From Chloroflexota bacterium (GTDB taxonomy: Bacteria; Chloroflexota; Anaerolineae; B4-G1; SLSP01), in NCBI GenBank assembly GCA_029555965.1, contig JAKQHY010000098.1:1-64000 (forward strand): a DNA stretch of 64,000 nucleotides, given 5' to 3'. The notes below the pieces were generated by a model, which worked only from the letters and a program-made list of their open reading frames with translations, was not told the origin of the DNA and ran no database searches. Shown here one piece after another: positions 1 through 64,000 of the stretch. How positions within the stretch are numbered: the first letter of the stretch is position 1; each line of letters begins with the position of its first letter. The position numbers and the translations under genes were made by a program.

Positions 1-359
1 GCTACGTCCTGCTTTTGGACCCGGAGTTTCTGCCCATCCACAACACCGGCCACCCCAATTTTGACCAAGAGTGCGACAAAGTCGTCCACTTTGCGCTTCG
101 TCTTTTTCATAGCATCAACGAGTTCTGGTCGGTGGTTTTGTGCTTCTCCGAACTCATAGGCATCATCAGGCTGCGTTTTCAGATCGAGGCGTTCCGGGTT
201 ATCCCGAATGGCCTCGGCGACGCCGCGCAAGAACGTATAAAACTGCTGCTGTGAGGTTTCCGGCACCGGGATCGAGGAAACGGAGATGAGGTCGGGAATC
301 GTTTCAACCCAGCCATTGGCGACACGTTGCGCGAGATTATCGAAGGTTAACCGTCGCAT
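1..359 (-). CDS. Hypothetical protein, N-terminal part (cut by window edge)
   Basis: An open frame runs from ATG at 359-357 to the left edge without a stop, giving about 119 codons. AAGGAG lies 8 nt upstream of the start. The visible part is hydrophilic, has no signal peptide or membrane segment, and ends in a Lys-rich stretch (AMKKTKRKVDDF). I do not recognise the family. The start is only 15 nt beyond the stop of the preceding minus-strand gene, so it is probably the last visible member of the 2152-to-1 operon. Confidence 0.7.
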   Translation of the reverse strand, partial: MRRLTFDNLAQRVANGWVETIPDLISVSSIPVPETSQQQFYTFLRGVAEAIRDNPERLDLKTQPDDAYEFGEAQNHRPELVDAMKKTKRKVDDFVALLVKIGVAGVVDGQKLRVQKQDV

Positions 360-374
360 AAGAATAACTCCTTT

Positions 375-884
375 TCACTTCGTTGCTTTTTCAAAGAGTT
401 TGGCGGCCGGACAGCCTAACCGGCCTTGCACACAGTATTTGCAGAGCAGATTGCTGCGGATCGCTGCCGTTCCGCTGAAGGCCAGGACAACCAGGAGCGC
501 CATCAGGATGAGACGTAGCCAGTTGAAATCCAGGAACGACAGGATAATCCCGCCGAGCAGGGGGAGTAGTGAGACCAGGAAATCGGGGAGGATTTCCTGC
601 CACGTCGCCTCTTTCGCGGCGAAACGCTGTGGATCGCCCCGTTTGAACAGGATCGCGCACAGCCGTCCCTTGCCCGTGCCGCAGTTCTTCCCGTAGTAAT
701 AACAGTTGACGCAGCTTTTCTGCATCACCCGCACGTCCAGCCCCAGGCAGAAGAGTAGATAGACGATGGAGACCCAAAAACTGAACCCGGAAAGGATGAT
801 GGCGCCGAGGATGTAGATAGAAAAAGGTACTGACTCGCACACAATGATAATCCATGTTGGATAAGTTTCGTAACGCTTTTCCAT
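375..884 (-). CDS. Four-helix membrane protein with two cysteine clusters
   Basis: 169 aa. Two hydrophobic segments (about residues 11-32 and 35-50) precede a cluster C58-x2-C61-x6-C68-x7-C76. Two more segments (about 101-140) precede C148-x2-C151-x6-C158. Both clusters start CxxC and should face the same side if there are four helices, which would let them bind a metal or Fe-S cluster together. AGGAGG lies 6 nt before ATG 884. No named family is recognised. It sits between a flavin-binding-fold protein and an unknown gene in a run of Cys-rich small genes. A redox or metal role is inference only. Confidence 0.75.
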   Translation of the reverse strand: MEKRYETYPTWIIIVCESVPFSIYILGAIILSGFSFWVSIVYLLFCLGLDVRVMQKSCVNCYYYGKNCGTGKGRLCAILFKRGDPQRFAAKEATWQEILPDFLVSLLPLLGGIILSFLDFNWLRLILMALLVVLAFSGTAAIRSNLLCKYCVQGRLGCPAAKLFEKATK

Positions 885-992
885 ATTTGCCTCCTGAACG
901 AGGTGATTTTTGTCAGCAGATCAAGCGGATTGAGCAAGTTTTGGTTCGTGGATCGTCACAATCTGCTTCATCTGCTCAATCTGCTGATAAAT

Positions 993-1412
993 TCATAGCT
1001 CGAATATCACATTGCTCAGCGCGTGGTAATAATTGCCCTGCCGGGCTGTGAAGCGCAGCACTGTGTAGTCGGGGTCGTTGACGCCGAGGGGATAATACCG
1101 CTCATAGCCTTCGCGCCAGAGCCGTTGGCGGGATTCCGCGTCTTGCAGCACTTCCACCTCGCCCACCAGCATCAACCCCATCCACTTCTCCATATCCACA
1201 AAGTAAAGGCACGCCCGTGGATCGCGGAGCAGTTGTCCTACCCGCCGGGATGAGGTGTTGGTGCTCAACCAGACCGTTTTCAGGCCCTCGTTTTCCATCT
1301 TGATCATGGCCTTGATGTGGGGCGTGCCGTCGTCGCCGTTCGTGCCGAGCATGACGATCCCGGAGCGGTCGGCCAGGGAGAGTGCTTGTTCGATGGCTTC
1401 TTCTTTTTCCAT
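993..1412 (-). CDS. Pyridoxamine 5'-phosphate oxidase-like (split-barrel flavin-binding) protein
   Basis: 139 aa, the usual length for the small general-stress-protein-26 type of the PNPOx-like split barrel. Visible family features are the N-terminal strand with MLGTNGDDGTPHIKAM, the STNTSSRRVGQLLRDPRACLYFVD segment in the middle (named by its ends S50-T51 and F72-V73-D74), and a GEVEVLQD strand after LMLVG. Such proteins bind FMN, F420 or heme. The ligand here cannot be read from the sequence. It is the third gene of the minus-strand operon after two DUF3795 genes, 24 nt from the nearer one. Confidence 0.8.
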   Translation of the reverse strand: MEKEEAIEQALSLADRSGIVMLGTNGDDGTPHIKAMIKMENEGLKTVWLSTNTSSRRVGQLLRDPRACLYFVDMEKWMGLMLVGEVEVLQDAESRQRLWREGYERYYPLGVNDPDYTVLRFTARQGNYYHALSNVIFEL

Positions 1413-1436
1413 GGGGTGTTTCTCCTGAGGGTGGGG

Positions 1437-1781
1437 CTATAGCGCCTGGTGAATTTGGTCGAGCACGATGCGCGCGGGGGGAACCATCGCAAAGAATTCC
1501 TGCAATTGCCCGCAGGGATACTCGGCGCAGTGGGCGCAGTTGGCGACGCCGTGTTGCACCCCGCAGGCGCGGATGTTGCACTCGGCGCAGTGGCCGCACT
1601 TGTTCGGCCCGGTCAGACAGCCATCGCAGAGCACCGACGCGACGGTGATGCCGGGGGCGTTGTACGCCGCGCGCCATTCGGCCGCGACGGCTTCCAGCGC
1701 CGCCTGATCGTTGGCCTGGGTGGCGATGTAGGCCGGGCAGTCGCTGCACACGAGTCCACAGTACGCAATAATCTTATCCAT
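1437..1781 (-). CDS. DUF3795 cysteine-rich protein, copy 2
   Basis: 114 aa starting MDKIIAYCG. The start at 1781 is preferred over an upstream in-frame ATG because the tandem copy begins at the equivalent place. Cysteines come as CGLVCSDCPAY at the N-terminus, then LCDGC, a CGHCAEC motif, CG, and CAHC with YPC. This is the DUF3795 pattern of paired CxxC sites, expected to bind zinc or Fe-S. Function is unknown. It is clearly paralogous to the gene at 1808-2152, with the same length and the same cysteine positions. Confidence 0.85.
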   Translation of the reverse strand: MDKIIAYCGLVCSDCPAYIATQANDQAALEAVAAEWRAAYNAPGITVASVLCDGCLTGPNKCGHCAECNIRACGVQHGVANCAHCAEYPCGQLQEFFAMVPPARIVLDQIHQAL

Positions 1782-1807
1782 TGGAAATCTCCGTATTTTG
1801 TGTGCCC

Positions 1808-2152
1808 TTACAGGGTTAGGTGAATTTGATCCAGAGTCACTTTCGCAGCAGGGGCCATCGTCCAGAAGCCCTGCAACTTCTCGCAAGGGTAGTCGCCGCA
1901 GTAGGCGCAGTTAGCGACGCCGCGTTCAATCCCGCAGGCGCGGATAGTACACTCAGCGCAGTAGCCGCACTTGTGTGACCCGGTCAGGCAGCCGTCGCAG
2001 AGCGTCCCCTCGGCAGTCGCATTGGGCTGATTGTACTTCTCGCGGGCGTCCTCCGCCAGTTTTTCCAGCGCCGGCCAGTCGTTCGCCTGGGTGGCGATGT
2101 AGGCCGGGCAGTCGCTGCACACGATGCCGCAGTAAGCAATGATTTTGTCCAT
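1808..2152 (-). CDS. DUF3795 cysteine-rich protein, copy 1
   Basis: 114 aa with twelve cysteines: C8, C12, C15, C52, C55, C62, C65, C68, C73, C82, C85 and C90. AAAGGAG lies 8 nt before ATG 2152. It is the first gene of the minus-strand operon, with the copy-2 paralogue 26 nt downstream. DUF3795 proteins are small, cytoplasmic and uncharacterised; several occur in anaerobes. The tandem duplication with conserved cysteines suggests selection on both copies. A metal-binding role is inferred from the cysteines alone. Confidence 0.85.
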   Translation of the reverse strand: MDKIIAYCGIVCSDCPAYIATQANDWPALEKLAEDAREKYNQPNATAEGTLCDGCLTGSHKCGYCAECTIRACGIERGVANCAYCGDYPCEKLQGFWTMAPAAKVTLDQIHLTL

Positions 2153-2206
2153 GAATTTTCTCCTTTGAGTTGTTTTGTGGTACTTATGAGTGAAAACACT
2201 TTCTCA

Positions 2207-2212
2207 ATTATA
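2207..2212 (-). promoter_or_regulatory. Candidate -10 box for the DUF3795 operon
   Basis: The minus strand reads TATAAT at 2212-2207, about 55 nt upstream of the first DUF3795 start, in the AT-rich divergent gap 2153-2379. The best -35 (TTAGTC, 17 nt upstream) is weak, so only the -10 is well supported. Confidence 0.4.
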
Positions 2213-2328
2213 GAGGTGTTTTAACTATAGACTAAGAATATGTCAGAAGGCGTCATATAAATAGAAAACTTGTTCTATATCGGGAAATGCGACCTGGATA
2301 GGCTATCGCCGTCTTTGTAAAAATGGGA

Positions 2329-2334
2329 TATAAT
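2329..2334 (+). promoter_or_regulatory. Candidate -10 box for the cyclase gene
   Basis: TATAAT at 2329-2334 lies 45 nt before the cyclase start at 2380. No good -35 hexamer stands at 16-18 nt, so activator dependence or an unrecognised element is possible. Confidence 0.4.
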
Positions 2335-2379
2335 CTTGGTGTATCCTTGATTTCCCCTTAGTGCTGTCGGAGGTAAACA

Positions 2380-3702
2380 ATGAACACAGTCTTAGCAGAC
2401 AAGTTGTCCGATCTCCAAAAAAACGGCGTTGCGCCAATCGTCCTTGCCAAAATGGGTGAATATATTGAGAGTGCGCCGCCTCCGCGTTTGCAGCAGATGT
2501 CAGCATACCGGATGGCCGACGAGTGGCAGTTGCCGCGCGCGGACGTGTTGATGGCCTTTCTCTACGGCACGCGCGTGGGGTTGTTTGACCTGGAATGGAG
2601 CATTCACTGTCCCTCCTGCACGGGCGTCACGGCTCATACCTTGCACTTGATGCAGCTTAAATCTGAATCGCATTGCGACTACTGTAAGATTCAAATTGAC
2701 GCCAGTTTTGACCAGTCGGTGGAAGTGACTTTCAGGGTGAACGACAACGTGCGCAAGGTCGAAATAGCGCCGTATGGCGAGCTGGCGCAGCATTGGGATT
2801 ACGCCGACTTCCTGGGGCAGTTTGAAGTCGCCCCTGGCGAGACGCGGGAGATTCCCACCGAATTCGCGGCCGGCCATTACTACGTCGGCTACCCACCGGT
2901 CATTGTGGCGGAGGGAACGGCAGACGGCCCGCAGACTTTGGACATCGCCTGGGATGGGAAGGAGTGGCAGCGCAAGGATAAAAACGTGCGCTATCCTGGC
3001 CCGTGCCTCATCCGCGCTGAGAACGCCGCCGACCAACCGGCGACGGTTTACTATATCCGCCGCAAACAATACCCCTGGACTTCGGCGGCAGAGATCACCT
3101 CCTTGCAGAATTTCCGCGACCTGTTCTCCAGCGAGCTGATTTCGGCGGACGAGACTTTCTCCATCCGCAACCTCTTCATTGTCTTCACCGACATTAAAGG
3201 CTCCACGGCGCTTTACGAACGGCTGGGCGACTCGGACGCCTATTATCTGGTCAAAGAACATTTCCGCATTTTGACGGACGTCGTGCGCAAGCACAACGGC
3301 GCGGTCGTCAAGACCATTGGCGACGCAGTGATGGCGACCTTCATGGTCTCTTCCGACGCGATGCATGCGCTCTTGGCGATGCAGGCGGCCTTTGAAGCCT
3401 TCGACGTGCAGGAAAAAATTCCCGAAGGCCACATCATCATCAAAGTGGGCGGTCATCGTGGCCCGTGCATTGCCGTCAACTCCAACGACCGGCTGGACTA
3501 CTTCGGGCGCACAGTCAACATTGCGGCGCGCGTGCAGGGTCTTTCAACCGGGCGCGACATCATGCTCACCCGTTCTTTTTATGAAGAACCGTCCGTCAGT
3601 GACATTGTGACCGGCAGCGATTGGCAGGTGCGCCACTTTAAGGCCGAATTGCGTGGCATTGAAGCGCAGTATGACCTGGTTCACTTGACGTTCAACGCCT
3701 AA
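2380..3702 (+). CDS. Class III adenylate/guanylate cyclase with N-terminal DUF5939-like zinc-finger region
   Basis: 440 aa, cytoplasmic, no membrane segment. Residues 1-245 form a DUF5939-like regulatory part with a four-cysteine finger (C77, C80, C99, C102). The catalytic domain (about 262-440) keeps the metal aspartates D271 (FTDIKGST) and D315 (KTIGDAVMA), K311, and the transition-state pair N380/R384 (VNIAAR). The aspartate that usually helps K311 select adenine is T378 here, as in class IIIb cyclases, so ATP is the likely substrate but not certain. It would make cAMP as a second messenger. It stands alone after a divergent promoter region. Confidence 0.88.
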   Translation: MNTVLADKLSDLQKNGVAPIVLAKMGEYIESAPPPRLQQMSAYRMADEWQLPRADVLMAFLYGTRVGLFDLEWSIHCPSCTGVTAHTLHLMQLKSESHCDYCKIQIDASFDQSVEVTFRVNDNVRKVEIAPYGELAQHWDYADFLGQFEVAPGETREIPTEFAAGHYYVGYPPVIVAEGTADGPQTLDIAWDGKEWQRKDKNVRYPGPCLIRAENAADQPATVYYIRRKQYPWTSAAEITSLQNFRDLFSSELISADETFSIRNLFIVFTDIKGSTALYERLGDSDAYYLVKEHFRILTDVVRKHNGAVVKTIGDAVMATFMVSSDAMHALLAMQAAFEAFDVQEKIPEGHIIIKVGGHRGPCIAVNSNDRLDYFGRTVNIAARVQGLSTGRDIMLTRSFYEEPSVSDIVTGSDWQVRHFKAELRGIEAQYDLVHLTFNA

Positions 3703-3757
3703 ATTGCCTGGAAGAAATCCATCATATTTTCAGATGTAAAACCGGAGGACCCCTGGA

Positions 3758-6373
3758 ATGCAAGAGACCCCTCACCCATATCTGCCAAAGGATGGCCGCC
3801 TGGCCGGGATAACGTCCGGCGCGGTGGATGGCCTGTCTGTCTCGAGCGTGTTCAGCCCCAATCGTTATGCTCAGGCTATGTCGCTGACCAAGGGCCGTAG
3901 TTGGTCAATGTTGCTGCTATTACTGATTGTCTTTGCCAGTGCGGTGGCCGGCATTGTGGATGTGTTGTGGGGTCTGGAATTCGCCTTTTTGTTTTCGGTG
4001 GCTTTTGTGGCGCTCCTGCTCCAATGGTGGTTGGCGACAATCCCGATTTCGCCTCGATTGGCAGCCGCCCTGAGCGCCATTTTGGGCGTGGATTATATCG
4101 CCATTCGCGCCGGGCGCTTGGAGAACCAGATATGGCTATGCTGGCGGGAGGTTTTTGTGCTGCTGGGCGCCTGGTTGTCATGGCTCTGGCGGACCTTGGG
4201 GGCGCTCCTGGTGTGGTTGGGACAGTGGGAATGGCGCGAGAAGGTCGGCCTGGTGTGGGAAGGCGCGCCCCAATGGTTGGCGCTGCCTGATGGTCGCGCC
4301 ATGGTGGAGTCCTGGCTGTTTTTATGGCAGCAGATTGGGAATTTGTGGACACACGCCTACCAGTGGTTGCAAGTGGTTTTGGGCGGCGGTCCTCCTTTCG
4401 ACGCCCTGGGGGCCACGTTGGTGTGGGCGGTGGTGCTCTGGCTGTTGGCGAGCTGGGCGGCCTGGGTAACAAGGCGTCACTACCAATCCTTGTTGGGTAT
4501 CCTGCCGATCAGTGTCACCTTGTTGTTCGTCATTTCTTACACGCGCGCGTTCCCTTCCTCTCTTTTGCCGCTGCTGTTGTGCTGCTTTGTCCTGCTCGCT
4601 CTGGGGAATCACCGCGCGCGCGAAGCCCGCTGGGAGTCGTTGGGCCTGGACTTTGCCCGCGACCTGTGGGGCAAGCTCTTCCTGATCGTGTTGCCCATTG
4701 CGTTGGCGCTGGTGCTGTTGGGCCTGATTGTGCCGGCCTCTGATACTAACCCCATTGCCGAGTGGTTAGATGAACTGGTTTACGGCAAGCAAGATCAAAC
4801 GGTGATGGATACCCTCGCCGACTCTCTGGGAATGGAACAGAAGCCGCCGCCGCCGGAGTTAGTGCCGGCTGAGGACATCCCCACGCCGGGGCTGCCGTCC
4901 GGACACAGTGTGCAGGCTGGCGCCGAATTGCCCAACCGCATTGTTTTGTATATGGCGACCAGTGATATACTGCCGATGCGCGGTGAAGACATGATGGACT
5001 TCGCCCCCCCCGACTATCGCTGGCGGAGTTATACCTATGATACGTACACCGGGCGGGGCTGGGTGACGACCGGGACCCAGGAGCTTTCCTACACGCTGGG
5101 CACGGCCATTGTCCCCACAGACACACTTGTCCACCAGCGGCTTGTGCGCCAATCGGCAACGCGCATCGCTGATCGGGGCAATATCGTCCACGTCGCGGGC
5201 ACGCTGGTTGCCGTGGATCAGGACTACACCGTCGCCTGGCGCTCCAACGGGGATTTCTTTGGCGCAACGGTCAATGCCAAAACCTATCACGCGGATGTGT
5301 TGCTCCCCGTTTTCACGGAACTCGCTTTGCGGGAAATAACGGCCCCCTATCCCGACTGGGTGTTGGAACGCTATTTGCAACTCCCCGACACGGTGCCGCC
5401 GCGGGTGATCGAATTGGCGCAGACTTTGACGGCCGATATCCCCATCACCTACGACAAGGCTATCGCTCTGGAATCGTACATGCGCACTTATTCGTACACA
5501 CTGGAGGTGCCGGCGCCGCCGCCAGGCCGCGAGGTTGCCGACTATTTCCTCTTTGATTTGCAAGAAGGATACTGCGATTACTTTGCTACCACCATGGTAG
5601 TGCTGGCGCGCGCGTCTGGCTTACCGGCGCGGGTGGTGATGGGCTACATTGGCGGCGCGTTCGATCCGGGACTGGCGCGCTTCACCGTGCGTGAGCGGGA
5701 TGCGCACGCCTGGGTCGAAATCTATTTCCCGGAGTATGGCTGGATTGAATTCGAGCCGACGTCGGGTCGGCCCGCTATTGTGCGGGTAGCAGGGTACTCC
5801 GAATCAGGGGAACCCGGTCAATTGCCGCCGACCCCGCTGCCGCCTTCGCCCCTGACGGCGCAACCCCCAGGCCCCTCCCGCGAACTGTTGTTCCTGTGGG
5901 ACTTGTTGCGCTTGTTGGCCCTGGGGGTGGGGCTGCCGCTCATGGTGCTGCTGCTTGCTACTGTGGCGGATGCTTTATTCTTGCTGCTGCGCTATGATGC
6001 CAGAACACTCTCTACGCGCCTCTACCATCGGCTGCTCCGTTACGCCCACACCCTTGCTGTTCCCTTACACGTTGGCGATACCCCCTATGAGCTGTCTGTC
6101 GCATTCTGTCAACGCTTGACCGACATCCACGCCGACCGTGATATTGCGGAGGTCCTGGCTCCCGGCGAGGACGAAATCAAAGGGGTGGTGGAAACCTACA
6201 TTCAGGCGTGGTACACACCGCGCCCCTTGGATAAGGCGGCTTGCCGCGCCGCCGTTTGGTCGTGGTGGAAGCTCCAATGGCGCCTGGAACTGGCGCGCCT
6301 GTGGCGCAAACCCCCACCGAACCCCAAACCCGTGCCGGCGCCTTATGCCATGAAATCCGTGTTCAGGAGATAG
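3758..6373 (+). CDS. TgpA-like membrane transglutaminase (DUF3488/transglutaminase core/DUF4129)
   Basis: 871 aa. The N-terminal part has about six to seven membrane helices (residues roughly 45-330). An external transglutaminase-like core follows, with catalytic Cys606 (EGYCDYFAT) and His650 (RDAHAWVE), then WIEFEPT at the usual acidic site. Another helix (about 710-745) and a cytoplasmic DUF4129-like tail follow. In the family these proteins occur with MoxR AAA ATPases and DUF58 proteins; neither is in this window. GGAGG precedes ATG 3758. The MOSC gene starts 2 nt after its stop, so they are cotranscribed. The substrate of this family is not established. Confidence 0.88.
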   Translation: MQETPHPYLPKDGRLAGITSGAVDGLSVSSVFSPNRYAQAMSLTKGRSWSMLLLLLIVFASAVAGIVDVLWGLEFAFLFSVAFVALLLQWWLATIPISPRLAAALSAILGVDYIAIRAGRLENQIWLCWREVFVLLGAWLSWLWRTLGALLVWLGQWEWREKVGLVWEGAPQWLALPDGRAMVESWLFLWQQIGNLWTHAYQWLQVVLGGGPPFDALGATLVWAVVLWLLASWAAWVTRRHYQSLLGILPISVTLLFVISYTRAFPSSLLPLLLCCFVLLALGNHRAREARWESLGLDFARDLWGKLFLIVLPIALALVLLGLIVPASDTNPIAEWLDELVYGKQDQTVMDTLADSLGMEQKPPPPELVPAEDIPTPGLPSGHSVQAGAELPNRIVLYMATSDILPMRGEDMMDFAPPDYRWRSYTYDTYTGRGWVTTGTQELSYTLGTAIVPTDTLVHQRLVRQSATRIADRGNIVHVAGTLVAVDQDYTVAWRSNGDFFGATVNAKTYHADVLLPVFTELALREITAPYPDWVLERYLQLPDTVPPRVIELAQTLTADIPITYDKAIALESYMRTYSYTLEVPAPPPGREVADYFLFDLQEGYCDYFATTMVVLARASGLPARVVMGYIGGAFDPGLARFTVRERDAHAWVEIYFPEYGWIEFEPTSGRPAIVRVAGYSESGEPGQLPPTPLPPSPLTAQPPGPSRELLFLWDLLRLLALGVGLPLMVLLLATVADALFLLLRYDARTLSTRLYHRLLRYAHTLAVPLHVGDTPYELSVAFCQRLTDIHADRDIAEVLAPGEDEIKGVVETYIQAWYTPRPLDKAACRAAVWSWWKLQWRLELARLWRKPPPNPKPVPAPYAMKSVFRR

Positions 6374-6375
6374 GG

Positions 6376-6846
6376 ATGGCCCATATTTTTCAGATCAATA
6401 TTTCGCCGGGCGGCGTGCCCAAATTTGCAGTGCGCTGCGCCGAAGTGACTCCACTTGGCCTGGTGGGGGACGCTCACCACAACGTCAAAGTTCATGGCGG
6501 GGTGCGGCGCGCGCTGTGTCTGTACTCCCTGGAACATCTGCTGGCGCTCCAGGCGGAAGGGCATCCCATCTTTCCCGGCGCAACCGGTGAAAATCTAACG
6601 TTGACCGGCTTGCCCTGGGACGTTTTGACGCCAGGCGCGCGCCTGCGTCTGGGGGTGGATGTGCGGATCGAGATTACCGGTTATACCGCGCCATGTCCCA
6701 AAATTATCGAAGCCTTTGCCGATGGCGAGATCCGCCGCATGTCCCAGGAGGCGTATCCTGGTTGGTCGCGGCTGTATGCTCAAGTGCTGACCCCAGGCCT
6801 CATCGGCGTCGGCGATCCTGTGCGGCTAGAGTCTGCGGAATCGTAA
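6376..6846 (+). CDS. MOSC domain protein
   Basis: 156 aa, a stand-alone MOSC domain. The start at 6376 is chosen because AGGAG lies 6 nt before it and the family signature starts at once: INISPGGVPKFAV, then GLVGDAHHN, VHGG, FPGATGENLT, and the single conserved Cys in TAPCPKI. MOSC domains handle sulfur from a persulfide for molybdenum cofactor sulfuration or detoxify N-hydroxylated compounds. Which applies is not visible. Its SD overlaps the end of the transglutaminase gene, so translation is probably coupled. Confidence 0.88.
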   Translation: MAHIFQINISPGGVPKFAVRCAEVTPLGLVGDAHHNVKVHGGVRRALCLYSLEHLLALQAEGHPIFPGATGENLTLTGLPWDVLTPGARLRLGVDVRIEITGYTAPCPKIIEAFADGEIRRMSQEAYPGWSRLYAQVLTPGLIGVGDPVRLESAES

Positions 6847-6872
6847 CCGCGCGGTGGTTGGTCTGTGGGAAT

Positions 6873-6900
6873 TGGACAATGTAAAGAAACCCATTATAGT
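6873..6900 (+). promoter_or_regulatory. Promoter of the epimerase-GH5 operon
   Basis: TGGACA (6873-6878), 16 nt, TATAGT (6895-6900). Transcription should start near 6907, about 65 nt before the epimerase ATG at 6972. Confidence 0.6.
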
Positions 6901-6971
6901 GTCCCTTGCTGTGATTCCATACTAACCAACTTGTAACTTTATAACTCATTACTTAATCTGGAGGAAAACTG

Positions 6972-7886
6972 ATGAAAATCTTAGTGACCGGAGGGGCCGG
7001 GTTTATTGGTTCTCACGTGGTGGATGCGTATGTTGCGGCCGGCCATGATGTGCTGATCCTGGACAGTCTGTGGTCAGAGGGGGGGGGGCGGCGCGAGAAT
7101 ATTAACCCGCGCGCCCGTTTCTATCAGCTCGATATTCGCAGCGCAGAGGCAGCAGATTTGATTGTAGCGGAACGTCCGGAAGTCGTCAACCTGCACGCTG
7201 CGCAACATTCGGTGAAAATCTCCACGGATGATCCCCGCCTGGATGCCGAGGTCAATGTGATGGGCTTGATCAATCTTTTGGAAGCATGTGTGGCCGCCGG
7301 GACGCGCAAGATCATCTTTGCCGGCAGCGGCGCCACCTATGGTACGGTGGACAAGATGCCCATTGACGAACACTCGCCGCAGCGCCCCCAGTCGCCCTAC
7401 GGCATCACCAAGATGGTCACGGAGCACTATCTGCGCTACTATCAGCAGTTGGGGTTGACCTACACCATTTTCCGTTACGGCAATGTTTACGGCCCGCGTC
7501 AGGATCCCACTGGCGAGGCCGGCGTCATTGCGATCTTCACCGGGCGCATCCTGGCGAAAGAATCCGTGCGCATTGATTGGGACGGCGAGCAGCAAAAGGA
7601 TTACGTCTACGTTGGCGACGTTGCCCGCGCCAATACCCTGGCATTGACCGCCGGCGACAATGACGTGTTCTGCATCGCCAGCGGGGCGGGCACATCGGTG
7701 AATGAATTGTACAAGCGCCTGTGCGGGATTATTGGCTATGAGTCTCCTATTGTGCGCGCGCCGATGCGTCCTGGCGACATCTACCTTTCCTACTTCGATT
7801 GCGCGAAAGCGCGCAACGTCCTGGGCTGGACGCCGCAGGTGGATTTGCAGCAGGGGCTGACCCTGACCGTCGCCTCGTTGCGATGA
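6972..7886 (+). CDS. NAD-dependent epimerase/dehydratase, UDP-glucose 4-epimerase-like
   Basis: 304 aa extended SDR. The N-terminal glycine motif GGAGFIGS binds NAD. The catalytic Ser is in FAGSGATYG and the catalytic pair is in SPYGITK (YxxxK). GNVYGPRQDP is the usual substrate-side motif of GalE-type enzymes. It probably interconverts nucleotide sugars such as UDP-glucose and UDP-galactose. The exact substrate cannot be told among GalE, UDP-GlcNAc and UDP-glucuronate epimerases. GGAGG lies 7 nt before ATG. Its stop overlaps the start of the GH5 gene (ATGA at 7883-7886). Confidence 0.85.
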   Translation: MKILVTGGAGFIGSHVVDAYVAAGHDVLILDSLWSEGGGRRENINPRARFYQLDIRSAEAADLIVAERPEVVNLHAAQHSVKISTDDPRLDAEVNVMGLINLLEACVAAGTRKIIFAGSGATYGTVDKMPIDEHSPQRPQSPYGITKMVTEHYLRYYQQLGLTYTIFRYGNVYGPRQDPTGEAGVIAIFTGRILAKESVRIDWDGEQQKDYVYVGDVARANTLALTAGDNDVFCIASGAGTSVNELYKRLCGIIGYESPIVRAPMRPGDIYLSYFDCAKARNVLGWTPQVDLQQGLTLTVASLR

Positions 7887-9112
7887 ATATGATGCGTCTT
7901 AATGCTTTGTGGGTGCTTTCCCGATTGCTTTTGCTGAGCGCGGGACTGCTGTTGCTTGTCGGATGTCGCCCTGCGTCCACAATTTCCACGACCCCGACGC
8001 CCACCCCCTGGCCGACCATGACCCCCCGGCCTACGCCGACGCGCATACAGCCCACCGCCACTCCCGTGCGAGATGCACAGGCGTTTGCTCAGGCCGAACG
8101 CCTGGGGCGCGGCGTCAACCTGGGCAATGCGCTGGAGGCGCCTGCCGAAGGCGAGTGGGGCATGGTGCTGGAAGAAGAATTTTTCCCCTTGATCCGCGCC
8201 GCCGGTTTCGACACAATCCGTGTGCCGATTCGCTGGTCCACCCACGCTATGACCGAAACTCCCTACACGATTGATCCCGAATTCTTCGCGCGGGTGGATT
8301 GGGTGATCGAGAATGGTCTCGCCAACGATCTCAACGTCGTCATCAACATGCACCACTATGAGGAGATTTTTGCCCAGCCGGACGCGCACCGCGAGCGGTT
8401 TATCGCCCTCTGGGAGCAGATTGTGACGCGCTATCGGGAGCGCCCGGATAGCCTGTACTTCGAGCCGCTCAACGAGCCGCATGACGCGCTGGATTCCGCG
8501 CGCTGGAACTCTCTGATGGCGGACACGGTGGCGATGGCGCGCGCTCTCGATACGCGCCACACGCTCATCCTGACTGGCGCGGAGTGGGGCGGCATCGCCG
8601 GACTCCGGCAGATGCGGATTCCGGGAGATGGGAAGAACCTCATCATTACCTTCCATTACTACGATCCGTATCTGTTCACCCATCAGGGCGCCGAATGGAG
8701 CGGCCCGGAAGTCGGCACACTGGGCGTGATTTGGCCCGGTCCGCCGAAGACGCCGCTTGAGCCTGTCCCGGAGGCGCGCGCGCTGGCCTGGGTTGCCACC
8801 TGGTTCCAGCAGTACAACCAAGCCTCCGCCGAGCGCAACCCGGCCGGCCCCGCGCCCATCCGCGCCTCATTCGACGAAGTGGTGGCCTGGGCCGAGAAAC
8901 GTGGCCTACCGCTGTGGTTGGGGGAATTTGGCGCATATAGTAAGGCTGACATGCAGTCGCGGGTCAACTGGACGACGTTTGTGCGCGAAGAAGCCGAATC
9001 GCGCGGCATCGCGTGGGCCTACTGGGAATTTGGCTCCGGCTTTGGCGTCTACGACCGCGAGGCGCAGCGTTGGAACGAGGGCCTGCTGCGGGCGTTGATC
9101 CCATCACAGTGA
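7883..9112 (+). CDS. GH5-family cellulase-like glycosidase, lipoprotein
   Basis: 409 aa. Start 7883 overlaps the epimerase stop as ATGA, which implies translational coupling; an ATG further upstream inside the epimerase is rejected. A lipoprotein signal ends at Cys28 (LLVGC), followed by a Thr/Pro linker. The TIM barrel has the GH5 acid/base Glu198 (EPLNEPHD) and nucleophile Glu348 (WLGEFGAY), plus HYYDP and RVPIRWS near the front. It should act outside the membrane on beta-glucan, mannan or xyloglucan. GH130 elsewhere in the window would fit mannan, but that is inference. Confidence 0.9.
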   Translation: MNMMRLNALWVLSRLLLLSAGLLLLVGCRPASTISTTPTPTPWPTMTPRPTPTRIQPTATPVRDAQAFAQAERLGRGVNLGNALEAPAEGEWGMVLEEEFFPLIRAAGFDTIRVPIRWSTHAMTETPYTIDPEFFARVDWVIENGLANDLNVVINMHHYEEIFAQPDAHRERFIALWEQIVTRYRERPDSLYFEPLNEPHDALDSARWNSLMADTVAMARALDTRHTLILTGAEWGGIAGLRQMRIPGDGKNLIITFHYYDPYLFTHQGAEWSGPEVGTLGVIWPGPPKTPLEPVPEARALAWVATWFQQYNQASAERNPAGPAPIRASFDEVVAWAEKRGLPLWLGEFGAYSKADMQSRVNWTTFVREEAESRGIAWAYWEFGSGFGVYDREAQRWNEGLLRALIPSQ

Positions 9113-9162
9113 CCCATTCTATCATAAGAAGTTCCGCGGTGGGATTCCAACCAAAGGGATCA

Positions 9163-9206
9163 GGGATTGGGGATTAGGGAGTGGGACAGCCCAATCCCCA
9201 ATCCCC
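9163..9206. repeat. Heptamer array folded as a hairpin (GGGGATT/CCCCAAT)
   Basis: GGGATTGGGGATT (9163-9175) and its exact reverse complement (9193-9205) are built from 7-nt units. They form a 13-bp stem after the GH5 gene. The unit CCCCAAT resembles the STRR heptamers described in heterocystous cyanobacteria. Confidence 0.7.
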
Positions 9207-9212
9207 ATTCGT

Positions 9213-9343
9213 TATTTTCAGAGGAATTACCCATTAACCTGCGGTTCGCCTGCGGGTGGATGAAAATTTTCACCGCAAAGACGCAGAGGACGCAGAGATT
9301 TTGCAATTCGCAATTCGCAATTCGCTATTTTCAGAGGAGGAAG
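9213..9343 (+). repeat. Composite intergenic repeat supplying the SD of the DUF362 gene
   Basis: The order is TATTTTCAGAGGAATT, a block ending in GGATGAAAATTT (9225-9264), a 9-nt-period block of CGCAAAGA/CGCAGAGGA units (9272-9298), GCAATTC heptamers, and CTATTTTCAGAGGAGG (9328-9343). Close relatives are at 27140-27430, 40838-40961 and, in part, 57573-57660. Confidence 0.7.
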
Positions 9344-9344
9344 C

Positions 9345-10478
9345 ATGGCAAGTAAATCGGGAAATGACCATAAGTTGACGCGCCGCGACTTTTTGCGGAC
9401 GGCAGGGCTGGCGACGGCCGGGGCGCTGATGGCCGGTTGTGGCAAGCAGTCGCCGCCGGAGCCGACGGCTGCGCCCACCGTGGCAGCCCCTTCCCTCGCG
9501 CCTATGCCGGCCACCGTCGCCATTGCCCAGGCCGATAATTACGATGCCAAGGTCGTCTACGACCGGCTGCGGACGATGGTGGATGGGCTAGGGGGGCTGA
9601 GCGATGTGGTGAAATCCGGCGATCGGGTCGCCATCAAAATCAACATGACGGGCGGCATCTATTGGGAAGGTAAAGTGCAGGGCTTGCCCGGCGTGGACAC
9701 GTTTATCACGCATCCCGAAGTGGTGCGCGCGCTGGGGCAGTTGGCGCTGGACGCCGGCGCGAAGGAACTGTACATCGTTGAGGCTGCGAACCAATGGGAT
9801 TCGTTTGCAGTGTGGGGCTACGAACAGGTGGCGGAAGACCTGGGCGCGACGCTCATTGATTTGAACGACACGAAGCCTTACAAAGATTTTGTGACCGTTA
9901 AGGTGCCCGGCGGCGGGGTGGTTTACCAGGAATTTGAGTTTAATCCCCTGTTGACAGAGATAGACGTTTTCATGTCCGTCTCAAAGATGAAATGCCACAA
10001 TATCTGCGGCGTCACCCACACGATGAAAAACCTGGTGGGCCTGGTTCCCCTTCAACACTATGAGCGCAAGAAGGGGGATGGATATCGCACCATGCTCCAC
10101 GGCCCAGACGAAAAATCTGCCGGATACCGTATGCCGCGCATTATCGTTGAATTGAACAAGGCGCGGCCGCTCCACTTTGGGGTGGTGGATGGCATTAAGA
10201 CGGCAGAAGGCGGCGAAGGTCCCTGGATACAAGGGATGAATGCGGTTGAGCCGCACGTCTTGATCGCGGGTAAGAACGTTGTGGCGACCGATGCAGTGGC
10301 GACGGCCGCGATGGCGTTTGACCCCACGGCGGCTTCGATGACCGCGCCCTTTATCCGCGCCGACAATCACTTGCAACTGGCTTACGAAGCCGGTTTGGGG
10401 ACAAATCGGCTGGAAGACATCACCATTGTCGGTGAGGCCATCGAGACTATCAAACACTCTTTCAAGGTCAGTGTGTAA
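9345..10478 (+). CDS. DUF362 protein, Tat lipoprotein
   Basis: 377 aa. The N-terminus has a twin-arginine motif (LTRRDFLRT) and a lipobox ending at Cys32 (ALMAGC), so it is probably folded before export and lipid-anchored. The rest matches the DUF362 layout: GDRVAIKINMTG, a conserved SKMKCHNICG segment, TMKNLVGLVP, and a distal IVDG-like GVVDGIKTAEGGEGPW. Some DUF362 proteins carry ferredoxin clusters, but this one has no 4Fe-4S motif. The function is not established. The SD comes from the upstream composite repeat. Confidence 0.85.
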   Translation: MASKSGNDHKLTRRDFLRTAGLATAGALMAGCGKQSPPEPTAAPTVAAPSLAPMPATVAIAQADNYDAKVVYDRLRTMVDGLGGLSDVVKSGDRVAIKINMTGGIYWEGKVQGLPGVDTFITHPEVVRALGQLALDAGAKELYIVEAANQWDSFAVWGYEQVAEDLGATLIDLNDTKPYKDFVTVKVPGGGVVYQEFEFNPLLTEIDVFMSVSKMKCHNICGVTHTMKNLVGLVPLQHYERKKGDGYRTMLHGPDEKSAGYRMPRIIVELNKARPLHFGVVDGIKTAEGGEGPWIQGMNAVEPHVLIAGKNVVATDAVATAAMAFDPTAASMTAPFIRADNHLQLAYEAGLGTNRLEDITIVGEAIETIKHSFKVSV

Positions 10479-10498
10479 AATTTTTAATAGCCCTTTTA

Positions 10499-10537
10499 GG
10501 GCGCAACACACCTGGGAGATTCCCGTGCGTTGCGCCC
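10499..10537 (+). terminator. Hairpin after the DUF362 gene
   Basis: GGGCGCAAC (10499-10507) pairs with GTTGCGCCC (10529-10537). A T-rich run (CTTTTT) follows about 10 nt later. It is plausible as a terminator but not a classic one. Confidence 0.45.
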
Positions 10538-10573
10538 GCTACGCAGTCTTTTTCGCGCCCCTCTCTGGATGAT

Positions 10574-10756
10574 AGGGCTTTATCATTCTCGGCTGGCAGC
10601 GCCTGTTTGAAAGGTTTTGCGGCTAAAGCCGCCGTAAAAAGGGGGTTTTGGGGTGACGGGCGGTAGCCCGTCACCCCAAAACCCCATTAAGAATCACGGC
10701 TTTAGCCGTCTCCTATGTCGTGGCGCACCATCCGGCGGGAGAATGATAAGACCCTG
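10574..10756. mobile_element. MITE-like element with 17-bp inverted ends and 9-bp target duplication
   Basis: The left end AGGGCTTTATCATTCTC (10574-10590) and right end GAGAATGATAAGACCCT (10739-10755) are inverted copies matching at 15 of 17 positions. The element is flanked by exact direct repeats CTGGATGAT at 10565-10573 and 10757-10765. Inside are a GCGGCT..AGCCGC hairpin (10619-10632), a perfect 20-bp stem (10642-10661 with 10666-10685, loop GGTA), and an ACGGCT..AGCCGT hairpin (10696-10709). There is no ORF, so it would need a transposase supplied elsewhere. Confidence 0.75.
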
Positions 10757-10773
10757 CTGGATGATGTTAACTC

Positions 10774-10801
10774 TTGACAAACTGCACTATAACAGTATAG
10801 T
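10774..10801 (+). promoter_or_regulatory. Strong promoter of the carbohydrate/ABC locus
   Basis: TTGACA (10774-10779), 16 nt, TATAGT (10796-10801). The inverted repeat CACTAT-N6-ATAGTG covers the -10 and could be a further operator. Three phased operators follow immediately downstream. Confidence 0.8.
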
Positions 10802-10813
10802 GTGAACACAGAA

Positions 10814-10886
10814 TTGGAAGCGCTTTCAATGCGCCTTCGCGGGCTTTGGAAGCGCTTTCAATAGCCTTCGCGGACTTTGGAAGCGC
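10814..10886 (+). promoter_or_regulatory. Three phased LacI/cre-like operators
   Basis: TTGGAAGCGCTTTCAA occurs at 10814-10829 and 10846-10861. The left part, TTGGAAGCGC, recurs at 10877-10886. Unit spacing is 32 and 31 bp, about three helix turns. The near-palindrome with central GCGC is the type bound by LacI-family regulators, including CcpA cre sites. The sites lie just downstream of the promoter, so they should repress. No LacI-family gene is in this window. Confidence 0.75.
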
Positions 10887-11001
10887 GAGAGGCTTGCTTT
10901 TGTTGACCTTGCCGGACGGGCGGCGGACGTGGGCTTCCTTTTTTTTGCCTATCATCACAGAACTCGGTCTATTTTCGGAAAGAGGAGAACCTCTGTTATA
11001 T

Positions 11002-13584
11002 ATGGATACATCGTATCTTGACTACGAATTGCAAGACGGATACATCCACAACTGGCTGGTGGCCGGCCCCCAAGAGATCGCAGTCTCCGGCGCGGAAGGC
11101 CTGCGCGAGCATGACCGGAAGTTGCAGATTGCCCATGAGTTGTACGAGGCGGCCTCCGGCATCGTGCAGCCGCCGGTAGAAGGCGCCGTGTTGAAATTCA
11201 GCGAGGGTGAGTTGACCTGGCGCTACGTGCGCTGCCTCGATGATCACTTTGTAGATCAGTCTGTTTTTCACCATGAGTGGCATTACCTGCGCTCGTGGGC
11301 CTATACCCAGGTAAGCGTCTGGGAGGAACACGCCGTTACGTTGACGCTGACGACCAACGGCCCGGCGGACGTGTGGCTTAACGGGGAACATGTTCACCGC
11401 CAGGAACACTTCCATCACCAGCAGCCCCACAGCGTGACATTTAACGCCACTCTGCGCGCGACCACTGATGAAGGGCTGGCAAATGAAATCCTGGTGCGTT
11501 TCGAGGAAGTGGCGGCGCGCGAATGTCCCTACGTCATGGCGTTACATATTGCCGGCGTGGAAGCTGAGGATGCAGAAATTCGCGTCTCGACAACGGTGGC
11601 GCGCACGGCGCGGCGGCTGATGTATGAGCGCGCTTTCGAGTACGCCTACCTTGAGGAAGTGGTCAACTATAAGGGCGCAGCCTTCAATCTGCGTTGGTCC
11701 GAAGATTTGCCGGTGCGCTGTAACTACACCTACCACATTATGGACATACTGGGGCGCACCCACATTGACGGTTCTAGCGAAGCTGTGCCTGGGGCAGTCG
11801 CCGACGTGGGCCACGGCTATCGTCTGTGGGAACGACCCTATCGGGTGGTGTTGCGCGCGATAGCGGACGAATACTACAAAGACAACATTCGCTATCAATG
11901 GGAAATGCCGCTACAGGTGTTGGACACTCCCTATGTGGACAAATACGACGGCGCGTATGAGGCGCGTCGTCAAGAATCCTTGAAATATGCGGCGGGCCGT
12001 GAGGGTGACCTATTCGCGGAAATTGCCAAGATGGCGCTGGGGCAGTGGGATAAGTTGGCGCTGTCCGTCATTGACAAAACCCTAACGACCATCAATCACC
12101 GGGGCGATTGCAGTGACTTCTATTTGACGGGGCTGTTGGGGATGATGTATCGTTATATGGCCGATCCGGCCTTCCCCGAAGCGCTCAAATCGCCGTTGAA
12201 GGCGTGCGTTCTGAATTTCAAATACTGGCGCGACGAGCCGGGCGCCGACGCGATGTGTTACACGACCGAGAATCACAGTATCCTGTTTCACACCTGCGAA
12301 GTGCTGGCCGGGCAACTTTACCCGGAGGAGGTCTTCTCCAATACCGGGCAGACCGGCGCGTGGCATCGGGAGAAGGGAGAGCGGCTGGCGTTGGACTGGT
12401 TGAGCCAGCGGGGCGCCGGTGGCTTCCAGGAATGGGACTCCAACTGTTACTTTGACGAGGATCTCTTAGCGCTTTCTCACCTGGCCGATCTGGCCGAAGA
12501 TACCACGCTGATGGAACTGGCCGCCGTGGTGATGGATAAGTTGCTCTTTACCATGGCGTTGAACTCTTACAAGGGCGTCTTTGGTTCCACCCACGGGCGC
12601 ACCTATGCCCCCATGATCAAGGGGGCGCAACTTGAGGCCACATCGGGGATCAGCCGTTTACTGTTCGGCCTGGGGGTGTATAACCCGCACCTTCGCGGCC
12701 TGGTGAGCCTGGCGTGTTCCGAGTATGAGGTGCCGGCGCATTTCGTGGTGATTGCCACTGCGGCGCTGGAAGAAATGTGGAGTCGAGAACGCCACATCGG
12801 CGCGCCGGAGCTATGGGCTGCCTCCGGCGCATTGGGGCCGGAAGTCAATAAAGTCACCTACCGGACGCCCGATTATATGCTGTGCTCGGCGCAGGACTAC
12901 CACCCTGGCGAAAGGGGCTATCAGCAGCACATCTGGCAAGCTACCCTGAGCCAGGATGCTGTCGTGTTTGTCAATCATCCGGCGTGCATGAGTGAGAACG
13001 GCGCGCACCGTCCCAATTTCTGGTGCGGCAACTTTATCTTGCCGCGTGTGGCGCAGTGGAAGGACACACTCGTCGCAATTCACAAGGCGTCGGCGGACGA
13101 TTGGATGGGCTTCACCCATGCCTATTTCCCGATTTACGCCTTTGACGCTTATACATTGACGCCGCACTGGGCCTTTGCGCGTAAAGGCGATGGCTATCTG
13201 GCGTTGTTTGCGGCGCAGGGATTGGAACTGGTCAAGCGTGGGCCGAGCGCCTACCGTGAACTCCGTTCTCACGGCGCGGAGAACGTGTGGGTCTGCGCTA
13301 TGGGCCGCGCCGCGTTGGACGGCAGCTTTGAGGCGTTTCAGGCGAAAGTGTTGGCGCTTGATGTGTGTGTTGAGGAACTGACGGTCCGCATGGCGACGCT
13401 GCGCGGGCCGGCGTTGACCTTTGGGTGGGAAGGGCCGCTAACCCTGGACGGCGTCCCGCAGCCCATCACGGGGTTCAAGCATTACGAGAATCCGTACTGC
13501 GTCGTGGATTTCCCCGTGTCGCGGATGGAGATTTTGGTGGATGGCTACGTCCTGGCTTTAGATTTTTCGTTAGCGCCGGCTTGA
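11002..13584 (+). CDS. Large protein with beta-sandwich and helical-toroid-like regions, possible glycosidase or lyase
   Basis: 860 aa from ATG 11002; AGAGGAG lies 14 nt upstream. An in-frame ATG at 10846 is rejected because it falls within the operators. There is no signal peptide, so it should be cytoplasmic. Residues about 75-290 look like a GH2-like beta-sandwich (TTNGPADVWLNGEHVHR). About 340-640 are helical with GDCSDFYL, ENHSILFHT, AGQLYP, LSQRGAGGFQEWDSN and ALSHLADLAED, typical of (alpha/alpha) barrel glycosidases and lyases. I cannot name the family. It is the first gene after the operators and before a Dpp-type importer, which fits breakdown of an imported oligosaccharide. Confidence 0.65.
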   Translation: MDTSYLDYELQDGYIHNWLVAGPQEIAVSGAEGLREHDRKLQIAHELYEAASGIVQPPVEGAVLKFSEGELTWRYVRCLDDHFVDQSVFHHEWHYLRSWAYTQVSVWEEHAVTLTLTTNGPADVWLNGEHVHRQEHFHHQQPHSVTFNATLRATTDEGLANEILVRFEEVAARECPYVMALHIAGVEAEDAEIRVSTTVARTARRLMYERAFEYAYLEEVVNYKGAAFNLRWSEDLPVRCNYTYHIMDILGRTHIDGSSEAVPGAVADVGHGYRLWERPYRVVLRAIADEYYKDNIRYQWEMPLQVLDTPYVDKYDGAYEARRQESLKYAAGREGDLFAEIAKMALGQWDKLALSVIDKTLTTINHRGDCSDFYLTGLLGMMYRYMADPAFPEALKSPLKACVLNFKYWRDEPGADAMCYTTENHSILFHTCEVLAGQLYPEEVFSNTGQTGAWHREKGERLALDWLSQRGAGGFQEWDSNCYFDEDLLALSHLADLAEDTTLMELAAVVMDKLLFTMALNSYKGVFGSTHGRTYAPMIKGAQLEATSGISRLLFGLGVYNPHLRGLVSLACSEYEVPAHFVVIATAALEEMWSRERHIGAPELWAASGALGPEVNKVTYRTPDYMLCSAQDYHPGERGYQQHIWQATLSQDAVVFVNHPACMSENGAHRPNFWCGNFILPRVAQWKDTLVAIHKASADDWMGFTHAYFPIYAFDAYTLTPHWAFARKGDGYLALFAAQGLELVKRGPSAYRELRSHGAENVWVCAMGRAALDGSFEAFQAKVLALDVCVEELTVRMATLRGPALTFGWEGPLTLDGVPQPITGFKHYENPYCVVDFPVSRMEILVDGYVLALDFSLAPA

Positions 13585-13592
13585 TTTTTAAC

Positions 13593-13620
13593 TTGACAAA
13601 GGGGTCTCTCACATTACACT
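13593..13620 (+). promoter_or_regulatory. Promoter of the ABC transporter operon
   Basis: TTGACA (13593-13598), 16 nt, TACACT (13615-13620), just after the preceding stop. The roughly 185-nt leader holds a short CCTT-CTT-AAGG hairpin followed by six T (13636-13652) and a CTCCATA/TATGGAG hairpin (13672-13690). Confidence 0.65.
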
Positions 13621-13809
13621 GAAATTGTGTTTTATCCTTCTTAAGGTTTTTTCGCGTGTGACGGGTTCTCTCTCCATACCCTTTATGGAGCAGGGACTTT
13701 CCGTAAATCTGTAGGTTAGGAGGTGTCTAGCGCAAAACCCAATCATTCTATTCCCATCTTGTTTTGTCCATTAATCCCAAATTTTAGTGCCTATTAAGGA
13801 GGAAGAACA

Positions 13810-15672
13810 ATGAAGAAGATTTCACGTCGGCAATTCCTACAGGTCTCGGCGACAGCGACCGCCGGGGCTTTGCTCGCGGCTTGCGGCGGCACGGCGACTC
13901 AAGCGCCCACCACTCAAGAGCCGGTAGCAGAAGCCACCAAGGCTGCCCCCCCGACCGCGACCCCCAAGGCAGTAGATACGCCGACCCCCGTTCCTGATCA
14001 GAAGTGGCCGCGCGAGAGTGTGGCCCGTAACCGCACCCTGGCGTTGTCGTATAGCAGCATTGGCGGCGTTGGCATTGGCAACTGTTATGCCACCGGGTTC
14101 ACGCATCAATCTGGCGATGCTGCGCAGATGGAACCCATGTTTTTCTATGCCGCGTTGAACGACAAAACCTATCCCTGGCTGGCGGATAGTTACGAGTATA
14201 ACGCCGACGCTACCGAGATGACCGTTTTCGTTCGCAAGGGCGCCAAGTGGAATGATGGCACTCCCTTCACAGCCAAGGACATTGCCTTTACCTATAACTA
14301 CTTGATTAAGCACGCGGACGCCGGTATTCGTGACGGGTTTGAGGTCAAAAGTCGCTGCAAGTCTATTGAGGCAGTGGATGATTACACCGTCAAGTTCACT
14401 CTGAACGAGCCGGATTATCGGTTCCACTTCTCTATGTGCTCGGCGCGCTTTGACAAGGCTGTTTACCTGATTCCAGAACACATCTTCAAAGATGTGGATA
14501 CCCCACTGGAGTTTATGGGGTGGGATCCGGGGGCGCATCCCGAATGGCCCGTTTATTCTGGCCCGTATAAGCTGACCCGCACTGAGGAAAACTTCCGCCA
14601 GTTTGATCTGCTGTATAGCTGGTGGGCCTACGAGGTCGGTTTGATTGACCACATGCCCTGGCCGGAGCGGATCACCAATATCCTCTATCCGAGCGATGAG
14701 GTGGGCGCGCAGTTGCTCATCAACAATGAGATTGACGCCGCGCTGGATATGCGGCCGTCCATCATCAAGCCTGTTCTCGAACAGGCCCCGCATATCATTT
14801 CCCACACCGGTCATGAAGCGCCATACGGCTACGTTGACTGGTGGCCCATCTCCATGTATTTCAACTGCCTCGAGAAGCCCTACGACAACCCTGACGTCCG
14901 CTGGGCTGTGTGTCATGCGGTTAATCAACAGACCCTGGTGGATGTGGGGTACGAGGGCGCGGGGAAAGTCACGGCCTGGCCGTTCCCCGATTATCCCGGT
15001 ATCACGAAATACTATGCCGGCGCCAAGTCCATCACGGATAAGTATGATGTCCTGGCTTCCGATCAGGCCAAGGTTGAAGAATTGATGACCAAAGCCGGAT
15101 ACAGCAAAAATGCGGAAGGCTTCTGGGCGGATGCTGACGGCACGGCCCTGAACGCCGATGTCTATGCGCCGGTGCCGCTGTTCGGCGACATTGGCCCGGT
15201 CACGGTCGAGCTGCTGCGGCAGGCCGGCTTCAACGCCAACCACCTGACGCCCCCGGATGTGTGGACGCTCCTGGGCAATGGGACGGCGTTGTTGCACTTC
15301 TTTGGCCATGGCGGCAGCGTGGACGATCCTTACGTCACCATGGACTACTATCACAGCAAGTGGCAGAAGCCCACCGGTGAGGATTGCGGCAACAATCGCC
15401 CGCGTTGGGCCAACCCGGAGTACGATGCTGCGGTTGAGGAGATGTCCCGCACCAGCCCATCCGACACGGCGAAGATGCAGGAGCTTTTCAACAAGGCCAT
15501 GGAAATCTGGCTGCGCGAGTTGCCGGAAGTCCCCCTGGTTCAGTGGTTCCATCGCCTGGCGATGAATACCACCTACTGGACGGAATGGCCTAACCAGGAC
15601 AATCCCTACAACTCCGCTTTCTGGCACATCACCTTCCCCATCACGCTCTGGAACCTCAAGCCGACTCAGTAA
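13810..15672 (+). CDS. Family 5 extracellular solute-binding lipoprotein (Dpp/Opp type)
   Basis: 620 aa. The N-terminus has SRRQFL and a lipobox ending at Cys25 (LLAACGG), then a Thr/Pro linker. SBP_bac_5 features are visible: FVRKGAKWNDGTPFTAKD, AFTYNYL and a long two-lobe body. AAGGAGG stands 8 nt before ATG. It is the first gene of a complete five-gene importer. Family 5 proteins bind peptides or, in several thermophiles and Chloroflexota, oligosaccharides. The neighbouring glycosidase-like gene and sugar-type operators favour an oligosaccharide. Confidence 0.9.
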   Translation: MKKISRRQFLQVSATATAGALLAACGGTATQAPTTQEPVAEATKAAPPTATPKAVDTPTPVPDQKWPRESVARNRTLALSYSSIGGVGIGNCYATGFTHQSGDAAQMEPMFFYAALNDKTYPWLADSYEYNADATEMTVFVRKGAKWNDGTPFTAKDIAFTYNYLIKHADAGIRDGFEVKSRCKSIEAVDDYTVKFTLNEPDYRFHFSMCSARFDKAVYLIPEHIFKDVDTPLEFMGWDPGAHPEWPVYSGPYKLTRTEENFRQFDLLYSWWAYEVGLIDHMPWPERITNILYPSDEVGAQLLINNEIDAALDMRPSIIKPVLEQAPHIISHTGHEAPYGYVDWWPISMYFNCLEKPYDNPDVRWAVCHAVNQQTLVDVGYEGAGKVTAWPFPDYPGITKYYAGAKSITDKYDVLASDQAKVEELMTKAGYSKNAEGFWADADGTALNADVYAPVPLFGDIGPVTVELLRQAGFNANHLTPPDVWTLLGNGTALLHFFGHGGSVDDPYVTMDYYHSKWQKPTGEDCGNNRPRWANPEYDAAVEEMSRTSPSDTAKMQELFNKAMEIWLRELPEVPLVQWFHRLAMNTTYWTEWPNQDNPYNSAFWHITFPITLWNLKPTQ

Positions 15673-15686
15673 CGCTGGTTTGATCC

Positions 15687-15716
15687 GTTGTGGGGAGCCG
15701 TATGGCTCCCCACAAC
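15687..15716 (+). promoter_or_regulatory. Perfect 13-bp hairpin between binding-protein and permease genes
   Basis: GTTGTGGGGAGCC (15687-15699) pairs exactly with 15704-15716 across the loop GTAT. No T run follows. Such hairpins protect the upstream mRNA end and would keep the binding protein more abundant than the permeases. The remaining gap to 15929 holds no other gene I can support. Confidence 0.65.
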
Positions 15717-15929
15717 GCAACTGAGGGGGGTGTCCCGGTGGGGCGCATTTTTAGGCTCAAGTGGCTCAGATTGGATGTCAACCATGCGGTTGAGCAAGAC
15801 TCAAGTGCGCCCTATTTTTTTGTCTTTGGGGGGCGACCATGTTCCTCGAAGTCAGAGAAATTCAGGGCGCGTAATGGGTTCGGCGCCGGCTATGCTTCCA
15901 GGCGTTTTAGTCTTGAGAGGAGGTGACGT

Positions 15930-16961
15930 ATGCGTATACCGTTATCGTATGTACTGAAGCGGATCGGTTTCTTGCTTATGGTGATGTGGACGGCGGCCAC
16001 CATCAATTTCATTCTACCCCATTTAAGCCCCAAAGACCCCGTGGCCGAGCAGGTACAGCAGAAGATCTCGTCGGGCGGCCTCAGCGCGGAGTCGGCCCAG
16101 GAGATGCAGGAGGCGTTAAGGACGCTGTATGGTTTGGACAAGCCGTTGTGGCAGCAATATGTGAAATATCTGTGGAATACCTTCCGCTTTGATCTGGGAC
16201 GTTCTATCTATTCCTACCCACGTGAAGTGATGGATATTATCGGGCAGACCATCTGGTGGACGGTTGGGTTTGGGGGAACGGCTACGGTTCTGGCGTTTGT
16301 CATAGGCACGGTGTTGGGCGCATTGGTGGGGTGGTCCAAAGCCCCGAAGTTTTTGAGCGCCCTGATTCCCCCGTTGGCGATGTTTTCCGCAGTTCCCAGT
16401 TTTATCCTCGCGTTGGTGCTGATCTATTTTATGTCTTTTAAGTTGCAACAGTGGACGGGGGGCGCCTTCTACTTCCCCTTGCGCGGCGGATATTCCAGTG
16501 AGACGATCATCAACATTGCGGATCTTAATTTCTGGAAGGATGTGATCTGGCACTCGATCCTGCCGGCGTTGTCCATGCTGCTGGTCTCGACCGGCGGCTG
16601 GGCGCTGGGGATGCGCGCGATGATGGTGACAGTGGAGGGGGCAGATTATATCACGTTCGCTGAAGCAAAGGGCCTGAAGAACCGCCGTGTCTTTTTCCGC
16701 TACGCGCTACGCAATTGTATGCTTCCGCAGATCACCTCGCTTGCGATGCAGTTGGGCACCATTGTGACCAGTGCGACGTTGGTGGAAAGCATGTTCAGCT
16801 ATCCGGGGATTGGCAACCGCCTGGGCACCGCAATTTCGCAATTTGATTATTACACGATGTACGGCATCATCTTCTTTTTGGTGATGGGGATTGCGGTAGC
16901 GACCTTCATCGTGGATATGATTTATCCCTTCTTAGATCCGCGCATTTCTTATGGGAGCTAG
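15930..16961 (+). CDS. ABC transporter permease, DppB type
   Basis: 343 aa, inner-membrane subunit with about six helices. MRIPLSYVLKRIGFLLMVMW begins the first helix. The coupling segment GADYITFAEAKGL follows MRAMMVTVE, matching the EAA loop of BPD permeases, and YPGIGNRLGTAI is the usual C-terminal motif. GAGGAGG lies 6 nt before ATG. An earlier start in the leader was rejected for lack of an SD. It pairs with the DppC-type permease 5 nt downstream. Confidence 0.9.
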   Translation: MRIPLSYVLKRIGFLLMVMWTAATINFILPHLSPKDPVAEQVQQKISSGGLSAESAQEMQEALRTLYGLDKPLWQQYVKYLWNTFRFDLGRSIYSYPREVMDIIGQTIWWTVGFGGTATVLAFVIGTVLGALVGWSKAPKFLSALIPPLAMFSAVPSFILALVLIYFMSFKLQQWTGGAFYFPLRGGYSSETIINIADLNFWKDVIWHSILPALSMLLVSTGGWALGMRAMMVTVEGADYITFAEAKGLKNRRVFFRYALRNCMLPQITSLAMQLGTIVTSATLVESMFSYPGIGNRLGTAISQFDYYTMYGIIFFLVMGIAVATFIVDMIYPFLDPRISYGS

Positions 16962-16966
16962 GGACT

Positions 16967-17830
16967 ATGGGAAAGACAAAAGGATTTCTTAGTTATGTGC
17001 GCCGCAACCCGGCTTTGGGATGGGGGTTTGGCATTCTCTTAGCTTTATTCCTTTTTACGACGGTCGGGCAGTTGTTCGTTGTCCGCGAGAATGCTTACCC
17101 ACTCAAAGTGCCGGTCAACAAGCCCCCCTCCGCGCAATACCCTTTTGGCACCGATAGCCAGGGCAAGGACCTCCTGGCCGGTATGGTGGTGGGCACCGGC
17201 ATGACCCTGTCTATTGGCATGATCGCCGGGGTGATTGGCCTGGGGGTAGGAACGATCTTAGGATTCACGTCGGGCTACTATGGCGGTATCTTCGATACGG
17301 TAGTGAAATTTATCGTAGATGTGTTGATGACCATTCCCTCTTACTTGTTGCTCCTGTTGATTGCGACCACGGTGACAGACCCCGGCTCGATGAAGACGGT
17401 AGAAATGGCCCTGATCTTATCCATCGTCTCCTGGGTCGGGCCTACCCGGACGATCCGTTCCCAAGTGTTGAGCATGAAAGAGCGCGCCTTTGTTATGATG
17501 GCAAAGCTTTCCGGGATGAGCGGGATTGAGATCATCCTTAAAGAAATGATGCCCAACTTGATGCCGTACCTGGCTATCAGCCTGGCCGGGGCCGTCTCCG
17601 GCGGCGTGATGGGTTCCCTGGGATTGGAGGCGCTGGGGATTGGGAACCGGCGGGAACCGACATTGGGTATGATGATTTACTGGGTGCGCTATTACGGCGC
17701 TTTTCTGCGTGGGATGTGGTGGTGGATCCTTGAACCTGTGATTGCCATTGCCCTGGTTTTTATCGCCTTCCTGTTGATTTCTATTGGGTTGGATGAAGTC
17801 GCTAATCCGCGGGTACGGAGGAAAGTATGA
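16967..17830 (+). CDS. ABC transporter permease, DppC type
   Basis: 287 aa. An N-terminal helix (about 18-40) is followed by HPFGTDSQGKDLL-like sequence (here YPFGTDSQGKDLL), the hallmark of DppC/OppC proteins. The EAA-type loop is MKERAFVMMAKLSGMSGIEII. It forms the second half of the membrane channel. The stop overlaps the next start as ATGA (17827-17830), so the ATPase is translationally coupled. Confidence 0.9.
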   Translation: MGKTKGFLSYVRRNPALGWGFGILLALFLFTTVGQLFVVRENAYPLKVPVNKPPSAQYPFGTDSQGKDLLAGMVVGTGMTLSIGMIAGVIGLGVGTILGFTSGYYGGIFDTVVKFIVDVLMTIPSYLLLLLIATTVTDPGSMKTVEMALILSIVSWVGPTRTIRSQVLSMKERAFVMMAKLSGMSGIEIILKEMMPNLMPYLAISLAGAVSGGVMGSLGLEALGIGNRREPTLGMMIYWVRYYGAFLRGMWWWILEPVIAIALVFIAFLLISIGLDEVANPRVRRKV

Positions 17831-18789
17831 CCGAAGCCCTGCTGCAAATTAAAGACCTGAGGGTTTACTACCATGTGGACGCCGGCGCGGTGCGAGCTGT
17901 GGATGGCGTTTCTTTTAACCTGGAGGCGGGGATTAAGTTGGGCCTGGTCGGCGAATCCGGCTCCGGCAAGTCCACGATGGCCCTGGCCTTGATGCGCATG
18001 ATCAAGGCGCCCGGGAAAATTGAGAGCGGCCAGATGATTTTGGATGGCGTAGACTTGCTACAGCTTTCCGAGGAGAAGATGCGCCAGACTAAGCTGATGA
18101 AACTTAGCATGATCCCCCAAGGAGCCATGAACTCACTCAACCCGGTGATGCGCATTGACAAGCAGATGATGGACGGGCTGGAGGATCATAACTCGCTCTT
18201 GTCCAAAGAGGAGTTGACTGCCCGCATCCAGGAACTTTTGACAGCGGTAGACCTGGATCCCAAAGTCGCCAAGATGTACCCCCACGAGTTGAGCGGCGGC
18301 ATGAAACAGCGCGTTTGTGTGGCGATGGCGATCTCGATGGAGCCAGACCTTATCATTGCTGACGAGCCGACCAGCGCGTTGGACGTGGTTATTCAGCGCC
18401 AGGTGATGGCGATGATCAATCGCTTGCAGGAAAAACTGGGGCTGGCGTTGATTTTGATCGGCCATGATATGGGCCTGATGGCGCAGTCGGTGGATCGCCT
18501 GGCTGTGATGTATGCCGGCCGGATGATGGAGATTGCCGATACAAAAGTTATTTTCGGGAACCCGCTGCATCCTTACACGCAACTACTCATCAGCAGCCTG
18601 CCGGTGTTGGAAAACAAAGGAGTCTTCAGCGGTATCCCCGGCGTTACGCCGTCGCTGTTGACGCCGCCCCCTGGCTGTGTCTTCCATACGCGCTGCCCTA
18701 AAGCGCGGGATGTGTGCCGGGAGCGAATTCCGGTTTTCACAGAAGTGGAAACCGGGCGTTGGGTTGCCTGTCACTTAATCACTGCGTAG
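17827..18789 (+). CDS. ABC transporter ATPase, DppD type
   Basis: 320 aa. Walker A GESGSGKST at 42-50, signature LSGGMKQR, Walker B DLIIADEPTSALD, and the H-loop in LIGHDMGL. The C-terminal oligopeptide-transporter extension holds FHTRCPKARDVC, with cysteines that in homologues bind a 4Fe-4S cluster. It forms a heterodimer with the DppF-type subunit encoded 9 nt downstream. Confidence 0.92.
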   Translation: MTEALLQIKDLRVYYHVDAGAVRAVDGVSFNLEAGIKLGLVGESGSGKSTMALALMRMIKAPGKIESGQMILDGVDLLQLSEEKMRQTKLMKLSMIPQGAMNSLNPVMRIDKQMMDGLEDHNSLLSKEELTARIQELLTAVDLDPKVAKMYPHELSGGMKQRVCVAMAISMEPDLIIADEPTSALDVVIQRQVMAMINRLQEKLGLALILIGHDMGLMAQSVDRLAVMYAGRMMEIADTKVIFGNPLHPYTQLLISSLPVLENKGVFSGIPGVTPSLLTPPPGCVFHTRCPKARDVCRERIPVFTEVETGRWVACHLITA

Positions 18790-18798
18790 GATGGGACG

Positions 18799-19815
18799 AT
18801 GGCTACATCATTGATAGAACTTAAAAACGTAACAAAAATCTTCGGCGGGAAGAAAAACTATACCGTCGCGCTTGACGACATGTCCCTGGCCCTGTCAGAG
18901 AACTTCCCGCGCATTGTCACGGTGGCCGGTGAAAGTGGCAGCGGCAAAACGACAATGGGTATGTTGCTCCTGGGATTCTACTCACCCACGTTTGGGCAAG
19001 TTTTTTATAGGGGCCAGGACTTGCGCGAATTGACGTGGACCGGGATGATGGATTATCGCCGGAATATCCAGGCCGTCTTCCAAGACCCCTTCGCCGTCTA
19101 CAACCCTTTCTACAAAGTGGATAACTTACTGAGTATCCCCATCAAGAATTTTAAGTTAGCCAGTTCCGGCGCTGAGGCGCGTTCTATGATGGAGGAAGCC
19201 TTGACCAGCGTGGGGCTGCGCCCCGAGGAGACGCTGGGCCGCTTCCCGCACCAACTGAGCGGCGGGCAACGTCAACGCATCGCGGTAGCCCGCGCCCTGT
19301 TGCTGAAGCCCAAACTGCTCATCGCGGACGAACCGGTCTCGATGGTGGATGCGTCGCTGCGCTCCACGATTCTTAAGAGCCTGCGGGCGCTCAACCAGGA
19401 TTATGGCATCCCCATTTTTTACATCACCCATGATCTGACGACGGCCTATCACGTCAGCGACTACATCATGATTCTCTATCACGGCTCGGTGATGGAAGTC
19501 GGCAACGTGGACAAGATCATCCGCGATCCGCAACACCCTTACACTCAACTCCTGGTGAAATCTATCCCCTGGCCCGATCCCAACATGGCCTGGGGCGATG
19601 CGGATGACATCATCAACAAGAGCAAAGTGGCCTTCGTCAAGACGACCGGATGCAAATTTTTGCCGCGCTGCCCCAGGGCGCACGACATCTGCCAGACGCA
19701 GCCGCCAGCCCTCTTCGCCAAAGACTCCGACCGGGCCGTCGCCTGTTACCTGTTCAAGGATGCGCCGGTGGTACCACGGGAAGAACTCGGGACGTTGTTC
19801 CGTGAGGCTGTATAG
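18799..19815 (+). CDS. ABC transporter ATPase, DppF type
   Basis: 338 aa. Walker A GESGSGKTT at 44-52, signature LSGGQRQR, and Walker B LLIADEPVSMVD, with Val in place of the more common Thr. YITHDL is the switch. The C-terminal CKFLPRCPRAHDICQ matches the Fe-S-type extension. It is the last gene of the importer and is followed by a clear terminator at 19858-19903. Confidence 0.92.
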   Translation: MATSLIELKNVTKIFGGKKNYTVALDDMSLALSENFPRIVTVAGESGSGKTTMGMLLLGFYSPTFGQVFYRGQDLRELTWTGMMDYRRNIQAVFQDPFAVYNPFYKVDNLLSIPIKNFKLASSGAEARSMMEEALTSVGLRPEETLGRFPHQLSGGQRQRIAVARALLLKPKLLIADEPVSMVDASLRSTILKSLRALNQDYGIPIFYITHDLTTAYHVSDYIMILYHGSVMEVGNVDKIIRDPQHPYTQLLVKSIPWPDPNMAWGDADDIINKSKVAFVKTTGCKFLPRCPRAHDICQTQPPALFAKDSDRAVACYLFKDAPVVPREELGTLFREAV

Positions 19816-19857
19816 GCTTTGCTTTTTGATTGGATTCTAAAGCACAGTGCGTGAATG

Positions 19858-19903
19858 GAGGGGTTTTTGCAAGCGTCGGGCGCTCTGCAAGAACCCCTCT
19901 TTG
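19858..19903 (+). terminator. Intrinsic terminator of the ABC transporter operon
   Basis: A 14-bp stem (19858-19871 with 19886-19899, one G-T pair) begins GAGGGGTTTTTGCA and is followed by TTTGTG. Confidence 0.8.
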
Positions 19904-19924
19904 TGTGGAAGGTAGGGGAGAAGA

Positions 19925-21559
19925 ATGATACAACCGGTAGGCCGCAATGATCCCTGCCCCTGTGGCAGTGGAAAAAAATACAAGCAATGTCACGGACGCC
20001 TGGCGCCGCCGGGCCTCCAGCCGCCGGCGCAGGTGCTCTACGTCCACCCGGCAAAGCAGGACGTGGACTTCTATGCCCAGCACCTGGATTCTCACACCGG
20101 CGCGTTGGGGCGGCCCTACGGCCTGATGCCGTTGGGCCTGCCGGCGTTGGTCAACCTGCTGCGGCAGAACGGCATTGAGGTTAGGGGCTTGAATTACCCG
20201 ATGGAGAAGAAACTGGCCCCGGCCTTCGACCTGCGCCGCTGGCTGAAGGCGCAGCGCAGCCGGGCGCGGCTGATCCTCATAGACATGCACTGGTACGAGC
20301 ACACTTACGGCGCTATCAGCGTCGCCCAGGTCTGTAAAGAAGTCCTGCCGGAAGCCTGGACGGTGTTGGGCGGGCTGACGGCCTCCGGCTTCGCGCGGGA
20401 TATTCTGGTGGACTTTGCTGCCGTGGACTTTGTGATTCGTGGCGACGCAGAGATGCCTTTGCTAAAATTGGCGCAGCGTTTGTTGGCGGATCCGCAGCGG
20501 TCAGACGCCATCCTGGACTTTGGCGATATTCCCAACCTCTCCTACCGCCAGGATGGTGGGGTAGTGGAGACTCCGCAGACCTATTGCGCCGCCGCTGCCG
20601 ATCTGGATCGCCTGAACTTTGCGGACATTGACTTCCTGGAACATCACGAAGAATACTTCATCCACGAATACATCGTCACCGATTTGCAGGTCGCGCGGCA
20701 AACCGTGGACAAAAGCGCCTTCCGTGGGCGCTGGCTGTGTACGGCGCGTGGCTGCAAGTTCGAGTGTTCCTACTGCGGCGGCTGCCAGAGCGCGCACAAG
20801 ATGCTGGCCGGACGCGACGGTATCGTTCCCCGCTCGCCGGAGAAAGTCGTGGAGGAGTTGGGGCGGCTGGCAGAGAATCAGGTGATTCAGGCCTCCATGT
20901 CCTACGATATTGCCGAGCTGGGGGAGGCTTATTGGCGCAAGCTGTTCTCCCTGCTGCGCAAAAGCGGGGTCAGGATTGGGCTGTATAACGAATTCTTTCA
21001 ACTGCCGCCCGCCGGACTCATCAAAGACTTTGCGCGCAGCGTGGATATGACCCATTCCTGCCTGGCGCTCAGCCCGCTTTCCGGCAACGAGCGTGTGCGG
21101 CGGCTCAACGGGAAGCGGTACACTAACCGCGAATTGCTGGACCTCCTGGACGCCCTGAATTTGCACAACGTCTCGATTTTCGTCTACTTCTCCCTCAACC
21201 TGCCGGGAGAAAACGAGACCACCCTCGAGGAAACCATTGCTTTGGCGCGGCAGATTTGCGACGTGTATCCCACTTCGCTGCTCAAAATCCTGAATTCCTG
21301 CCATACCGTGGACCCGCTTTCTCCCATGCAGCAGCACCCCGAAAAGTACGACATCACCGTGAGCATGACCACCTTCAGGGACTTCTACAACTACTGCCGG
21401 GAGACGCAGCTCGCTGCGCCCGAGGCGCGCACCGGCGCCTGGCGCGGCTTCACGGCGACCACGGTCGAAGGCTGCTCCCTGAAGGTCATGGCCGACAAGT
21501 GGGACGCCGCGCGGCAGGGTCACGAATCCTGCTGGTGGCCCATCCCGCCCAGTTGGTGA
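19925..21559 (+). CDS. SEC-C motif / B12-binding-like / radical SAM protein, copy 1
   Basis: 544 aa. Residues 5-24 are a SEC-C zinc motif ([18 protein letters not shown]11, C13, C22, H23). Residues about 35-190 look like a cobalamin-binding Rossmann domain with [12 protein letters not shown] and VLGGLTAS; DxH-YG only partly recalls DxHxxG. The radical SAM cluster is C277-x3-C281-x2-C284 ([12 protein letters not shown]). RGDAE and the YSLNLPGE-like FSLNLPGE are typical of B12-radical SAM enzymes. The reaction is unknown; some features recall the Ta0216-type B12/radical SAM group. A paralogue follows. Confidence 0.85.
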
Positions 21560-21573
21560 GGTATTAGCAGGGG

Positions 21574-21653
21574 GGTGTTTTCGCGGGCGGTACACCGCCC
21601 GCGAAAACACCTTCTCTTAATTCGCCGCTTTAGCGGCTATTTTCGAGGAGAGG
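21574..21653 (+). repeat. Double-hairpin REP-like element carrying the next gene's SD
   Basis: A perfect 17-bp stem (21574-21590 with 21595-21611, loop TACA) is followed by GCCGCTTTAGCGGC (21624-21637) and TATTTTCGAGGAGAGG (21638-21653). The last part acts as SD for the gene at 21664. The same order occurs at 27240-27314. Confidence 0.7.
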
Positions 21654-21663
21654 ACTCTATCCG

Positions 21664-23292
21664 ATGCAAAAAGCGAACCCCAATGATCCTTGCCCTTGCG
21701 GCAGCGGCAAAAAGTACAAGTATTGTCATGGCAGCGTGGGCGTCCGCCAATTGGAGTTGCCCACGCCGGTGCTCTACATCCACCCGGCCAAGCAGGGCGT
21801 GGACTTCCCCAGCGAACCGACGGAATACACGGTGGGCCGCCCCTACGGCCTGATCCCAATGGGTATCCCCGCCCTGGTCAATTCCCTGCGCGAACAGGGA
21901 ATTCGGGTGAAGGGCATCAACTACCCGATGGAGCGCAAATTTGATCCCGTTTTCGACCTGCGGCGCTGGGTGTTGCAGCATGAAGGCGTGCGCGTCATCC
22001 TGATTGACCTGCACTGGTACGAGCATTGTTACGGCGCGATCAGCGTGGCCGAAGCCTGCAAGGAAATCCTTCCGCAGGTGTGGGTGATCGTGGGCGGACT
22101 GACCGCCTCGGCCTATGCCGGCGAGATTCTGGCCGACTTCCCGGCGGTGGACTTCGTCATCCGGGGCGACGCGGAGTATTCGCTGCTGCCGCTAGTGCAG
22201 CGATTGCTGGCGCGGGAGCGCGCCGCTGCCCTGCCCGACCTCGGCGACATCCCCAATCTCTCGTACCGGCTTGACGGCCAGGTGGTGGAAACCGTGCGGT
22301 CCTATTGCGCCGCGCCGGAAGACCTGGCGCGGCTGAATTTTATGGACATTGACTTTATGGAGCACGAAGACTCCTACTACGTCCACGAGTACCTGGTGGT
22401 GGATATGGAGGTGGCGCGGCGGGCGGCGGCGGGCGCCGATGTGGGGCGCTATCGGGGGCGCTGGCTGTGTACCGCGCGCGGCTGCGACTTCAACTGCTCT
22501 TACTGCGGCGGCGCCAAAAGCGTCCACAAGGCCCTCGCCGGGCGCGACGGCATTGTGCCTTGCCCGGTGGAACGCATCGTGGAGCAAACCCGCTATCTCC
22601 ACGACGCAAAACAGGTGATCCAGGTCGCCTTCTCCTACGACATCGCGGAAATGGGTGAGTCGTACTGGCGGAAGCTGTTCGCACTGCTGCGCAAGGAGAG
22701 CTTCAAGATCGGGCTGTACAACGAGTTTTTCCAACTGCCGCCGCGCGGCTTCATCAAGGACTACGTGCGCACCGCCGATATGGAACATTCCTGCATTGCC
22801 CTGAACCCTTATTCCGGCTCCGAGCGCGTGCGGCGCTTCAACGGCAAGCGGTATAACGATGCTGAACTTTTCAACGCACTGGACGAGCTAAACCTGTACA
22901 ACATCCCCATCTTCGTCTACTTCTCCCTGAATTTGCCCGGCGAGGATGAGCAGACGATAGAGGAAACCATCGCGTTGGCGGATCGGATCTACCATCATTA
23001 TCCCCACTCGCTGCTCAAAATCCTGAACTCGTGCCATACCGTCGAGCCGCTCTCCCCGATGCTGCAAAGCCCCGAAAAGTACGGCATCACGGTCAGCATG
23101 TCCACCTTCACGGACTTTTACGCTTACTGCCGCGAGACGCAGCTTGCCAAACCGGGGGCGCGCACCGGCGAGTGGCGTGGTTTTGCGACGGTCGGCCCGC
23201 CTGAACGCTCCTTGCAGGTGATGGCCGACAAATGGGACGCGGCCTGTCGGGGACGCGAAGCCAGCATGTGGCCGATTCCGCCGAGCTGGTAA
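21664..23292 (+). CDS. SEC-C motif / B12-binding-like / radical SAM protein, copy 2
   Basis: 542 aa, a full-length paralogue of the gene at 19925. SEC-C cysteines are C10, C12 and C21 with H22 ([17 protein letters not shown]). The cobalamin-like region keeps DLHWYEHCYGAISVAEA. The radical SAM cysteines are C274, C278 and C281 (RGCDFNCSYCGG). Long blocks such as the [11 protein letters not shown] region and the C-terminal MADKWDAA are shared. Both copies are intact, so they probably act on different substrates or as a pair. A terminator follows at 23312-23345. Confidence 0.85.
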   Translation: MQKANPNDPCPCGSGKKYKYCHGSVGVRQLELPTPVLYIHPAKQGVDFPSEPTEYTVGRPYGLIPMGIPALVNSLREQGIRVKGINYPMERKFDPVFDLRRWVLQHEGVRVILIDLHWYEHCYGAISVAEACKEILPQVWVIVGGLTASAYAGEILADFPAVDFVIRGDAEYSLLPLVQRLLARERAAALPDLGDIPNLSYRLDGQVVETVRSYCAAPEDLARLNFMDIDFMEHEDSYYVHEYLVVDMEVARRAAAGADVGRYRGRWLCTARGCDFNCSYCGGAKSVHKALAGRDGIVPCPVERIVEQTRYLHDAKQVIQVAFSYDIAEMGESYWRKLFALLRKESFKIGLYNEFFQLPPRGFIKDYVRTADMEHSCIALNPYSGSERVRRFNGKRYNDAELFNALDELNLYNIPIFVYFSLNLPGEDEQTIEETIALADRIYHHYPHSLLKILNSCHTVEPLSPMLQSPEKYGITVSMSTFTDFYAYCRETQLAKPGARTGEWRGFATVGPPERSLQVMADKWDAACRGREASMWPIPPSW

Positions 23293-23311
23293 CAACCGTT
23301 GGGCGCCGTGA

Positions 23312-23345
23312 ACGCAAAATGCCCCGAAGACATTTTGCGTTTTTT
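23312..23345 (+). terminator. Intrinsic terminator after the radical SAM pair
   Basis: ACGCAAAATG (23312-23321) pairs exactly with CATTTTGCGT (23331-23340). TTTTTT follows. Confidence 0.88.
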
Positions 23346-23414
23346 GTTGCATGGAGTATCTTTAGGGCGAGAGGTGAACCATGAACACCAATATCCCCAC
23401 TTTTGTTAGGACTG

Positions 23415-23450
23415 CTTTAATCTGCTGGATCCGCTCAATCTGCTGACAAA
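23415..23450 (+). repeat. 9-nt-period AATCTGCTK array in the 5' end of the cyclase-ATPase gene
   Basis: Units TAATCTGCT, GGATCCGCT, CAATCTGCT, then GACAAAAAT. It belongs to the family at 911-989, 36889-36951 and 53986-54025. Here it puts an in-frame TGA (23444-23446) between a good ATG with SD (23381) and the rest of the gene. Confidence 0.7.
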
Positions 23451-23452
23451 AA

Positions 23453-26400
23453 TTGGACACTATTGTGGAAGAACGGGAACGGCTGGAACAGACCATCGGC
23501 GCGCTGGAGGCGCAACGCGCGATGTTGGGTGATGTTGTGGTAGACACCGCCCTTGCGCCGTTGCGGGAGAAGCTGGCCGCGTTGACGCCGCCTGCCTCCG
23601 ACCTGGTCGGCGAGCGCAAGCGCGTTACCATTCTGCTCGCCGACGTCAAAGGCTCTACCGACCTGGCCGAGCGCCTCAGCATCGAAACGTGGGTCGAGGT
23701 GATGAATCACCTGCTCAAGTTGCTGTCAGCGGAAGTTTACCGCTACGGCGGCGAAGTGAACCAGTATCGCGGCGATGGCCTGCTGGCGTTTTTCGGCGTG
23801 GCGACGGCGCACGAGGATGATCCGGAGCGGGCGATCCTGGCGGCGTTGGCGATGCAGGCGGTGGTGCGCCCTTACGCGGCGGAACTGGCGGAGCGCGAGG
23901 GTGTGGAGCTGTGGGTGCGGGTCGGGATCAATACCGGCGAAGTCATCGTGACGCGGGTGGGGGACTGGCGGCAGCACAGCGAAGACACCGCGATGGGCCG
24001 CGCAGTGGCGCTGGCCGCGCGGATGGAAACGTCTGCTGAACCAGGCGCGGTGTTGGTGGCGGAGCCTACCTATCGCCTAGCGCGCGCGCAGTTTGAATGG
24101 CAAAGCCTTGGCGCGATCACCGTCAAAGGATTCCAACAGCCCATCCATGTCTACCGCCCGCTGCGCCACCACCCCGCGCCGGGCAAGAGCCGGGGCATAC
24201 CGGGCCTGGTCGCGCCGCTGGTGGGGCGGCAGGCCGAACTGCGCGCGTTGCAAACCGCCGTGGAGCGGCTGCGTGAGGGGGTGGGGGGCATCGCCATTTT
24301 GGTGGGGGAGGCAGGCCTGGGCAAATCCCGCATGATCGCCGAATTGCGTCAGTGGATGGCGCGTTTTGCGGAGTGGCCCCCGGGCGAAACTCCCGCCGGC
24401 GCGGTTGCCCCTGCGTCTGCTCCACCGCTCTGCTGGATCGAGGGTCGCTGTGTTTCCTATGGCGCCTCCAGCGCCTATATGCTTTGGCTGGACGTGTTGC
24501 GCGAATTGTTGGGACTGACGCCAGACTACTCGTCGGAGAGCGCGCAGGACGGGTTGGCGCAGGAGTTATCCCGAATTTTTCCCGACACCGCCGCACAAAT
24601 CGCCCCGGTGTTGGCGCACCTCTTGACGCAACCCGCAGTACACGCCTCCCCACAGGAGGCGTTGGCTGTTCCAGAAGAAGCGCCGGCGACCCGATACGTG
24701 GACGGCGAGAGTCTGAAGACGGACGTTCTTGGCGCGGTCGAGCAAGTTTTGGCAACTGCCGCCGGACGCAGCCCGCTGATTATCGTCTGTGAGGATTTGC
24801 ATTGGGCCGACCCCACCTCGCTGGACCTCTTAACGCGCCTTTTTCCCCTTACCGCGCAAACGCCGTTACTCTTGATCTGTATTTTGCGCCCAGAACCGCA
24901 GCCGCTTTGCGCTCACTTGCGGGAGGCCGCCGCGCCCTATCGCCCGTTGGATTTGAATCTTGCGCCGCTCTCGTCCGCCGAAAGTTTGACGTTGGTGACG
25001 CACTTGCTGCGCGTCAACGGCTTGCCGCCGCAGTTTTGGGAGCGCATCCTGGGGTATTCTGAGGGCAATCCGTTCTATATCGAAGAACTGCTGCGTGCCT
25101 TGCTGGATGGCGGCTCGCTGGTGTACGATGAGGCCGGCGGGTACTGGCGTATGGCGCAGGATGCCGCCGTGCCCACGATTCCCGATACGCTGCACGGCGT
25201 CCTGGCCGCGCGTATTGACCGTTTGCCGTCGCGCACCAAGCGGGTCCTCCAATTAGCGGCGGTGATCGGGCGGATTTTTGCCTATCGCGTGCTGGAAACT
25301 CTGTGGTTGATGGAGTCTGGTGCAGAAAGCGGCGCGGGGGAGACTCTCGATGCGCATCTGAGCCTTTTGGAACAGACGACGTTGCTCCGGGAGCGCCCGA
25401 CCAAGGCTGAATTCGGCTTTAGCGCGGAACGGACGTACATTTTCAAGCATTATCTGACGCAACAGGCTGCCTACTATAGTCTGCTGGAACGCGAGCGGCG
25501 CGCAATCCATCAACAGGTAGCCGAGGCGTTGAAGCAGTTACACCCGCGTCAGTTGTTCGACCTGGCCGAGTTGCTGGCCTATCACTGGGAGTGCGCCGGC
25601 GAACCAGGGCGGGCGCTGCCGCACCTGTTGCGCGCCGTTGACAAAGCTGCGTTTCGCTTTGCCGACGCGGAAACGTTGGATTATTTGGAACGGGCCGCGC
25701 AAGCCGCGCAAGCCGCGCACTTGACGTTGGCCGAGGCGGACGTACACGTGCGCTTCAACTATATTTTTCGCCGCCAGGGGGATTATGTTGCCGCGCACGC
25801 GCATTTGGAGCAGGCGCTGACGATTTACCAGGGGTTTGGCAATCAGCGGCGGGTGGGGGAGATTCTCACCGAGTTGGGGGTGCTCGCCCGGCGGCAGGGC
25901 GAGTATGTGGAGGCGGCAAAGTATTTCGAGCAGACGTTGCAGATCAGCCGTTTGGTCGGCAACCGGCATGGCGAAGCCGCCGCGCTCAACCATTTGGGCA
26001 CGATTGCGCGGTCGCTGGGGCGGTATGTGGCTGCGCAGCGTCATTTTGAACAGGCATTGCGCCTGAGCCAGGCGCTGCATAATGGTTGGGAGGAGGGCGC
26101 GGCTTTGCTTAACCTGGGGATTGTGCTACGCCATCTGGGGGATACTGCCGGCGCGGAGACCTGTTTTGTGCAGGCCTTGGCTCTGTATCAGCGGCTCCAT
26201 GACCGGATCGGTGAGGGCATGACGTTGGCCGCCTGGGCCGCGCTGGCTCATATGCAGGGCGACGATGGAACGGCCCTGGCGCACGCGCAGCCGGCCTTAA
26301 GCATTGCGGATGAGATTGGCGACCGCTCCCAACAGGGCTACGTGTTGACGGTGTTGGGGCGCGCCTTTGTCGGTCTGGGACAGTGGCAGCAAGCCAAGAA

Positions 26401-26923
26401 AGTCTATGGCGAGGCCATGACCTTGCGTCACAAGTTGGGAGAACACCACCTGGCGCTGGAATCACTGGCGGGTCTGGTCGAGGTGGCGGTGCTCCAGGAT
26501 GATTTGACACAGGCGCGGCGCTGGGTAAACGAAATTCTCGCCGCGCAGTCGGAGGGCAATCCGGCCTTTTATGGCGCGGACGACCCTTTTCAGGTCTATC
26601 TGACCTGTTATGAGGTGTTGCGGCGCGCGGGGGACCCACGGGCGGGCGCGGTATTGTCCGAGGCCCGGCGTCATTTGCAAGCGCAGGCCGCGGAACTGGT
26701 AGATGCGGCGCAGCGTCGTTCGTTTTTGGAGAAGGTGCCGGCGCATAGCAAGATCATGCAGGCTTGGGATGAAAATAACGTTCTGAAATTTCAACCTTTG
26801 AACGTTACAACGGCTGAAGAGGAGCGAGACGATGACGATGAAACGATGGTATGGGATAGTGACTGTGGTGATTGTGTTGGGGGTAGTTTTGTTGGGAGCG
26901 TGCGGCGGCGATCAAACGCCTGA
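23453..26923 (+). CDS. Adenylate cyclase / AAA ATPase / TPR signalling protein
   Basis: 1156 aa from TTG 23453. A short coiled coil (RLEQTIGALEAQR) leads to a class III cyclase domain (about 60-250) with metal Asp in LLADVKGST and GDGLLAFF. An AAA/NACHT-like ATPase follows, with Walker A GEAGLGKS (about 284-291) and Walker B IIVCEDLHWAD. About 730-1130 are TPR repeats. The start is uncertain: TTG 23453 and GTG 23465 lack an SD, while ATG 23381, in the same frame with GAGAGG, is cut off by a TGA within a repeat. The C-terminal tail after AHSKIMQAW runs 92 nt into the cytochrome gene in another frame and looks like stop loss. Confidence 0.82.
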   Translation: MDTIVEERERLEQTIGALEAQRAMLGDVVVDTALAPLREKLAALTPPASDLVGERKRVTILLADVKGSTDLAERLSIETWVEVMNHLLKLLSAEVYRYGGEVNQYRGDGLLAFFGVATAHEDDPERAILAALAMQAVVRPYAAELAEREGVELWVRVGINTGEVIVTRVGDWRQHSEDTAMGRAVALAARMETSAEPGAVLVAEPTYRLARAQFEWQSLGAITVKGFQQPIHVYRPLRHHPAPGKSRGIPGLVAPLVGRQAELRALQTAVERLREGVGGIAILVGEAGLGKSRMIAELRQWMARFAEWPPGETPAGAVAPASAPPLCWIEGRCVSYGASSAYMLWLDVLRELLGLTPDYSSESAQDGLAQELSRIFPDTAAQIAPVLAHLLTQPAVHASPQEALAVPEEAPATRYVDGESLKTDVLGAVEQVLATAAGRSPLIIVCEDLHWADPTSLDLLTRLFPLTAQTPLLLICILRPEPQPLCAHLREAAAPYRPLDLNLAPLSSAESLTLVTHLLRVNGLPPQFWERILGYSEGNPFYIEELLRALLDGGSLVYDEAGGYWRMAQDAAVPTIPDTLHGVLAARIDRLPSRTKRVLQLAAVIGRIFAYRVLETLWLMESGAESGAGETLDAHLSLLEQTTLLRERPTKAEFGFSAERTYIFKHYLTQQAAYYSLLERERRAIHQQVAEALKQLHPRQLFDLAELLAYHWECAGEPGRALPHLLRAVDKAAFRFADAETLDYLERAAQAAQAAHLTLAEADVHVRFNYIFRRQGDYVAAHAHLEQALTIYQGFGNQRRVGEILTELGVLARRQGEYVEAAKYFEQTLQISRLVGNRHGEAAALNHLGTIARSLGRYVAAQRHFEQALRLSQALHNGWEEGAALLNLGIVLRHLGDTAGAETCFVQALALYQRLHDRIGEGMTLAAWAALAHMQGDDGTALAHAQPALSIADEIGDRSQQGYVLTVLGRAFVGLGQWQQAKKVYGEAMTLRHKLGEHHLALESLAGLVEVAVLQDDLTQARRWVNEILAAQSEGNPAFYGADDPFQVYLTCYEVLRRAGDPRAGAVLSEARRHLQAQAAELVDAAQRRSFLEKVPAHSKIMQAWDENNVLKFQPLNVTTAEEERDDDDETMVWDSDCGDCVGGSFVGSVRRRSNA

Positions 26924-27122
26924 ACCTGAATTGTCCGACGGGGCGGCGCTCCTGGAAGCGCGTTGTGTGCAGTGTCATGGTTTGAGCAAGACCACGAATG
27001 AGCAGAAGACACAGGAGCAATGGCAACAAACCGTGACCCGGATGGTCGAAAAAGGGGCGCAACTGAACGCGGACGAGCAGGCTACCCTTGTGACTTACCT
27101 GGCGGAAACTTACGCCCCTTAG
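26832..27122 (+). CDS. Small c-type cytochrome lipoprotein
   Basis: 96 aa. A signal peptide with lipobox ends at GAC (VLLGACGG, Cys about 24). One heme c site, CVQCH, and a possible distal Met in RMVEKG follow. It should be a membrane-anchored external electron carrier. AGAGGAG lies 7 nt before ATG. The gene overlaps the end of the cyclase-ATPase frame by 92 nt, with its start and signal peptide within that frame. No cytochrome maturation or oxidase genes are nearby. Confidence 0.85.
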   Translation: MTMKRWYGIVTVVIVLGVVLLGACGGDQTPEPELSDGAALLEARCVQCHGLSKTTNEQKTQEQWQQTVTRMVEKGAQLNADEQATLVTYLAETYAP

Positions 27123-27433
27123 GGTCTCTCTATGAACCCTGTGTGCTCTGTGGCTATTTTCAAGGGAATTCATCATTGACGCCTGGCGTTCACCGGCGGT
27201 TGGATGAAAATTTATAGCCTGAACGCCGGGATCAAAAGGGGTTTTGCGTGCGCGGTATACCGCGCACGCAAAACCATCCTTTTAACTCGCTGCTTCAGCG
27301 GCCTATTTTCAAGGGAATTCGTTATTAACCGGGCTTCACCGGCGGTTGGATGAAAATTTCGCCAACGATTACGATAACGATTGCGATAACGATTTGCTAT
27401 TTGCTATTTTCAGAGGAGAGAGGAGGTCAATGG
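27123..27433 (+). repeat. Nested intergenic repeats before glutamate dehydrogenase
   Basis: The gap holds CTCTGTGGCTATTTTCAAGG (about 27146-27164) and a block ending GGATGAAAATTT (27165-27212). A perfect 36-nt palindrome follows (27240-27275, centre GGTATACC), then GCTGCTTCAGCGGC (27289-27302). Next come TATTTTCAAGG, a second GGATGAAAATTT block (27311-27358), (AACGAT) repeats, and CTATTTTCAGAGGAGAG, which supplies the SD for 27434. No gene is seen. Confidence 0.7.
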
Positions 27434-28693
27434 ATGGAAAAGCTGAGCGTCTATAACAATGTCATCGCACAGTTCAACAAGGCTGCCGACAAGATGGACC
27501 TGGATACTGAAATCCGCAAGATTTTGGGCTGCACGATGAACGAAATCATCATACACTTCCCGGTCATCATGGATGATGGGCACATCCAGATGTTTACCGG
27601 CTATCGGGTGCAGCACAACAACGTCCTGGGACCGTTCAAAGGCGGGCTGCGGTATCACCCTTCTGTCGAGATTGACGAGGTGCGCGCGCTGGCGACGTGG
27701 ATGACGTGGAAATCGGCCATCGCCGGCATCCCCTACGGCGGGGCCAAGGGCGGGATTCAACTGAACCCGGCGGACTACTCCAAATCCGAACTGGAGCGGA
27801 TCACGCGCCGTTTTACATTCGCGCTGGGCAGCAACATTGGGCCAGAGTACGACATCCCCGCGCCGGACGTCAATACCAACGCGCAGATTATGGCCTGGAT
27901 TCTGGACACTTACCTTTCGATGATGTCGCCGGCGGAGCAGAACCGGTGCGTCCACGTCGTGACGGGCAAGCCGATTGAGTCGGGCGGCAGCCTGGGGCGT
28001 GACAAGGCCACCGGGCAGGGACTTGTGTTCGTGCTGGAAGCCTGGGCCGCGGATAATGCTTTCGATTTGGGGCGAGCGACGTACCTTGTCCAGGGGTACG
28101 GCAATGTCGGCTCGTGGACGGCGCGGCTGCTCAAACCCCACGGCGCGAAATTGTTGGCAGTGGAGGATCACACCGGCGCGCTGGCGAATCCGGCGGGCAT
28201 TGACGCCAACGATCTGCACGCTTATGTGCAAATCCACAAGGGGATTGCCGGCTACTCCGGCGCAAAGCCTATCACTCACCGGGAATTTATGAGCACCAAA
28301 GCAGACCTTTTCATTCCGGCGGCGTTGGAAAATCAGATTACGGCGGATTCAGCGCCCTGGTTGCAGGTGAAATTGGTGGTTGAAGGGGCGAACGGGCCGA
28401 CCAATGTGGCGGGCGACGCCATCCTGCAAGAACGGGGGATCGCGCTGCTGCCGGACGTGTTGTGCAACGCCGGCGGCGTCATCGTGAGCTATTTCGAGTG
28501 GCTTCAGAATAAACGCAGCGAGTTCTGGGAGTTGGAGGAGGTGGACGCCAAGTTGCATCGCAAGATGGTCGGTGCGTACCGGCGCGTGCGCGATACGGCG
28601 GCGCAGTTTGGCACGGATTGGCGCACGGCTGCTTACATCGTGGCCCTGACCCGGCTGGAGAAAGTCTACAAAGAGCGCGGCATCTTCCCATGA
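27434..28693 (+). CDS. Glu/Leu/Phe/Val dehydrogenase family, glutamate dehydrogenase
   Basis: 419 aa, normal length for the hexameric family. Substrate and catalytic segments are GPFKGGLRYHP and GIPYGGAKGGI; the NAD(P) fold has VQGYGNVGS, and VEGANGPTN is the usual late motif. It reversibly deaminates glutamate to 2-oxoglutarate. The start at 27434 fits GAGGAGG with a 7-nt spacing; the ATG 4 nt earlier is out of frame. Cofactor choice is not decided. A perfect 16-bp terminator hairpin follows. Confidence 0.9.
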   Translation: MEKLSVYNNVIAQFNKAADKMDLDTEIRKILGCTMNEIIIHFPVIMDDGHIQMFTGYRVQHNNVLGPFKGGLRYHPSVEIDEVRALATWMTWKSAIAGIPYGGAKGGIQLNPADYSKSELERITRRFTFALGSNIGPEYDIPAPDVNTNAQIMAWILDTYLSMMSPAEQNRCVHVVTGKPIESGGSLGRDKATGQGLVFVLEAWAADNAFDLGRATYLVQGYGNVGSWTARLLKPHGAKLLAVEDHTGALANPAGIDANDLHAYVQIHKGIAGYSGAKPITHREFMSTKADLFIPAALENQITADSAPWLQVKLVVEGANGPTNVAGDAILQERGIALLPDVLCNAGGVIVSYFEWLQNKRSEFWELEEVDAKLHRKMVGAYRRVRDTAAQFGTDWRTAAYIVALTRLEKVYKERGIFP

Positions 28694-28705
28694 GTCCAAT
28701 TCCGT

Positions 28706-28744
28706 CAAACGTCAAACGGCAGGGGACTTGCCGTTTGACGTTTG
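28706..28744 (+). terminator. Hairpin terminator after glutamate dehydrogenase
   Basis: CAAACGTCAAACGGCA (28706-28721) pairs exactly with 28729-28744 across GGGGACT. The following CTGTTTC is only weakly T-rich. Confidence 0.7.
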
Positions 28745-28752
28745 CTGTTTCA

Positions 28753-28780
28753 TTGTCAAATTATCAGACTCAGGTATGCT
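28753..28780 (+). promoter_or_regulatory. Promoter of the GH130 gene
   Basis: TTGTCA (28753-28758), 16 nt, TATGCT (28775-28780), 53 nt before the start codon. Confidence 0.6.
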
Positions 28781-28832
28781 TGAAACCAGAAAGTATCAGC
28801 CAATTGAATTTTTCTTATGAAAGGAGCCTAAT

Positions 28833-29831
28833 ATGTCTGTAAAAATCATCGGAGAGCCTCTGTCCAATATTCCCTGGCAGGAGAAACCGGCTGGTTGCCA
28901 GACGACTGTGTGGCGCTACTCGGCCAATCCGGTCATCCCGCGCAACGCTATCCCGTGCGCCAACAGTATCTTCAACAGCGCCGTGGTGCCTTATCAGGGC
29001 AAGTTTGCCGGCGTGTTCCGGGTGGATGACACCGGGCGGCAGATGCAGTTGCACGTCGGACGCAGCGAGGACGGTATTGCGTGGCAATTGCAGCCGGAGC
29101 GTATCCAGTTTGCTTGCAATCCGGAGGAGTGCGATTGTAGCGAGGTCAACCATTTCATTTATGGTTACGATCCCCGTGTGGTCTGGATCGAGGATCGCTA
29201 TTACGTGACGTGGTGCAACGCTTTTCATGGTCCGACCATCGGCATTGGTTACACTCACGACTTTAAGACGTTCTACCAACTGGAAAATGCCTTCCTGCCG
29301 TTCAACCGCAACGGCGTGTTGTTCCCCCGCAAAATCAACGGCAAGTTTGCAATGGTGAGCCGTCCCAGCGACAACGGCCACACCCCCTTTGGCGACATCT
29401 TCTACAGCGAAAGCCCTGACATGCGTTTCTGGGGCAATCACCGTTACGTTTTTGGAACGCATGGCGGCTGGCAAAGCACGAAAGTCGGCGCCGGGCCGAT
29501 TCCTATTGAGACCTCGGAGGGCTGGCTGCTCATCTACCACGGCGTGCTGACCTCGTGTAACGGTTTCGTCTACAGTATGGGCGCGGCCCTGCTCGATCTG
29601 GACAAGCCGTGGAAAGTCATCAAGCGCGGGCGGCGGTATCTGGCTTCCCCGCAGACGCCCTACGAGTGCATGGGCGACGTGCCCAACGTCTTCTTCCCCT
29701 GCGCGGCGCTCTGCGACGCTGCCACCGGCCGGCTCGCTATCTATTATGGTGGTGCGGATACAGTGGTAGGGTTGGCGTTCGGGTACGTGGACGAGATTTT
29801 GGACTTTGTGAAAACCGATTCGCTAGTATAA
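28833..29831 (+). CDS. GH130 beta-mannoside phosphorylase-like glycosidase
   Basis: 332 aa, cytoplasmic five-bladed beta-propeller family. [25 protein letters not shown] (Asp of YDPR is the proposed general acid), [20 protein letters not shown] and [20 protein letters not shown] are typical GH130 blocks. Members phosphorolyse beta-1,4 or beta-1,2 mannosides, releasing mannose 1-phosphate. The subfamily cannot be fixed by eye. AAAGGAG precedes ATG. With the GH5 lipoprotein it suggests use of mannan-type glycans, although the two genes are 20 kb apart. Confidence 0.88.
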
Positions 29832-29854
29832 TATTATCTATTCCTCCAAAAACT

Positions 29855-29889
29855 ATAGAGACGGCCCACGCAGGCCGTCTCTATTTTGT
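29855..29889 (+). terminator. Intrinsic terminator after GH130
   Basis: ATAGAGACGGCC (29855-29866) pairs exactly with 29873-29884 across CACGCA. TTTTG follows. Confidence 0.8.
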
Positions 29890-29953
29890 AGAGTTGCCGC
29901 CCGGGTGGTGTTTGGAACGCTCACCTCAATTGAGGGTAGAGAGGACAAAAACT

Positions 29954-31294
29954 ATGACAGTTAAGCGATTTACAAAACTTTTCTGGCCATTGATGATGTT
30001 ATTGACGATGATTGTAGAGATGGATGCTCCTAAGGCCGTGTCCGCGCAACAAGGAGGCGCCAACCTGCTGGTCAACGGGGATTTTGAATGGTGGGATTGG
30101 GACATCCGTTCCTGGCCCTTTCAAGATGGTGTTCCCGAAGTACAGATTTGCCCTGGGTGGCGGGCATTTTATGTGGATACCGCGCCGGATGGTGTTCCGG
30201 CCCCGGAATTTTGGAAGCGCCCGGAATTCCGCGACGTCAAGGCGTCCGAGTTCGCCTACCGCGTCCATTCAGGAAATCTGGCGCAAAAGTATTTTACCTT
30301 TGGGGGACAGCATATTGCCGGTCTGTATCAGCAGGTAGGCGGTATTAAGCCCGGCACGCGGTTGCGCTTTTCGGTGTATATGGAAACGTGGGGTTGCATG
30401 GCCGGCGAGAAGGATTGGAATATTTGTCCCACCGGTCACTTGTCCAATAATCCCTCGCCTATGCATACCAAAGTTGGTATTGACCCGACCGGCGACACCA
30501 ATCCCTGGGCGAATACCGTTGTGTGGGGGCCGGAGATCAATGCCTATGATACCTGGACCCTGTTTCAGGTAGACGCTGTAGCGAAAAACAACACAGTGAC
30601 GGTCTTCACCTACTCGTATGCCGATTGGTTCGATAACGTTTTCCGCATGCATAATGACGTGTATATTGACGATGCCAGCCTGGTAGTATGGAACGAAAGA
30701 CCGCCCACCATTACCCCGCGTCCCACAGCGACGCTTGATCCCTCGCTGCCCACCGCTACCCCACGGCCCACGGCGACGGCAGGGAACACGCCAACGCCGT
30801 TAGCTACCGCGACACTGCTGCCGGATGGCGTCATTGTCCATGTTGTGCAGACCGGCGACACCCTGTCGGCCATTGCCAAGCGTTATCAAGTGCCATTGGC
30901 GCAAATTGTGCAGCTCAACGCGCTGACCAATACCAATGTGGTGAGAGTAGGGCAAACCCTGGTCATTGCTACACCCGAGGTAACCGCGACGCCCCTTCCC
31001 ACAGACACACCGTCGCCCCCGCCGCCTACGGCTACACCCACGTCCACGACCATGCCTCCCACATCTACGATGCTGCCGACGCTCCAACCGACGATCACGC
31101 CGCTGCCCGCGCATGCCATGAGTGTGACACCGCCGGCAACACCCTCACCGTTGCCCTCTGCTACGCCGACCCCGTCTGACAGTGCGCTGGCGGGATTTTG
31201 GCTCTTGGTGATCGGTATAGGGATCGTCATTATAGTTTTGGTGGTAGTGTTCGTCATGCTGCGCAACCAGCGCTCACATCGGTTGCGCCTATAG
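29954..31294 (+). CDS. Secreted LysM protein with C-terminal membrane anchor
   Basis: 446 aa from ATG 29954; the long in-frame extension upstream lies inside GH130 and is rejected. A signal peptide (1-32, ending VSAQQ) leads to a beta-rich domain starting NLLVNGDFEWW, of the carbohydrate-binding type (about 37-245). Thr/Pro linkers flank one LysM (HVVQTGDTLSAIAKRY to VRVGQTLVI, about 300-340). A C-terminal helix (about 412-435) ends in Arg-rich RNQRSHRLRL. It probably sits on the cell surface and binds glycan or peptidoglycan. Confidence 0.85.
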   Translation: MTVKRFTKLFWPLMMLLTMIVEMDAPKAVSAQQGGANLLVNGDFEWWDWDIRSWPFQDGVPEVQICPGWRAFYVDTAPDGVPAPEFWKRPEFRDVKASEFAYRVHSGNLAQKYFTFGGQHIAGLYQQVGGIKPGTRLRFSVYMETWGCMAGEKDWNICPTGHLSNNPSPMHTKVGIDPTGDTNPWANTVVWGPEINAYDTWTLFQVDAVAKNNTVTVFTYSYADWFDNVFRMHNDVYIDDASLVVWNERPPTITPRPTATLDPSLPTATPRPTATAGNTPTPLATATLLPDGVIVHVVQTGDTLSAIAKRYQVPLAQIVQLNALTNTNVVRVGQTLVIATPEVTATPLPTDTPSPPPPTATPTSTTMPPTSTMLPTLQPTITPLPAHAMSVTPPATPSPLPSATPTPSDSALAGFWLLVIGIGIVIIVLVVVFVMLRNQRSHRLRL

Positions 31295-31302
31295 TAAGTT
31301 CT

Positions 31303-32574
31303 GTGCGTTTCCCTTACGCGGCAACCCTGCGGTGGCTGTTTCCCAGCCGCCTTTCTCCTGTCAATAGGAACATATTCTATTTTACCGTAGACACTGCCTT
31401 GCAGGGCATGATGAATGGGGGGATTTTTAGTTTCCTCTCGGTTTTCATCGTGCGGCTGGGCGCTTCCAACTTGATGGTTAGTTTGCTGGCCGCGTTGCCC
31501 TCCATCGTCACCGCCCTCTCGTCCATCCCCGCCGCCCGCTGGGTGGAGCGGCAGCGCGATATGATCCGCTTTGTGAATTTTGCCCGCCTCTTCTTCCGGG
31601 GATCGTTTCTGGTGATCGCCCTGCTGCCTTTTTTTGTCCACGAGCATTTGGTGGAAGTTATTGTGGTGGTGTGGGCCGTCAAATCGGTTTTTGGCGCCGT
31701 GGTGGATATGGCGTGGATGACGGCGGCGGCCGAGATGCTCCCGCCGGAACGCCGCGCCCGCGTTAACGGCGCGCGCTGGGCCATCCTGAGCCTGGTGACG
31801 GCCGGCTCGACGGCTGTGTTTGGCTATCTGCTGGATCGGCTGCCCTCGCCACTGAGCTACCAGCTTGTGTTCCTGATTTCCTTCATCGGCAGCACCGCCG
31901 GGATGTTCTTCTACGCCAAAATTCGTATCCCGGACAATGTGCCGGTGGTGCATACGCCGGGCGCGCGGCAGTCGCTTTGGCAGCGGGCGCGCGCTTACGG
32001 GCAGATGGTGGCCGTTCCGGCCTTTTGGCGTTACGAGTGTACGGCCATTGTGCTGCGCTTTGGCCTCAACCTGCCGAGCGCGCTGTACAGCATCTACTGG
32101 ATTCGGCAGTTAGATACGTCCGACCTGTGGATCGGCTGGCAAGCCACCATCGGCAAGCTGGCGCTGATCCTCGGCTACTTTACGTGGGGGCGTCACATCA
32201 GCCGCAAGGGACACCATCGCGCCCTGTTGATCTGCACCACCTGCCTGGGACTCTACCCCGTCCTGACGGGCCTGATCCCCGACCCCACCTGGTTGCTGCC
32301 GGTTGCCATCGTGCAGGGCTTTTTTGTCACCGGCATTGACATCTCGTTTTTCGACACGTTGTTGACGGTCACACCGGCGGCGCGCCGCCCCAGTTTTGTC
32401 GCACTGGATTCGCTGCTGGCGAACCTGACCATTTTCCTCGCGCCGCTGGTCGGCAGCCTGCTGGCGGATAGATGGGATTTCCGCACCGTGTTCTTCATTG
32501 CCGGCGGCATCCATCTCCTCGCCGCCGGCCTCTTCTGGAAGTTGCGGGTGACGGAATCCGAAGCGAAAAATTAA
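31303..32574 (+). CDS. MFS transporter
   Basis: 423 aa from GTG 31303, 8 nt after the LysM stop. No ATG suits the start, because the first ATG falls inside helix 1. About twelve hydrophobic helices are visible, with a central loop near residues 210-235. The AEMLPPERRARVNGARW segment is the cytoplasmic motif often seen in Chloroflexota and Firmicutes MFS carriers of unknown substrate. Its end faces the nucleotidyltransferase fusion gene across a 9-nt-repeat hairpin. Confidence 0.82.
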   Translation: MRFPYAATLRWLFPSRLSPVNRNIFYFTVDTALQGMMNGGIFSFLSVFIVRLGASNLMVSLLAALPSIVTALSSIPAARWVERQRDMIRFVNFARLFFRGSFLVIALLPFFVHEHLVEVIVVVWAVKSVFGAVVDMAWMTAAAEMLPPERRARVNGARWAILSLVTAGSTAVFGYLLDRLPSPLSYQLVFLISFIGSTAGMFFYAKIRIPDNVPVVHTPGARQSLWQRARAYGQMVAVPAFWRYECTAIVLRFGLNLPSALYSIYWIRQLDTSDLWIGWQATIGKLALILGYFTWGRHISRKGHHRALLICTTCLGLYPVLTGLIPDPTWLLPVAIVQGFFVTGIDISFFDTLLTVTPAARRPSFVALDSLLANLTIFLAPLVGSLLADRWDFRTVFFIAGGIHLLAAGLFWKLRVTESEAKN

Positions 32575-32575
32575 A

Positions 32576-32643
32576 CGCAAAGGCGCAAAGACGCAAAGTT
32601 TTTCGATTTCTTTGCGCCTTTGCGTCTTTGCGTCTTCGCGTTA
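32576..32643. terminator. Bidirectional terminator made of 9-nt CGCAAAGRCG units
   Basis: An array of CGCAAAGGCG/CGCAAAGACG units is followed by TTTTTCGATTT and then by the reverse complement array. Several 14-bp or longer stems are possible in shifted registers, with T-rich centres and ends. It lies between the convergent genes ending at 32574 and 32649. Confidence 0.7.
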
Positions 32644-32648
32644 ATGTT

Positions 32649-34862
32649 TTAAAACGCCAATTCTTTCAAGCTCTCGATCAGCTCGCGCGCCTTCTCCTCC
32701 GAATCCGCCTCCACGAACAACCGCAGCACCGGCTCGGTGCCGGAGAAGCGCAGCAGCGCCCAGTTGTCGTTTTCCAGGTACAGCTTGAAGCCGTCATACG
32801 TGGTGATGCGCGTGACCTGGAATTCGCCCAGGCGCGCGGGCGTATGTTTGTGTGCTTCCACCAGCGCGTGCATCCGCTGCGGGATGATGATCCGCATCTC
32901 CGGCGTCGCCGGGAGGTTGGCCTCTTCGCTGTACAGCCGCCCGGTGATGTCGTAGACGCGCCTCCGCAGCTCGGAAATCTTCTGCCCGGTGCGCGCCAGC
33001 ATCTCCACGATGAGTCCGGCGGCGAAGATGCCGTCCTTCCCCAAAATGTGCCCCCGGATGGTCAGGCCGCCGCTGGATTCCCCGCCGAGCAGCGCGTCGT
33101 GCTCCACCATCGCGGACGCGATGTGCTTGAAGCCCACCGGCGTTTCGTAACACCCCTCGTTGAAGTGCGCCGCCAGCCGATCCAGCAGATGCGTCGTTGC
33201 CAGGTTGCGCACCACGCCGCCGCGCTCCCCGCGCACCGCGCGCAGATACCAGTACAGCAGCAGCAAGATGTCGTTGACCGGGATGTATTCTCCCGACTCG
33301 TCCACGATGGCGATGCGGTCGGCGTCGCCGTCGGTCGCCAGGCCCAGGTCGTAACCCTCGTTGCGGATGTGGGTGACGAGCAGCCGCAGCGCGTCCAGGT
33401 CCGGCGCGGGCGAGCGCCCGCCGAACAGCGGGTTGCGCCGTTCGTTGATGAAAGTGACGCGGCAGCGCGCTTCCGTGAGGAGGATGCCTAGCGTGAGTTG
33501 CCCCACGCCGTACATCGGGTCCACGATGACGCGCAGCCCGGCATCGCGGATAGTTTTCAGATCAACCAACCGTTCTACGGCGTCCACGTACTCGTTGGTG
33601 AAGTCGCAGCGCCGGGCGATGCCGGCGTCCAACGCGAGATCGAGGTCAATCTTCACCACGTCCTGCGGGCGGAGGCGGTTGGCTTCGGCCTCGATCTGGC
33701 GCGTCTCCTCATCCAGCAGCAGCGAGCCATCTTGCCGGAAAACCTTGAGGCCGTTCCACTCCGGCGGATTGTGGCTGGCGGTGAAGCCTAGCCCATAGGA
33801 AGCCTTTTGCAGCGCGGTGGCGTAGGTAATGAGCGGGGTGGGGGCGTCTTCGGAGAGCAGCATGGCGGGGATGTTGTTCCCGGCGAACACCTCGGCGGCG
33901 GCTTCGGCGGCCCGGTCGGAGAGGAAGCGCCGGTCGTAGCCGATGAGGACGCCGCGCTTCTCCTCGCCGCGGCGCGTGATGGCGTTCGCCAGCGCCTGGC
34001 TGAGCCGCCGGACGTTGTGCAGCGTGAACCCCTCGCCGATGACGGCCCGCCAGCCGCCGGTGCCAAAGGCGATGACGTTCTGCTCATCGTTGCGGCGCGG
34101 GCGGTAGAGCCGCTTTTGCAGGACGAAGGCGGCCTGCTCCAGGTCGCTGTGGGTGTTGATGCCGAGCACTTCCCCCTCGTCGTAAATTCGATAACTGTTG
34201 ACGCGCTTCCCGGCGTGGATCAGGCGATGCGCGCAGTCGGTCAGCCGGTAATCGCCATCTACCGGCGACGGGGCCAGCGTCTTGAGCGTCGCAAACAGCG
34301 CCGGCGCGCGCGCCACGTATGCGCCGACATTCAACTCGCAGATTTCGCGCACTTCCGGCGAAGCGTCGGTGTATTCGATGATGTCCATAATCCGGCCGGC
34401 GGCGTCGCGGATGATGCGCCCGTAGGGCAGGGGGTGGTCCATCACCGCGATGAGCAGGGTAAGCTGCGCCTGCTTGAGGCGATGGCGGTTGAGCAGCCCA
34501 CGAATCGAGGCCGGGCGGAACAACGGTGTGTCGCCGTAGAGGATGAGCAGATCGCCGTCGAAGTCGGCCAGCAGCGGCGCGAGCTGCAAGACGGCGTGCC
34601 CGGTGCCCCGCCGCTCCTGCTGCACGACGAAGTGCGCCGCGACGCCCTGCGCCCGCAGATGCGCCGATACCGCGTCATCGTCGCCCGCCACGATCACGAA
34701 CAGGTCTTCGGGCATCGTCAATTGCAGCGCGTTCTGCACCACGTAATCAATCACCTTGTGCTCGCCGAGCGGCGCCAACACCATCGGGATAGCATCCTCG
34801 GCAATAGACTCCTGACCGGCGGCCAGGATGACCACTTTTAAAGTTGGAGCGCCATAGGTCAT
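32649..34862 (-). CDS. Fusion of sugar-phosphate nucleotidyltransferase and phosphohexomutase
   Basis: 737 aa from ATG 34862 (GGAGG 6 nt upstream; the farther in-frame start lies upstream of the promoter). Residues 1-275 are a GlmU-N-like nucleotidyltransferase: VILAAGQE, GTGHAVLQL, LILYGDTPLF, GRIIRD. The usual GxGTRM after LAAG is replaced by QESIAEDAIPM. Residues 280-737 are a complete alpha-D-phosphohexomutase: phosphoserine loop FTASHNPPEWNG, metal loop ATDGDADR, sugar loop GGESSGG, phosphate loop RFSGTEP. It could convert hexose 6-phosphate to a nucleotide sugar in one chain. The sugar is unknown. Confidence 0.85.
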   Translation of the reverse strand: MTYGAPTLKVVILAAGQESIAEDAIPMVLAPLGEHKVIDYVVQNALQLTMPEDLFVIVAGDDDAVSAHLRAQGVAAHFVVQQERRGTGHAVLQLAPLLADFDGDLLILYGDTPLFRPASIRGLLNRHRLKQAQLTLLIAVMDHPLPYGRIIRDAAGRIMDIIEYTDASPEVREICELNVGAYVARAPALFATLKTLAPSPVDGDYRLTDCAHRLIHAGKRVNSYRIYDEGEVLGINTHSDLEQAAFVLQKRLYRPRRNDEQNVIAFGTGGWRAVIGEGFTLHNVRRLSQALANAITRRGEEKRGVLIGYDRRFLSDRAAEAAAEVFAGNNIPAMLLSEDAPTPLITYATALQKASYGLGFTASHNPPEWNGLKVFRQDGSLLLDEETRQIEAEANRLRPQDVVKIDLDLALDAGIARRCDFTNEYVDAVERLVDLKTIRDAGLRVIVDPMYGVGQLTLGILLTEARCRVTFINERRNPLFGGRSPAPDLDALRLLVTHIRNEGYDLGLATDGDADRIAIVDESGEYIPVNDILLLLYWYLRAVRGERGGVVRNLATTHLLDRLAAHFNEGCYETPVGFKHIASAMVEHDALLGGESSGGLTIRGHILGKDGIFAAGLIVEMLARTGQKISELRRRVYDITGRLYSEEANLPATPEMRIIIPQRMHALVEAHKHTPARLGEFQVTRITTYDGFKLYLENDNWALLRFSGTEPVLRLFVEADSEEKARELIESLKELAF

Positions 34863-34893
34863 GCTTACCTCCACAGATTTTGGATTGGTTGAA

Positions 34894-34922
34894 AGTGTAG
34901 CCGGGTGAAGGGGTTTTGTCAA
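34894..34922 (-). promoter_or_regulatory. Promoter of the nucleotidyltransferase-phosphohexomutase gene
   Basis: The minus strand reads TTGACA (34922-34917), 17 nt, TACACT (34899-34894), about 35 nt before the start codon at 34862. Confidence 0.6.
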
Positions 34923-35059
34923 TTCTCACACTCATGCTAAGATTGCGACAGAGCCGTGACTCTCCTGAAAAAAGGCAGAAGTTTCACGCAAAGGCGCAAA
35001 GGCGCAGAGTTTTTTCGACTATCCGACTAACGACTATCCAACTATTGAGGAGGTCTCCG

Positions 35060-35572
35060 ATGGATTTCTTTGAGGTCATTCAACAGCGTTACAGCGTGCG
35101 AGGGTATAAATCTGACCCGGTGGAAGAGGAAAAGCTCTTGCAAGTCCTGGAAGCGGCGCGATTGGCCCCGACGGCGGTTAATCGCCAGCCGTTCCGGGTG
35201 ATCGTCATTCACACCGCCGGCCGTGAGGCCGAGTTGGCGCGGATTTACAAGCAGACGTGGTTCACAAGCGCGCCGCTGGTGCTGGCCGTCTGCGGCATCC
35301 CGGCGGATGGCTGGACGCGGCGGCAGGACGGCAAAAATCACGTGGATGTGGACGCGGCCATCGTGATGGATCACGTCATCCTGGCGGCGACGGCGTTGGG
35401 GCTAGGGACGTGCTGGATCGGCGCGTTTGACCCGGCGGCGGCCCGCGAGGTCTTGGGCCTGCCGGACGGCGTCGAGCCGATCATTTTCACGCCATTGGGC
35501 TATGCGGCGGTTGACCCCCATCCTAAGACGCGCAAGGCGCTGGCCGACCTGGTAAAATACGAGCGATGGTAG
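35060..35572 (+). CDS. Nitroreductase family protein
   Basis: 170 aa, one FMN-binding nitroreductase domain. The N-terminal QQRYSVRGYKSDPV and APTAVNRQPFRVIV give the two FMN-phosphate and isoalloxazine contacts. ALGLGTCWIGAFD is the conserved C-terminal part. GAGGAGG is 7 nt before ATG 35060; the longer frame upstream runs through a 9-nt repeat and is rejected. The stop overlaps the start of the methyltransferase gene (35566), so the two are coupled. Substrate unknown. Confidence 0.88.
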   Translation: MDFFEVIQQRYSVRGYKSDPVEEEKLLQVLEAARLAPTAVNRQPFRVIVIHTAGREAELARIYKQTWFTSAPLVLAVCGIPADGWTRRQDGKNHVDVDAAIVMDHVILAATALGLGTCWIGAFDPAAAREVLGLPDGVEPIIFTPLGYAAVDPHPKTRKALADLVKYERW

Positions 35573-36876
35573 ACACCCCTGAAGTGCAGGAGGCCATCCA
35601 GGCCTATTATCGCAACGACGCGGAGCGGGAATGGCAGCGCATGGAGCGTCATCGCACCGAGTTCGCCGTGACACTGCGCGCGTTGGAGGCGCACCTGCCG
35701 CCCACGCCCGCCCGCGTCCTCGACTGCGGCGGCGGGCCGGGACGGTATGCCCAAGCGTTGACGCAGCGCGGCTACACCGTCACGCTCTTCGACTTGTCGC
35801 CTGACCTGCTGGCGCTGGCTCGCGCGCGCGCCGCCGAGGCCGGCGTGACCATTGCCGACTTCGCGCAGGGCACGGCCACCGACTTGAGCCGTTATCCCGA
35901 CGACACCTTCGATGCCGTGCTGCTGATGGGGCCGCTCTATCATCTGCTGGAAGAGGCCGAACGGCGGCAGGCGTTGGCGGAGGCTTATCGCGTCGTCAAA
36001 CCGGGCGGCCCGGTCTTCGCGTCCTTCATCTCGCGCTATGCGGGCCATCGTTACGCCGCGCGCGCCGAGATGGAATACCTGCTGACGCGCCCGGAGGAAA
36101 GCGAGGCGCTTCTGGCGCACGGGACGTTGCCGCCCCGGCCCGATGGCGGCTTTATCGCTTATTTCGCCCACCCGTTGGAAGTGACGCCGCTGTGCGCCAG
36201 CGTGGGGCTGGATGTGGAGACCGTGCTGGGCGTCGAAGGGCTGGTGAGCATGATCGAAGAAGGCGTCAACTCATTGGAGGGTGAAGCCTGGGATGCCTGG
36301 GTGGACTTGAACTACCGGTTGTCCGCCGATCCCTCGCTGCACGGCGCGGTGGAGCACCTGCTGGCGATCTGCCGCAAACCGTGCTGGCGGGCGGCGCTGC
36401 GGTCTATCGCGCAGACGCTCGCCTCCGCCGGCATTGACTACCGCGTGGTGGGCGGCGCGGGCCTGGCCTTGCGCGGCCTGCCCATCCCCGTGCGCGACAT
36501 TGACCTGGAGATGACGCCGGCAGACGTGTACCGCTTTGAGACGTTGTTTGCCGACCGCGTGGTGGAGCGCGTCGCGTGGAGTGAGGGCGTGGAATGGCGC
36601 TCGCACTTCGGGCGCTTCGACTTCGACGGCGTCACGGTGGAAGTGATGGGCGGCCTATCGCGCCGCGTGGGCGATCACTGGGCGCCTTCCTTCCTGATGA
36701 CGCGCGCGGACGTGGCGTTTGAGGGCCTGTCTGTGGCGACGTCAACGTTGGAGGAGGACGCCCTGTCCGCCATCCGTCGCGGCCGGCTGGATCGCGCCGC
36801 CGTCATCCTGCCGCATTGCGACCCGGAACGGCTGCAAGCCCTCCTGCGCGAGGCGCTGGTCAACGAAATGTTCTGA
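35566..36876 (+). CDS. SAM methyltransferase fused to a minimal nucleotidyltransferase domain
   Basis: 436 aa. Residues 1-260 are a class I methyltransferase with the SAM motif VLDCGGGPGRYAQAL, an acidic FDLSPD, and VLLMGPLYHLLEE. Residues about 275-436 are a minimal nucleotidyltransferase-like domain: VVGGAGLALRGLPIPVRDIDLEM gives GG-x6-G and the DxD metal site. The two parts are in one unbroken frame with no frameshift signature. Such domains are normally separate proteins, for example in antibiotic modification or toxin-antitoxin systems. The substrate is not predictable. Confidence 0.8.
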   Translation: MVDTPEVQEAIQAYYRNDAEREWQRMERHRTEFAVTLRALEAHLPPTPARVLDCGGGPGRYAQALTQRGYTVTLFDLSPDLLALARARAAEAGVTIADFAQGTATDLSRYPDDTFDAVLLMGPLYHLLEEAERRQALAEAYRVVKPGGPVFASFISRYAGHRYAARAEMEYLLTRPEESEALLAHGTLPPRPDGGFIAYFAHPLEVTPLCASVGLDVETVLGVEGLVSMIEEGVNSLEGEAWDAWVDLNYRLSADPSLHGAVEHLLAICRKPCWRAALRSIAQTLASAGIDYRVVGGAGLALRGLPIPVRDIDLEMTPADVYRFETLFADRVVERVAWSEGVEWRSHFGRFDFDGVTVEVMGGLSRRVGDHWAPSFLMTRADVAFEGLSVATSTLEEDALSAIRRGRLDRAAVILPHCDPERLQALLREALVNEMF

Positions 36877-36888
36877 TTTTGGAATTCG

Positions 36889-36951
36889 TCAGCAGATGGA
36901 GCGGATTAAGCAGATTTTTAAAGCATCCGTTAAATCCGTTGAATCCGTTGA
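36889..36951 (+). repeat. 9-nt-period array (CAGATGGAG / AATCCGTTG units)
   Basis: TCAGCAGATGGAGCGGATT..CAGATTT then ATCCGTTAA/ATCCGTTGA units with 9-nt period. It separates the methyltransferase fusion from the UDG gene. Confidence 0.6.
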
Positions 36952-36970
36952 GACATTTTTGGAAGGCCCG

Positions 36971-37642
36971 ATGACAGATAGTTGGGAGCAACTGGAAAAG
37001 GACGTGACGACGTGTACGCGCTGTCCGCGTCTGGTGGCGTGGCGCGAGGAGGTGGCGCGCGTCAAGCGGCGGGCGTACCGCGAGTGGGACTACTGGGGTA
37101 AGCCCGTCCCCGGCTTTGGCGACCGGCAGGCGCGCTTGCTCATCGTGGGACTGGCGCCGGGCGCACACGGCTCCAACCGCACCGGGCGGATGTTCACCGG
37201 CGATAGTTCCGGCGAGACGCTCTACGCCGCGCTGCACCGGGCGGGCTTCGCCAGCCAGCCCACGTCAGTAGCGCGGGACGACGGCCTGACGCTGCGCGGC
37301 GCGTTCATCACCGCCATCGGGCGCTGCGCGCCGCCGGACAATCGCCCGACGCCCGAGGAGTTTGCGAATTGCCAGCCCTTTCTGGCGCGCGAACTGGCGC
37401 TGTTGCCCGAAGTGCGCGTCGTCCTCGCATTGGGTCAACTGGCATTTGATGGTTACCTGCGGCTGTTGCGCGAGCAAGGTCATCCCGCGCCGCGTCTCAA
37501 ATTCACCCATGGCGCGCGCTACGCTCTGGGCGACGGCCTGCCCGTGCTGCTGGCGTCGTATCATCCGAGCCGCCAGAACACGCAGACCGGACGATTGACG
37601 CCGGACATGCTCGATGCAGTGCTGGCAGAAGCCAAAAAATAG
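36971..37642 (+). CDS. Uracil-DNA glycosylase family 5 (UDGb-like)
   Basis: 223 aa from ATG 36971. Family features are an N-terminal CTRCPRLVAWRE (two 4Fe-4S cysteines), GLAPGAHGSNRTGRMFTGD (active-site loop with Ala-His in place of the catalytic Asp of other families, as in UDGb), two further cysteines (GRCAPPDN and ANCQPF), and the late SYHPSRQN motif. It removes uracil and other deaminated bases in base excision repair. GGAAGG precedes the start. Confidence 0.9.
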   Translation: MTDSWEQLEKDVTTCTRCPRLVAWREEVARVKRRAYREWDYWGKPVPGFGDRQARLLIVGLAPGAHGSNRTGRMFTGDSSGETLYAALHRAGFASQPTSVARDDGLTLRGAFITAIGRCAPPDNRPTPEEFANCQPFLARELALLPEVRVVLALGQLAFDGYLRLLREQGHPAPRLKFTHGARYALGDGLPVLLASYHPSRQNTQTGRLTPDMLDAVLAEAKK

Positions 37643-37741
37643 GAGTTAGGAGTAGCGAGTTAGGAGTTAGGAAGAGTCCGTAATTCGTAATTCGTAATTC
37701 GTAATTCGCAATTCACAACTCCTAACTCGCAACTCGCAACT
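37643..37741. repeat. Heptamer array (GAGTTAG / GTAATTC / CAACTCG units)
   Basis: Copies of GAGTTAG on the left, four GTAATTC in the middle and CTAACTC/GCAACTC on the right. The outer arms are complementary, so a hairpin is expected. It fills the gap between the UDG and PGI genes. Confidence 0.75.
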
Positions 37742-37757
37742 GTTGAGGGAGGAGACG

Positions 37758-39407
37758 ATGAAGACATTAGGATATAAGGCGCATCTGGGGAAACTTTCAG
37801 GGGCGGTGGAAGCCACATTGGCCGAATTGACCGCCCAGCGCGTCATGCCGCGTATCTGGGCGCGCGATCATACCGTGTGGAAGCCCGAACCGACAGAAAT
37901 TACTAACCGCCTGGGCTGGCTGACGATCATGGAGCCGCTGCTCGCCGCTCTGCCGGACATTGACGCACTGGTGTCGGAGTTGTACGCGGAAAACTACGCG
38001 CACGCGCTCTTGCTCGGCATGGGCGGATCGAGTCTCGCGCCGGACGTGTTCCGCCGGACGTTTGGCGCGCAGCCGGGGTATCTGGAGCTGGGCGTGCTCG
38101 ACAGCACCGATCCCGGCGCGGTGGCGGCGCAGGCCGACGCCTTTGACCTGCACCGCACGCTGTTCGTCGTAGCGACCAAATCGGGCGGCACGGTGGAGAC
38201 GTTATCCGCGTTTAAGTATTTTTACAATGAACTGCTGAAGCTGATGCCGGAAGCGGAAGCGCGCCGCCACTTCATCGCCATCACCGACCCCGGCAGCGGC
38301 TTGGCGCAGATGGCATCCGACATGGGGTTCCGCAAGACCTTCCTCAACGATCCCAACATCGGCGGGCGATTCTCCGTCATGTCACATTTCGGGATGCTTC
38401 CCGCAGTCCTGCTCGGCCTGGACGTGTCGCTGTTGCTGACGCGCGCGCAGGCGATGGCCGTGCGCTGCGGTTCGAACGTCCCGCCGGCGGAGAATCCCGG
38501 CGCGTGGCTTGGCGCGATCATGGGCGCAGCGGCCCTGGGCGGGCGCGATAAGCTCACCTTCATTATTTCTCCCACGCTGGAAAGTTTTGGCGATTGGGTC
38601 GAGCAGCTTATCGCCGAAAGCACCGGCAAAGACGGCCAGGGCATCTTGCCGGTGGTGGGCGAGCCGGTGGGAGCGCCGTTTGATTATGGCGCTGACCGTT
38701 TCTTCGTCTACCTGCGGTTGGATGGGGATGGCGTCTACGATGCGGAGGTGGCGGCGCTGGTCGCTGCCGGGTATCCGGTGCTCCAGTTGAATCTGGCCGA
38801 CCGTTACGACCTCGGCGGGCAGTTCTTCCTTTGGGAGATGGCGACGGCGGTGGCGGGGCACTGCCTGGGGATTCAGCCGTTCGACCAGCCCAACGTCGAA
38901 GCTGCCAAGGTGCAAGCGCGCAAATTCGTGAAGACGTACCAGGAGCAGGGAACGCTGCCTGATATTCCGGCTGTGGCCCCGGATGCGGCGGCGCTGCGCG
39001 CTTTCCTGGCGCAGGGGAAGCCCGGCGACTACGTCTCCATTCACGCCTACGTCACGCCGACGCTGGAGACGGATGCGGCGCTGCTCAAGCTGCGGGTGGC
39101 GCTGCGCGACGCCACGCGGCTCGCCGTGACGACGGGCTACGGGCCGCGCTTCCTCCATTCGACGGGGCAGCTCCACAAGGGCGACGCCGGCCATGGCCTG
39201 TTCGTGCAGATCATCTCGGACGCAGCGCACGACCTGCCCATCCCCGACGTGGCCGGTAAACCGGAAGCCGCGTTGACCTTCGACGTGCTCAAGAAGGCGC
39301 AGGCGTTGGGCGACTATCAAGCCCTCACGGACGCCAATCGGCGTGTGCTGCGCGTGGCTGTGGGCGTGGATGCGGCGGCGGGGATGGCGGCGCTGGCAGC
39401 GAGCTAG
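37758..39407 (+). CDS. Glucose-6-phosphate isomerase (PGI-like, as in tal-pgi proteins)
   Basis: 549 aa from ATG 37758 (GGAGG upstream). The SIS fold is clear: [25 protein letters not shown] (phosphate loop) and [13 protein letters not shown]. The isomerase C-terminal helices include [12 protein letters not shown], and [17 protein letters not shown] has the catalytic His/Lys region. It matches the PGI half of bifunctional transaldolase-PGI enzymes; no transaldolase half is fused here. It converts glucose 6-phosphate and fructose 6-phosphate in the cytoplasm. Confidence 0.88.
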
Positions 39408-39441
39408 GAATTACGAATTACGAATTACGAATTACGAATTA
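39408..39441. repeat. Heptamer array (GAATTAC)
   Basis: Four to five uninterrupted GAATTAC units between the PGI and CysS genes. Confidence 0.8.
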
Positions 39442-39459
39442 TGGGGTGGGGTGAAATCT

Positions 39460-40836
39460 ATGGGTTTGTACTTGTATGATACTTACACGCGAACGGTGCG
39501 GGAATTTACGCCGATTCATCCGCCGGAGGTGGGGCTGTATACTTGCGGGCCGACCGTCTACAACTACGCGCACATCGGCAACCTGCGGACGTACATTTTT
39601 GAGGATGTGTTGTGCCGCGTGCTGGCGTTCAACGGCTACCGCGTCAAGCACGTGATGAACATCACCGACGTGGGCCATCTGACCTCCGACGCCGATACCG
39701 GCGAAGATCGCATGGAACTGGGCGCGGCGCGCACGGGGATGACGGCCTGGGACATCGCGGCGCTGTACACGCAGGCGTTCCGTGACGACATGGCGCGGCT
39801 CAACATCCAGGAGCCGACGATCTGGTGTAAGGCCACCGACTACATTCAGGAGCAGATCGAGACGGTGCAGTGTATCGAGGCGCACGGGTATACCTACCGC
39901 ACGTCGGATGGCATCTACTTCGATACGTCAAAGCTGCCGGACTACGGCTACCTGGGGCGGCTGGACATTGAGGGCTTGCAGGCCGGGTCGCGCGTTACCC
40001 TGGGGGAGAAGCGCAATGTCACCGATTTCGCCCTGTGGAAGTTCAGCCCACCGGGGGCGCAGCGGCAGATGGAGTGGGCCAGTCCGTGGGGCGTCGGCTT
40101 TCCCGGCTGGCACATCGAATGTTCGGCGATGTCGGCGAAGTACCTGGGGCCGCTCTTCGACATCCACTGCGGCGGCGAGGATCACATCACGGTGCATCAT
40201 CCCAACGAGATCGCGCAGACGCAGGCGTGCTACGGCACGCGCCTGGCGAATTACTGGATGCACGGCTACTTCTTGCAGATCAACGAAGCGCGCATGGGGA
40301 AGTCGGTGGGCAACTTCCTCACCGTGCAGACGTTGGTGAACGAGGGGTACGATCCGCTGGCCTACCGCTTTATGTGCCTGGGGGCGCACTACCGCTCGCG
40401 GTTGAGTTTCAACTGGGAGGCGCTGGACGGGGCGACGACCGCGCTCAACCGTTTGCGGGCGGCGGCGCACGAATGGGGCGCGCCCGGCGCGTTGGACGAA
40501 GACTTCATGGATCGCTTCGCCGCGCCGGTCAACGACGACCTCAACATGCCGCGCGCGCTGGCCGTCGTGTGGGAGCTGGTCAAGAGCGACCTGCCCGCCG
40601 CGACCAAGAAGGCGACGCTGCTGGCCTGCGACGCCGTGCTGGGCCTGCGCCTGGACGAGTGGACGCCGCCGGTGGACGTGATCCCCGACGCGGTGCTGGC
40701 CCTGGCTGAGCAGCGGCAAGCGGCGCGCAAGGCTAAAAACTGGGCGGAAGCCGATGCGCTGCGGGCGCAGATCGCCGAGGCGGGGTACGAAGTCAAGGAC
40801 ACACCGCAAGGGCCGACGGTGACGCGGCGCGCATAA
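39460..40836 (+). CDS. cysS: Cysteinyl-tRNA synthetase
   Basis: 458 aa from ATG 39460. The class I HIGH motif is AHIGN, preceded by the zinc ligand in YTCGPTVYN. Other zinc-site residues are in GWHIECSAM and [14 protein letters not shown]. The KMSKS motif appears as RMGKS, an unusual form of the loop that still keeps the last Lys-Ser. The length fits the family. The SD is weak (GGGGTG). It attaches cysteine to its tRNA. Confidence 0.93.
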
Positions 40837-40837
40837 G

Positions 40838-40961
40838 GGAATTCATCATTGACCGGCCGTTCGCCCGCGGTTATATGAAAATTTTCACCACAAAGGACAC
40901 GAAGGACACAAAGGGTTTTCTCTGTGAACTCTGTGATCTCTGTGGCTATGTACAGAGGAGG
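40838..40961 (+). repeat. Full composite intergenic repeat supplying an SD
   Basis: The order is GGAATTCATCATTGACCGG to ATGAAAATTT (40838-40883), a 9-nt-period block of ACAAAGGAC/ACGAAGGAC units, GGGTTTT, three CTCTGTGAA/CTCTGTGAT/CTCTGTGGC units, and TATGTACAGAGGAGG. It is the most complete copy of the composite element in this window. Confidence 0.75.
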
Positions 40962-40974
40962 GAGCAATAGAAAG

Positions 40975-41415
40975 ATGATCCATTTGGTCGAAGTCAACCA
41001 GGATAACTGGCAAGAATGTATCAAACTACCCACATTGGCGGAGGATACACAGTTTGTCGCGCCCAATGTGTACTCGATTGCGGAGTCCAAGTTTTACCCG
41101 AAGGCCAAAGTCTGTTGCGTTTACAATGATGAAGACGCCATGGTGGGCTTTGTGATGTACGGCCAGGACGAGGACGACGACGCGCTGTTCTGGGTGGATC
41201 GGTTGATGATCGCCGAGGGGCAGCGCGACAAAGGCTATGGTCGCGCCGTGCTGACGGCCGTGTTGGCGGAAGCACAGCAGCGCGGCTTCAAGCTGATCGG
41301 CCTGAGCACCAAGCCGGACAACGCGCGGGCCATCCATCTTTACGAAAGCCTGGGCTTCCACGCCACCGGCGAAATGACAGGCCGCGAAGCTATCTATACC
41401 CGGACATTGCCGTAG
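40975..41415 (+). CDS. GNAT N-acetyltransferase, spermidine/diamine-type
   Basis: 146 aa. The GNAT acetyl-CoA loop is QRDKGYGRAVL (Q/RxxGxG/A), preceded by FWVDRLMIAEG and followed by STKPDNARAIHLYESLGF. Overall order resembles BltD/PaiA-like polyamine acetyltransferases, but the substrate is not proven. The SD AGAGGAGGG comes from the composite repeat, 14 nt before ATG 40975. Confidence 0.85.
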   Translation: MIHLVEVNQDNWQECIKLPTLAEDTQFVAPNVYSIAESKFYPKAKVCCVYNDEDAMVGFVMYGQDEDDDALFWVDRLMIAEGQRDKGYGRAVLTAVLAEAQQRGFKLIGLSTKPDNARAIHLYESLGFHATGEMTGREAIYTRTLP

Positions 41416-41450
41416 CAACTCCACCGGGCCATTTGCGTATAGTTCTGTGG

Positions 41451-41578
41451 GGAGTAAGGAGTAAGAAGTAAGGCGTAAGGAGTAAGAAGCAAGAAGTAAG
41501 GCGTGAGGATAATCCAATCCTCAGTCCTCAGTCCTCATTACTCATTACTTATTTCTCATTACCCCTCACCATCCAATT
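41451..41578. repeat. Long heptamer array folded as a hairpin (GGAGTAA / CTCATTA)
   Basis: Eight or nine units like GGAGTAA, GAAGTAA and GGCGTAA are followed by units like CCTCAGT, CCTCATT and ACTCATT. The arms are roughly complementary. This is the longest heptamer array in the window. Confidence 0.8.
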
Positions 41579-41600
41579 AACCATTCCAAGGAGGGATAAA

Positions 41601-42389
41601 ATGACACAGAGTCACGTTGTTGATTATCAAGTTTACGGGGACGACCTGCAATTCGTCGAGGTGGAGCTGGATCCGGGCGAAACCGTCATTGCCGAAGCCG
41701 GCGCGATGATGTACATGGAGCCAGGGATCAGGTTTGAGTCCAAGATGGGCGACGGCTCCAAGCCGCAAGCCGGATTTATGGACAAGTTAGTGAGCATCGG
41801 CAAGCGCGTCATCACCGGCGAATCGCTGTTTATGACGCACTTCACCAACGGCGGCGGGGGCAAGCAACACGTCGCGTTTGCCGCGCCCTATCCGGGCAAA
41901 ATCATCGCCATTGACCTGGACGAAACCAGCGGCGAACTGCTCTGCCAGAAGGACTCGTTCCTGGCGGCGGCGCTCGGCACCGAGATCAGCATCGCCTTCA
42001 ACAAGCGGCTGGGCGCGGGCCTGTTCGGCGGCGAGGGCTTTATCCTGCAAAAGCTGCGGGGCGACGGGATGGTCTTCATCCATGCCGGCGGCACGATCAT
42101 CGAGAAGCGGCTGGAAAACAGCAAACTGCTGATTGACACCGGCTGTATCGTCGCTTTCGAGAGCCACATTGACTACAACATCGAGCGGGCGGGCAACCTC
42201 AAGTCCATGGTGTTCGGCGGCGAGGGCCTGTTCCTGGCGACGTTGCAGGGCACGGGGCGCGTCTGGCTGCAATCGCTGCCGCTCTCGCGCCTGGCCGACC
42301 GCATCACGCAATCGGCGCCCTCACATGGCGGCGCAACCGTAGATGAAGGCTCCGTCATCAAGGGTCTGACGAAGCTGATGGGATCGTAA
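41601..42389 (+). CDS. AIM24/TIGR00266 family protein
   Basis: 262 aa. The beta-helical family is recognised from [30 protein letters not shown] (named by its ends), [10 protein letters not shown] and [13 protein letters not shown], followed by [13 protein letters not shown] and a late [28 protein letters not shown] lies 7 nt before ATG. These cytoplasmic proteins are widespread and their role is not settled. It is followed by a REP-like element and an intrinsic terminator. Confidence 0.9.
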
Positions 42390-42435
42390 TCCGTATTGCG
42401 TAATCCGTAATCTAACCTCAGTAGATGATCTGTTT

Positions 42436-42482
42436 GTAGTAACCGCTTCAGCGGTCTTTTGGACGGTTAAAGCCTTTACTAC
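42436..42482. repeat. REP-like element GTAGTAACCGCTTCAGCGGT..TTACTAC
   Basis: Outer arms GTAGTAA (42436-42442) and TTACTAC (42476-42482) enclose an ACCGCTTCAGCGGT hairpin. It is related in style to the small GCYGCTTYAGCGGC hairpins elsewhere. A GTAATCC heptamer array lies just before it (42388-42412). Confidence 0.65.
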
Positions 42483-42495
42483 CAGCCTAAATTTG

Positions 42496-42523
42496 AACCT
42501 CCGGGGGACCTCGGAGGTTTTTT
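42496..42523 (+). terminator. Intrinsic terminator after the AIM24-like gene
   Basis: AACCTCCG (42496-42503) pairs with CGGAGGTT (42512-42519). The T run extends to 42523. Confidence 0.85.
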
Positions 42524-42553
42524 GTTGCCTGTCGTCTTACACAATTTACGCAG

Positions 42554-42559
42554 TATAAT
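42554..42559 (+). promoter_or_regulatory. Candidate -10 box for the SDR-LarA pair
   Basis: TATAAT at 42554-42559 lies 63 nt before the SDR start and just after a terminator. No good -35 is seen. Confidence 0.4.
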
Positions 42560-42622
42560 AGCAGAGATTTACACCAACTTTTAACTTTCAACTTGTAACT
42601 TTTGACCTGGAGGCTATAACGT

Positions 42623-43666
42623 ATGAAGGTGTTGATTACCGGCGGCAGTGGACACATCGGCAGTTTTACGACGGCGCATTTACTGGCGCAAGGGCACAGC
42701 GTGCGGGTCGTGGATCGCAATCCGGCGAGTGAGTTGCCGCCCGACGCGGCGGAACGCATCGGGGGCGCGGAGTACGCGCAGGTGGACATCACCGACTTCG
42801 CCGCCTTGCGGGCGCAAGTGGAAGGAATGGACGCCATCGTACACCTGGCGGCGATCCCGCACCCCATCCCCGGCAAAGATGCGGAGATTTTCGGTATCAA
42901 CGTCGGTGGGACGTTCAACGTGTATCAGGCGGCGGCGGACCTGGGCGTCAAGCGCGTGGTGAGCGCCAGTTCGATCAACGCGCTCGGCAATAACTATGGC
43001 ATTCGCAACATTGACGTTCACTACTTCCCTATTGACGAGGATCACCCCGGTTACACGACCGACGTGTATTCGTACTCCAAGCAAATTCTGGAAGAAACGG
43101 CGGCCTACTTCTGGCGGCGGAATGGTATTTCGGGCGCGTGTCTGCGCTTTCCCTTCGTTTTTAACCCGGAATGGTTCGCGCAGCGGCGCTGGGGCGGGGA
43201 TCGGGACATGTTCCGTCAGCACCTGCTGGAGGCTTTCGAGAAGTTGATGGCGTTGCCGGAAGACGCCCGCCGCCAGGAAGTGGCGGCGTTGCGCGCGCGC
43301 CTGCATGAGTTGCGTGAGCGCGGAGAGCGCGGTGACCTCTCCGAGAAAGAAATCCACGCGGAATTCCGCAAGATGCCCCACGCCGTGATGTTTTTTAGCA
43401 GCAACGACTTCTGGACCTCCCTCGACGTGCGCGACGCGGCGCAGGCCATCGGCAAGGCGTTGCTGGCGGACTATGAGGGCAGCCATCCGCTGTGGATTGT
43501 GGGCAGCCGCAACTCCGCCGGCCTGCCCTCGATGGCGCTGGCGTCGCTGCTGTACCCCGACGTGAAGACGTGGAAGCGTCCGGTGGCGGGCGACGAGTCG
43601 CTCATCAGCATTGACAAAGCGCGCGCGCTGATCGGCTTTGAGCCGGACTATGTGATGGAACGTTAG
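42623..43666 (+). CDS. NAD(P)-dependent epimerase/dehydratase (extended SDR)
   Basis: 347 aa. The cofactor motif is GGSGHIGS, the catalytic Ser lies in SASSINALG, and the Tyr/Lys pair in YSYSKQ. Residues about 205-255 hold a charged helical insertion (PEDARRQEVAALRARLHELRE, given by its ends) that standard SDRs lack. CTGGAGG precedes the ATG. The LarA-like gene starts on the base after its stop, so the two are cotranscribed and probably act in one pathway for a sugar or hydroxy acid. Confidence 0.82.
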   Translation: MKVLITGGSGHIGSFTTAHLLAQGHSVRVVDRNPASELPPDAAERIGGAEYAQVDITDFAALRAQVEGMDAIVHLAAIPHPIPGKDAEIFGINVGGTFNVYQAAADLGVKRVVSASSINALGNNYGIRNIDVHYFPIDEDHPGYTTDVYSYSKQILEETAAYFWRRNGISGACLRFPFVFNPEWFAQRRWGGDRDMFRQHLLEAFEKLMALPEDARRQEVAALRARLHELRERGERGDLSEKEIHAEFRKMPHAVMFFSSNDFWTSLDVRDAAQAIGKALLADYEGSHPLWIVGSRNSAGLPSMALASLLYPDVKTWKRPVAGDESLISIDKARALIGFEPDYVMER

Positions 43667-44929
43667 ATGCAGATATTGCTACGTTATGGTCGTACTGGTC
43701 TGACCGTGGCCTTGCCGGATGACGTGGCCGTGCTCACCGCGCGGCCCGCACCGGGGGTGGGGGATGAGACTGCCGTGATCCGGCAAGGCCTGCGCGCGCC
43801 CATCGGCTGCGCGCCGCTGGCGGAGAAGATGCGGCCTGGCGACGCCGTCGTGATCGCCCACAGCGACATCACGCGGGCGACGCCCAACGCGCGCCTCCTG
43901 CCGCCGCTGCTGGCCGAGTTGGAAGCCGCGGGCGTGCGTCGGGACGACATCACCCTGCTTAACGCGCTCGGCACGCACCGCCGCCAGACGGGGGCGGAAC
44001 TGCGGGCGCTGTTGGGCGATGATATTGTGGACGCCTACCGCTGCCTCCAGCACGACGGTAACGACGACGCCGGGCTGGTCGCATTGGGCGTCACGTCCTT
44101 CGGCCATCCCGTGCGCGTCAACCGGCGCTTTGTGGAGGCCGACGCGCGTATCCTCACCGGCCTGATCGAGCCGCACTTCTTCGCCGGATTCAGCGGCGGC
44201 CCGAAGGGCGTGCTCCCCGCGTTGGCCGGCGCCGAGAGCGTGCTCACCAACCACGGCGTCACGATGATCAACCACCCCAACGCGACGTGGGGCCGCACGC
44301 GCGGCAATCCCGTGTGGGAGGAGATGCTCGAAGTCGCGCAGATGGCGCGGCCCACGTTCCTGCTGAATGTGACGATCAACGCGGCGGGCGCCATCACCGG
44401 TGTCTTCGCCGGCGATTTGGAGGCGGCGCACGCGCAAGGCTGCGAATTCGTGCGCGCCCACGCAATGGCGGCGGTATCCGCTCCTTACGATGTGGTCGTT
44501 GTCACCAACGGCGGCTATCCGCTGGATCAGAACCTTTACCAGACGGTCAAGGGGATGAGCGCGGCGCGGCAGATTGTGCGGTCGGGCGGCGCGATTCTGA
44601 TGGCGGCGGCCTGCGAGGATGGCATCCCCGCTCACGGGCGTTACGCCGCGCTGCTGGCCGAGGGCGGCTCGCCACAGGGTGTGCTGGAGATGGTGGCGCG
44701 CCCCGGTTTTGCGGCGGCGGATCAATGGCAGGTGCAGATACAGGCGCTTATCCAACGGCACGCGGACGTGTATGTGTACAGCGACGGCCTGACGGACGCG
44801 CAGATCGCCGCCGCGCTGCTGACGCCCTGCCGCGACATCCCCGCGACGGTGCAAAAACTGCGAGCGCAGTACGGCCCGCGCGTGGCCGTGTTGCCCGAAG
44901 GGCCGTACATCGTGCCATACATTCCGTAA
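43667..44929 (+). CDS. LarA-like nickel-pincer-type racemase homologue (DUF2088)
   Basis: 420 aa, the usual LarA length. HSDITRATPN carries the Asp and Arg of the LarA site, GTHRRQT the first catalytic His, and FSGGPKGVLPA the Lys that links the pincer cofactor. LarA homologues racemise or epimerise 2-hydroxy acids. Substrates beyond lactate are common, including malate and gluconate-like acids. No larB, larC or larE genes are in this window, so the cofactor would have to be made elsewhere. The start abuts the SDR stop. Confidence 0.85.
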   Translation: MQILLRYGRTGLTVALPDDVAVLTARPAPGVGDETAVIRQGLRAPIGCAPLAEKMRPGDAVVIAHSDITRATPNARLLPPLLAELEAAGVRRDDITLLNALGTHRRQTGAELRALLGDDIVDAYRCLQHDGNDDAGLVALGVTSFGHPVRVNRRFVEADARILTGLIEPHFFAGFSGGPKGVLPALAGAESVLTNHGVTMINHPNATWGRTRGNPVWEEMLEVAQMARPTFLLNVTINAAGAITGVFAGDLEAAHAQGCEFVRAHAMAAVSAPYDVVVVTNGGYPLDQNLYQTVKGMSAARQIVRSGGAILMAAACEDGIPAHGRYAALLAEGGSPQGVLEMVARPGFAAADQWQVQIQALIQRHADVYVYSDGLTDAQIAAALLTPCRDIPATVQKLRAQYGPRVAVLPEGPYIVPYIP

Positions 44930-45032
44930 ACCGTTCGCCGGGTAATCGTCATCTATGCGTCAAGTCATTTCATTGGGAGTGTGGTATCTTAAGCATGGCT
45001 TAGGGATTACGATGATTCTCCTCCTTCTGAAG

Positions 45033-45068
45033 AACCGGGGGCTATGGGACAGCCCCCGGTTTTGTTTT
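45033..45068 (+). terminator. Intrinsic terminator in the LarA-kinase gap
   Basis: AACCGGGGGCT (45033-45043) pairs exactly with 45051-45061. TTGTTTTG follows. The rest of the 44930-45256 gap has no gene. A five-codon frame after GAGGAG (45087-45104) is too short to call. Confidence 0.88.
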
Positions 45069-45256
45069 GTGAGGAGTGGTGTATCATGAACACAACTCTG
45101 GCGTGAGAGGTGTTCAAGGTACTGGTGAATCTTAAGCTGCTGATGATTCCCCCGTACTCACCCCCCTTTGTTTGTGGGCCGCTCGCCGGGTTGTTACCAA
45201 TATTTCAGGAAAGTTCATTCCCTTTTGAGACGGAAACGACTTTATGGTGAACGAAG

Positions 45257-47035
45257 ATGGATAAATCGCAAAATGCTTCAATTCTGGTAGTGGATGACAC
45301 ACCTGAGAATTTGCACTTGCTGTTTCAATTGCTGACACAGGCCGAGTACAAGGCGCGAACGGTGAATAGCGGGGAACGGGCTTTGGAAGCGGTAAAGGCT
45401 ATGCCGCCGGACCTGATTTTGTTGGATATTATGATGCCGGGGTTGGATGGCTATGAAACATGCGCCCGCCTGAAGGCCGATGAACGCACCCGCGACATTC
45501 CGGTCATCTTCCTTAGTGCTTTGAACGCCCCTCAGGAAAAGATGGATGCCTTCAAGGTAGGCGGTGTGGATTATATCACCAAACCTTTTGGCATCGAGGA
45601 AGTGTTGGCGCGGATTGCTATCCATTTGTCTTTGCGTCAGGCGCAACAGCGTCTTCAAGCACAAAATGCGCAGTTGGAGCAGGAGGTGGTTGAGCGCCGG
45701 CAGGCCGAAGCTCGCCTGCACATTCTTCACGAGTTGGATCAAGCCATTTTGGCGACGCCTTCCTCAGCGGCCATTGCCACTGCGGCCATCAACCGCGTTC
45801 GGCAATTAATCCCATGCCGTTGTGCCTCAGTCATTGAAATTACCGAGGAACGCCAGGCAAAAGTCCTGGCCATCGAGGCTAACTCTGAGGTGCTGCTCAA
45901 TGTGGCTATGTGGGAGACTTCACTGCAAGACGACCTGACGCCGCTGTCCCGGTTGCACAATGTCCCTGACCTGGAGGCTTTGTCGCAACGTTCTGTATTG
46001 CAGGAGCGCTTGTACGCTCAGGGCGTTCGCGCCTATCTGCTGGTTCCCTTGCCGTTTCGGGAACAAGTGTTGGGTGCTCTGACCCTGGAATCGCTTCGGC
46101 CGGGCACCTTTACGGCTGAGCATGTGAAGATTGCTGTGGAGATTGCCGTTCTGTTGGCTGTGGCTATCCGCCAGGCAGGACTCCACCATGCCCTGGAGCA
46201 GGAATTGGCCGAGCGGCGCGCGGCAGAAAAGGCGCTGCGGGTGAGCGAGACTGCGTTGCGTCAGTACACGTTGGAGTTGGAGGCCAGTAACGCAGAATTG
46301 GACGCCTTCGCGCATACCGTCGCCCATGACTTAAAGAATCCCTTATCGGCCATCGTGGGGTTTGGCGGTTTGTTGGAGAAGCGTTATGCAGAGATTGCTG
46401 CTGAGAAGGTGGGCGAATTCCTGCATATCATCACGCAGAACGCTCACAAAATGACGGACATTGTTGATGAGTTGCTACTCCTGGCCAGTGTACGGCGTAT
46501 TGAAACCCTGGAACCGGGCGCGCTGGACATGGCCCAGATCATCACCGAGGCGCTCAGCCGTTTGACGGTGTTGCAGGAAGAAACGCGGGCGGAGGTGTTC
46601 ATGCCGAAAACCTGGCCGGTCGCCCAAGGGTATGCGCCCTGGGTGGAGGAGGTCTGGGCAAATTACATCAGCAATGCCTTTAAGTATGGAGGACGTTCGG
46701 ACGAGGGCATCCCCCCTCGTGTAGAACTGGGTTATTCGACTTTGGACTTTGACTCGCTGGCGTCGGAGTCGGAGGATGAGGGAACCCCCAATATTCACAA
46801 GTCTGCATTCCACATCACCTTCTGGGTGCGCGACGACGGCATGGGACTTTCCTCAGAGCAATGTGCTGCTTTGTTTACTGAATTCACCCGACTCGATCAG
46901 ACGGAGATTGCGGGACATGGCCTGGGTCTGTCTATCGTCAAGCGTATCATCGAAAAGCTTGGCGGAAGGGTAGGAGTAAAAAGCGCGGTGGGCAAGGGCA
47001 GCACCTTTTGGTTCACTCTGCCTGCCGGTGAATAG
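45257..47035 (+). CDS. Receiver-GAF-histidine kinase
   Basis: 592 aa, no membrane segment. The N-terminal receiver (5-120) has VVDDT, phospho-Asp in LILLDIMMPG, and Lys in ITKPFG. A coiled coil (130-155) leads to a GAF-like sensor (about 165-315), a second coiled coil, and a kinase core with His in AHTVAHDLKNPLSA. The ATPase boxes are NYISNAFKYGG, VRDDGMGL and GHGLGLSIVKRI. A receiver in front of the kinase is the reverse of classic hybrids, as in cyanobacterial and Chloroflexota phosphorelays. A related kinase lies at 62730. Confidence 0.88.
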   Translation: MDKSQNASILVVDDTPENLHLLFQLLTQAEYKARTVNSGERALEAVKAMPPDLILLDIMMPGLDGYETCARLKADERTRDIPVIFLSALNAPQEKMDAFKVGGVDYITKPFGIEEVLARIAIHLSLRQAQQRLQAQNAQLEQEVVERRQAEARLHILHELDQAILATPSSAAIATAAINRVRQLIPCRCASVIEITEERQAKVLAIEANSEVLLNVAMWETSLQDDLTPLSRLHNVPDLEALSQRSVLQERLYAQGVRAYLLVPLPFREQVLGALTLESLRPGTFTAEHVKIAVEIAVLLAVAIRQAGLHHALEQELAERRAAEKALRVSETALRQYTLELEASNAELDAFAHTVAHDLKNPLSAIVGFGGLLEKRYAEIAAEKVGEFLHIITQNAHKMTDIVDELLLLASVRRIETLEPGALDMAQIITEALSRLTVLQEETRAEVFMPKTWPVAQGYAPWVEEVWANYISNAFKYGGRSDEGIPPRVELGYSTLDFDSLASESEDEGTPNIHKSAFHITFWVRDDGMGLSSEQCAALFTEFTRLDQTEIAGHGLGLSIVKRIIEKLGGRVGVKSAVGKGSTFWFTLPAGE

Positions 47036-47073
47036 TTTCTCATTGCCAGTTTCCACTTTGAAAGGAGTCCCTT

Positions 47074-48861
47074 ATGACATTTACCAACCGTTTAATCGGC
47101 GATATGCCCAAGATCGGCATCCGTCCTACCATTGACGGGCGACGCGCCGGCGTGCGTGAGTCGTTGGAGGCGCAGACGATGGGGATGGCGCAGAACGTAG
47201 CGCGTTTCCTCAGCGAGGCTATGCGCTACGAGACCGGCCAGCCCGTGGAGTGCGTCATCGCGGATACCTGCATTGGCGGGGTGGCGGAGGCGGCGCAGAC
47301 CGCCGAGAAGTTCTCGCGCGCGGGCGTCGGTGTCTCGCTCACGGTGACGCCCTGCTGGTGCTACGGCGCGGAGACGATGGACATGGATCCGCTGCTCCCC
47401 AAAGCCGTGTGGGGCTTCAACGGCACGGAGCGGCCCGGCGCGGTCTACCTGGCGGCGGTGAGCGCGGCCCACACGCAAAAAGGCATCCCCGCCTTCAGCA
47501 TCTACGGGCGCGACGTGCAGGACGCCGGCGACAACGACATTCCCGCCGACGTGCAGGAGAAGCTCCTGCGTTTTGTGAAAGCGGGCCTGGCGGTGGCGCG
47601 GATGCGCGGGAAGTCCTACCTGGCGATGGGCGGCGTCTCGATGGGGATTGCTGGTTCCATCGTCGAGCCATGGTTGTTTGAGCAATACCTGGGGATGCGC
47701 GCCGAGTTCGTGGACATGACGGAATTCGTCCGCCGCTTTGACGAGGGCATCTACGACCCGGTGGAGTACGAGAAGGCGCTGGCCTGGGTCAAGACCCACT
47801 GCCCCGAAGGCGTGGATCGCAATCCGTCGGACAAGCAGCAGACGCGCGCCCAGAAGGATAAGACGTGGGAGTTGTCAATCAAGATGGCGCTCATCGCCCG
47901 CGATTTGATGGTGGGCAACTCGCGCCTGGCTGAACTCGGCTATGGCGAGGAGGCGCTGGGGCACAACGCCATCGCCGGCGGCTTCCAGGGCCAGCGCCAG
48001 TGGACGGATCACTTCCCCAACGGCGACTTCATGGAGGCCATCCTCAACTCGTCCTTCGACTGGAACGGCATCCGCCAGCCGTATATCGTGGCGACGGAGA
48101 ACGACGCGCTCAATGGCCTCTCTATGCTTTTCGGCCATCTGCTCACCGGCGCGGCGCAGATGTTTTCCGATGTGCGTACCTACTGGAGTCCCACCGCCGT
48201 CAAGCGGGTGGCCGGCTACGACTTGACGGGGGACGCGGCCGGCGGCTTCCTGCACCTCATCAACTCCGGCCCAACGGCGCTGGACGCGACCGGGCAGCAG
48301 GAACGAGACGGCAGACCTGTCATCAAGCCCTATTGGGAAGTCACAGAGGAAGAGGTGGGCAAGTGCCTGGCGGCGACAACCTGGCACGCGGGCACGCTCG
48401 AATACTTCCGGGGCGGCGGCTGGTCCACGCACTTCGTCACGCGCGGCGGGATGCCGGTCACGATGGCGCGTCTCAACCTCGTCAAGGGCCTGGGACCGGC
48501 TTTTCAAATCGCTGAGGGCGTCATCGTGGAGTTGCCGGATGACGTCCACGCCAAACTCGACCTGCGCACCGACCCGACGTGGCCGACGACGTGGTTCGCG
48601 CCGCGCCTCACCGGCAGCGGCCCCTTCCGCGATGTGTACAGCGTGATGAACGCCTGGGGCGCGAATCACGGCGCGATCAGCTACGGCCACATCGGCGCAG
48701 ACTTGATCACGCTGGCGTCGCTGCTGCGCATCCCCGTCTACATGCACAACGTCCCGGAGGAGCAGATTTTCCGCCCCAGCGCGTGGACCGTCTTCGGCGC
48801 GCAGGATTTGATGGGCGCGGATTTCCGCGCATGCGCCAATTTTGGGCCGTTGTACGGGTAA
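47074..48861 (+). CDS. fucI: L-fucose isomerase
   Basis: 595 aa, the FucI length. The N-terminus [22 protein letters not shown] is typical (given by its first and last residues). [11 protein letters not shown] and FSDVRTYW supply the acidic manganese ligands, and [15 protein letters not shown] the catalytic His region. It converts L-fucose (or D-arabinose) to the ketose. No fuculokinase or aldolase is nearby, so the pathway must be completed elsewhere. AAAGGAG precedes ATG 47074, 38 nt after the sensor kinase stop. Confidence 0.92.
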
Positions 48862-48948
48862 TGGGAAATGGGAAATGAGAAATAAGAAATTAGTTGCAGT
48901 TTATTAATTTTTTTTACTCATTACTCATTACTCATTACTTTTTACTTG
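48862..48948. repeat. Heptamer array (ATGGGAA / ACTCATT)
   Basis: Units ATGGGAA, ATGAGAA and ATAAGAA on the left, and three ACTCATT units on the right after a T8 run, between FucI and the zinc-ribbon protein. Confidence 0.75.
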
Positions 48949-48966
48949 TTTAGGAGAGAGCCATCT

Positions 48967-49308
48967 ATGGACCATAGCGATAAATTGACCGGCCCGTGGC
49001 GGACGATCCACGGGGCTATCTGGCTGATCGGCCTGGCGATTTTGTTCTGGCAGGGCTGGTTCTGGCCCGGCATTTTGGTGTTGATGGCATTGAGCGCCAT
49101 CCTGGAAGCGGTCATCCAACTGGCCGTGCCGAGCGCGGTCGCGTCGGAATACCGCGAGCATCGCCCGGAACTGCTGCCGTCTTCCTGCCCCAAGTGCAAC
49201 GCCCCCATTAGCGGCGACGAAGTGAAGTGGACCGGCCCGCAAGCGGCAAGTTGCCCCTATTGCAGCGCCAATCTGCCGATGAAAGAGGCGCCGGAGGCGC
49301 AGGAGTAA
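48967..49308 (+). CDS. Two-helix membrane protein with C-terminal zinc ribbon
   Basis: 113 aa from ATG 48967 (AGGAGAG upstream). Residues about 15-55 form two hydrophobic helices with a short PG turn. The C-terminal part has CPKC, 20-odd residues, then CPYC (SCPKCNAPIS and SCPYCSANLP), a classic zinc ribbon, followed by an acidic tail. The function is unknown. It lies between heptamer arrays, upstream of the 853-aa unknown. Confidence 0.8.
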   Translation: MDHSDKLTGPWRTIHGAIWLIGLAILFWQGWFWPGILVLMALSAILEAVIQLAVPSAVASEYREHRPELLPSSCPKCNAPISGDEVKWTGPQAASCPYCSANLPMKEAPEAQE

Positions 49309-49402
49309 AAACTTGAAATTGGTAATCAGGAAATTGGAAACGGGGGGCGAGTTGCCGGTTGCTGATTTCTGATTACCCGTTTCTTCACCAAGGATACCCT
49401 CT

Positions 49403-51964
49403 ATGACCGAATTTGTTGTTGAAGATACCACACCGTTAGAAGCGTTGACCCGCGCGCAGCAGACGACGTTTGCCGCGCTGTCCGAGATTGACGAAGAGAC
49501 CCTCCGCAAACTGACGCAACTCACGCTCCCGGAAATCCGCAAAATTCGCCAGGAAGTGGCCGAGGTGTTGCCCGCGGGCAATCTGCCGGCGATGATCCTC
49601 AGCGGCTTGACGCAACTGAAAGGGCGCAAGCTCAAGGCGGAGCGCGTGCGGCAGGACGTCAGCGCGTTGATGCGCGGGTTGAATTTGCTGCCGCAGGGGT
49701 TGTTCAGCCTGTTTGTGGCCGGGCCGGCGACGGTGTTGTATGCCTACCAAAAGTTGCTGCGGCTGGCCGGCAAAGATCTCGCCAGCGCGTTCCCGCAGGG
49801 GATGTGGCAATTCTATCTCGAATTTGGCCTGCGGGAAGATCAAGCGCGACACGCCAACGAGACGACCGGCTTTCAAAAAGCGTTTCCTCAAATTGAATCC
49901 CCGGTGAAAGAAGCCGCGGCCTGGGCTTGCGCCGCTCTGGATTTGCTTTACCGTTATAACGACTTGCTGGCGGTGGATTGGCGCGAGCGCGTGATGTTGC
50001 GCGTGCTGTTGGAAGTCGCCGGGGAAGTTGGCGCAGCCGACGCGCCGTTGCTCAAGACCCTGACCCGTGATTGGAACCGCGCCCGTCCCTATCGCTGCCC
50101 GTCGGGCCATACGGACTATCTGCGCAGTCGGCTGGAGACGTTTGAGCTTTTTCTGAACGAGCGTTTGGAGTGTCTGCCGGAAGCGGTGCGGGCGCAGGTG
50201 CAGGCGCGTTATACGAAGCGCCAACAGGCGGAACTGCCCGCGTATGTGGAGCAGATGTCGCTGCTGGCTGCCCTGACGCCGGAGCAGTACCAGGAAGTCA
50301 AAAAGCCGATTCCGCTGTGGCGCGCTTACCTCGGTTTTGTGTGGAAGGGACAGACACACTTGTTCCCGGTGTGCGAGCGGAACGCGGAAGGCAGCCCGCT
50401 GTGTTATTTGCCGGAGGCGGACCTGGCGCCCATCCCGCTGTACGCCCACGCGGAGGGGTTGTGCGACGCGCAGGGCAATCTCTTGGAGTCCGATGGCGCC
50501 GGACGACTCTGGTATCGAGAGGGGAAGCGTCTGCTGGGGCAGTTGCACCCCGCGCCGCCGGAAACGGTCTACGGATGGGTGGCGGCCGTGTTGTCGTCCA
50601 ACGCGACGGCGACGCTTTCTGACCTGGACTTACAACTGGCGGCCTGCCCGCGCACGCTACAATGGCCTATCCGCGCCGCCTTGCCAAAGCCCACCCAGGC
50701 GGAATTTGAACGGTTGCGCCGTGCGCCGATCCTTCTCAACTGGGATGCATCCTCCCACCGCCAGCCGTTGGCCTACATCCGTCGGGGGCGGCGCGGCATC
50801 GGCGATCACGCACTGACCCTCTTCCGCACGGACAAGAGTATGGTGTTTGACCAGTCGCACATCTTTTTTGATGGGATGTGGGGCGTTGCTGTGGCTGAGA
50901 TCGTGACGAACAGCGCGATGGATTGGTATCAACGCTGGGGGGCGTCTAACAGTTTGCCCCCGGCGACTGCGCTGCGCGCACCCTTGGCGTTGCAATCGTC
51001 AGAAAAAGCAATGGCCTTGCTGGCAAAGGCGCCGCGCATTGCCGAGGTCTCCGCCGAGGCGGATGGGGTGGATGTTGAGCGTATTGCCCGTTTGCGCCGG
51101 CGGTTGAGCGAGCGCGGCGTGGCGCTCACCGTCAACGACTTGTTGCTGCTCTACCGGATCATTCACGCGGCGCAGTATACGCTTTCCGCCTCGATGGAAC
51201 GCGCGTTGACCGCGTTGCAGCGGCGGGTGAAATCGGCGCAGTGCAAGGCCGCGCGGGCCGCTATTGACCAGACCCTCACGCGCTTCCGCGAGACCAATCC
51301 GGCCTTGCTGATCCCGATGGACGCCAGCAACGTCTCGCCGCGCGAGCGTTTGTATCCGGCGACCCTGCGCAATCCCTTGCCGGACCTCCCCCCGGCCTAC
51401 CAGGCCACGCACGACGCCTACCACCAATATTTGCAAGCACATGGCGCAACGGAGTGGCAGGCCTTCGATCAGCAGCGGCGGCGCTTCCTGGCGCACCTCA
51501 AAGTCTTCAGTGAGTTTCAGGATGCCGTCAAGGCGGTGACGATGCGCGGCGAGAGTTTCAACACGGCCACGCTCCGCCTGCTCGGCCACTTGCCGCCGGC
51601 GATGCAACACGTCCTGGATCAGATCCCACAGCGCATCGGCGTGCTCAACGAGGTCATCAAGGGGAACGAGGTCTTCTCCAACGTGGGGCGGGTCACGTCT
51701 GGCAGCAGCCTGCGGCGCTTCCTCAGCGCCAAGGACGACGGCGAGGCGAAAGAACTGGTTTGGGCCGTCCTTACCGACGATCACGACCGGATGCACATCA
51801 CCCTGCGCGATTTCCGTCCCTTTGTGAAGCTACTGCTGGACATGGGCGAATCCGATCTGGCGAATGCGCTGGCGCAGGACTACCTGGATAGCTATGTGCA
51901 AGGGCTGAATCGTTTCATCGCCGGTCTCTACACCTACGTTATGGCTGAGGAGCCGGTCAGTTGA
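49403..51964 (+). CDS. Large protein of unknown function (853 aa)
   Basis: 853 aa, cytoplasmic, no signal or membrane segment. The N-terminal half is mostly helical and contains EFGLREDQARHANETTGF (about residues 141-158), which resembles the ExxRH metal-ligand helices of ferritin-like or heme-oxygenase-like diiron proteins. A beta-rich middle (about 300-480) has FDQSHIFFDGMWG. The C-terminal half is helical with few motifs. I do not recognise the family. Its stop overlaps the promoter of the ABC-F leader. Confidence 0.75.
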   Translation: MTEFVVEDTTPLEALTRAQQTTFAALSEIDEETLRKLTQLTLPEIRKIRQEVAEVLPAGNLPAMILSGLTQLKGRKLKAERVRQDVSALMRGLNLLPQGLFSLFVAGPATVLYAYQKLLRLAGKDLASAFPQGMWQFYLEFGLREDQARHANETTGFQKAFPQIESPVKEAAAWACAALDLLYRYNDLLAVDWRERVMLRVLLEVAGEVGAADAPLLKTLTRDWNRARPYRCPSGHTDYLRSRLETFELFLNERLECLPEAVRAQVQARYTKRQQAELPAYVEQMSLLAALTPEQYQEVKKPIPLWRAYLGFVWKGQTHLFPVCERNAEGSPLCYLPEADLAPIPLYAHAEGLCDAQGNLLESDGAGRLWYREGKRLLGQLHPAPPETVYGWVAAVLSSNATATLSDLDLQLAACPRTLQWPIRAALPKPTQAEFERLRRAPILLNWDASSHRQPLAYIRRGRRGIGDHALTLFRTDKSMVFDQSHIFFDGMWGVAVAEIVTNSAMDWYQRWGASNSLPPATALRAPLALQSSEKAMALLAKAPRIAEVSAEADGVDVERIARLRRRLSERGVALTVNDLLLLYRIIHAAQYTLSASMERALTALQRRVKSAQCKAARAAIDQTLTRFRETNPALLIPMDASNVSPRERLYPATLRNPLPDLPPAYQATHDAYHQYLQAHGATEWQAFDQQRRRFLAHLKVFSEFQDAVKAVTMRGESFNTATLRLLGHLPPAMQHVLDQIPQRIGVLNEVIKGNEVFSNVGRVTSGSSLRRFLSAKDDGEAKELVWAVLTDDHDRMHITLRDFRPFVKLLLDMGESDLANALAQDYLDSYVQGLNRFIAGLYTYVMAEEPVS

Positions 51965-51988
51965 CATTTCACATCTTTGGCATATAAT
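51961..51988 (+). promoter_or_regulatory. Consensus promoter of the ABC-F leader
   Basis: TTGACA (51961-51966), 16 nt, TATAAT (51983-51988): a perfect match in both boxes. It overlaps the stop codon of the preceding gene. Transcription should start near 51995, about 240 nt before the ABC-F start. Confidence 0.85.
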
Positions 51989-52078
51989 CTTGGAAATCGG
52001 AAATAAGAAATAGGTAATTAGAAATCAGTAACTCATTTCTCATTACTCATTACCAATTTCCAATTTCCAATTTCTTTT
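51989..52078. repeat. Heptamer array inside the ABC-F leader
   Basis: Units GGAAATC, GGAAATA, AGAAATA, GGTAATT, then ATTTCTC, ATTACTC, ATTTCCA. The two halves are complementary, so most of the transcribed leader before the short ORF should fold into a long imperfect hairpin. Confidence 0.75.
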
Positions 52079-52087
52079 AAGGAGGGC

Positions 52088-52145
52088 ACAGGGATGATAG
52101 TGATGCTGCACGCTTTGTCATATTGTGGGCGCATGGCATCCCTGT
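52088..52145 (+). promoter_or_regulatory. Leader hairpin that covers the leader ORF start
   Basis: ACAGGGATG (52088-52096) pairs exactly over 9 bp with CATCCCTGT (52137-52145). The left arm contains the leader ATG. A ribosome on the leader ORF would open the stem. Confidence 0.7.
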
Positions 52146-52153
52146 TCCATTAG
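52094..52153 (+). CDS. 19-codon leader peptide of the ABC-F gene
   Basis: ATG 52094 to TAG 52151-52153 encodes MIVMLHALSYCGRMASLFH. AGGAGGG lies 7 nt before the ATG, as good an SD as any gene here. No similarity is claimed. Its place, between a consensus promoter and a terminator just before an ABC-F gene, matches the layout of antibiotic-sensing leader peptides of ABC-F genes in Firmicutes (for example vmlR and msr-type genes). The role is inferred from that layout. Confidence 0.65.
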   Translation: MIVMLHALSYCGRMASLFH

Positions 52154-52185
52154 GTAAACCCTAACTACTATAGTTTGTGATCTCA

Positions 52186-52218
52186 GGCCGTGGTGCGTTA
52201 TTGCCCACGGCCTTTTTT
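52186..52218 (+). terminator. Attenuator terminator in front of the ABC-F gene
   Basis: GGCCGTGG (52186-52193) pairs with CCACGGCC (52205-52212), followed by TTTTTT (52213-52218), 18 nt before the ABC-F start. GCCCAC (52203-52208) in its right arm is complementary to GTGGGC (52125-52130) inside the leader ORF, giving a possible anti-terminator pairing. Confidence 0.8.
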
Positions 52219-52235
52219 GTTGTCTGGAGGTATCT

Positions 52236-53936
52236 ATGTTACAACTCTCAAATATCAGCAAGCGGTATGGCGACGCATTGGTGTTGGATAACGTCTCGTG
52301 TACTATCAACATGGGAGAACGCATCGGCTTGATCGGCCCGAATGGGTGCGGCAAGACCACGTTGCTGCGCATCATCGTCGGCGCCGAAGCGCCGGACACC
52401 GGTTCGGTGCGCACAGATCCGCCGGACTTGCAGGTGGGGTATCTTGAGCAAGGCTGGCGTTACGACGAGACGTGTACGGTGGACGAAGTGCTGCGCCCCA
52501 CCCATAGCGAGATGGAACGCCTGGAAACGCAGATAGGCGAGCTGTCGGCGGCGCTGGCGACCGCTGAGGGGACCGCGCAGTCTCAATTGCTCGATGCCTA
52601 TGGCGAGGCGCTGGCGCGCCTTGAACGCCTGGCCGCCGCCGAAGTTACGGAGCATCAAGCGCAGGCTATTCTTTCCGGCCTGGGGTTGGCCGAAGTCCCG
52701 CTGGAATCGCCGGTGGCGCACCTCAGCGGCGGGCAGAAGACGCGGTTGGGGCTGGCGCGGCTCTTGTTGCAAAGTCCACAAGTGCTGCTGCTCGACGAGC
52801 CGACCAATCATCTGGACATCGCCGCGCTGGAGTGGCTGGAGGCATGGCTGCGACGTTATCCGGGGGCGGTGTTGCTGGTGTCTCACGACCGGGCATTTCT
52901 CGACAACACCGTCACGCAAATTCTCGACCTCGATCCGCTCACCCATACTCTCACCGCGTATCCCGGCAACTACTCGGATTACATCGAAGAGTGGACGCGC
53001 CGCCGCGAGAAGCAGTGGGCGCAGTGGCGTGACGAGCAAGCCGAGGTCCGCCGTTTGCAGGCTGATATTCACCGCACCAAGATGCAGGCGATGAGTGTTG
53101 AGCTGACCACTACGCCCGGCGATCCCACTATCCGGCGGTACGCGAAGAAGGTCGCCAAGAAAGCGGTATCCCGTGAGAAGCGGCTGGAACGGTATCAGGA
53201 AAGCGAGGAGCGGGTGGAAAAACCGGCCGCCTCGTGGCAGATGAAGTTGGAGTTTGGGGACACGCCCACCAGCGGGCAAGACGTGCTTGTGATCAAGGGG
53301 CTATCCGCCGGATACAACGGTCGCCCGCTGTTTTCAGACGTAGACCTTACGCTGCGCCAGGGGGAGCGGGTGGCGCTCATCGGGCCGAACGGCGCGGGCA
53401 AGACGACGTTGCTGCGGGTGCTCACCGGACAACTGTCGCCGTTGGCCGGGGAAGTGCGGCTGGGCGCTCGCGTCCGCCTGGGCTACTACGCGCAGGAACA
53501 GGAGACCCTCGACCCGCGCAGCACACCCTTTGAAACCGTCCGCGCAGTAGCGGCGATGTCGGATACGGACGTGCGTTCGTTCCTGCATTACTTCCTCTTT
53601 GCCGGGGACGACGTTTTCACGCCGGTGGGCAGCCTGAGCTATGGCGAGCGGGCGCGGCTGACGCTGGCGCGACTCGTTGCGCAGGGCTGCAACTGCCTGC
53701 TGCTGGACGAACCGATCAACCATCTGGACATCCCCAGCCGCGCCGGATTCGAGCGGGCGATGGCGGCGTTTGAGGGCACGGTGCTCGCCGTCGTCCACGA
53801 CCGCTACTTCATCCAACACTTCGCCACGCAGGTGTGGGCCGTGGAGGGCGGCGCGGTGCAGCAGTACGTGGATTTGGAGGACTATCAGCGGGGGCGCGCC
53901 GTGGCGCGGTCAAAGATTGGCTCCGGCAGCGAATAG
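52236..53936 (+). CDS. ABC-F family ATPase, probable ribosome-associated factor
   Basis: 566 aa, two ABC domains and no membrane segment. Domain 1: GPNGCGKTT, LSGGQKTR, LLLDEPTNHLD. The linker (about 250-345) is long and charged, as in ribosome-acting ABC-F factors. Domain 2: GPNGAGKTT, a non-canonical signature LSYGERAR, LLLDEPINHLDI. ABC-F proteins bind the ribosomal E site; some protect from antibiotics, others (EttA type) tune translation. The attenuator-like leader favours the antibiotic-protection type. GGAGG lies 5 nt before ATG. Confidence 0.88.
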   Translation: MLQLSNISKRYGDALVLDNVSCTINMGERIGLIGPNGCGKTTLLRIIVGAEAPDTGSVRTDPPDLQVGYLEQGWRYDETCTVDEVLRPTHSEMERLETQIGELSAALATAEGTAQSQLLDAYGEALARLERLAAAEVTEHQAQAILSGLGLAEVPLESPVAHLSGGQKTRLGLARLLLQSPQVLLLDEPTNHLDIAALEWLEAWLRRYPGAVLLVSHDRAFLDNTVTQILDLDPLTHTLTAYPGNYSDYIEEWTRRREKQWAQWRDEQAEVRRLQADIHRTKMQAMSVELTTTPGDPTIRRYAKKVAKKAVSREKRLERYQESEERVEKPAASWQMKLEFGDTPTSGQDVLVIKGLSAGYNGRPLFSDVDLTLRQGERVALIGPNGAGKTTLLRVLTGQLSPLAGEVRLGARVRLGYYAQEQETLDPRSTPFETVRAVAAMSDTDVRSFLHYFLFAGDDVFTPVGSLSYGERARLTLARLVAQGCNCLLLDEPINHLDIPSRAGFERAMAAFEGTVLAVVHDRYFIQHFATQVWAVEGGAVQQYVDLEDYQRGRAVARSKIGSGSE

Positions 53937-53952
53937 AAAAATGCACACGTGA

Positions 53953-53985
53953 AGGGGCGTTGCCGGGTCGCACGGCAACGCCCCT
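53953..53985. terminator. Bidirectional hairpin between convergent genes
   Basis: AGGGGCGTTGCCG (53953-53965) pairs exactly over 13 bp with 53973-53985. A 9-nt-period AATCTGCTT/AATCCGCTA array follows (53986-54025). Confidence 0.65.
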
Positions 53986-54068
53986 CGCTAATCTGCTTAA
54001 TCCGCTAAATCTGCTGACAAAAAAATGGAGGATTCAGCGCGCGTTGCGGTTGTCTGCGACCGAAGTCT

Positions 54069-57000
54069 CTACTGCCGCATCACCAGCGGCAAATACACCC
54101 GCAGCCCTTCGGGGCCAACGAGCGCGAAGTCGCTGAGGTGACAGAGGTGCAGGGCGATGCGGTTAGCGGCTGGCTCGCGGGTATAGTATCGCTCCAACTG
54201 TTCCGGCGTGCCGAGGGCAATGGTGCCGTGTTCGAGCTGGTAGCACGAGTTGGCAGCGTCAATGGCATTCGCCCACGCGCCGTCGGCGGGACGGGTGTAG
54301 AGGCGCAGGCCGGCCTCGCGGAGGCGGGCGATGTCGGCGTCCGCATACTCCACGGTGATGGTGAACGGCGCAGTGAAAGCCGGGCGACTCGTCAGGCCGA
54401 AGGCGTGACCGCCGAAGGCCAGGGCGACACTCCTCTCGTTGGGCAATGTTTCGGTGATTGCAGACAGTGGGTAATAGCAAACAGTTGCGGTCTCACTGAA
54501 GGTGTTGGCCGGAATGAAGACGTGTGTGGGATTGCCGAGGCCGTCCGTGTAGATGAGGTTGACGGCTAGACCGGGGGACGAAACTTCACATATCCCATTA
54601 AGAATACTCAGTGTGTGACTGCGACTGAGCGCGCCTGCCGGATTGGCGACGCTGACGGTAATCGTCTTGTTGCCGGGGGTATCCCATTGGAAAGCCACGC
54701 TGTCGCTGGCGGCATTGATGCGATGCGTGACGGGTGTTTGTTCATCGGCCATCCAGGTGAAAGTGAGCGGCAGGGTCGCTGTTACATTCGCTGTTGCGTT
54801 GAATGTGTACGTCGTGTGCGCATACCCCCAGTTGGGGGCGTCGAGCGTGAGCGAGACCGGCGGCTCGGCAACGCGCGTCAGGGCATGGGCGATGGCGGCG
54901 CGCGTCTCCACCAGGTCGGTGGGGACGTGGCTGAAGCGCGTGCGCGAGTCCACGACTTGCGCTACATAATCATCGCTGATGTTGGCGACGTCCACCTCCG
55001 GGTCGCCGCCTGCGAGCAGCCACAGGTACTCATAATCCTCCATCCCGTCGCGCAGGTTCTCCCAGCGGAGGGAGGGGACGAGCCGGTGGCCGTTCGCGCC
55101 GCACGCGCTCAGGGCGCTGCCATCCTGGTTGGGCGGATAGAAGAAGAAGCCGTCGCCGTTGTCCATGCCGGTCACGTTGGGCGTCGTCCACGGGTTGGGC
55201 GACCAGTCGGTGGCGTCGTAGTGGACCAGGCCGCCCACCCGCTCGGCCCAGGCCAGCCAGGGCGTGAGCCGCGCCTCGACGCCGGGGTGGCTCATCAGGA
55301 TGGGGTTGGGGAGCGGCGGGTCGTCGCCGTAGAGATAGTACCACCACACGTCCTCGCCGTGATTTTTCTGGCGGTCGTGGCTCTTCTCCGGCTCGTAACA
55401 GCTGATGGTGGGCATCCAGATGTCAATTTTTGCCTCGCCGTAGGTGGGGTTGTCGTAGATGTAAGGCTCGACTTGTTCGGAAAGCAGCAGGCGCAGGTCG
55501 GGCGCGTGCTGTTTGTACATCCGCGCGAGGTAGGCCACCACGTCATAATCGCTGTATGTCTGCGGCTCGTTGACGATATGCGCGTACCCGGTTTGGCTGA
55601 AGGGATGCGTCGGGTCCGCGATGTAGTCATTCAGCGCGTGCAAGTAAGCCTGCCATTTGGCGTTGTAGGCGCTGCCAGCGGGCGGATCGGTCCCCCTGGA
55701 GAGGCTGCAATACGACGAGGGCCGGCTGTTGGGCGCGTCATTCTGCCACGGGCCGAAGACGACAAAGGATGAGAAGCCATAGCCATCGTTGAAATCTTGC
55801 CCCAGGATGTATTTCAATCCCTGGAAGGTGAAATACCAGGGGTCTGTCGGTGTGCCGATTTCCAAAACCTCGTCGGCGCAGTCGAACCAGGAATAGGAAA
55901 TCCCGGCCGGCCAGCCTACCCCTTTGGGCGTGAGCCGGTGATTGATGAAATCTTGTTTGAACGCCTCCACCATCTCCCAATAGCAGTCCCAATCGCCGTA
56001 GCCCTGGTAAACGTCCTCGACGATGCTGCTCCACCCAAAGCCCCACTCCGAATCCAGGTGCGTCTCACGGGGTAGGGCGAAATCCCAGACTTCCAGTTCC
56101 ACCGGAATGACTGCGCTGCCGATGGCAACTGTCCCCTGATAGACGCCGGGCGCGGCCTTCCAGGGAACGTTGACGGTGAACCAGAGCGGCTGGTTCTCAC
56201 CGGCCGGGAAGCTGACCGCTGCGCCGTTGTCCAGCGGGAAGAGCGGGTCGGGCCAGAGGCCGAAGCGGTCGAAATGATCGCCCGCCGTCGTAATGGTCAC
56301 GTAGTCCACCCGGTGCAGCGTGGGCGCGGGGATGACGTCCGCGCCTTTCGTGAACGTGCTCGCGGTTACGACCAGGTTCTGCGCTGTGGGGGATTGGACG
56401 ACCAGTTGGAACGGTTCAAACTCCCCCTTGGCCGCGCTCACCTGCAAGGGCGCCGTAGCGACGGGGACGGCCATAGTCTTGAGAATTTTCTCGACGGTGG
56501 GCGCGGCCCAGACCGCGAGGTCGCCCGTGTTTGCATCGGCGATGCGGTGGTAATAGCCGCCGGCTTCCGGCTGGCCGGCCATCCCGGTGCGGGTGGGCGT
56601 CCCCAGGTCGGTTGCCAACTCCGGCAGCGGATGCCCCTCGTGGGTCAACACATCGAAGTAGACGTAGTATTGCGACGCACCGCCGCTGACACGCCAGCGG
56701 AGCGCGCCGGCATCCTGATCCACCAGCCGCAAATGGTCGAACCATAAGGTCATAACGTCGCCATCGTCCCAGAAGCCGTTAGGGCCATGCACGTCGCCGT
56801 CAATGTTGTCGCGGGTGTGGAACTCCATCCGCGTGATGTTGCTCAGGTTAAGACCGTCGGCGGGCCAGCACTTATCCAGCGGATGGAGGCTGACGCTGGC
56901 GGCGTTCCATTGGTCGAGGGCAAGCGGCGGGCCGCCCTGCGTGATTGAGCCGCCATCGCAGGCGTTGTAGAGCTTGTACCAGTAGAGGTCCGGCGCCTGA

Positions 57001-57569
57001 TCGAGCGCGCTGGCGTTGACTTCGGGCCATACATCGTAGACGAAGACCTCGTAAGCGCTCCAATCCCGGCGCGGATCGCTGCCGGCGATATGGAACTCGA
57101 CGCCGGGGTAGCCGTAGCCGCCCGCTTCGTTGATGACGGTGGCTTTGAGGCTGCCCGCGCCTTGCGAGAAGCGTGTTTTGTCGGCTTCCGCGTTGCCGTC
57201 GTTGACCGTCCAGTAGACGCCGGACGAACTCCAGCCGATCTGCGGGTTTTCGGCGTCTTCCAACAGCGTGCTGTACGTTTCGGCGTAGGGGACTACGTCG
57301 CCGGGGGTGTTCCCCATGTACTGCACTACGCGGATAGAGTGTATATCCAGCAGCGCGTGATTGAGTCCAAGCGCCGCAAACGCCTCGGTGAAGTTGATGG
57401 CGACCTCCGCCACCCCTGCGCCGCTTGCCGTGACGGGGATGCGGTAAGGCCAGGCCTCATTCCACCAGGCGTCGGCGGCGTCGGCGCGGGCCGGGGGAAC
57501 ATGCGGTTCGACCATGCTTACGCCTAGTAGGGCGATGAGTGCAATCCAATGAATAAGTTTGTATTTCAA
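54069..57569 (-). CDS. Secreted DUF4091 glycoside-hydrolase-like protein
   Basis: 1166 aa. A signal peptide (1-30, ending ARADA) is followed by a beta-rich region (about 35-370). The DUF4091-type region (about 385-920) has FDRFGLWPDPLFPLD, a barrel-like centre with VNEPQTYSDYD, and the signature LRWENLRDGMEDYEYLWLL. A PKD-like domain (about 925-1000) and a beta-rich tail follow, ending in VYLPLVMRQ. DUF4091 proteins are related to glycoside hydrolases; the substrate is unknown. The SD AGAGGAGG derives from the composite repeat at 57573-57660. Confidence 0.85.
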   Translation of the reverse strand: MKYKLIHWIALIALLGVSMVEPHVPPARADAADAWWNEAWPYRIPVTASGAGVAEVAINFTEAFAALGLNHALLDIHSIRVVQYMGNTPGDVVPYAETYSTLLEDAENPQIGWSSSGVYWTVNDGNAEADKTRFSQGAGSLKATVINEAGGYGYPGVEFHIAGSDPRRDWSAYEVFVYDVWPEVNASALDQAPDLYWYKLYNACDGGSITQGGPPLALDQWNAASVSLHPLDKCWPADGLNLSNITRMEFHTRDNIDGDVHGPNGFWDDGDVMTLWFDHLRLVDQDAGALRWRVSGGASQYYVYFDVLTHEGHPLPELATDLGTPTRTGMAGQPEAGGYYHRIADANTGDLAVWAAPTVEKILKTMAVPVATAPLQVSAAKGEFEPFQLVVQSPTAQNLVVTASTFTKGADVIPAPTLHRVDYVTITTAGDHFDRFGLWPDPLFPLDNGAAVSFPAGENQPLWFTVNVPWKAAPGVYQGTVAIGSAVIPVELEVWDFALPRETHLDSEWGFGWSSIVEDVYQGYGDWDCYWEMVEAFKQDFINHRLTPKGVGWPAGISYSWFDCADEVLEIGTPTDPWYFTFQGLKYILGQDFNDGYGFSSFVVFGPWQNDAPNSRPSSYCSLSRGTDPPAGSAYNAKWQAYLHALNDYIADPTHPFSQTGYAHIVNEPQTYSDYDVVAYLARMYKQHAPDLRLLLSEQVEPYIYDNPTYGEAKIDIWMPTISCYEPEKSHDRQKNHGEDVWWYYLYGDDPPLPNPILMSHPGVEARLTPWLAWAERVGGLVHYDATDWSPNPWTTPNVTGMDNGDGFFFYPPNQDGSALSACGANGHRLVPSLRWENLRDGMEDYEYLWLLAGGDPEVDVANISDDYVAQVVDSRTRFSHVPTDLVETRAAIAHALTRVAEPPVSLTLDAPNWGYAHTTYTFNATANVTATLPLTFTWMADEQTPVTHRINAASDSVAFQWDTPGNKTITVSVANPAGALSRSHTLSILNGICEVSSPGLAVNLIYTDGLGNPTHVFIPANTFSETATVCYYPLSAITETLPNERSVALAFGGHAFGLTSRPAFTAPFTITVEYADADIARLREAGLRLYTRPADGAWANAIDAANSCYQLEHGTIALGTPEQLERYYTREPAANRIALHLCHLSDFALVGPEGLRVYLPLVMRQ

Positions 57570-57572
57570 AGT

Positions 57573-57660
57573 TAACCTCCTCTGTAATAGCCACAGAGCA
57601 CACAGAGGTCACAGAGAAAAAGAAAACTTGTGTCCTTTGTGTCCTTCGTGGTGAAAGATT
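57573..57660 (-). repeat. Composite repeat, minus orientation
   Basis: On the minus strand: AAAATCTTTCACCACGAAGGA, then ACACAAAGGA units, then CTCTGTGAC, CTCTGTGTG and CTCTGTGGC, and TATTACAGAGGAGG directly before ATG 57569. The order is the same as at 40838-40961, but it lacks the GGAATTC block. Confidence 0.7.
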
Positions 57661-57760
57661 TTTATTTTGATGCTGGATACAATTTTCGGTCGTTGCCGGC
57701 CAGATAGATTCGATGGAGACCTCAATGGTATACCCGTTGGGGAATTTCGCAAAGTACGGG

Positions 57761-57802
57761 AAAACAAAAAGCCCCTAAAGGTGGGGAGGCCTTTAGGGGC
57801 TT
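57761..57802 (-). terminator. Intrinsic terminator of the DEAD-box helicase gene
   Basis: AAGCCCCTAAAGG (57769-57781) pairs exactly with 57790-57802. The minus strand then reads a T-rich tail (57770-57761). Confidence 0.85.
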
Positions 57803-57825
57803 GTGATTTTTGGTCTGCGCCGGGC

Positions 57826-59592
57826 TTACTCGGCGATGCCGATGTTGGCGGACTTGCCGCGCATCCAGAAGTGTTGCATGGTTTGCAGGACGTGCGCGGC
57901 GTGCTTCTCGGACACGTCCACGAAGGTTCGGTGCTGCTGGATGTCAATGGCGCCGATGGCGCGGCCAGGAATGTCGGCCTCGGTGGCAATCGCCCCGACC
58001 ACGTCGCCAGGGCGGACGCCGTGCGATTTGCCGACGTTGAGCACCATCCGCACCATGCCGCGCTCCTGCTGACCGGGGATGCGCCCGAATCGGCTCCGTT
58101 TGCGTTCGGGCTTGTCCTGGTCGCGCTCGGATTGATCTTGATCCCGTTCGGGAGTGCCCTGGCCGCGTCCCGGCTTGCTCTTGCCACGTTCCGGCTTGCT
58201 CTTGGATGGGGTCGGCTTACCCTTGCCCGGTTCCGGCTTGCCGTAGCGACTCTTGGCCGGGCGCGGTTGCGGCGGCGGAACTTCGCGCACATCCTCAATG
58301 GGGCGCTGTTGTTCCTTGGCGCGCGCCAGTTGGATGGCGGCGGCGGCGATGTTCGCGGGATCATAGCCGGCGGCGATGAGTTGCGTGACCATGTCGCGCT
58401 CCTGAGCGGGCGTTGTATCGAGGCCCGGCTGCAACTTTTCCAAGAAGCGCACGGCGCGGCGGGCGGCGATGTCGGCGGCGGAGGGCAGCTTGGCGCGTTG
58501 GATGGGCTGTCGGGTGTGTTGTTCGATGGTCCTCATGCGGTATTGTTCGCGGGAGTTGATGAGGGTGACGGCGATGCCTTTTTTGCCTGCGCGCCCGGTG
58601 CGCCCAATGCGGTGGACGTAGCTCTCGGTATCGAAGGGGATGTCGTAGTTGATGACGTGGGAGATGTCCTCGATGTCCAGCCCCCGCGCGGCCACATCGG
58701 TGGCGACGAGGACGGCGACGCGCCCCCGGCGGAAGCGTTCCATCACCGTTTCCCGCGCGGCCTGGTTGAGGTCGCCGTGCAGCGCCTCGACCTGGAAGCC
58801 GCGCGCCAGCAGCGCATCCGACAGTTCGGCGGCGCCCAACTTGGTGCGGGTAAAGACGAGGACGCCGGTGAGGTCTTCCATTTCCAACAATCGCGTGAGG
58901 GCGGCCAGCTTGTCCTCTTCGTAAACCACGTAATACCGCTGTTCGGTCTCGGCCACAGTCATCCGCTCCGGGTTAACGGTAATGCTTTCCGGATTGCGCA
59001 TGTAGCGGTCGGCCAGGCGGCGAATGGGGGCCGGCATGGTCGCTGAGAACAGCGCGGTCTGCCGGTCTTCCGGCATCTCGCCCAGGATAGCTTCGATGTC
59101 CTCGATGAAGCCCATGCTTAACATCTCGTCGGCTTCGTCGAGCACCAGGTAGCGCACGCCGCTGAGGTCAAGCGCGCCCTTGCGGATCAGGTCCAGCAGG
59201 CGGCCCGGCGTGCCCACGACAACATCAATGCCGCGTTCCAGCCGACCGATCTGGCGGTCATAGGATTGCCCCCCGTAGACGGCCAGCACGCGCGCGCCGT
59301 GATGTTTGCCGTATTGGTGGACGGCCCGCGCGACCTGGATCGCCAGCTCGCGGGTGGGGGTGACTATCAAGCCCTGAACATGGGGTTGTAGGGGGTCGAG
59401 GAGGTGCAGCAGCGGCAGCGTAAACGCGGCGGTTTTGCCGGTGCCGGTCTGCGCCTGTCCTACGACATCGCGCCCGGATAACAAGAGGGGGATTGTGCGC
59501 GCTTGAATCGGCGTGGGCGTCTCGTAGTCCAACTCATCAATGGCCTGCAAGAGGGTTGGATGCAGGCCGAAACTCTCAAATTCACTTGACAT
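57826..59592 (-). CDS. DEAD-box RNA helicase (DeaD/CsdA type)
   Basis: 588 aa. Q motif TPTPIQ, motif I AQTGTGKT (47-54), PTRELA, motif II VLDEADEML, SAT, and the late HRIGRTGRAG. After the helicase core comes a low-complexity basic linker (about 430-510; repeats of KPERGKSK and SERDQDK type) and a DbpA-like RNA-binding domain (about 515-588, RMVLNVGKSHGVRPGDVVGAI). This is the DeaD layout. It unwinds structured RNA in ribosome assembly and mRNA turnover, often under cold stress. The leader of about 220 nt is highly structured. Confidence 0.93.
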   Translation of the reverse strand: MSSEFESFGLHPTLLQAIDELDYETPTPIQARTIPLLLSGRDVVGQAQTGTGKTAAFTLPLLHLLDPLQPHVQGLIVTPTRELAIQVARAVHQYGKHHGARVLAVYGGQSYDRQIGRLERGIDVVVGTPGRLLDLIRKGALDLSGVRYLVLDEADEMLSMGFIEDIEAILGEMPEDRQTALFSATMPAPIRRLADRYMRNPESITVNPERMTVAETEQRYYVVYEEDKLAALTRLLEMEDLTGVLVFTRTKLGAAELSDALLARGFQVEALHGDLNQAARETVMERFRRGRVAVLVATDVAARGLDIEDISHVINYDIPFDTESYVHRIGRTGRAGKKGIAVTLINSREQYRMRTIEQHTRQPIQRAKLPSAADIAARRAVRFLEKLQPGLDTTPAQERDMVTQLIAAGYDPANIAAAAIQLARAKEQQRPIEDVREVPPPQPRPAKSRYGKPEPGKGKPTPSKSKPERGKSKPGRGQGTPERDQDQSERDQDKPERKRSRFGRIPGQQERGMVRMVLNVGKSHGVRPGDVVGAIATEADIPGRAIGAIDIQQHRTFVDVSEKHAAHVLQTMQHFWMRGKSANIGIAE

Positions 59593-59619
59593 GGGTACTC
59601 CTTTTTGTTTTGATAGAAT

Positions 59620-59772
59620 TGACGCAGTTGACCGAAAAAAACCTTCCCGTAAGTTTATTGGAGCTGCGGAGCCTCTGCTTCACGTTGAAAGCTCCCCATT
59701 GTGCTTCCCGGAAGGTCAGGCTGCGTCAGTCCTATTCCCAACAAAACAGCCCGGCCATTATTGGCAGGGCTG
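59620..59772 (-). promoter_or_regulatory. Structured leader with two terminator-like hairpins
   Basis: On the minus strand, CAGCCCTGCC (59772-59763) pairs with GGCCGGGCTG (59756-59747) before TTTT. ACCTTCC (59716-59710) pairs with GGAAGGT (59647-59641) before a T7 run (59641-59635). A rival fold pairs TGACGCAG (59728-59721) with CTGCGTCA (59627-59620) and TGACC (59718-59714) with GGTCA (59633-59629), using part of the second stem. Confidence 0.55.
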
Positions 59773-59820
59773 CTGGGTCCCCAAGCAGGCTTTTATACGA
59801 TAAACTAACGTACTGAGGAG

Positions 59821-59848
59821 ATTATATCACAAAGGGTGTAGAGTGCAA
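59821..59848 (-). promoter_or_regulatory. Promoter of the DEAD-box helicase gene
   Basis: The minus strand reads TTGCAC (59848-59843), 16 nt, TATAAT (59826-59821). The start would be near 59814, about 220 nt before the ATG. Confidence 0.7.
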
Positions 59849-59862
59849 TGGTATCTATAATC

Positions 59863-60969
59863 TCAAGTAAAGAGCAACATGGTGGAAGTCTGGTTGATAT
59901 GTCCCAGGTATTGCTCGCCGTAGGTGGAGAATCCCGCCGTAGGAATACCCGCAAAAATCTTCCCGTACTCTTCCCATTGTCCCCACTGCTCTAACTGGAG
60001 GGCCCGGAAGCAGCAGTTAAAATGGAGCAAACCAGAAATCCGGCCCAGTTTTTCCTTTTGGGTCTGGACAACGGCCTGCGTATCCTTAACAATATCCGTG
60101 GCTTGCAGCAAACTGAGTTCCGTTCCCTCCTTGATGTTGCAGAAAAACACCAGGGCCTCATCCCGGAACTCTCTAAGGCCGCGCACATAAGGTTCTCCCT
60201 CTACCATCAGCCCAAAGGGTTGATCCATAAACTTGCTGCTGGCTTGCTCCTGCGGCAGCCCGACCGCCCGCGCATAGACCTGGCTGGCCGGTTCGCCGTC
60301 AAATTCAAACACGATCCGTTCGGCTTCATTCACCCGCGTGGCTTTGAGCACCTTTTTCACGGAACAGAAACTCTGGGTCTTGACCACCTCAAAGCCGGTT
60401 TGGGGCTTTAACAGGGCTAAGACGGCCGCATTGGTGTAGGCCGCGCCATCGGCAAAAACGTAAGTGGTTTGAAGCTTCATATCATCTGCGGCCGATCCGC
60501 CCACAAAGAGGATGTTGGTGAGATCGCCAATTTTTTCCATCACCTTTTCTTCAGCGCCGCTCAGTCCGTCTATGAGGATCAAGCCAACATACTGTTTAAC
60601 ATCCAGGTCCATCATCTTTTGCCCGGTGTGCGCTTCAAAGGCGGTGAATACTTGCGGAACCTGGTTTTCGGTTTTGAGGTTATGCACGACCCCGATCGTG
60701 ACATCTTCCAGAGCTTCCCCATCAAATGCCATTGCCACCACGGAATGCCTGAGCACTTTGTCGTTGACCAGTTCGCCGGCGGTGGTACAGCCGATCACTT
60801 TCGCCGTTGAGAACTGCTTTTGCATCGCCGCCGCCAGCGCCGCAGGTTCGAAGCTGGATGAAGCGAAAAACAAGACAAGCCTGGGGGAGAGGTCTGATAA
60901 CTGGGCAGCAAGATCGGCTGCATTTCTTTCTGGGGATGTTTCCATAGAGTATACAGGTCTGATTGCCAT
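59863..60969 (-). CDS. FIST domain sensory protein
   Basis: 368 aa, cytoplasmic. The N-terminal FIST part has LVLFFASSSFEPAALAAAM and VIGCTTAGEL, then LILIDGLSGAEE and FVGGSAADD. The C-terminal FIST_C part has VEGEPYVRGLRE, FFCNIKEGTELSLLQ, and a late LHFNCCFRAL, with AGIPTAGFSTYGEQ at the end. FIST domains are thought to bind small ligands such as amino acids and usually work with kinases or cyclases. It has no output domain, so its partner is probably the 66-aa protein 16 nt upstream. Confidence 0.9.
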   Translation of the reverse strand: MAIRPVYSMETSPERNAADLAAQLSDLSPRLVLFFASSSFEPAALAAAMQKQFSTAKVIGCTTAGELVNDKVLRHSVVAMAFDGEALEDVTIGVVHNLKTENQVPQVFTAFEAHTGQKMMDLDVKQYVGLILIDGLSGAEEKVMEKIGDLTNILFVGGSAADDMKLQTTYVFADGAAYTNAAVLALLKPQTGFEVVKTQSFCSVKKVLKATRVNEAERIVFEFDGEPASQVYARAVGLPQEQASSKFMDQPFGLMVEGEPYVRGLREFRDEALVFFCNIKEGTELSLLQATDIVKDTQAVVQTQKEKLGRISGLLHFNCCFRALQLEQWGQWEEYGKIFAGIPTAGFSTYGEQYLGHINQTSTMLLFT

Positions 60970-60985
60970 ATTCGCCTCTCCTCTC

Positions 60986-61186
60986 TTACAGCGTCACGCC
61001 CATTTCCTGGGCGATGCGTTTTACATCGTTAATAACCCACGGGGTATCTTCAGAATTATCATCGTATTTCTCAGGATCGATACCTTTCAACATCAACTTA
61101 GTTTTTGTCATTAACATGAGGAAGGGATCGCCCCCCGACCGGGTTTCAATGATTTGGTCTATCATCTTCTTTATCTGACCCGCCAT
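60986..61186 (-). CDS. Small helical protein, cotranscribed with FIST
   Basis: 66 aa from ATG 61186 (GGAGA 8 nt upstream). A longer frame starts at 61366, but it begins upstream of the predicted promoter and is rejected. The sequence MAGQIKKMIDQIIETR to VKRIAQEMGVTL is helical and amphipathic with no signal peptide. I recognise no domain. The 16-nt gap to the FIST gene implies one transcript and suggests a partner or adaptor. Confidence 0.7.
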   Translation of the reverse strand: MAGQIKKMIDQIIETRSGGDPFLMLMTKTKLMLKGIDPEKYDDNSEDTPWVINDVKRIAQEMGVTL

Positions 61187-61322
61187 TGTGATATCTCCGT
61201 TTGCACCTGAAAATTGCACTTCTGTGGGAACTTCTTGCGTTCTCAGTTTAGGATGTGATCTTGAAATTACTCTGTACACCAGACCATTTTTCGTGATGAG
61301 AAATAGAGTGATGAACTGATTG

Positions 61323-61351
61323 TAGTGTACACTAGGCTTCAATCTAGTCAA
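61323..61351 (-). promoter_or_regulatory. Promoter with a palindromic operator for the FIST operon
   Basis: The minus strand reads TTGACT (61351-61346), 16 nt, TACACT (61329-61324). The exact 12-bp palindrome TAGTGTACACTA (61323-61334) covers the -10. The rest of the 61187-61488 gap has a degenerate 9-nt-period array near 61395-61440 and CTTTGGACTTTTAACTTTGA-type repeats before GalT. Confidence 0.6.
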
Positions 61352-61392
61352 GGCAAGTATGTGCATCTCCTTCAGTTGAAGTTATAATGTGA

Positions 61393-62553
<1,161 letters not shown>

Positions 62554-62635
62554 GCGTTGGAGGCGTTTCGGCCAGGGAACATGGGGCCAAGTTGAGGGGG
62601 GCGCATCCGGGTTGGTGCTGGCGCACGTGTGGTCG

Positions 62636-62663
62636 AGGGGATGGCGAGCGGTCATCCCCTTTT
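62636..62663 (+). terminator. Intrinsic terminator after galT
   Basis: AGGGGATG (62636-62643) pairs with CATCCCCT (62653-62660). TTTT follows. Confidence 0.7.
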
Positions 62664-62729
62664 GCGTTATCAGGCAGGTGAGTAGAATAGAGGCAGCAGT
62701 GTCGCCAGGTTCTCTTGCAGGGGGTGGAT

Positions 62730-63947
62730 ATGGTGGAAGCGCCGAAAGTGCGCGTATTGGTCGCTGAGGATGATTTCCTGGTCGCCAGGATGATTTGCAG
62801 TTTGTTGAAGGAACGCGGGTATGTGGTGGCCGGGGAAGCTCACAACGGGTTAGAAGCCATTGAGATGACGCAAACGCTGCGGCCTGATGTGGTGTTGATG
62901 GATGTTGCTATTCCTGACATGGATGGGATTGAAGCCAGCATTGCCATCCAGCGGATCTGTCCTACACCCATCATCATTTTGACGGCGTATGAGGCCCTGA
63001 GCTTGGTGGAACGCGCCGCCGCTGCGGGAATTGCGGCCTATTTGGTCAAGCCGCCCAACGCCCGCCAGTTGGAGCGGGCTATCATTATTGCGCGCGCGCG
63101 TTTTGGCGACTTGATGGAGATGCGGCGGCTTAATCACCAATTACGGCTCATCAATGCCGATTTAGAGCGGTTTTCGCGCACGGTCGCTCATGATTTGCGC
63201 CATTTGTTGAGTCCCATTATGGGGTATGCCGAAGTCTTGTACATGGATTATGACACTATCTCACCGGAGGAGGCTCGCAAGGATTTACTCACGATCGTGC
63301 AAGTCGCTAAGGATATGAACAACTTGATTGATGAGTTGTTGGCGCTCGCCCGCGCGCGACAGGAGCACGTTGAGGTTGTGCCATTGGATATGGCGGCGGT
63401 GCTCAATGACGTTTTGCGACGGATGGATTACGCCATCAGAGAACGGCAGGCGCAGGTCGTTATGTTGTCCGACTGGCCGGTATGTTTGGGACATGCTTCT
63501 TGGGTTACAGAAGTCTGGCTTAACTATTTGAGCAATGCCATCAAATATGGCGGCGAGACGCCTACCGTTGAGTTGGGGTGGACGCTGTCGTCCGAATCTT
63601 TGGCGGACGTTTACTGGTCGCCGCCGGAGGAAGACGAATGGCGGATCGTATCGCAGACCGGGGCTTTGTTCCCCCCTAAATCGGCGCTGGAGGGCCGCGC
63701 AGTGGCGTATTTCTGGGTGCGTGATCGTGGCAGCGGGATCGCTGCGGATAAGTTACCGAATGTATTTAATGCTTTCACCCAATTGCACCAGGTCAAATTG
63801 CGCGGACACGGCCTGGGATTATCCATTGTCAAGCGCATTGTCGAGCGCCTGGGGGGGCGCGTGGGCGTTAAGAGCACGGTGGAGGCCGGCAGCACTTTTA
63901 TTTTTACCCTGCCCCTGGCCGAGGGTGAGGAACGTGTGTTGTTGTAA
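62730..63947 (+). CDS. Receiver-histidine kinase
   Basis: 405 aa from ATG 62730; TTG 62715 is a possible alternative start. The N-terminal receiver (about 5-120) has VAEDD, phospho-Asp in VVLMDVAIPD, and Lys in YLVKPP. A short helix leads to the kinase with His in SRTVAHDLRHLLSP, then NYLSNAIKYGG, VRDRGSGI and GHGLGLSIVKRI. It is like the protein at 45257 but lacks the GAF domain. TAGAAT at 62683-62688 may be the -10. The last 53 nt of the window hold no feature I can support. Confidence 0.87.
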   Translation: MVEAPKVRVLVAEDDFLVARMICSLLKERGYVVAGEAHNGLEAIEMTQTLRPDVVLMDVAIPDMDGIEASIAIQRICPTPIIILTAYEALSLVERAAAAGIAAYLVKPPNARQLERAIIIARARFGDLMEMRRLNHQLRLINADLERFSRTVAHDLRHLLSPIMGYAEVLYMDYDTISPEEARKDLLTIVQVAKDMNNLIDELLALARARQEHVEVVPLDMAAVLNDVLRRMDYAIRERQAQVVMLSDWPVCLGHASWVTEVWLNYLSNAIKYGGETPTVELGWTLSSESLADVYWSPPEEDEWRIVSQTGALFPPKSALEGRAVAYFWVRDRGSGIAADKLPNVFNAFTQLHQVKLRGHGLGLSIVKRIVERLGGRVGVKSTVEAGSTFIFTLPLAEGEERVLL

Positions 63948-64000
63948 TTCGGCGGTGCAACCGCGAAATAGCTCTTGTTTCCTATTGCATAAAGTCTGTT

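Follow-up and report, generated by a model that had tools for sequence, protein, structure and literature searches.

In front of an ABC-F gene in the window (the whole 64,000 nucleotide stretch of Chloroflexota bacterium contig JAKQHY010000098.1 analysed here) we identified a leader that is probably a ribosome-mediated transcription attenuator, with the gene switched on by arrest of a ribosome within the first codons of a short upstream ORF (uORF). A promoter, a translatable uORF, an intrinsic terminator and the gene follow one another, and this arrangement is conserved in orthologous loci. The features are as follows:

51961..51988, forward strand: sigma-70-type promoter, TTGACA-N16-TATAAT, 12/12 consensus
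51994..52074, forward strand: heptad-repeat array (GGAAATN ... CATTACT, AATTTCC), from sequence reading and folding; a long hairpin is possible
52079..52085, forward strand: Shine-Dalgarno (SD) sequence of the uORF, AAGGAGG, from sequence; an SD precedes the uORF in all orthologous leaders
52088..52096, forward strand: anti-antiterminator 5' arm, ACAGGGATG, start codon included; pairs with 52137-52145
52094..52153, forward strand: uORF of 19 codons, MIVMLHALSYCGRMASLFH, stop TAG, from sequence reading
52125..52137, forward strand: antiterminator strand, GTGGGCGCATGGC; 52128-52134 pairs with 52193-52199 (terminator 5' arm and loop)
52137..52145, forward strand: anti-antiterminator 3' arm, CATCCCTGT, within the uORF; from the pairing test in the orthologue group
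52185..52218, forward strand: intrinsic terminator, stem 52185-52193 / 52205-52213, T tract to 52218
52226..52230, forward strand: SD of the ABC-F gene, GGAGG, from sequence reading
52236..53936, forward strand: ribosomal-protection-like ABC-F ATPase, 566 aa (NCBIfam NF000355; ABC_tran, ABC_tran_Xtn)

The predicted protein scored 442 bits against NF000355 (ABC-F protein, NCBIfam; cut-off 380) and matched the ABC_tran and ABC_tran_Xtn domains. Its nearest solved chains were ABC-F proteins, including ExpZ, PoxtA, Lmo0919 and LsaA, and its sequence fits the ribosomal-protection-like ABC-F family; it is a candidate for ribosome protection. Every model for the named ARE groups (Vga, Lsa, Msr, OptrA, CarA and Sal) fell far under its cut-off, and on this basis assignment of the protein to a named ARE was dropped.

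A 5 kb promoter scan, in which about 1.2 sites would be expected by chance at >=9/12 consensus, placed the -35 box TTGACA at 51961-51966 and the -10 box TATAAT at 51983-51988 with a 16 nt spacer, confirming the perfect promoter reported in an earlier sequence-only reading. The promoter shares bases with the stop codon of the preceding ORF (49403-51964). In 11/11 measured orthologous leaders the spacer was exactly 16 nt, with 10-12/12 consensus. The heptad-repeat array is missing in most orthologues, where the SD sits 22-37 nt past the -10 box, and the array lies outside the conserved switch. Folding of 51995-52236 gave a z of -3.8, part of which is due to the heptad-repeat hairpin at about 51994-52074.

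The remaining elements proposed in the sequence-only reading were also found in place. The 19-codon uORF with its SD AAGGAGG is present, and ACAGGGATG (52088-52096) and CATCCCTGT (52137-52145) are exact complements, as expected of the 9-bp hairpin that had been suggested to hide the uORF start. GTGGGC (52125-52130) is exactly complementary to GCCCAC (52203-52208), so that pairing with the terminator 3' arm is also possible. The GC-rich terminator with its T run comprises a stem of AGGCCGTGG (52185-52193) with CCACGGCCT (52205-52213), and 17 nt separate the end of the T tract at 52218 from the ABC-F ATG at 52236. A simple terminator scan gave no match here because the loop is longer than 8 nt. 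GCCGTGG of the terminator 5' arm is invariant in 11 orthologues, and model R1 matched the window at 52078-52223.

The order promoter, SD, uORF, terminator and ABC-F gene is common to 14 orthologous loci besides the window. The exact stem pattern has 2 matches in the whole 4.9 Mb genome, each preceding an ABC-F gene. Both results put the layout beyond chance. Intergenic terminators are common, and the gene could be constitutive, with a terminator that merely ends upstream transcription and a short ORF present by chance; we consider this highly improbable, since the promoter lies upstream of both uORF and terminator, so that the gene's own transcript must cross both, and since orthologous loci retain SD, uORF, promoter spacing and terminator together. 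The sequence-only reading had held that orthologues keeping the terminator while lacking the ORF would speak against attenuation. The only such case was L018, in which the leader just 5' of the terminator has been replaced by foreign-looking DNA. Two further loci (L023 and L026) had no such leader in front of the gene.

Comparison of the orthologous leaders showed that the short ORF and terminator recur (14 loci) while the peptide does not. The uORF ranges from 6 to 28 codons (15 orthologous loci) without conservation of peptide sequence, and the conserved element is therefore the RNA layout. GGGC is retained as nucleotides though the reading frame differs between leaders; the uORF of L122 has only 6 codons, yet GGGC and GCATCCC persist past its stop. 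These observations bear on the possibility that a drug, for example a macrolide, stalls the ribosome only on a particular nascent peptide, as with ErmCL and MsrDL. Such sensing would fit the Gly-Arg found at about codons 10-13 in 7 of the 11 first leaders, and the RSAP that often ends the uORFs of a wider class of related leaders (below). However, every Gly-Arg leader uses GGG as its Gly codon, GGGC lies in another frame in L012 and outside the uORF in L122, and the wider-class motif is cut by the stop in L151, L154, L187 and L200 or falls in another frame in L134 and L138. We regard peptide-specific stalling as quite unlikely because conservation follows the RNA, and macrolide-type peptide sensing was set aside.

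The analysis shows the parts of the leader and their conservation, and also the anti-antiterminator pairing, in which the start region (region 1, CAGGGATG) meets the uORF's end (region 2, CATCCCTG). In the orthologue group, pairing of region 1 with region 2 beat that with shuffled region 2 at z of about -7 to -9, and only 181/20000 permuted partners reached the observed pairing. A start-region anti-antiterminator overlapping the antiterminator strand was present in the window and in 13/16 leaders; the usual pairing was absent from three (L019-L021). Related leaders also show a compensatory change, from CAGGGATG/CATCCCTG in L010 to CAGGAATG/CATTCCTG in L120, which replaces Ser with Phe. Leaders that fold into alternative hairpins may in principle bind a ligand, but we think a riboswitch or protein-binding leader extremely improbable: neither the window nor 18 leader loci gave an Rfam match at gathering score, and what is conserved is a translatable, SD-preceded uORF whose start lies inside the hairpin.

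We then considered the alternative structure formed with the terminator. Terminator and antiterminator may form mutually exclusive structures in the window and its group. Antiterminator covariation in the window's group was weak (z -1.7 for the whole terminator, -0.7 for the 5' arm) and was not seen among its 12 non-redundant leaders; the comparison of own with swapped partners was significant in the wider class, not in the group. Energies computed for whole duplexes between full leaders and terminators carried too much noise to be useful. The pairing probability of the terminator 5' arm with upstream sequence was uninformative, because this G-rich arm always finds some partner, and was replaced by a count of antiterminator pairs. 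By this count, the window leader formed 0.24 antiterminator pairs when no ribosome was present; the value was 5.3-10.6 for a ribosome at codons 1-8 and 0.3 for one at codon 9. Across the group the switch amounted to 8.7 pairs, against 4.1 +/- 0.95 in shuffles, which supports, at group level, a fold switch that depends on ribosome position. Taken by itself, the window leader showed no significant switch (12% of shuffles were equally large), and the switch failed in L021 and L121. No single antiterminator common to the leaders emerged when simple minimum-energy folding was run with a ribosome footprint.

Together, conservation and ribosome-position folding give good support to the core of the sequence-only reading, a ribosome-mediated transcription attenuator that responds to a ribosome arrested near the start of the uORF. 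Its proposal that GTGGGC acts as the sole switch, against the 3' arm alone, proved incomplete, because the 3' arm is made last and next to its own partner; pairing of the start region with the ORF end, and of the ORF segment with the terminator 5' arm and loop, is better supported. In the attenuator that we propose, region 1 of the untranslated RNA would pair with region 2 and tie up the antiterminator strand, allowing the terminator to form. Under free translation the ribosome would run across the antiterminator strand, again giving the terminator. With a ribosome arrested at about codons 1-8, region 1 would be covered and the antiterminator strand left open to bind the terminator 5' arm and loop, with GGGC possibly making an additional contact with GCCC of the 3' arm. 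RNA polymerase would then read through into the ABC-F gene; a transcript end near the terminator, and readthrough past it, would be expected.

Most probably the switch responds in nature to a drug that arrests ribosomes at initiation or immediately thereafter (lincosamide, pleuromutilin or streptogramin A class). The switch needs just an early-held ribosome on the uORF, from any cause, and could instead report slow or failed translation in general (starvation, alarmone, ribosome shortage); that leaders of the wider class also precede RsgA-like ribosome GTPase and HAD genes would suit this. We judge such a general sensor unlikely, as most of the genes under control encode ABC-F proteins, efflux-type transporters and acetyltransferases rather than biosynthesis proteins, and no run of regulatory codons was seen in the uORFs.

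Drug-induced attenuation of ABC-F genes has been described in Firmicutes (PMC9226507, PMC10314930) and Actinobacteria (PMC12421871); the literature searched here contained no case from Chloroflexota, and none was known to the sequence-only reading. Upstream of Bacillus subtilis vmlR, a ribosome occupying the start of the leader uORF releases an antiterminator that blocks intrinsic termination; uORF peptide variants still function and induction has been demonstrated (PMC9226507). By analogy, the Chloroflexota switch appears to follow VmlR logic, with an ABC-F gene and a uORF within an anti-antiterminator hairpin, a likeness of logic only. The vmlR uORF has 3 codons, against 6-28 here, and this Bacilli leader has two further layers, one hairpin for pausing and another that hides the SD (PMC9226507). 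In the tiaA and are5sc leaders of Streptomyces coelicolor, which control ARE5 ABC-F genes, lincosamide, streptogramin A and pleuromutilin drugs stall ribosomes at the uORF start codon (PMC12421871). These share a short uORF and premature terminator with our leaders, compared by layout, but belong to another ABC-F subfamily and phylum. The B. subtilis bmrBCD leader, in which terminator, antiterminator and anti-antiterminator overlap the leader ORF, controls an ABC drug exporter (PMC4191407) and parallels exporter members of the wider Chloroflexota class; its 53-codon ORF contains the terminator, whereas the Chloroflexota terminator follows the uORF. The streptococcal msrD leader likewise places an ABC-F gene under ribosome-mediated attenuation, but through macrolide-dependent stalling on the leader peptide (PMC10314930), while the leader peptides studied here are not conserved.

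Related leaders, with a uORF often ending in RSAP followed by a GGCCGUGGGCGC terminator, precede ABC-F, ABC-2, exporter and GNAT genes phylum-wide. In this wider class, pairing of the ORF motif was much stronger to the cognate terminator than to swapped terminators (z -6.6; second set, -6.2), directly supporting antiterminator covariation. On balance we favour the view that the window leader is one form of a phylum-wide Chloroflexota attenuator family with a shared antiterminator (YCGYAGUGCGCCY; GGGC-N-GCRYC in the window's group) and terminator (GGCCGUGGGNGC). Its members, several per genome, would stand upstream of resistance-type genes of unrelated kinds (ABC-F, ABC-2 and exporter transporters, GNAT acetyltransferases), and ribosome stalling would switch the whole set in cis with no common protein regulator. 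If so, a single recurrent RNA switch, read by ribosomes, governs a set of resistance-type genes in these largely uncultured bacteria; this would be a clear example of repeated use of one attenuator design ahead of unrelated genes, and the leaders could serve as metagenome markers for ribosome-drug-responsive genes. Model R2, built from the wider class without the window, ranked the window leader first in its genome (E 5e-4; match 52114-52220). As a taxonomic control, 80 named loci, mostly non-orthologues, were listed from a contig scan with the ABC-F alignment. Among these 80, only the Chloroflexota loci L063 (E 0.013) and L095 (E 0.018) came near threshold, both through the terminator part alone.

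Inspection of the window sequence recovered every leader element that the sequence-only reading had listed, each in its place on the forward strand:

51961-51988, forward strand: promoter TTGACA-N16-TATAAT, 12/12 consensus matches
52088-52096, forward strand: start-region arm ACAGGGATG, the full complement of CATCCCTGT at 52137-52145
52094-52153, forward strand: uORF encoding MIVMLHALSYCGRMASLFH, preceded by an AAGGAGG Shine-Dalgarno
52185-52193, forward strand: terminator stem AGGCCGTGG, with CCACGGCCT at 52205-52213; the T run ends at 52218
52236, forward strand: ATG start codon of the ABC-F gene

The promoter overlaps the stop codon of a preceding 853-aa ORF. The 566-aa ABC-F product scored 442 bits against the NCBI model for ribosomal-protection-like ABC-F proteins (cut-off 380), and fell far short of the thresholds set for all models of named resistance groups and for EttA, Uup and similar models; the solved structures related to it are ABC-F proteins. 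The fold energy of the leader (z -3.8) proves little alone, because part of it comes from a hairpin of heptad repeats that lies between promoter and Shine-Dalgarno. Heptad-repeat arrays occupy this interval in the window (51994-52074) and at the orthologous locus L010, with different heptads.

ABC-F matches at E 1e-120 or better were present in 17/24 genomes of the family. Upstream of orthologues, the order Shine-Dalgarno, uORF, terminator and ABC-F was common to 14 loci besides the window (L010, L012-L016, L019-L021, L025 and L121-L124, with ABC-F presence checked). In all 11 leaders measured the promoter spacer is 16 nt and 10-12 promoter positions match the consensus, and GCCGTGG was invariant in 11 terminators. 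A stem pattern search of the window's genome returned two places, each 5' of an ABC-F gene. The uORFs vary from 6 to 28 codons, encode mostly unrelated peptides and stop 23-59 nt before the terminator stem. Many share GGGCG near codons 10-13, read as Gly-Arg with the Gly codon always GGG; in L012 GGGC lies in a different reading frame, and in L122, where the uORF ends after six codons, GGGC and GCATCCC are kept outside the coding part. Judged from these sequences, the conserved feature is the RNA, not the peptide.

L018 is an exception, in which the terminator is kept and the uORF replaced by other DNA; there (~430-530), the stretch just 5' of the terminator consists of unrelated DNA plus an attC-like inverted sequence, reflecting either insertion or misassembly. 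The upstream sequence of orthologues L023 and L026 held no leader of the window type. At L120 the leader is an orphan: in its assembly it is directly followed by a heptad array and not by an ABC-F. Some leaders coincide with breaks in the MAG assemblies. In-frame TGA codons, one or two per gene, interrupt the orthologues L026 (genome G028), L027 (G027) and L018 (G006), and may represent decay or assembly error.

We examined pairing in 16 leaders, the 15 orthologous loci and L120. The uORF start (region 1) paired with the uORF end (region 2) in 13/16, with z -7 against shuffled partners (-9 without the three leaders L019-L021). Own partners were better than permuted ones across all 16 (181/20000 permutations reached the own value) and weakly better in subsets (z -1.5), and a compensatory change was seen between L010 and L120. 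In the vmlR leader, a ribosome positioned at the start of the uORF opens such an anti-antiterminator (PMC9226507), the same logic as proposed here; the ARE5 leaders of Streptomyces (PMC12421871) and the bmrCD leader (PMC4191407) are similar in logic. No Rfam family matched the window or 18 leader loci, and our literature search, for which subscription papers were largely out of reach so that absence is unproven, found no Chloroflexota case. Assignment to this phylum follows the sequence-only reading and relatives that carry names (Anaerolineae, Litorilinea, Ktedonobacterales).

To model the switch, nascent RNA ending before the terminator 3' arm was folded and base pairs joining the uORF segment to the 5' arm plus loop were counted. 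For the window leader, 0.24 antiterminator pairs were expected in ribosome-free RNA; placing a ribosome at codons 1-8 raised this to 5.3-10.6, and at codon 9 it was 0.27. The mean of 16 leaders rose from 1.4 to 7-10 and fell again as the ribosome position changed. The group switch was 8.7 pairs vs 4.1 +/- 0.95 (largest 6.8) in 60 dinucleotide shuffles of the segment, and 12% of shuffles reached a switch as large for the window leader alone. Modelled folding thus supports a ribosome-position fold switch for the whole group and makes it only plausible for the window leader singly. Own-vs-swapped antiterminator covariation was weak in this group (z -1.7 and -0.7), with none in 12 non-redundant leaders. 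The proposed switch between GTGGGC (52125-52130) and GCCCAC in the terminator fits as an added contact; pairing of the uORF segment with the 5' arm would more likely be the decision step, because the 3' arm is transcribed last and appears next to its own partner.

A covariance model from the 11 first leaders (R1) matched 86/396 class genomes at E 0.01, and a second built without the window (R2) matched 37/400 phylum genomes at E 1e-5, E-values of such short-calibrated models being rough. In the window's genome the top R2 match is the window leader (E 5e-4, equally rough), followed by the leader of a second ABC-F. Inspection of ~100 further loci revealed leaders with a frequently RSAP-terminated uORF, the RNA motif YCGYAGUGCGCCY and one or two terminators of GGCCGUGGGCGC type. 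These share layout, terminator and model score with the window's group and differ in antiterminator motif. The motif is complementary to the 5' arm and loop of its own terminator, including variants (UCGCAG/CUGCGA, GGAG/CUCC), and in several members lies in another frame or is interrupted by the uORF stop. Mean energy in 46 leaders was -23.2 with own vs -20.5 with permuted terminators (z -6.6, 0/20000; 25 non-redundant leaders, z -5.0), and in a second set of 28, drawn from the R2 matches, -20.9 vs -17.6 (z -6.2, 0/20000; 13 non-redundant leaders, without L225, which is the same place as the earlier locus L210, z -4.6); permutation does not wholly remove relatedness, which the non-redundant subsets address in part.

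In one part of the phylum (L223-L267) the uORF C-terminus [PD]SRSAP[VI].R is strongly kept as peptide, and from sequence these uORFs may act through the peptide as well as through the RNA; this C-terminus partly resembles known RAPP-type arrest motifs. Between uORF and terminator, TTGACATAA or the reverse-complement form TTATGTCAA is present in many wider-class leaders (L144, L150, L153, L155, L164, L167, L175, L199). Tandem terminators follow a single uORF at L160, L161, L166, L187, L197 and others, possibly giving tighter shut-off or two-step readthrough.

Genes behind ~127 model matches, classed by similarity to nine seed proteins with added family checks, comprised ABC-F (21), ABC-2 ATPase (22), ABC-2 permease (2), ABC exporter (20), GNAT (24), HAD (3), RsgA-like (2) and other or unclear (33); this final class probably includes many chance terminators. 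Single genomes can hold several such leaders; G106 has one each 5' of ABC-F, exporter and GNAT genes. At ~50710-51050 of contig 210 in the window's genome (G000; L217, L002), the second ABC-F, 41% identical, has its own leader, with uORF MLTISLGKTFIGIYGFIGSSGAHRL, a GTGCGCC motif right after the stop and two tandem terminators.
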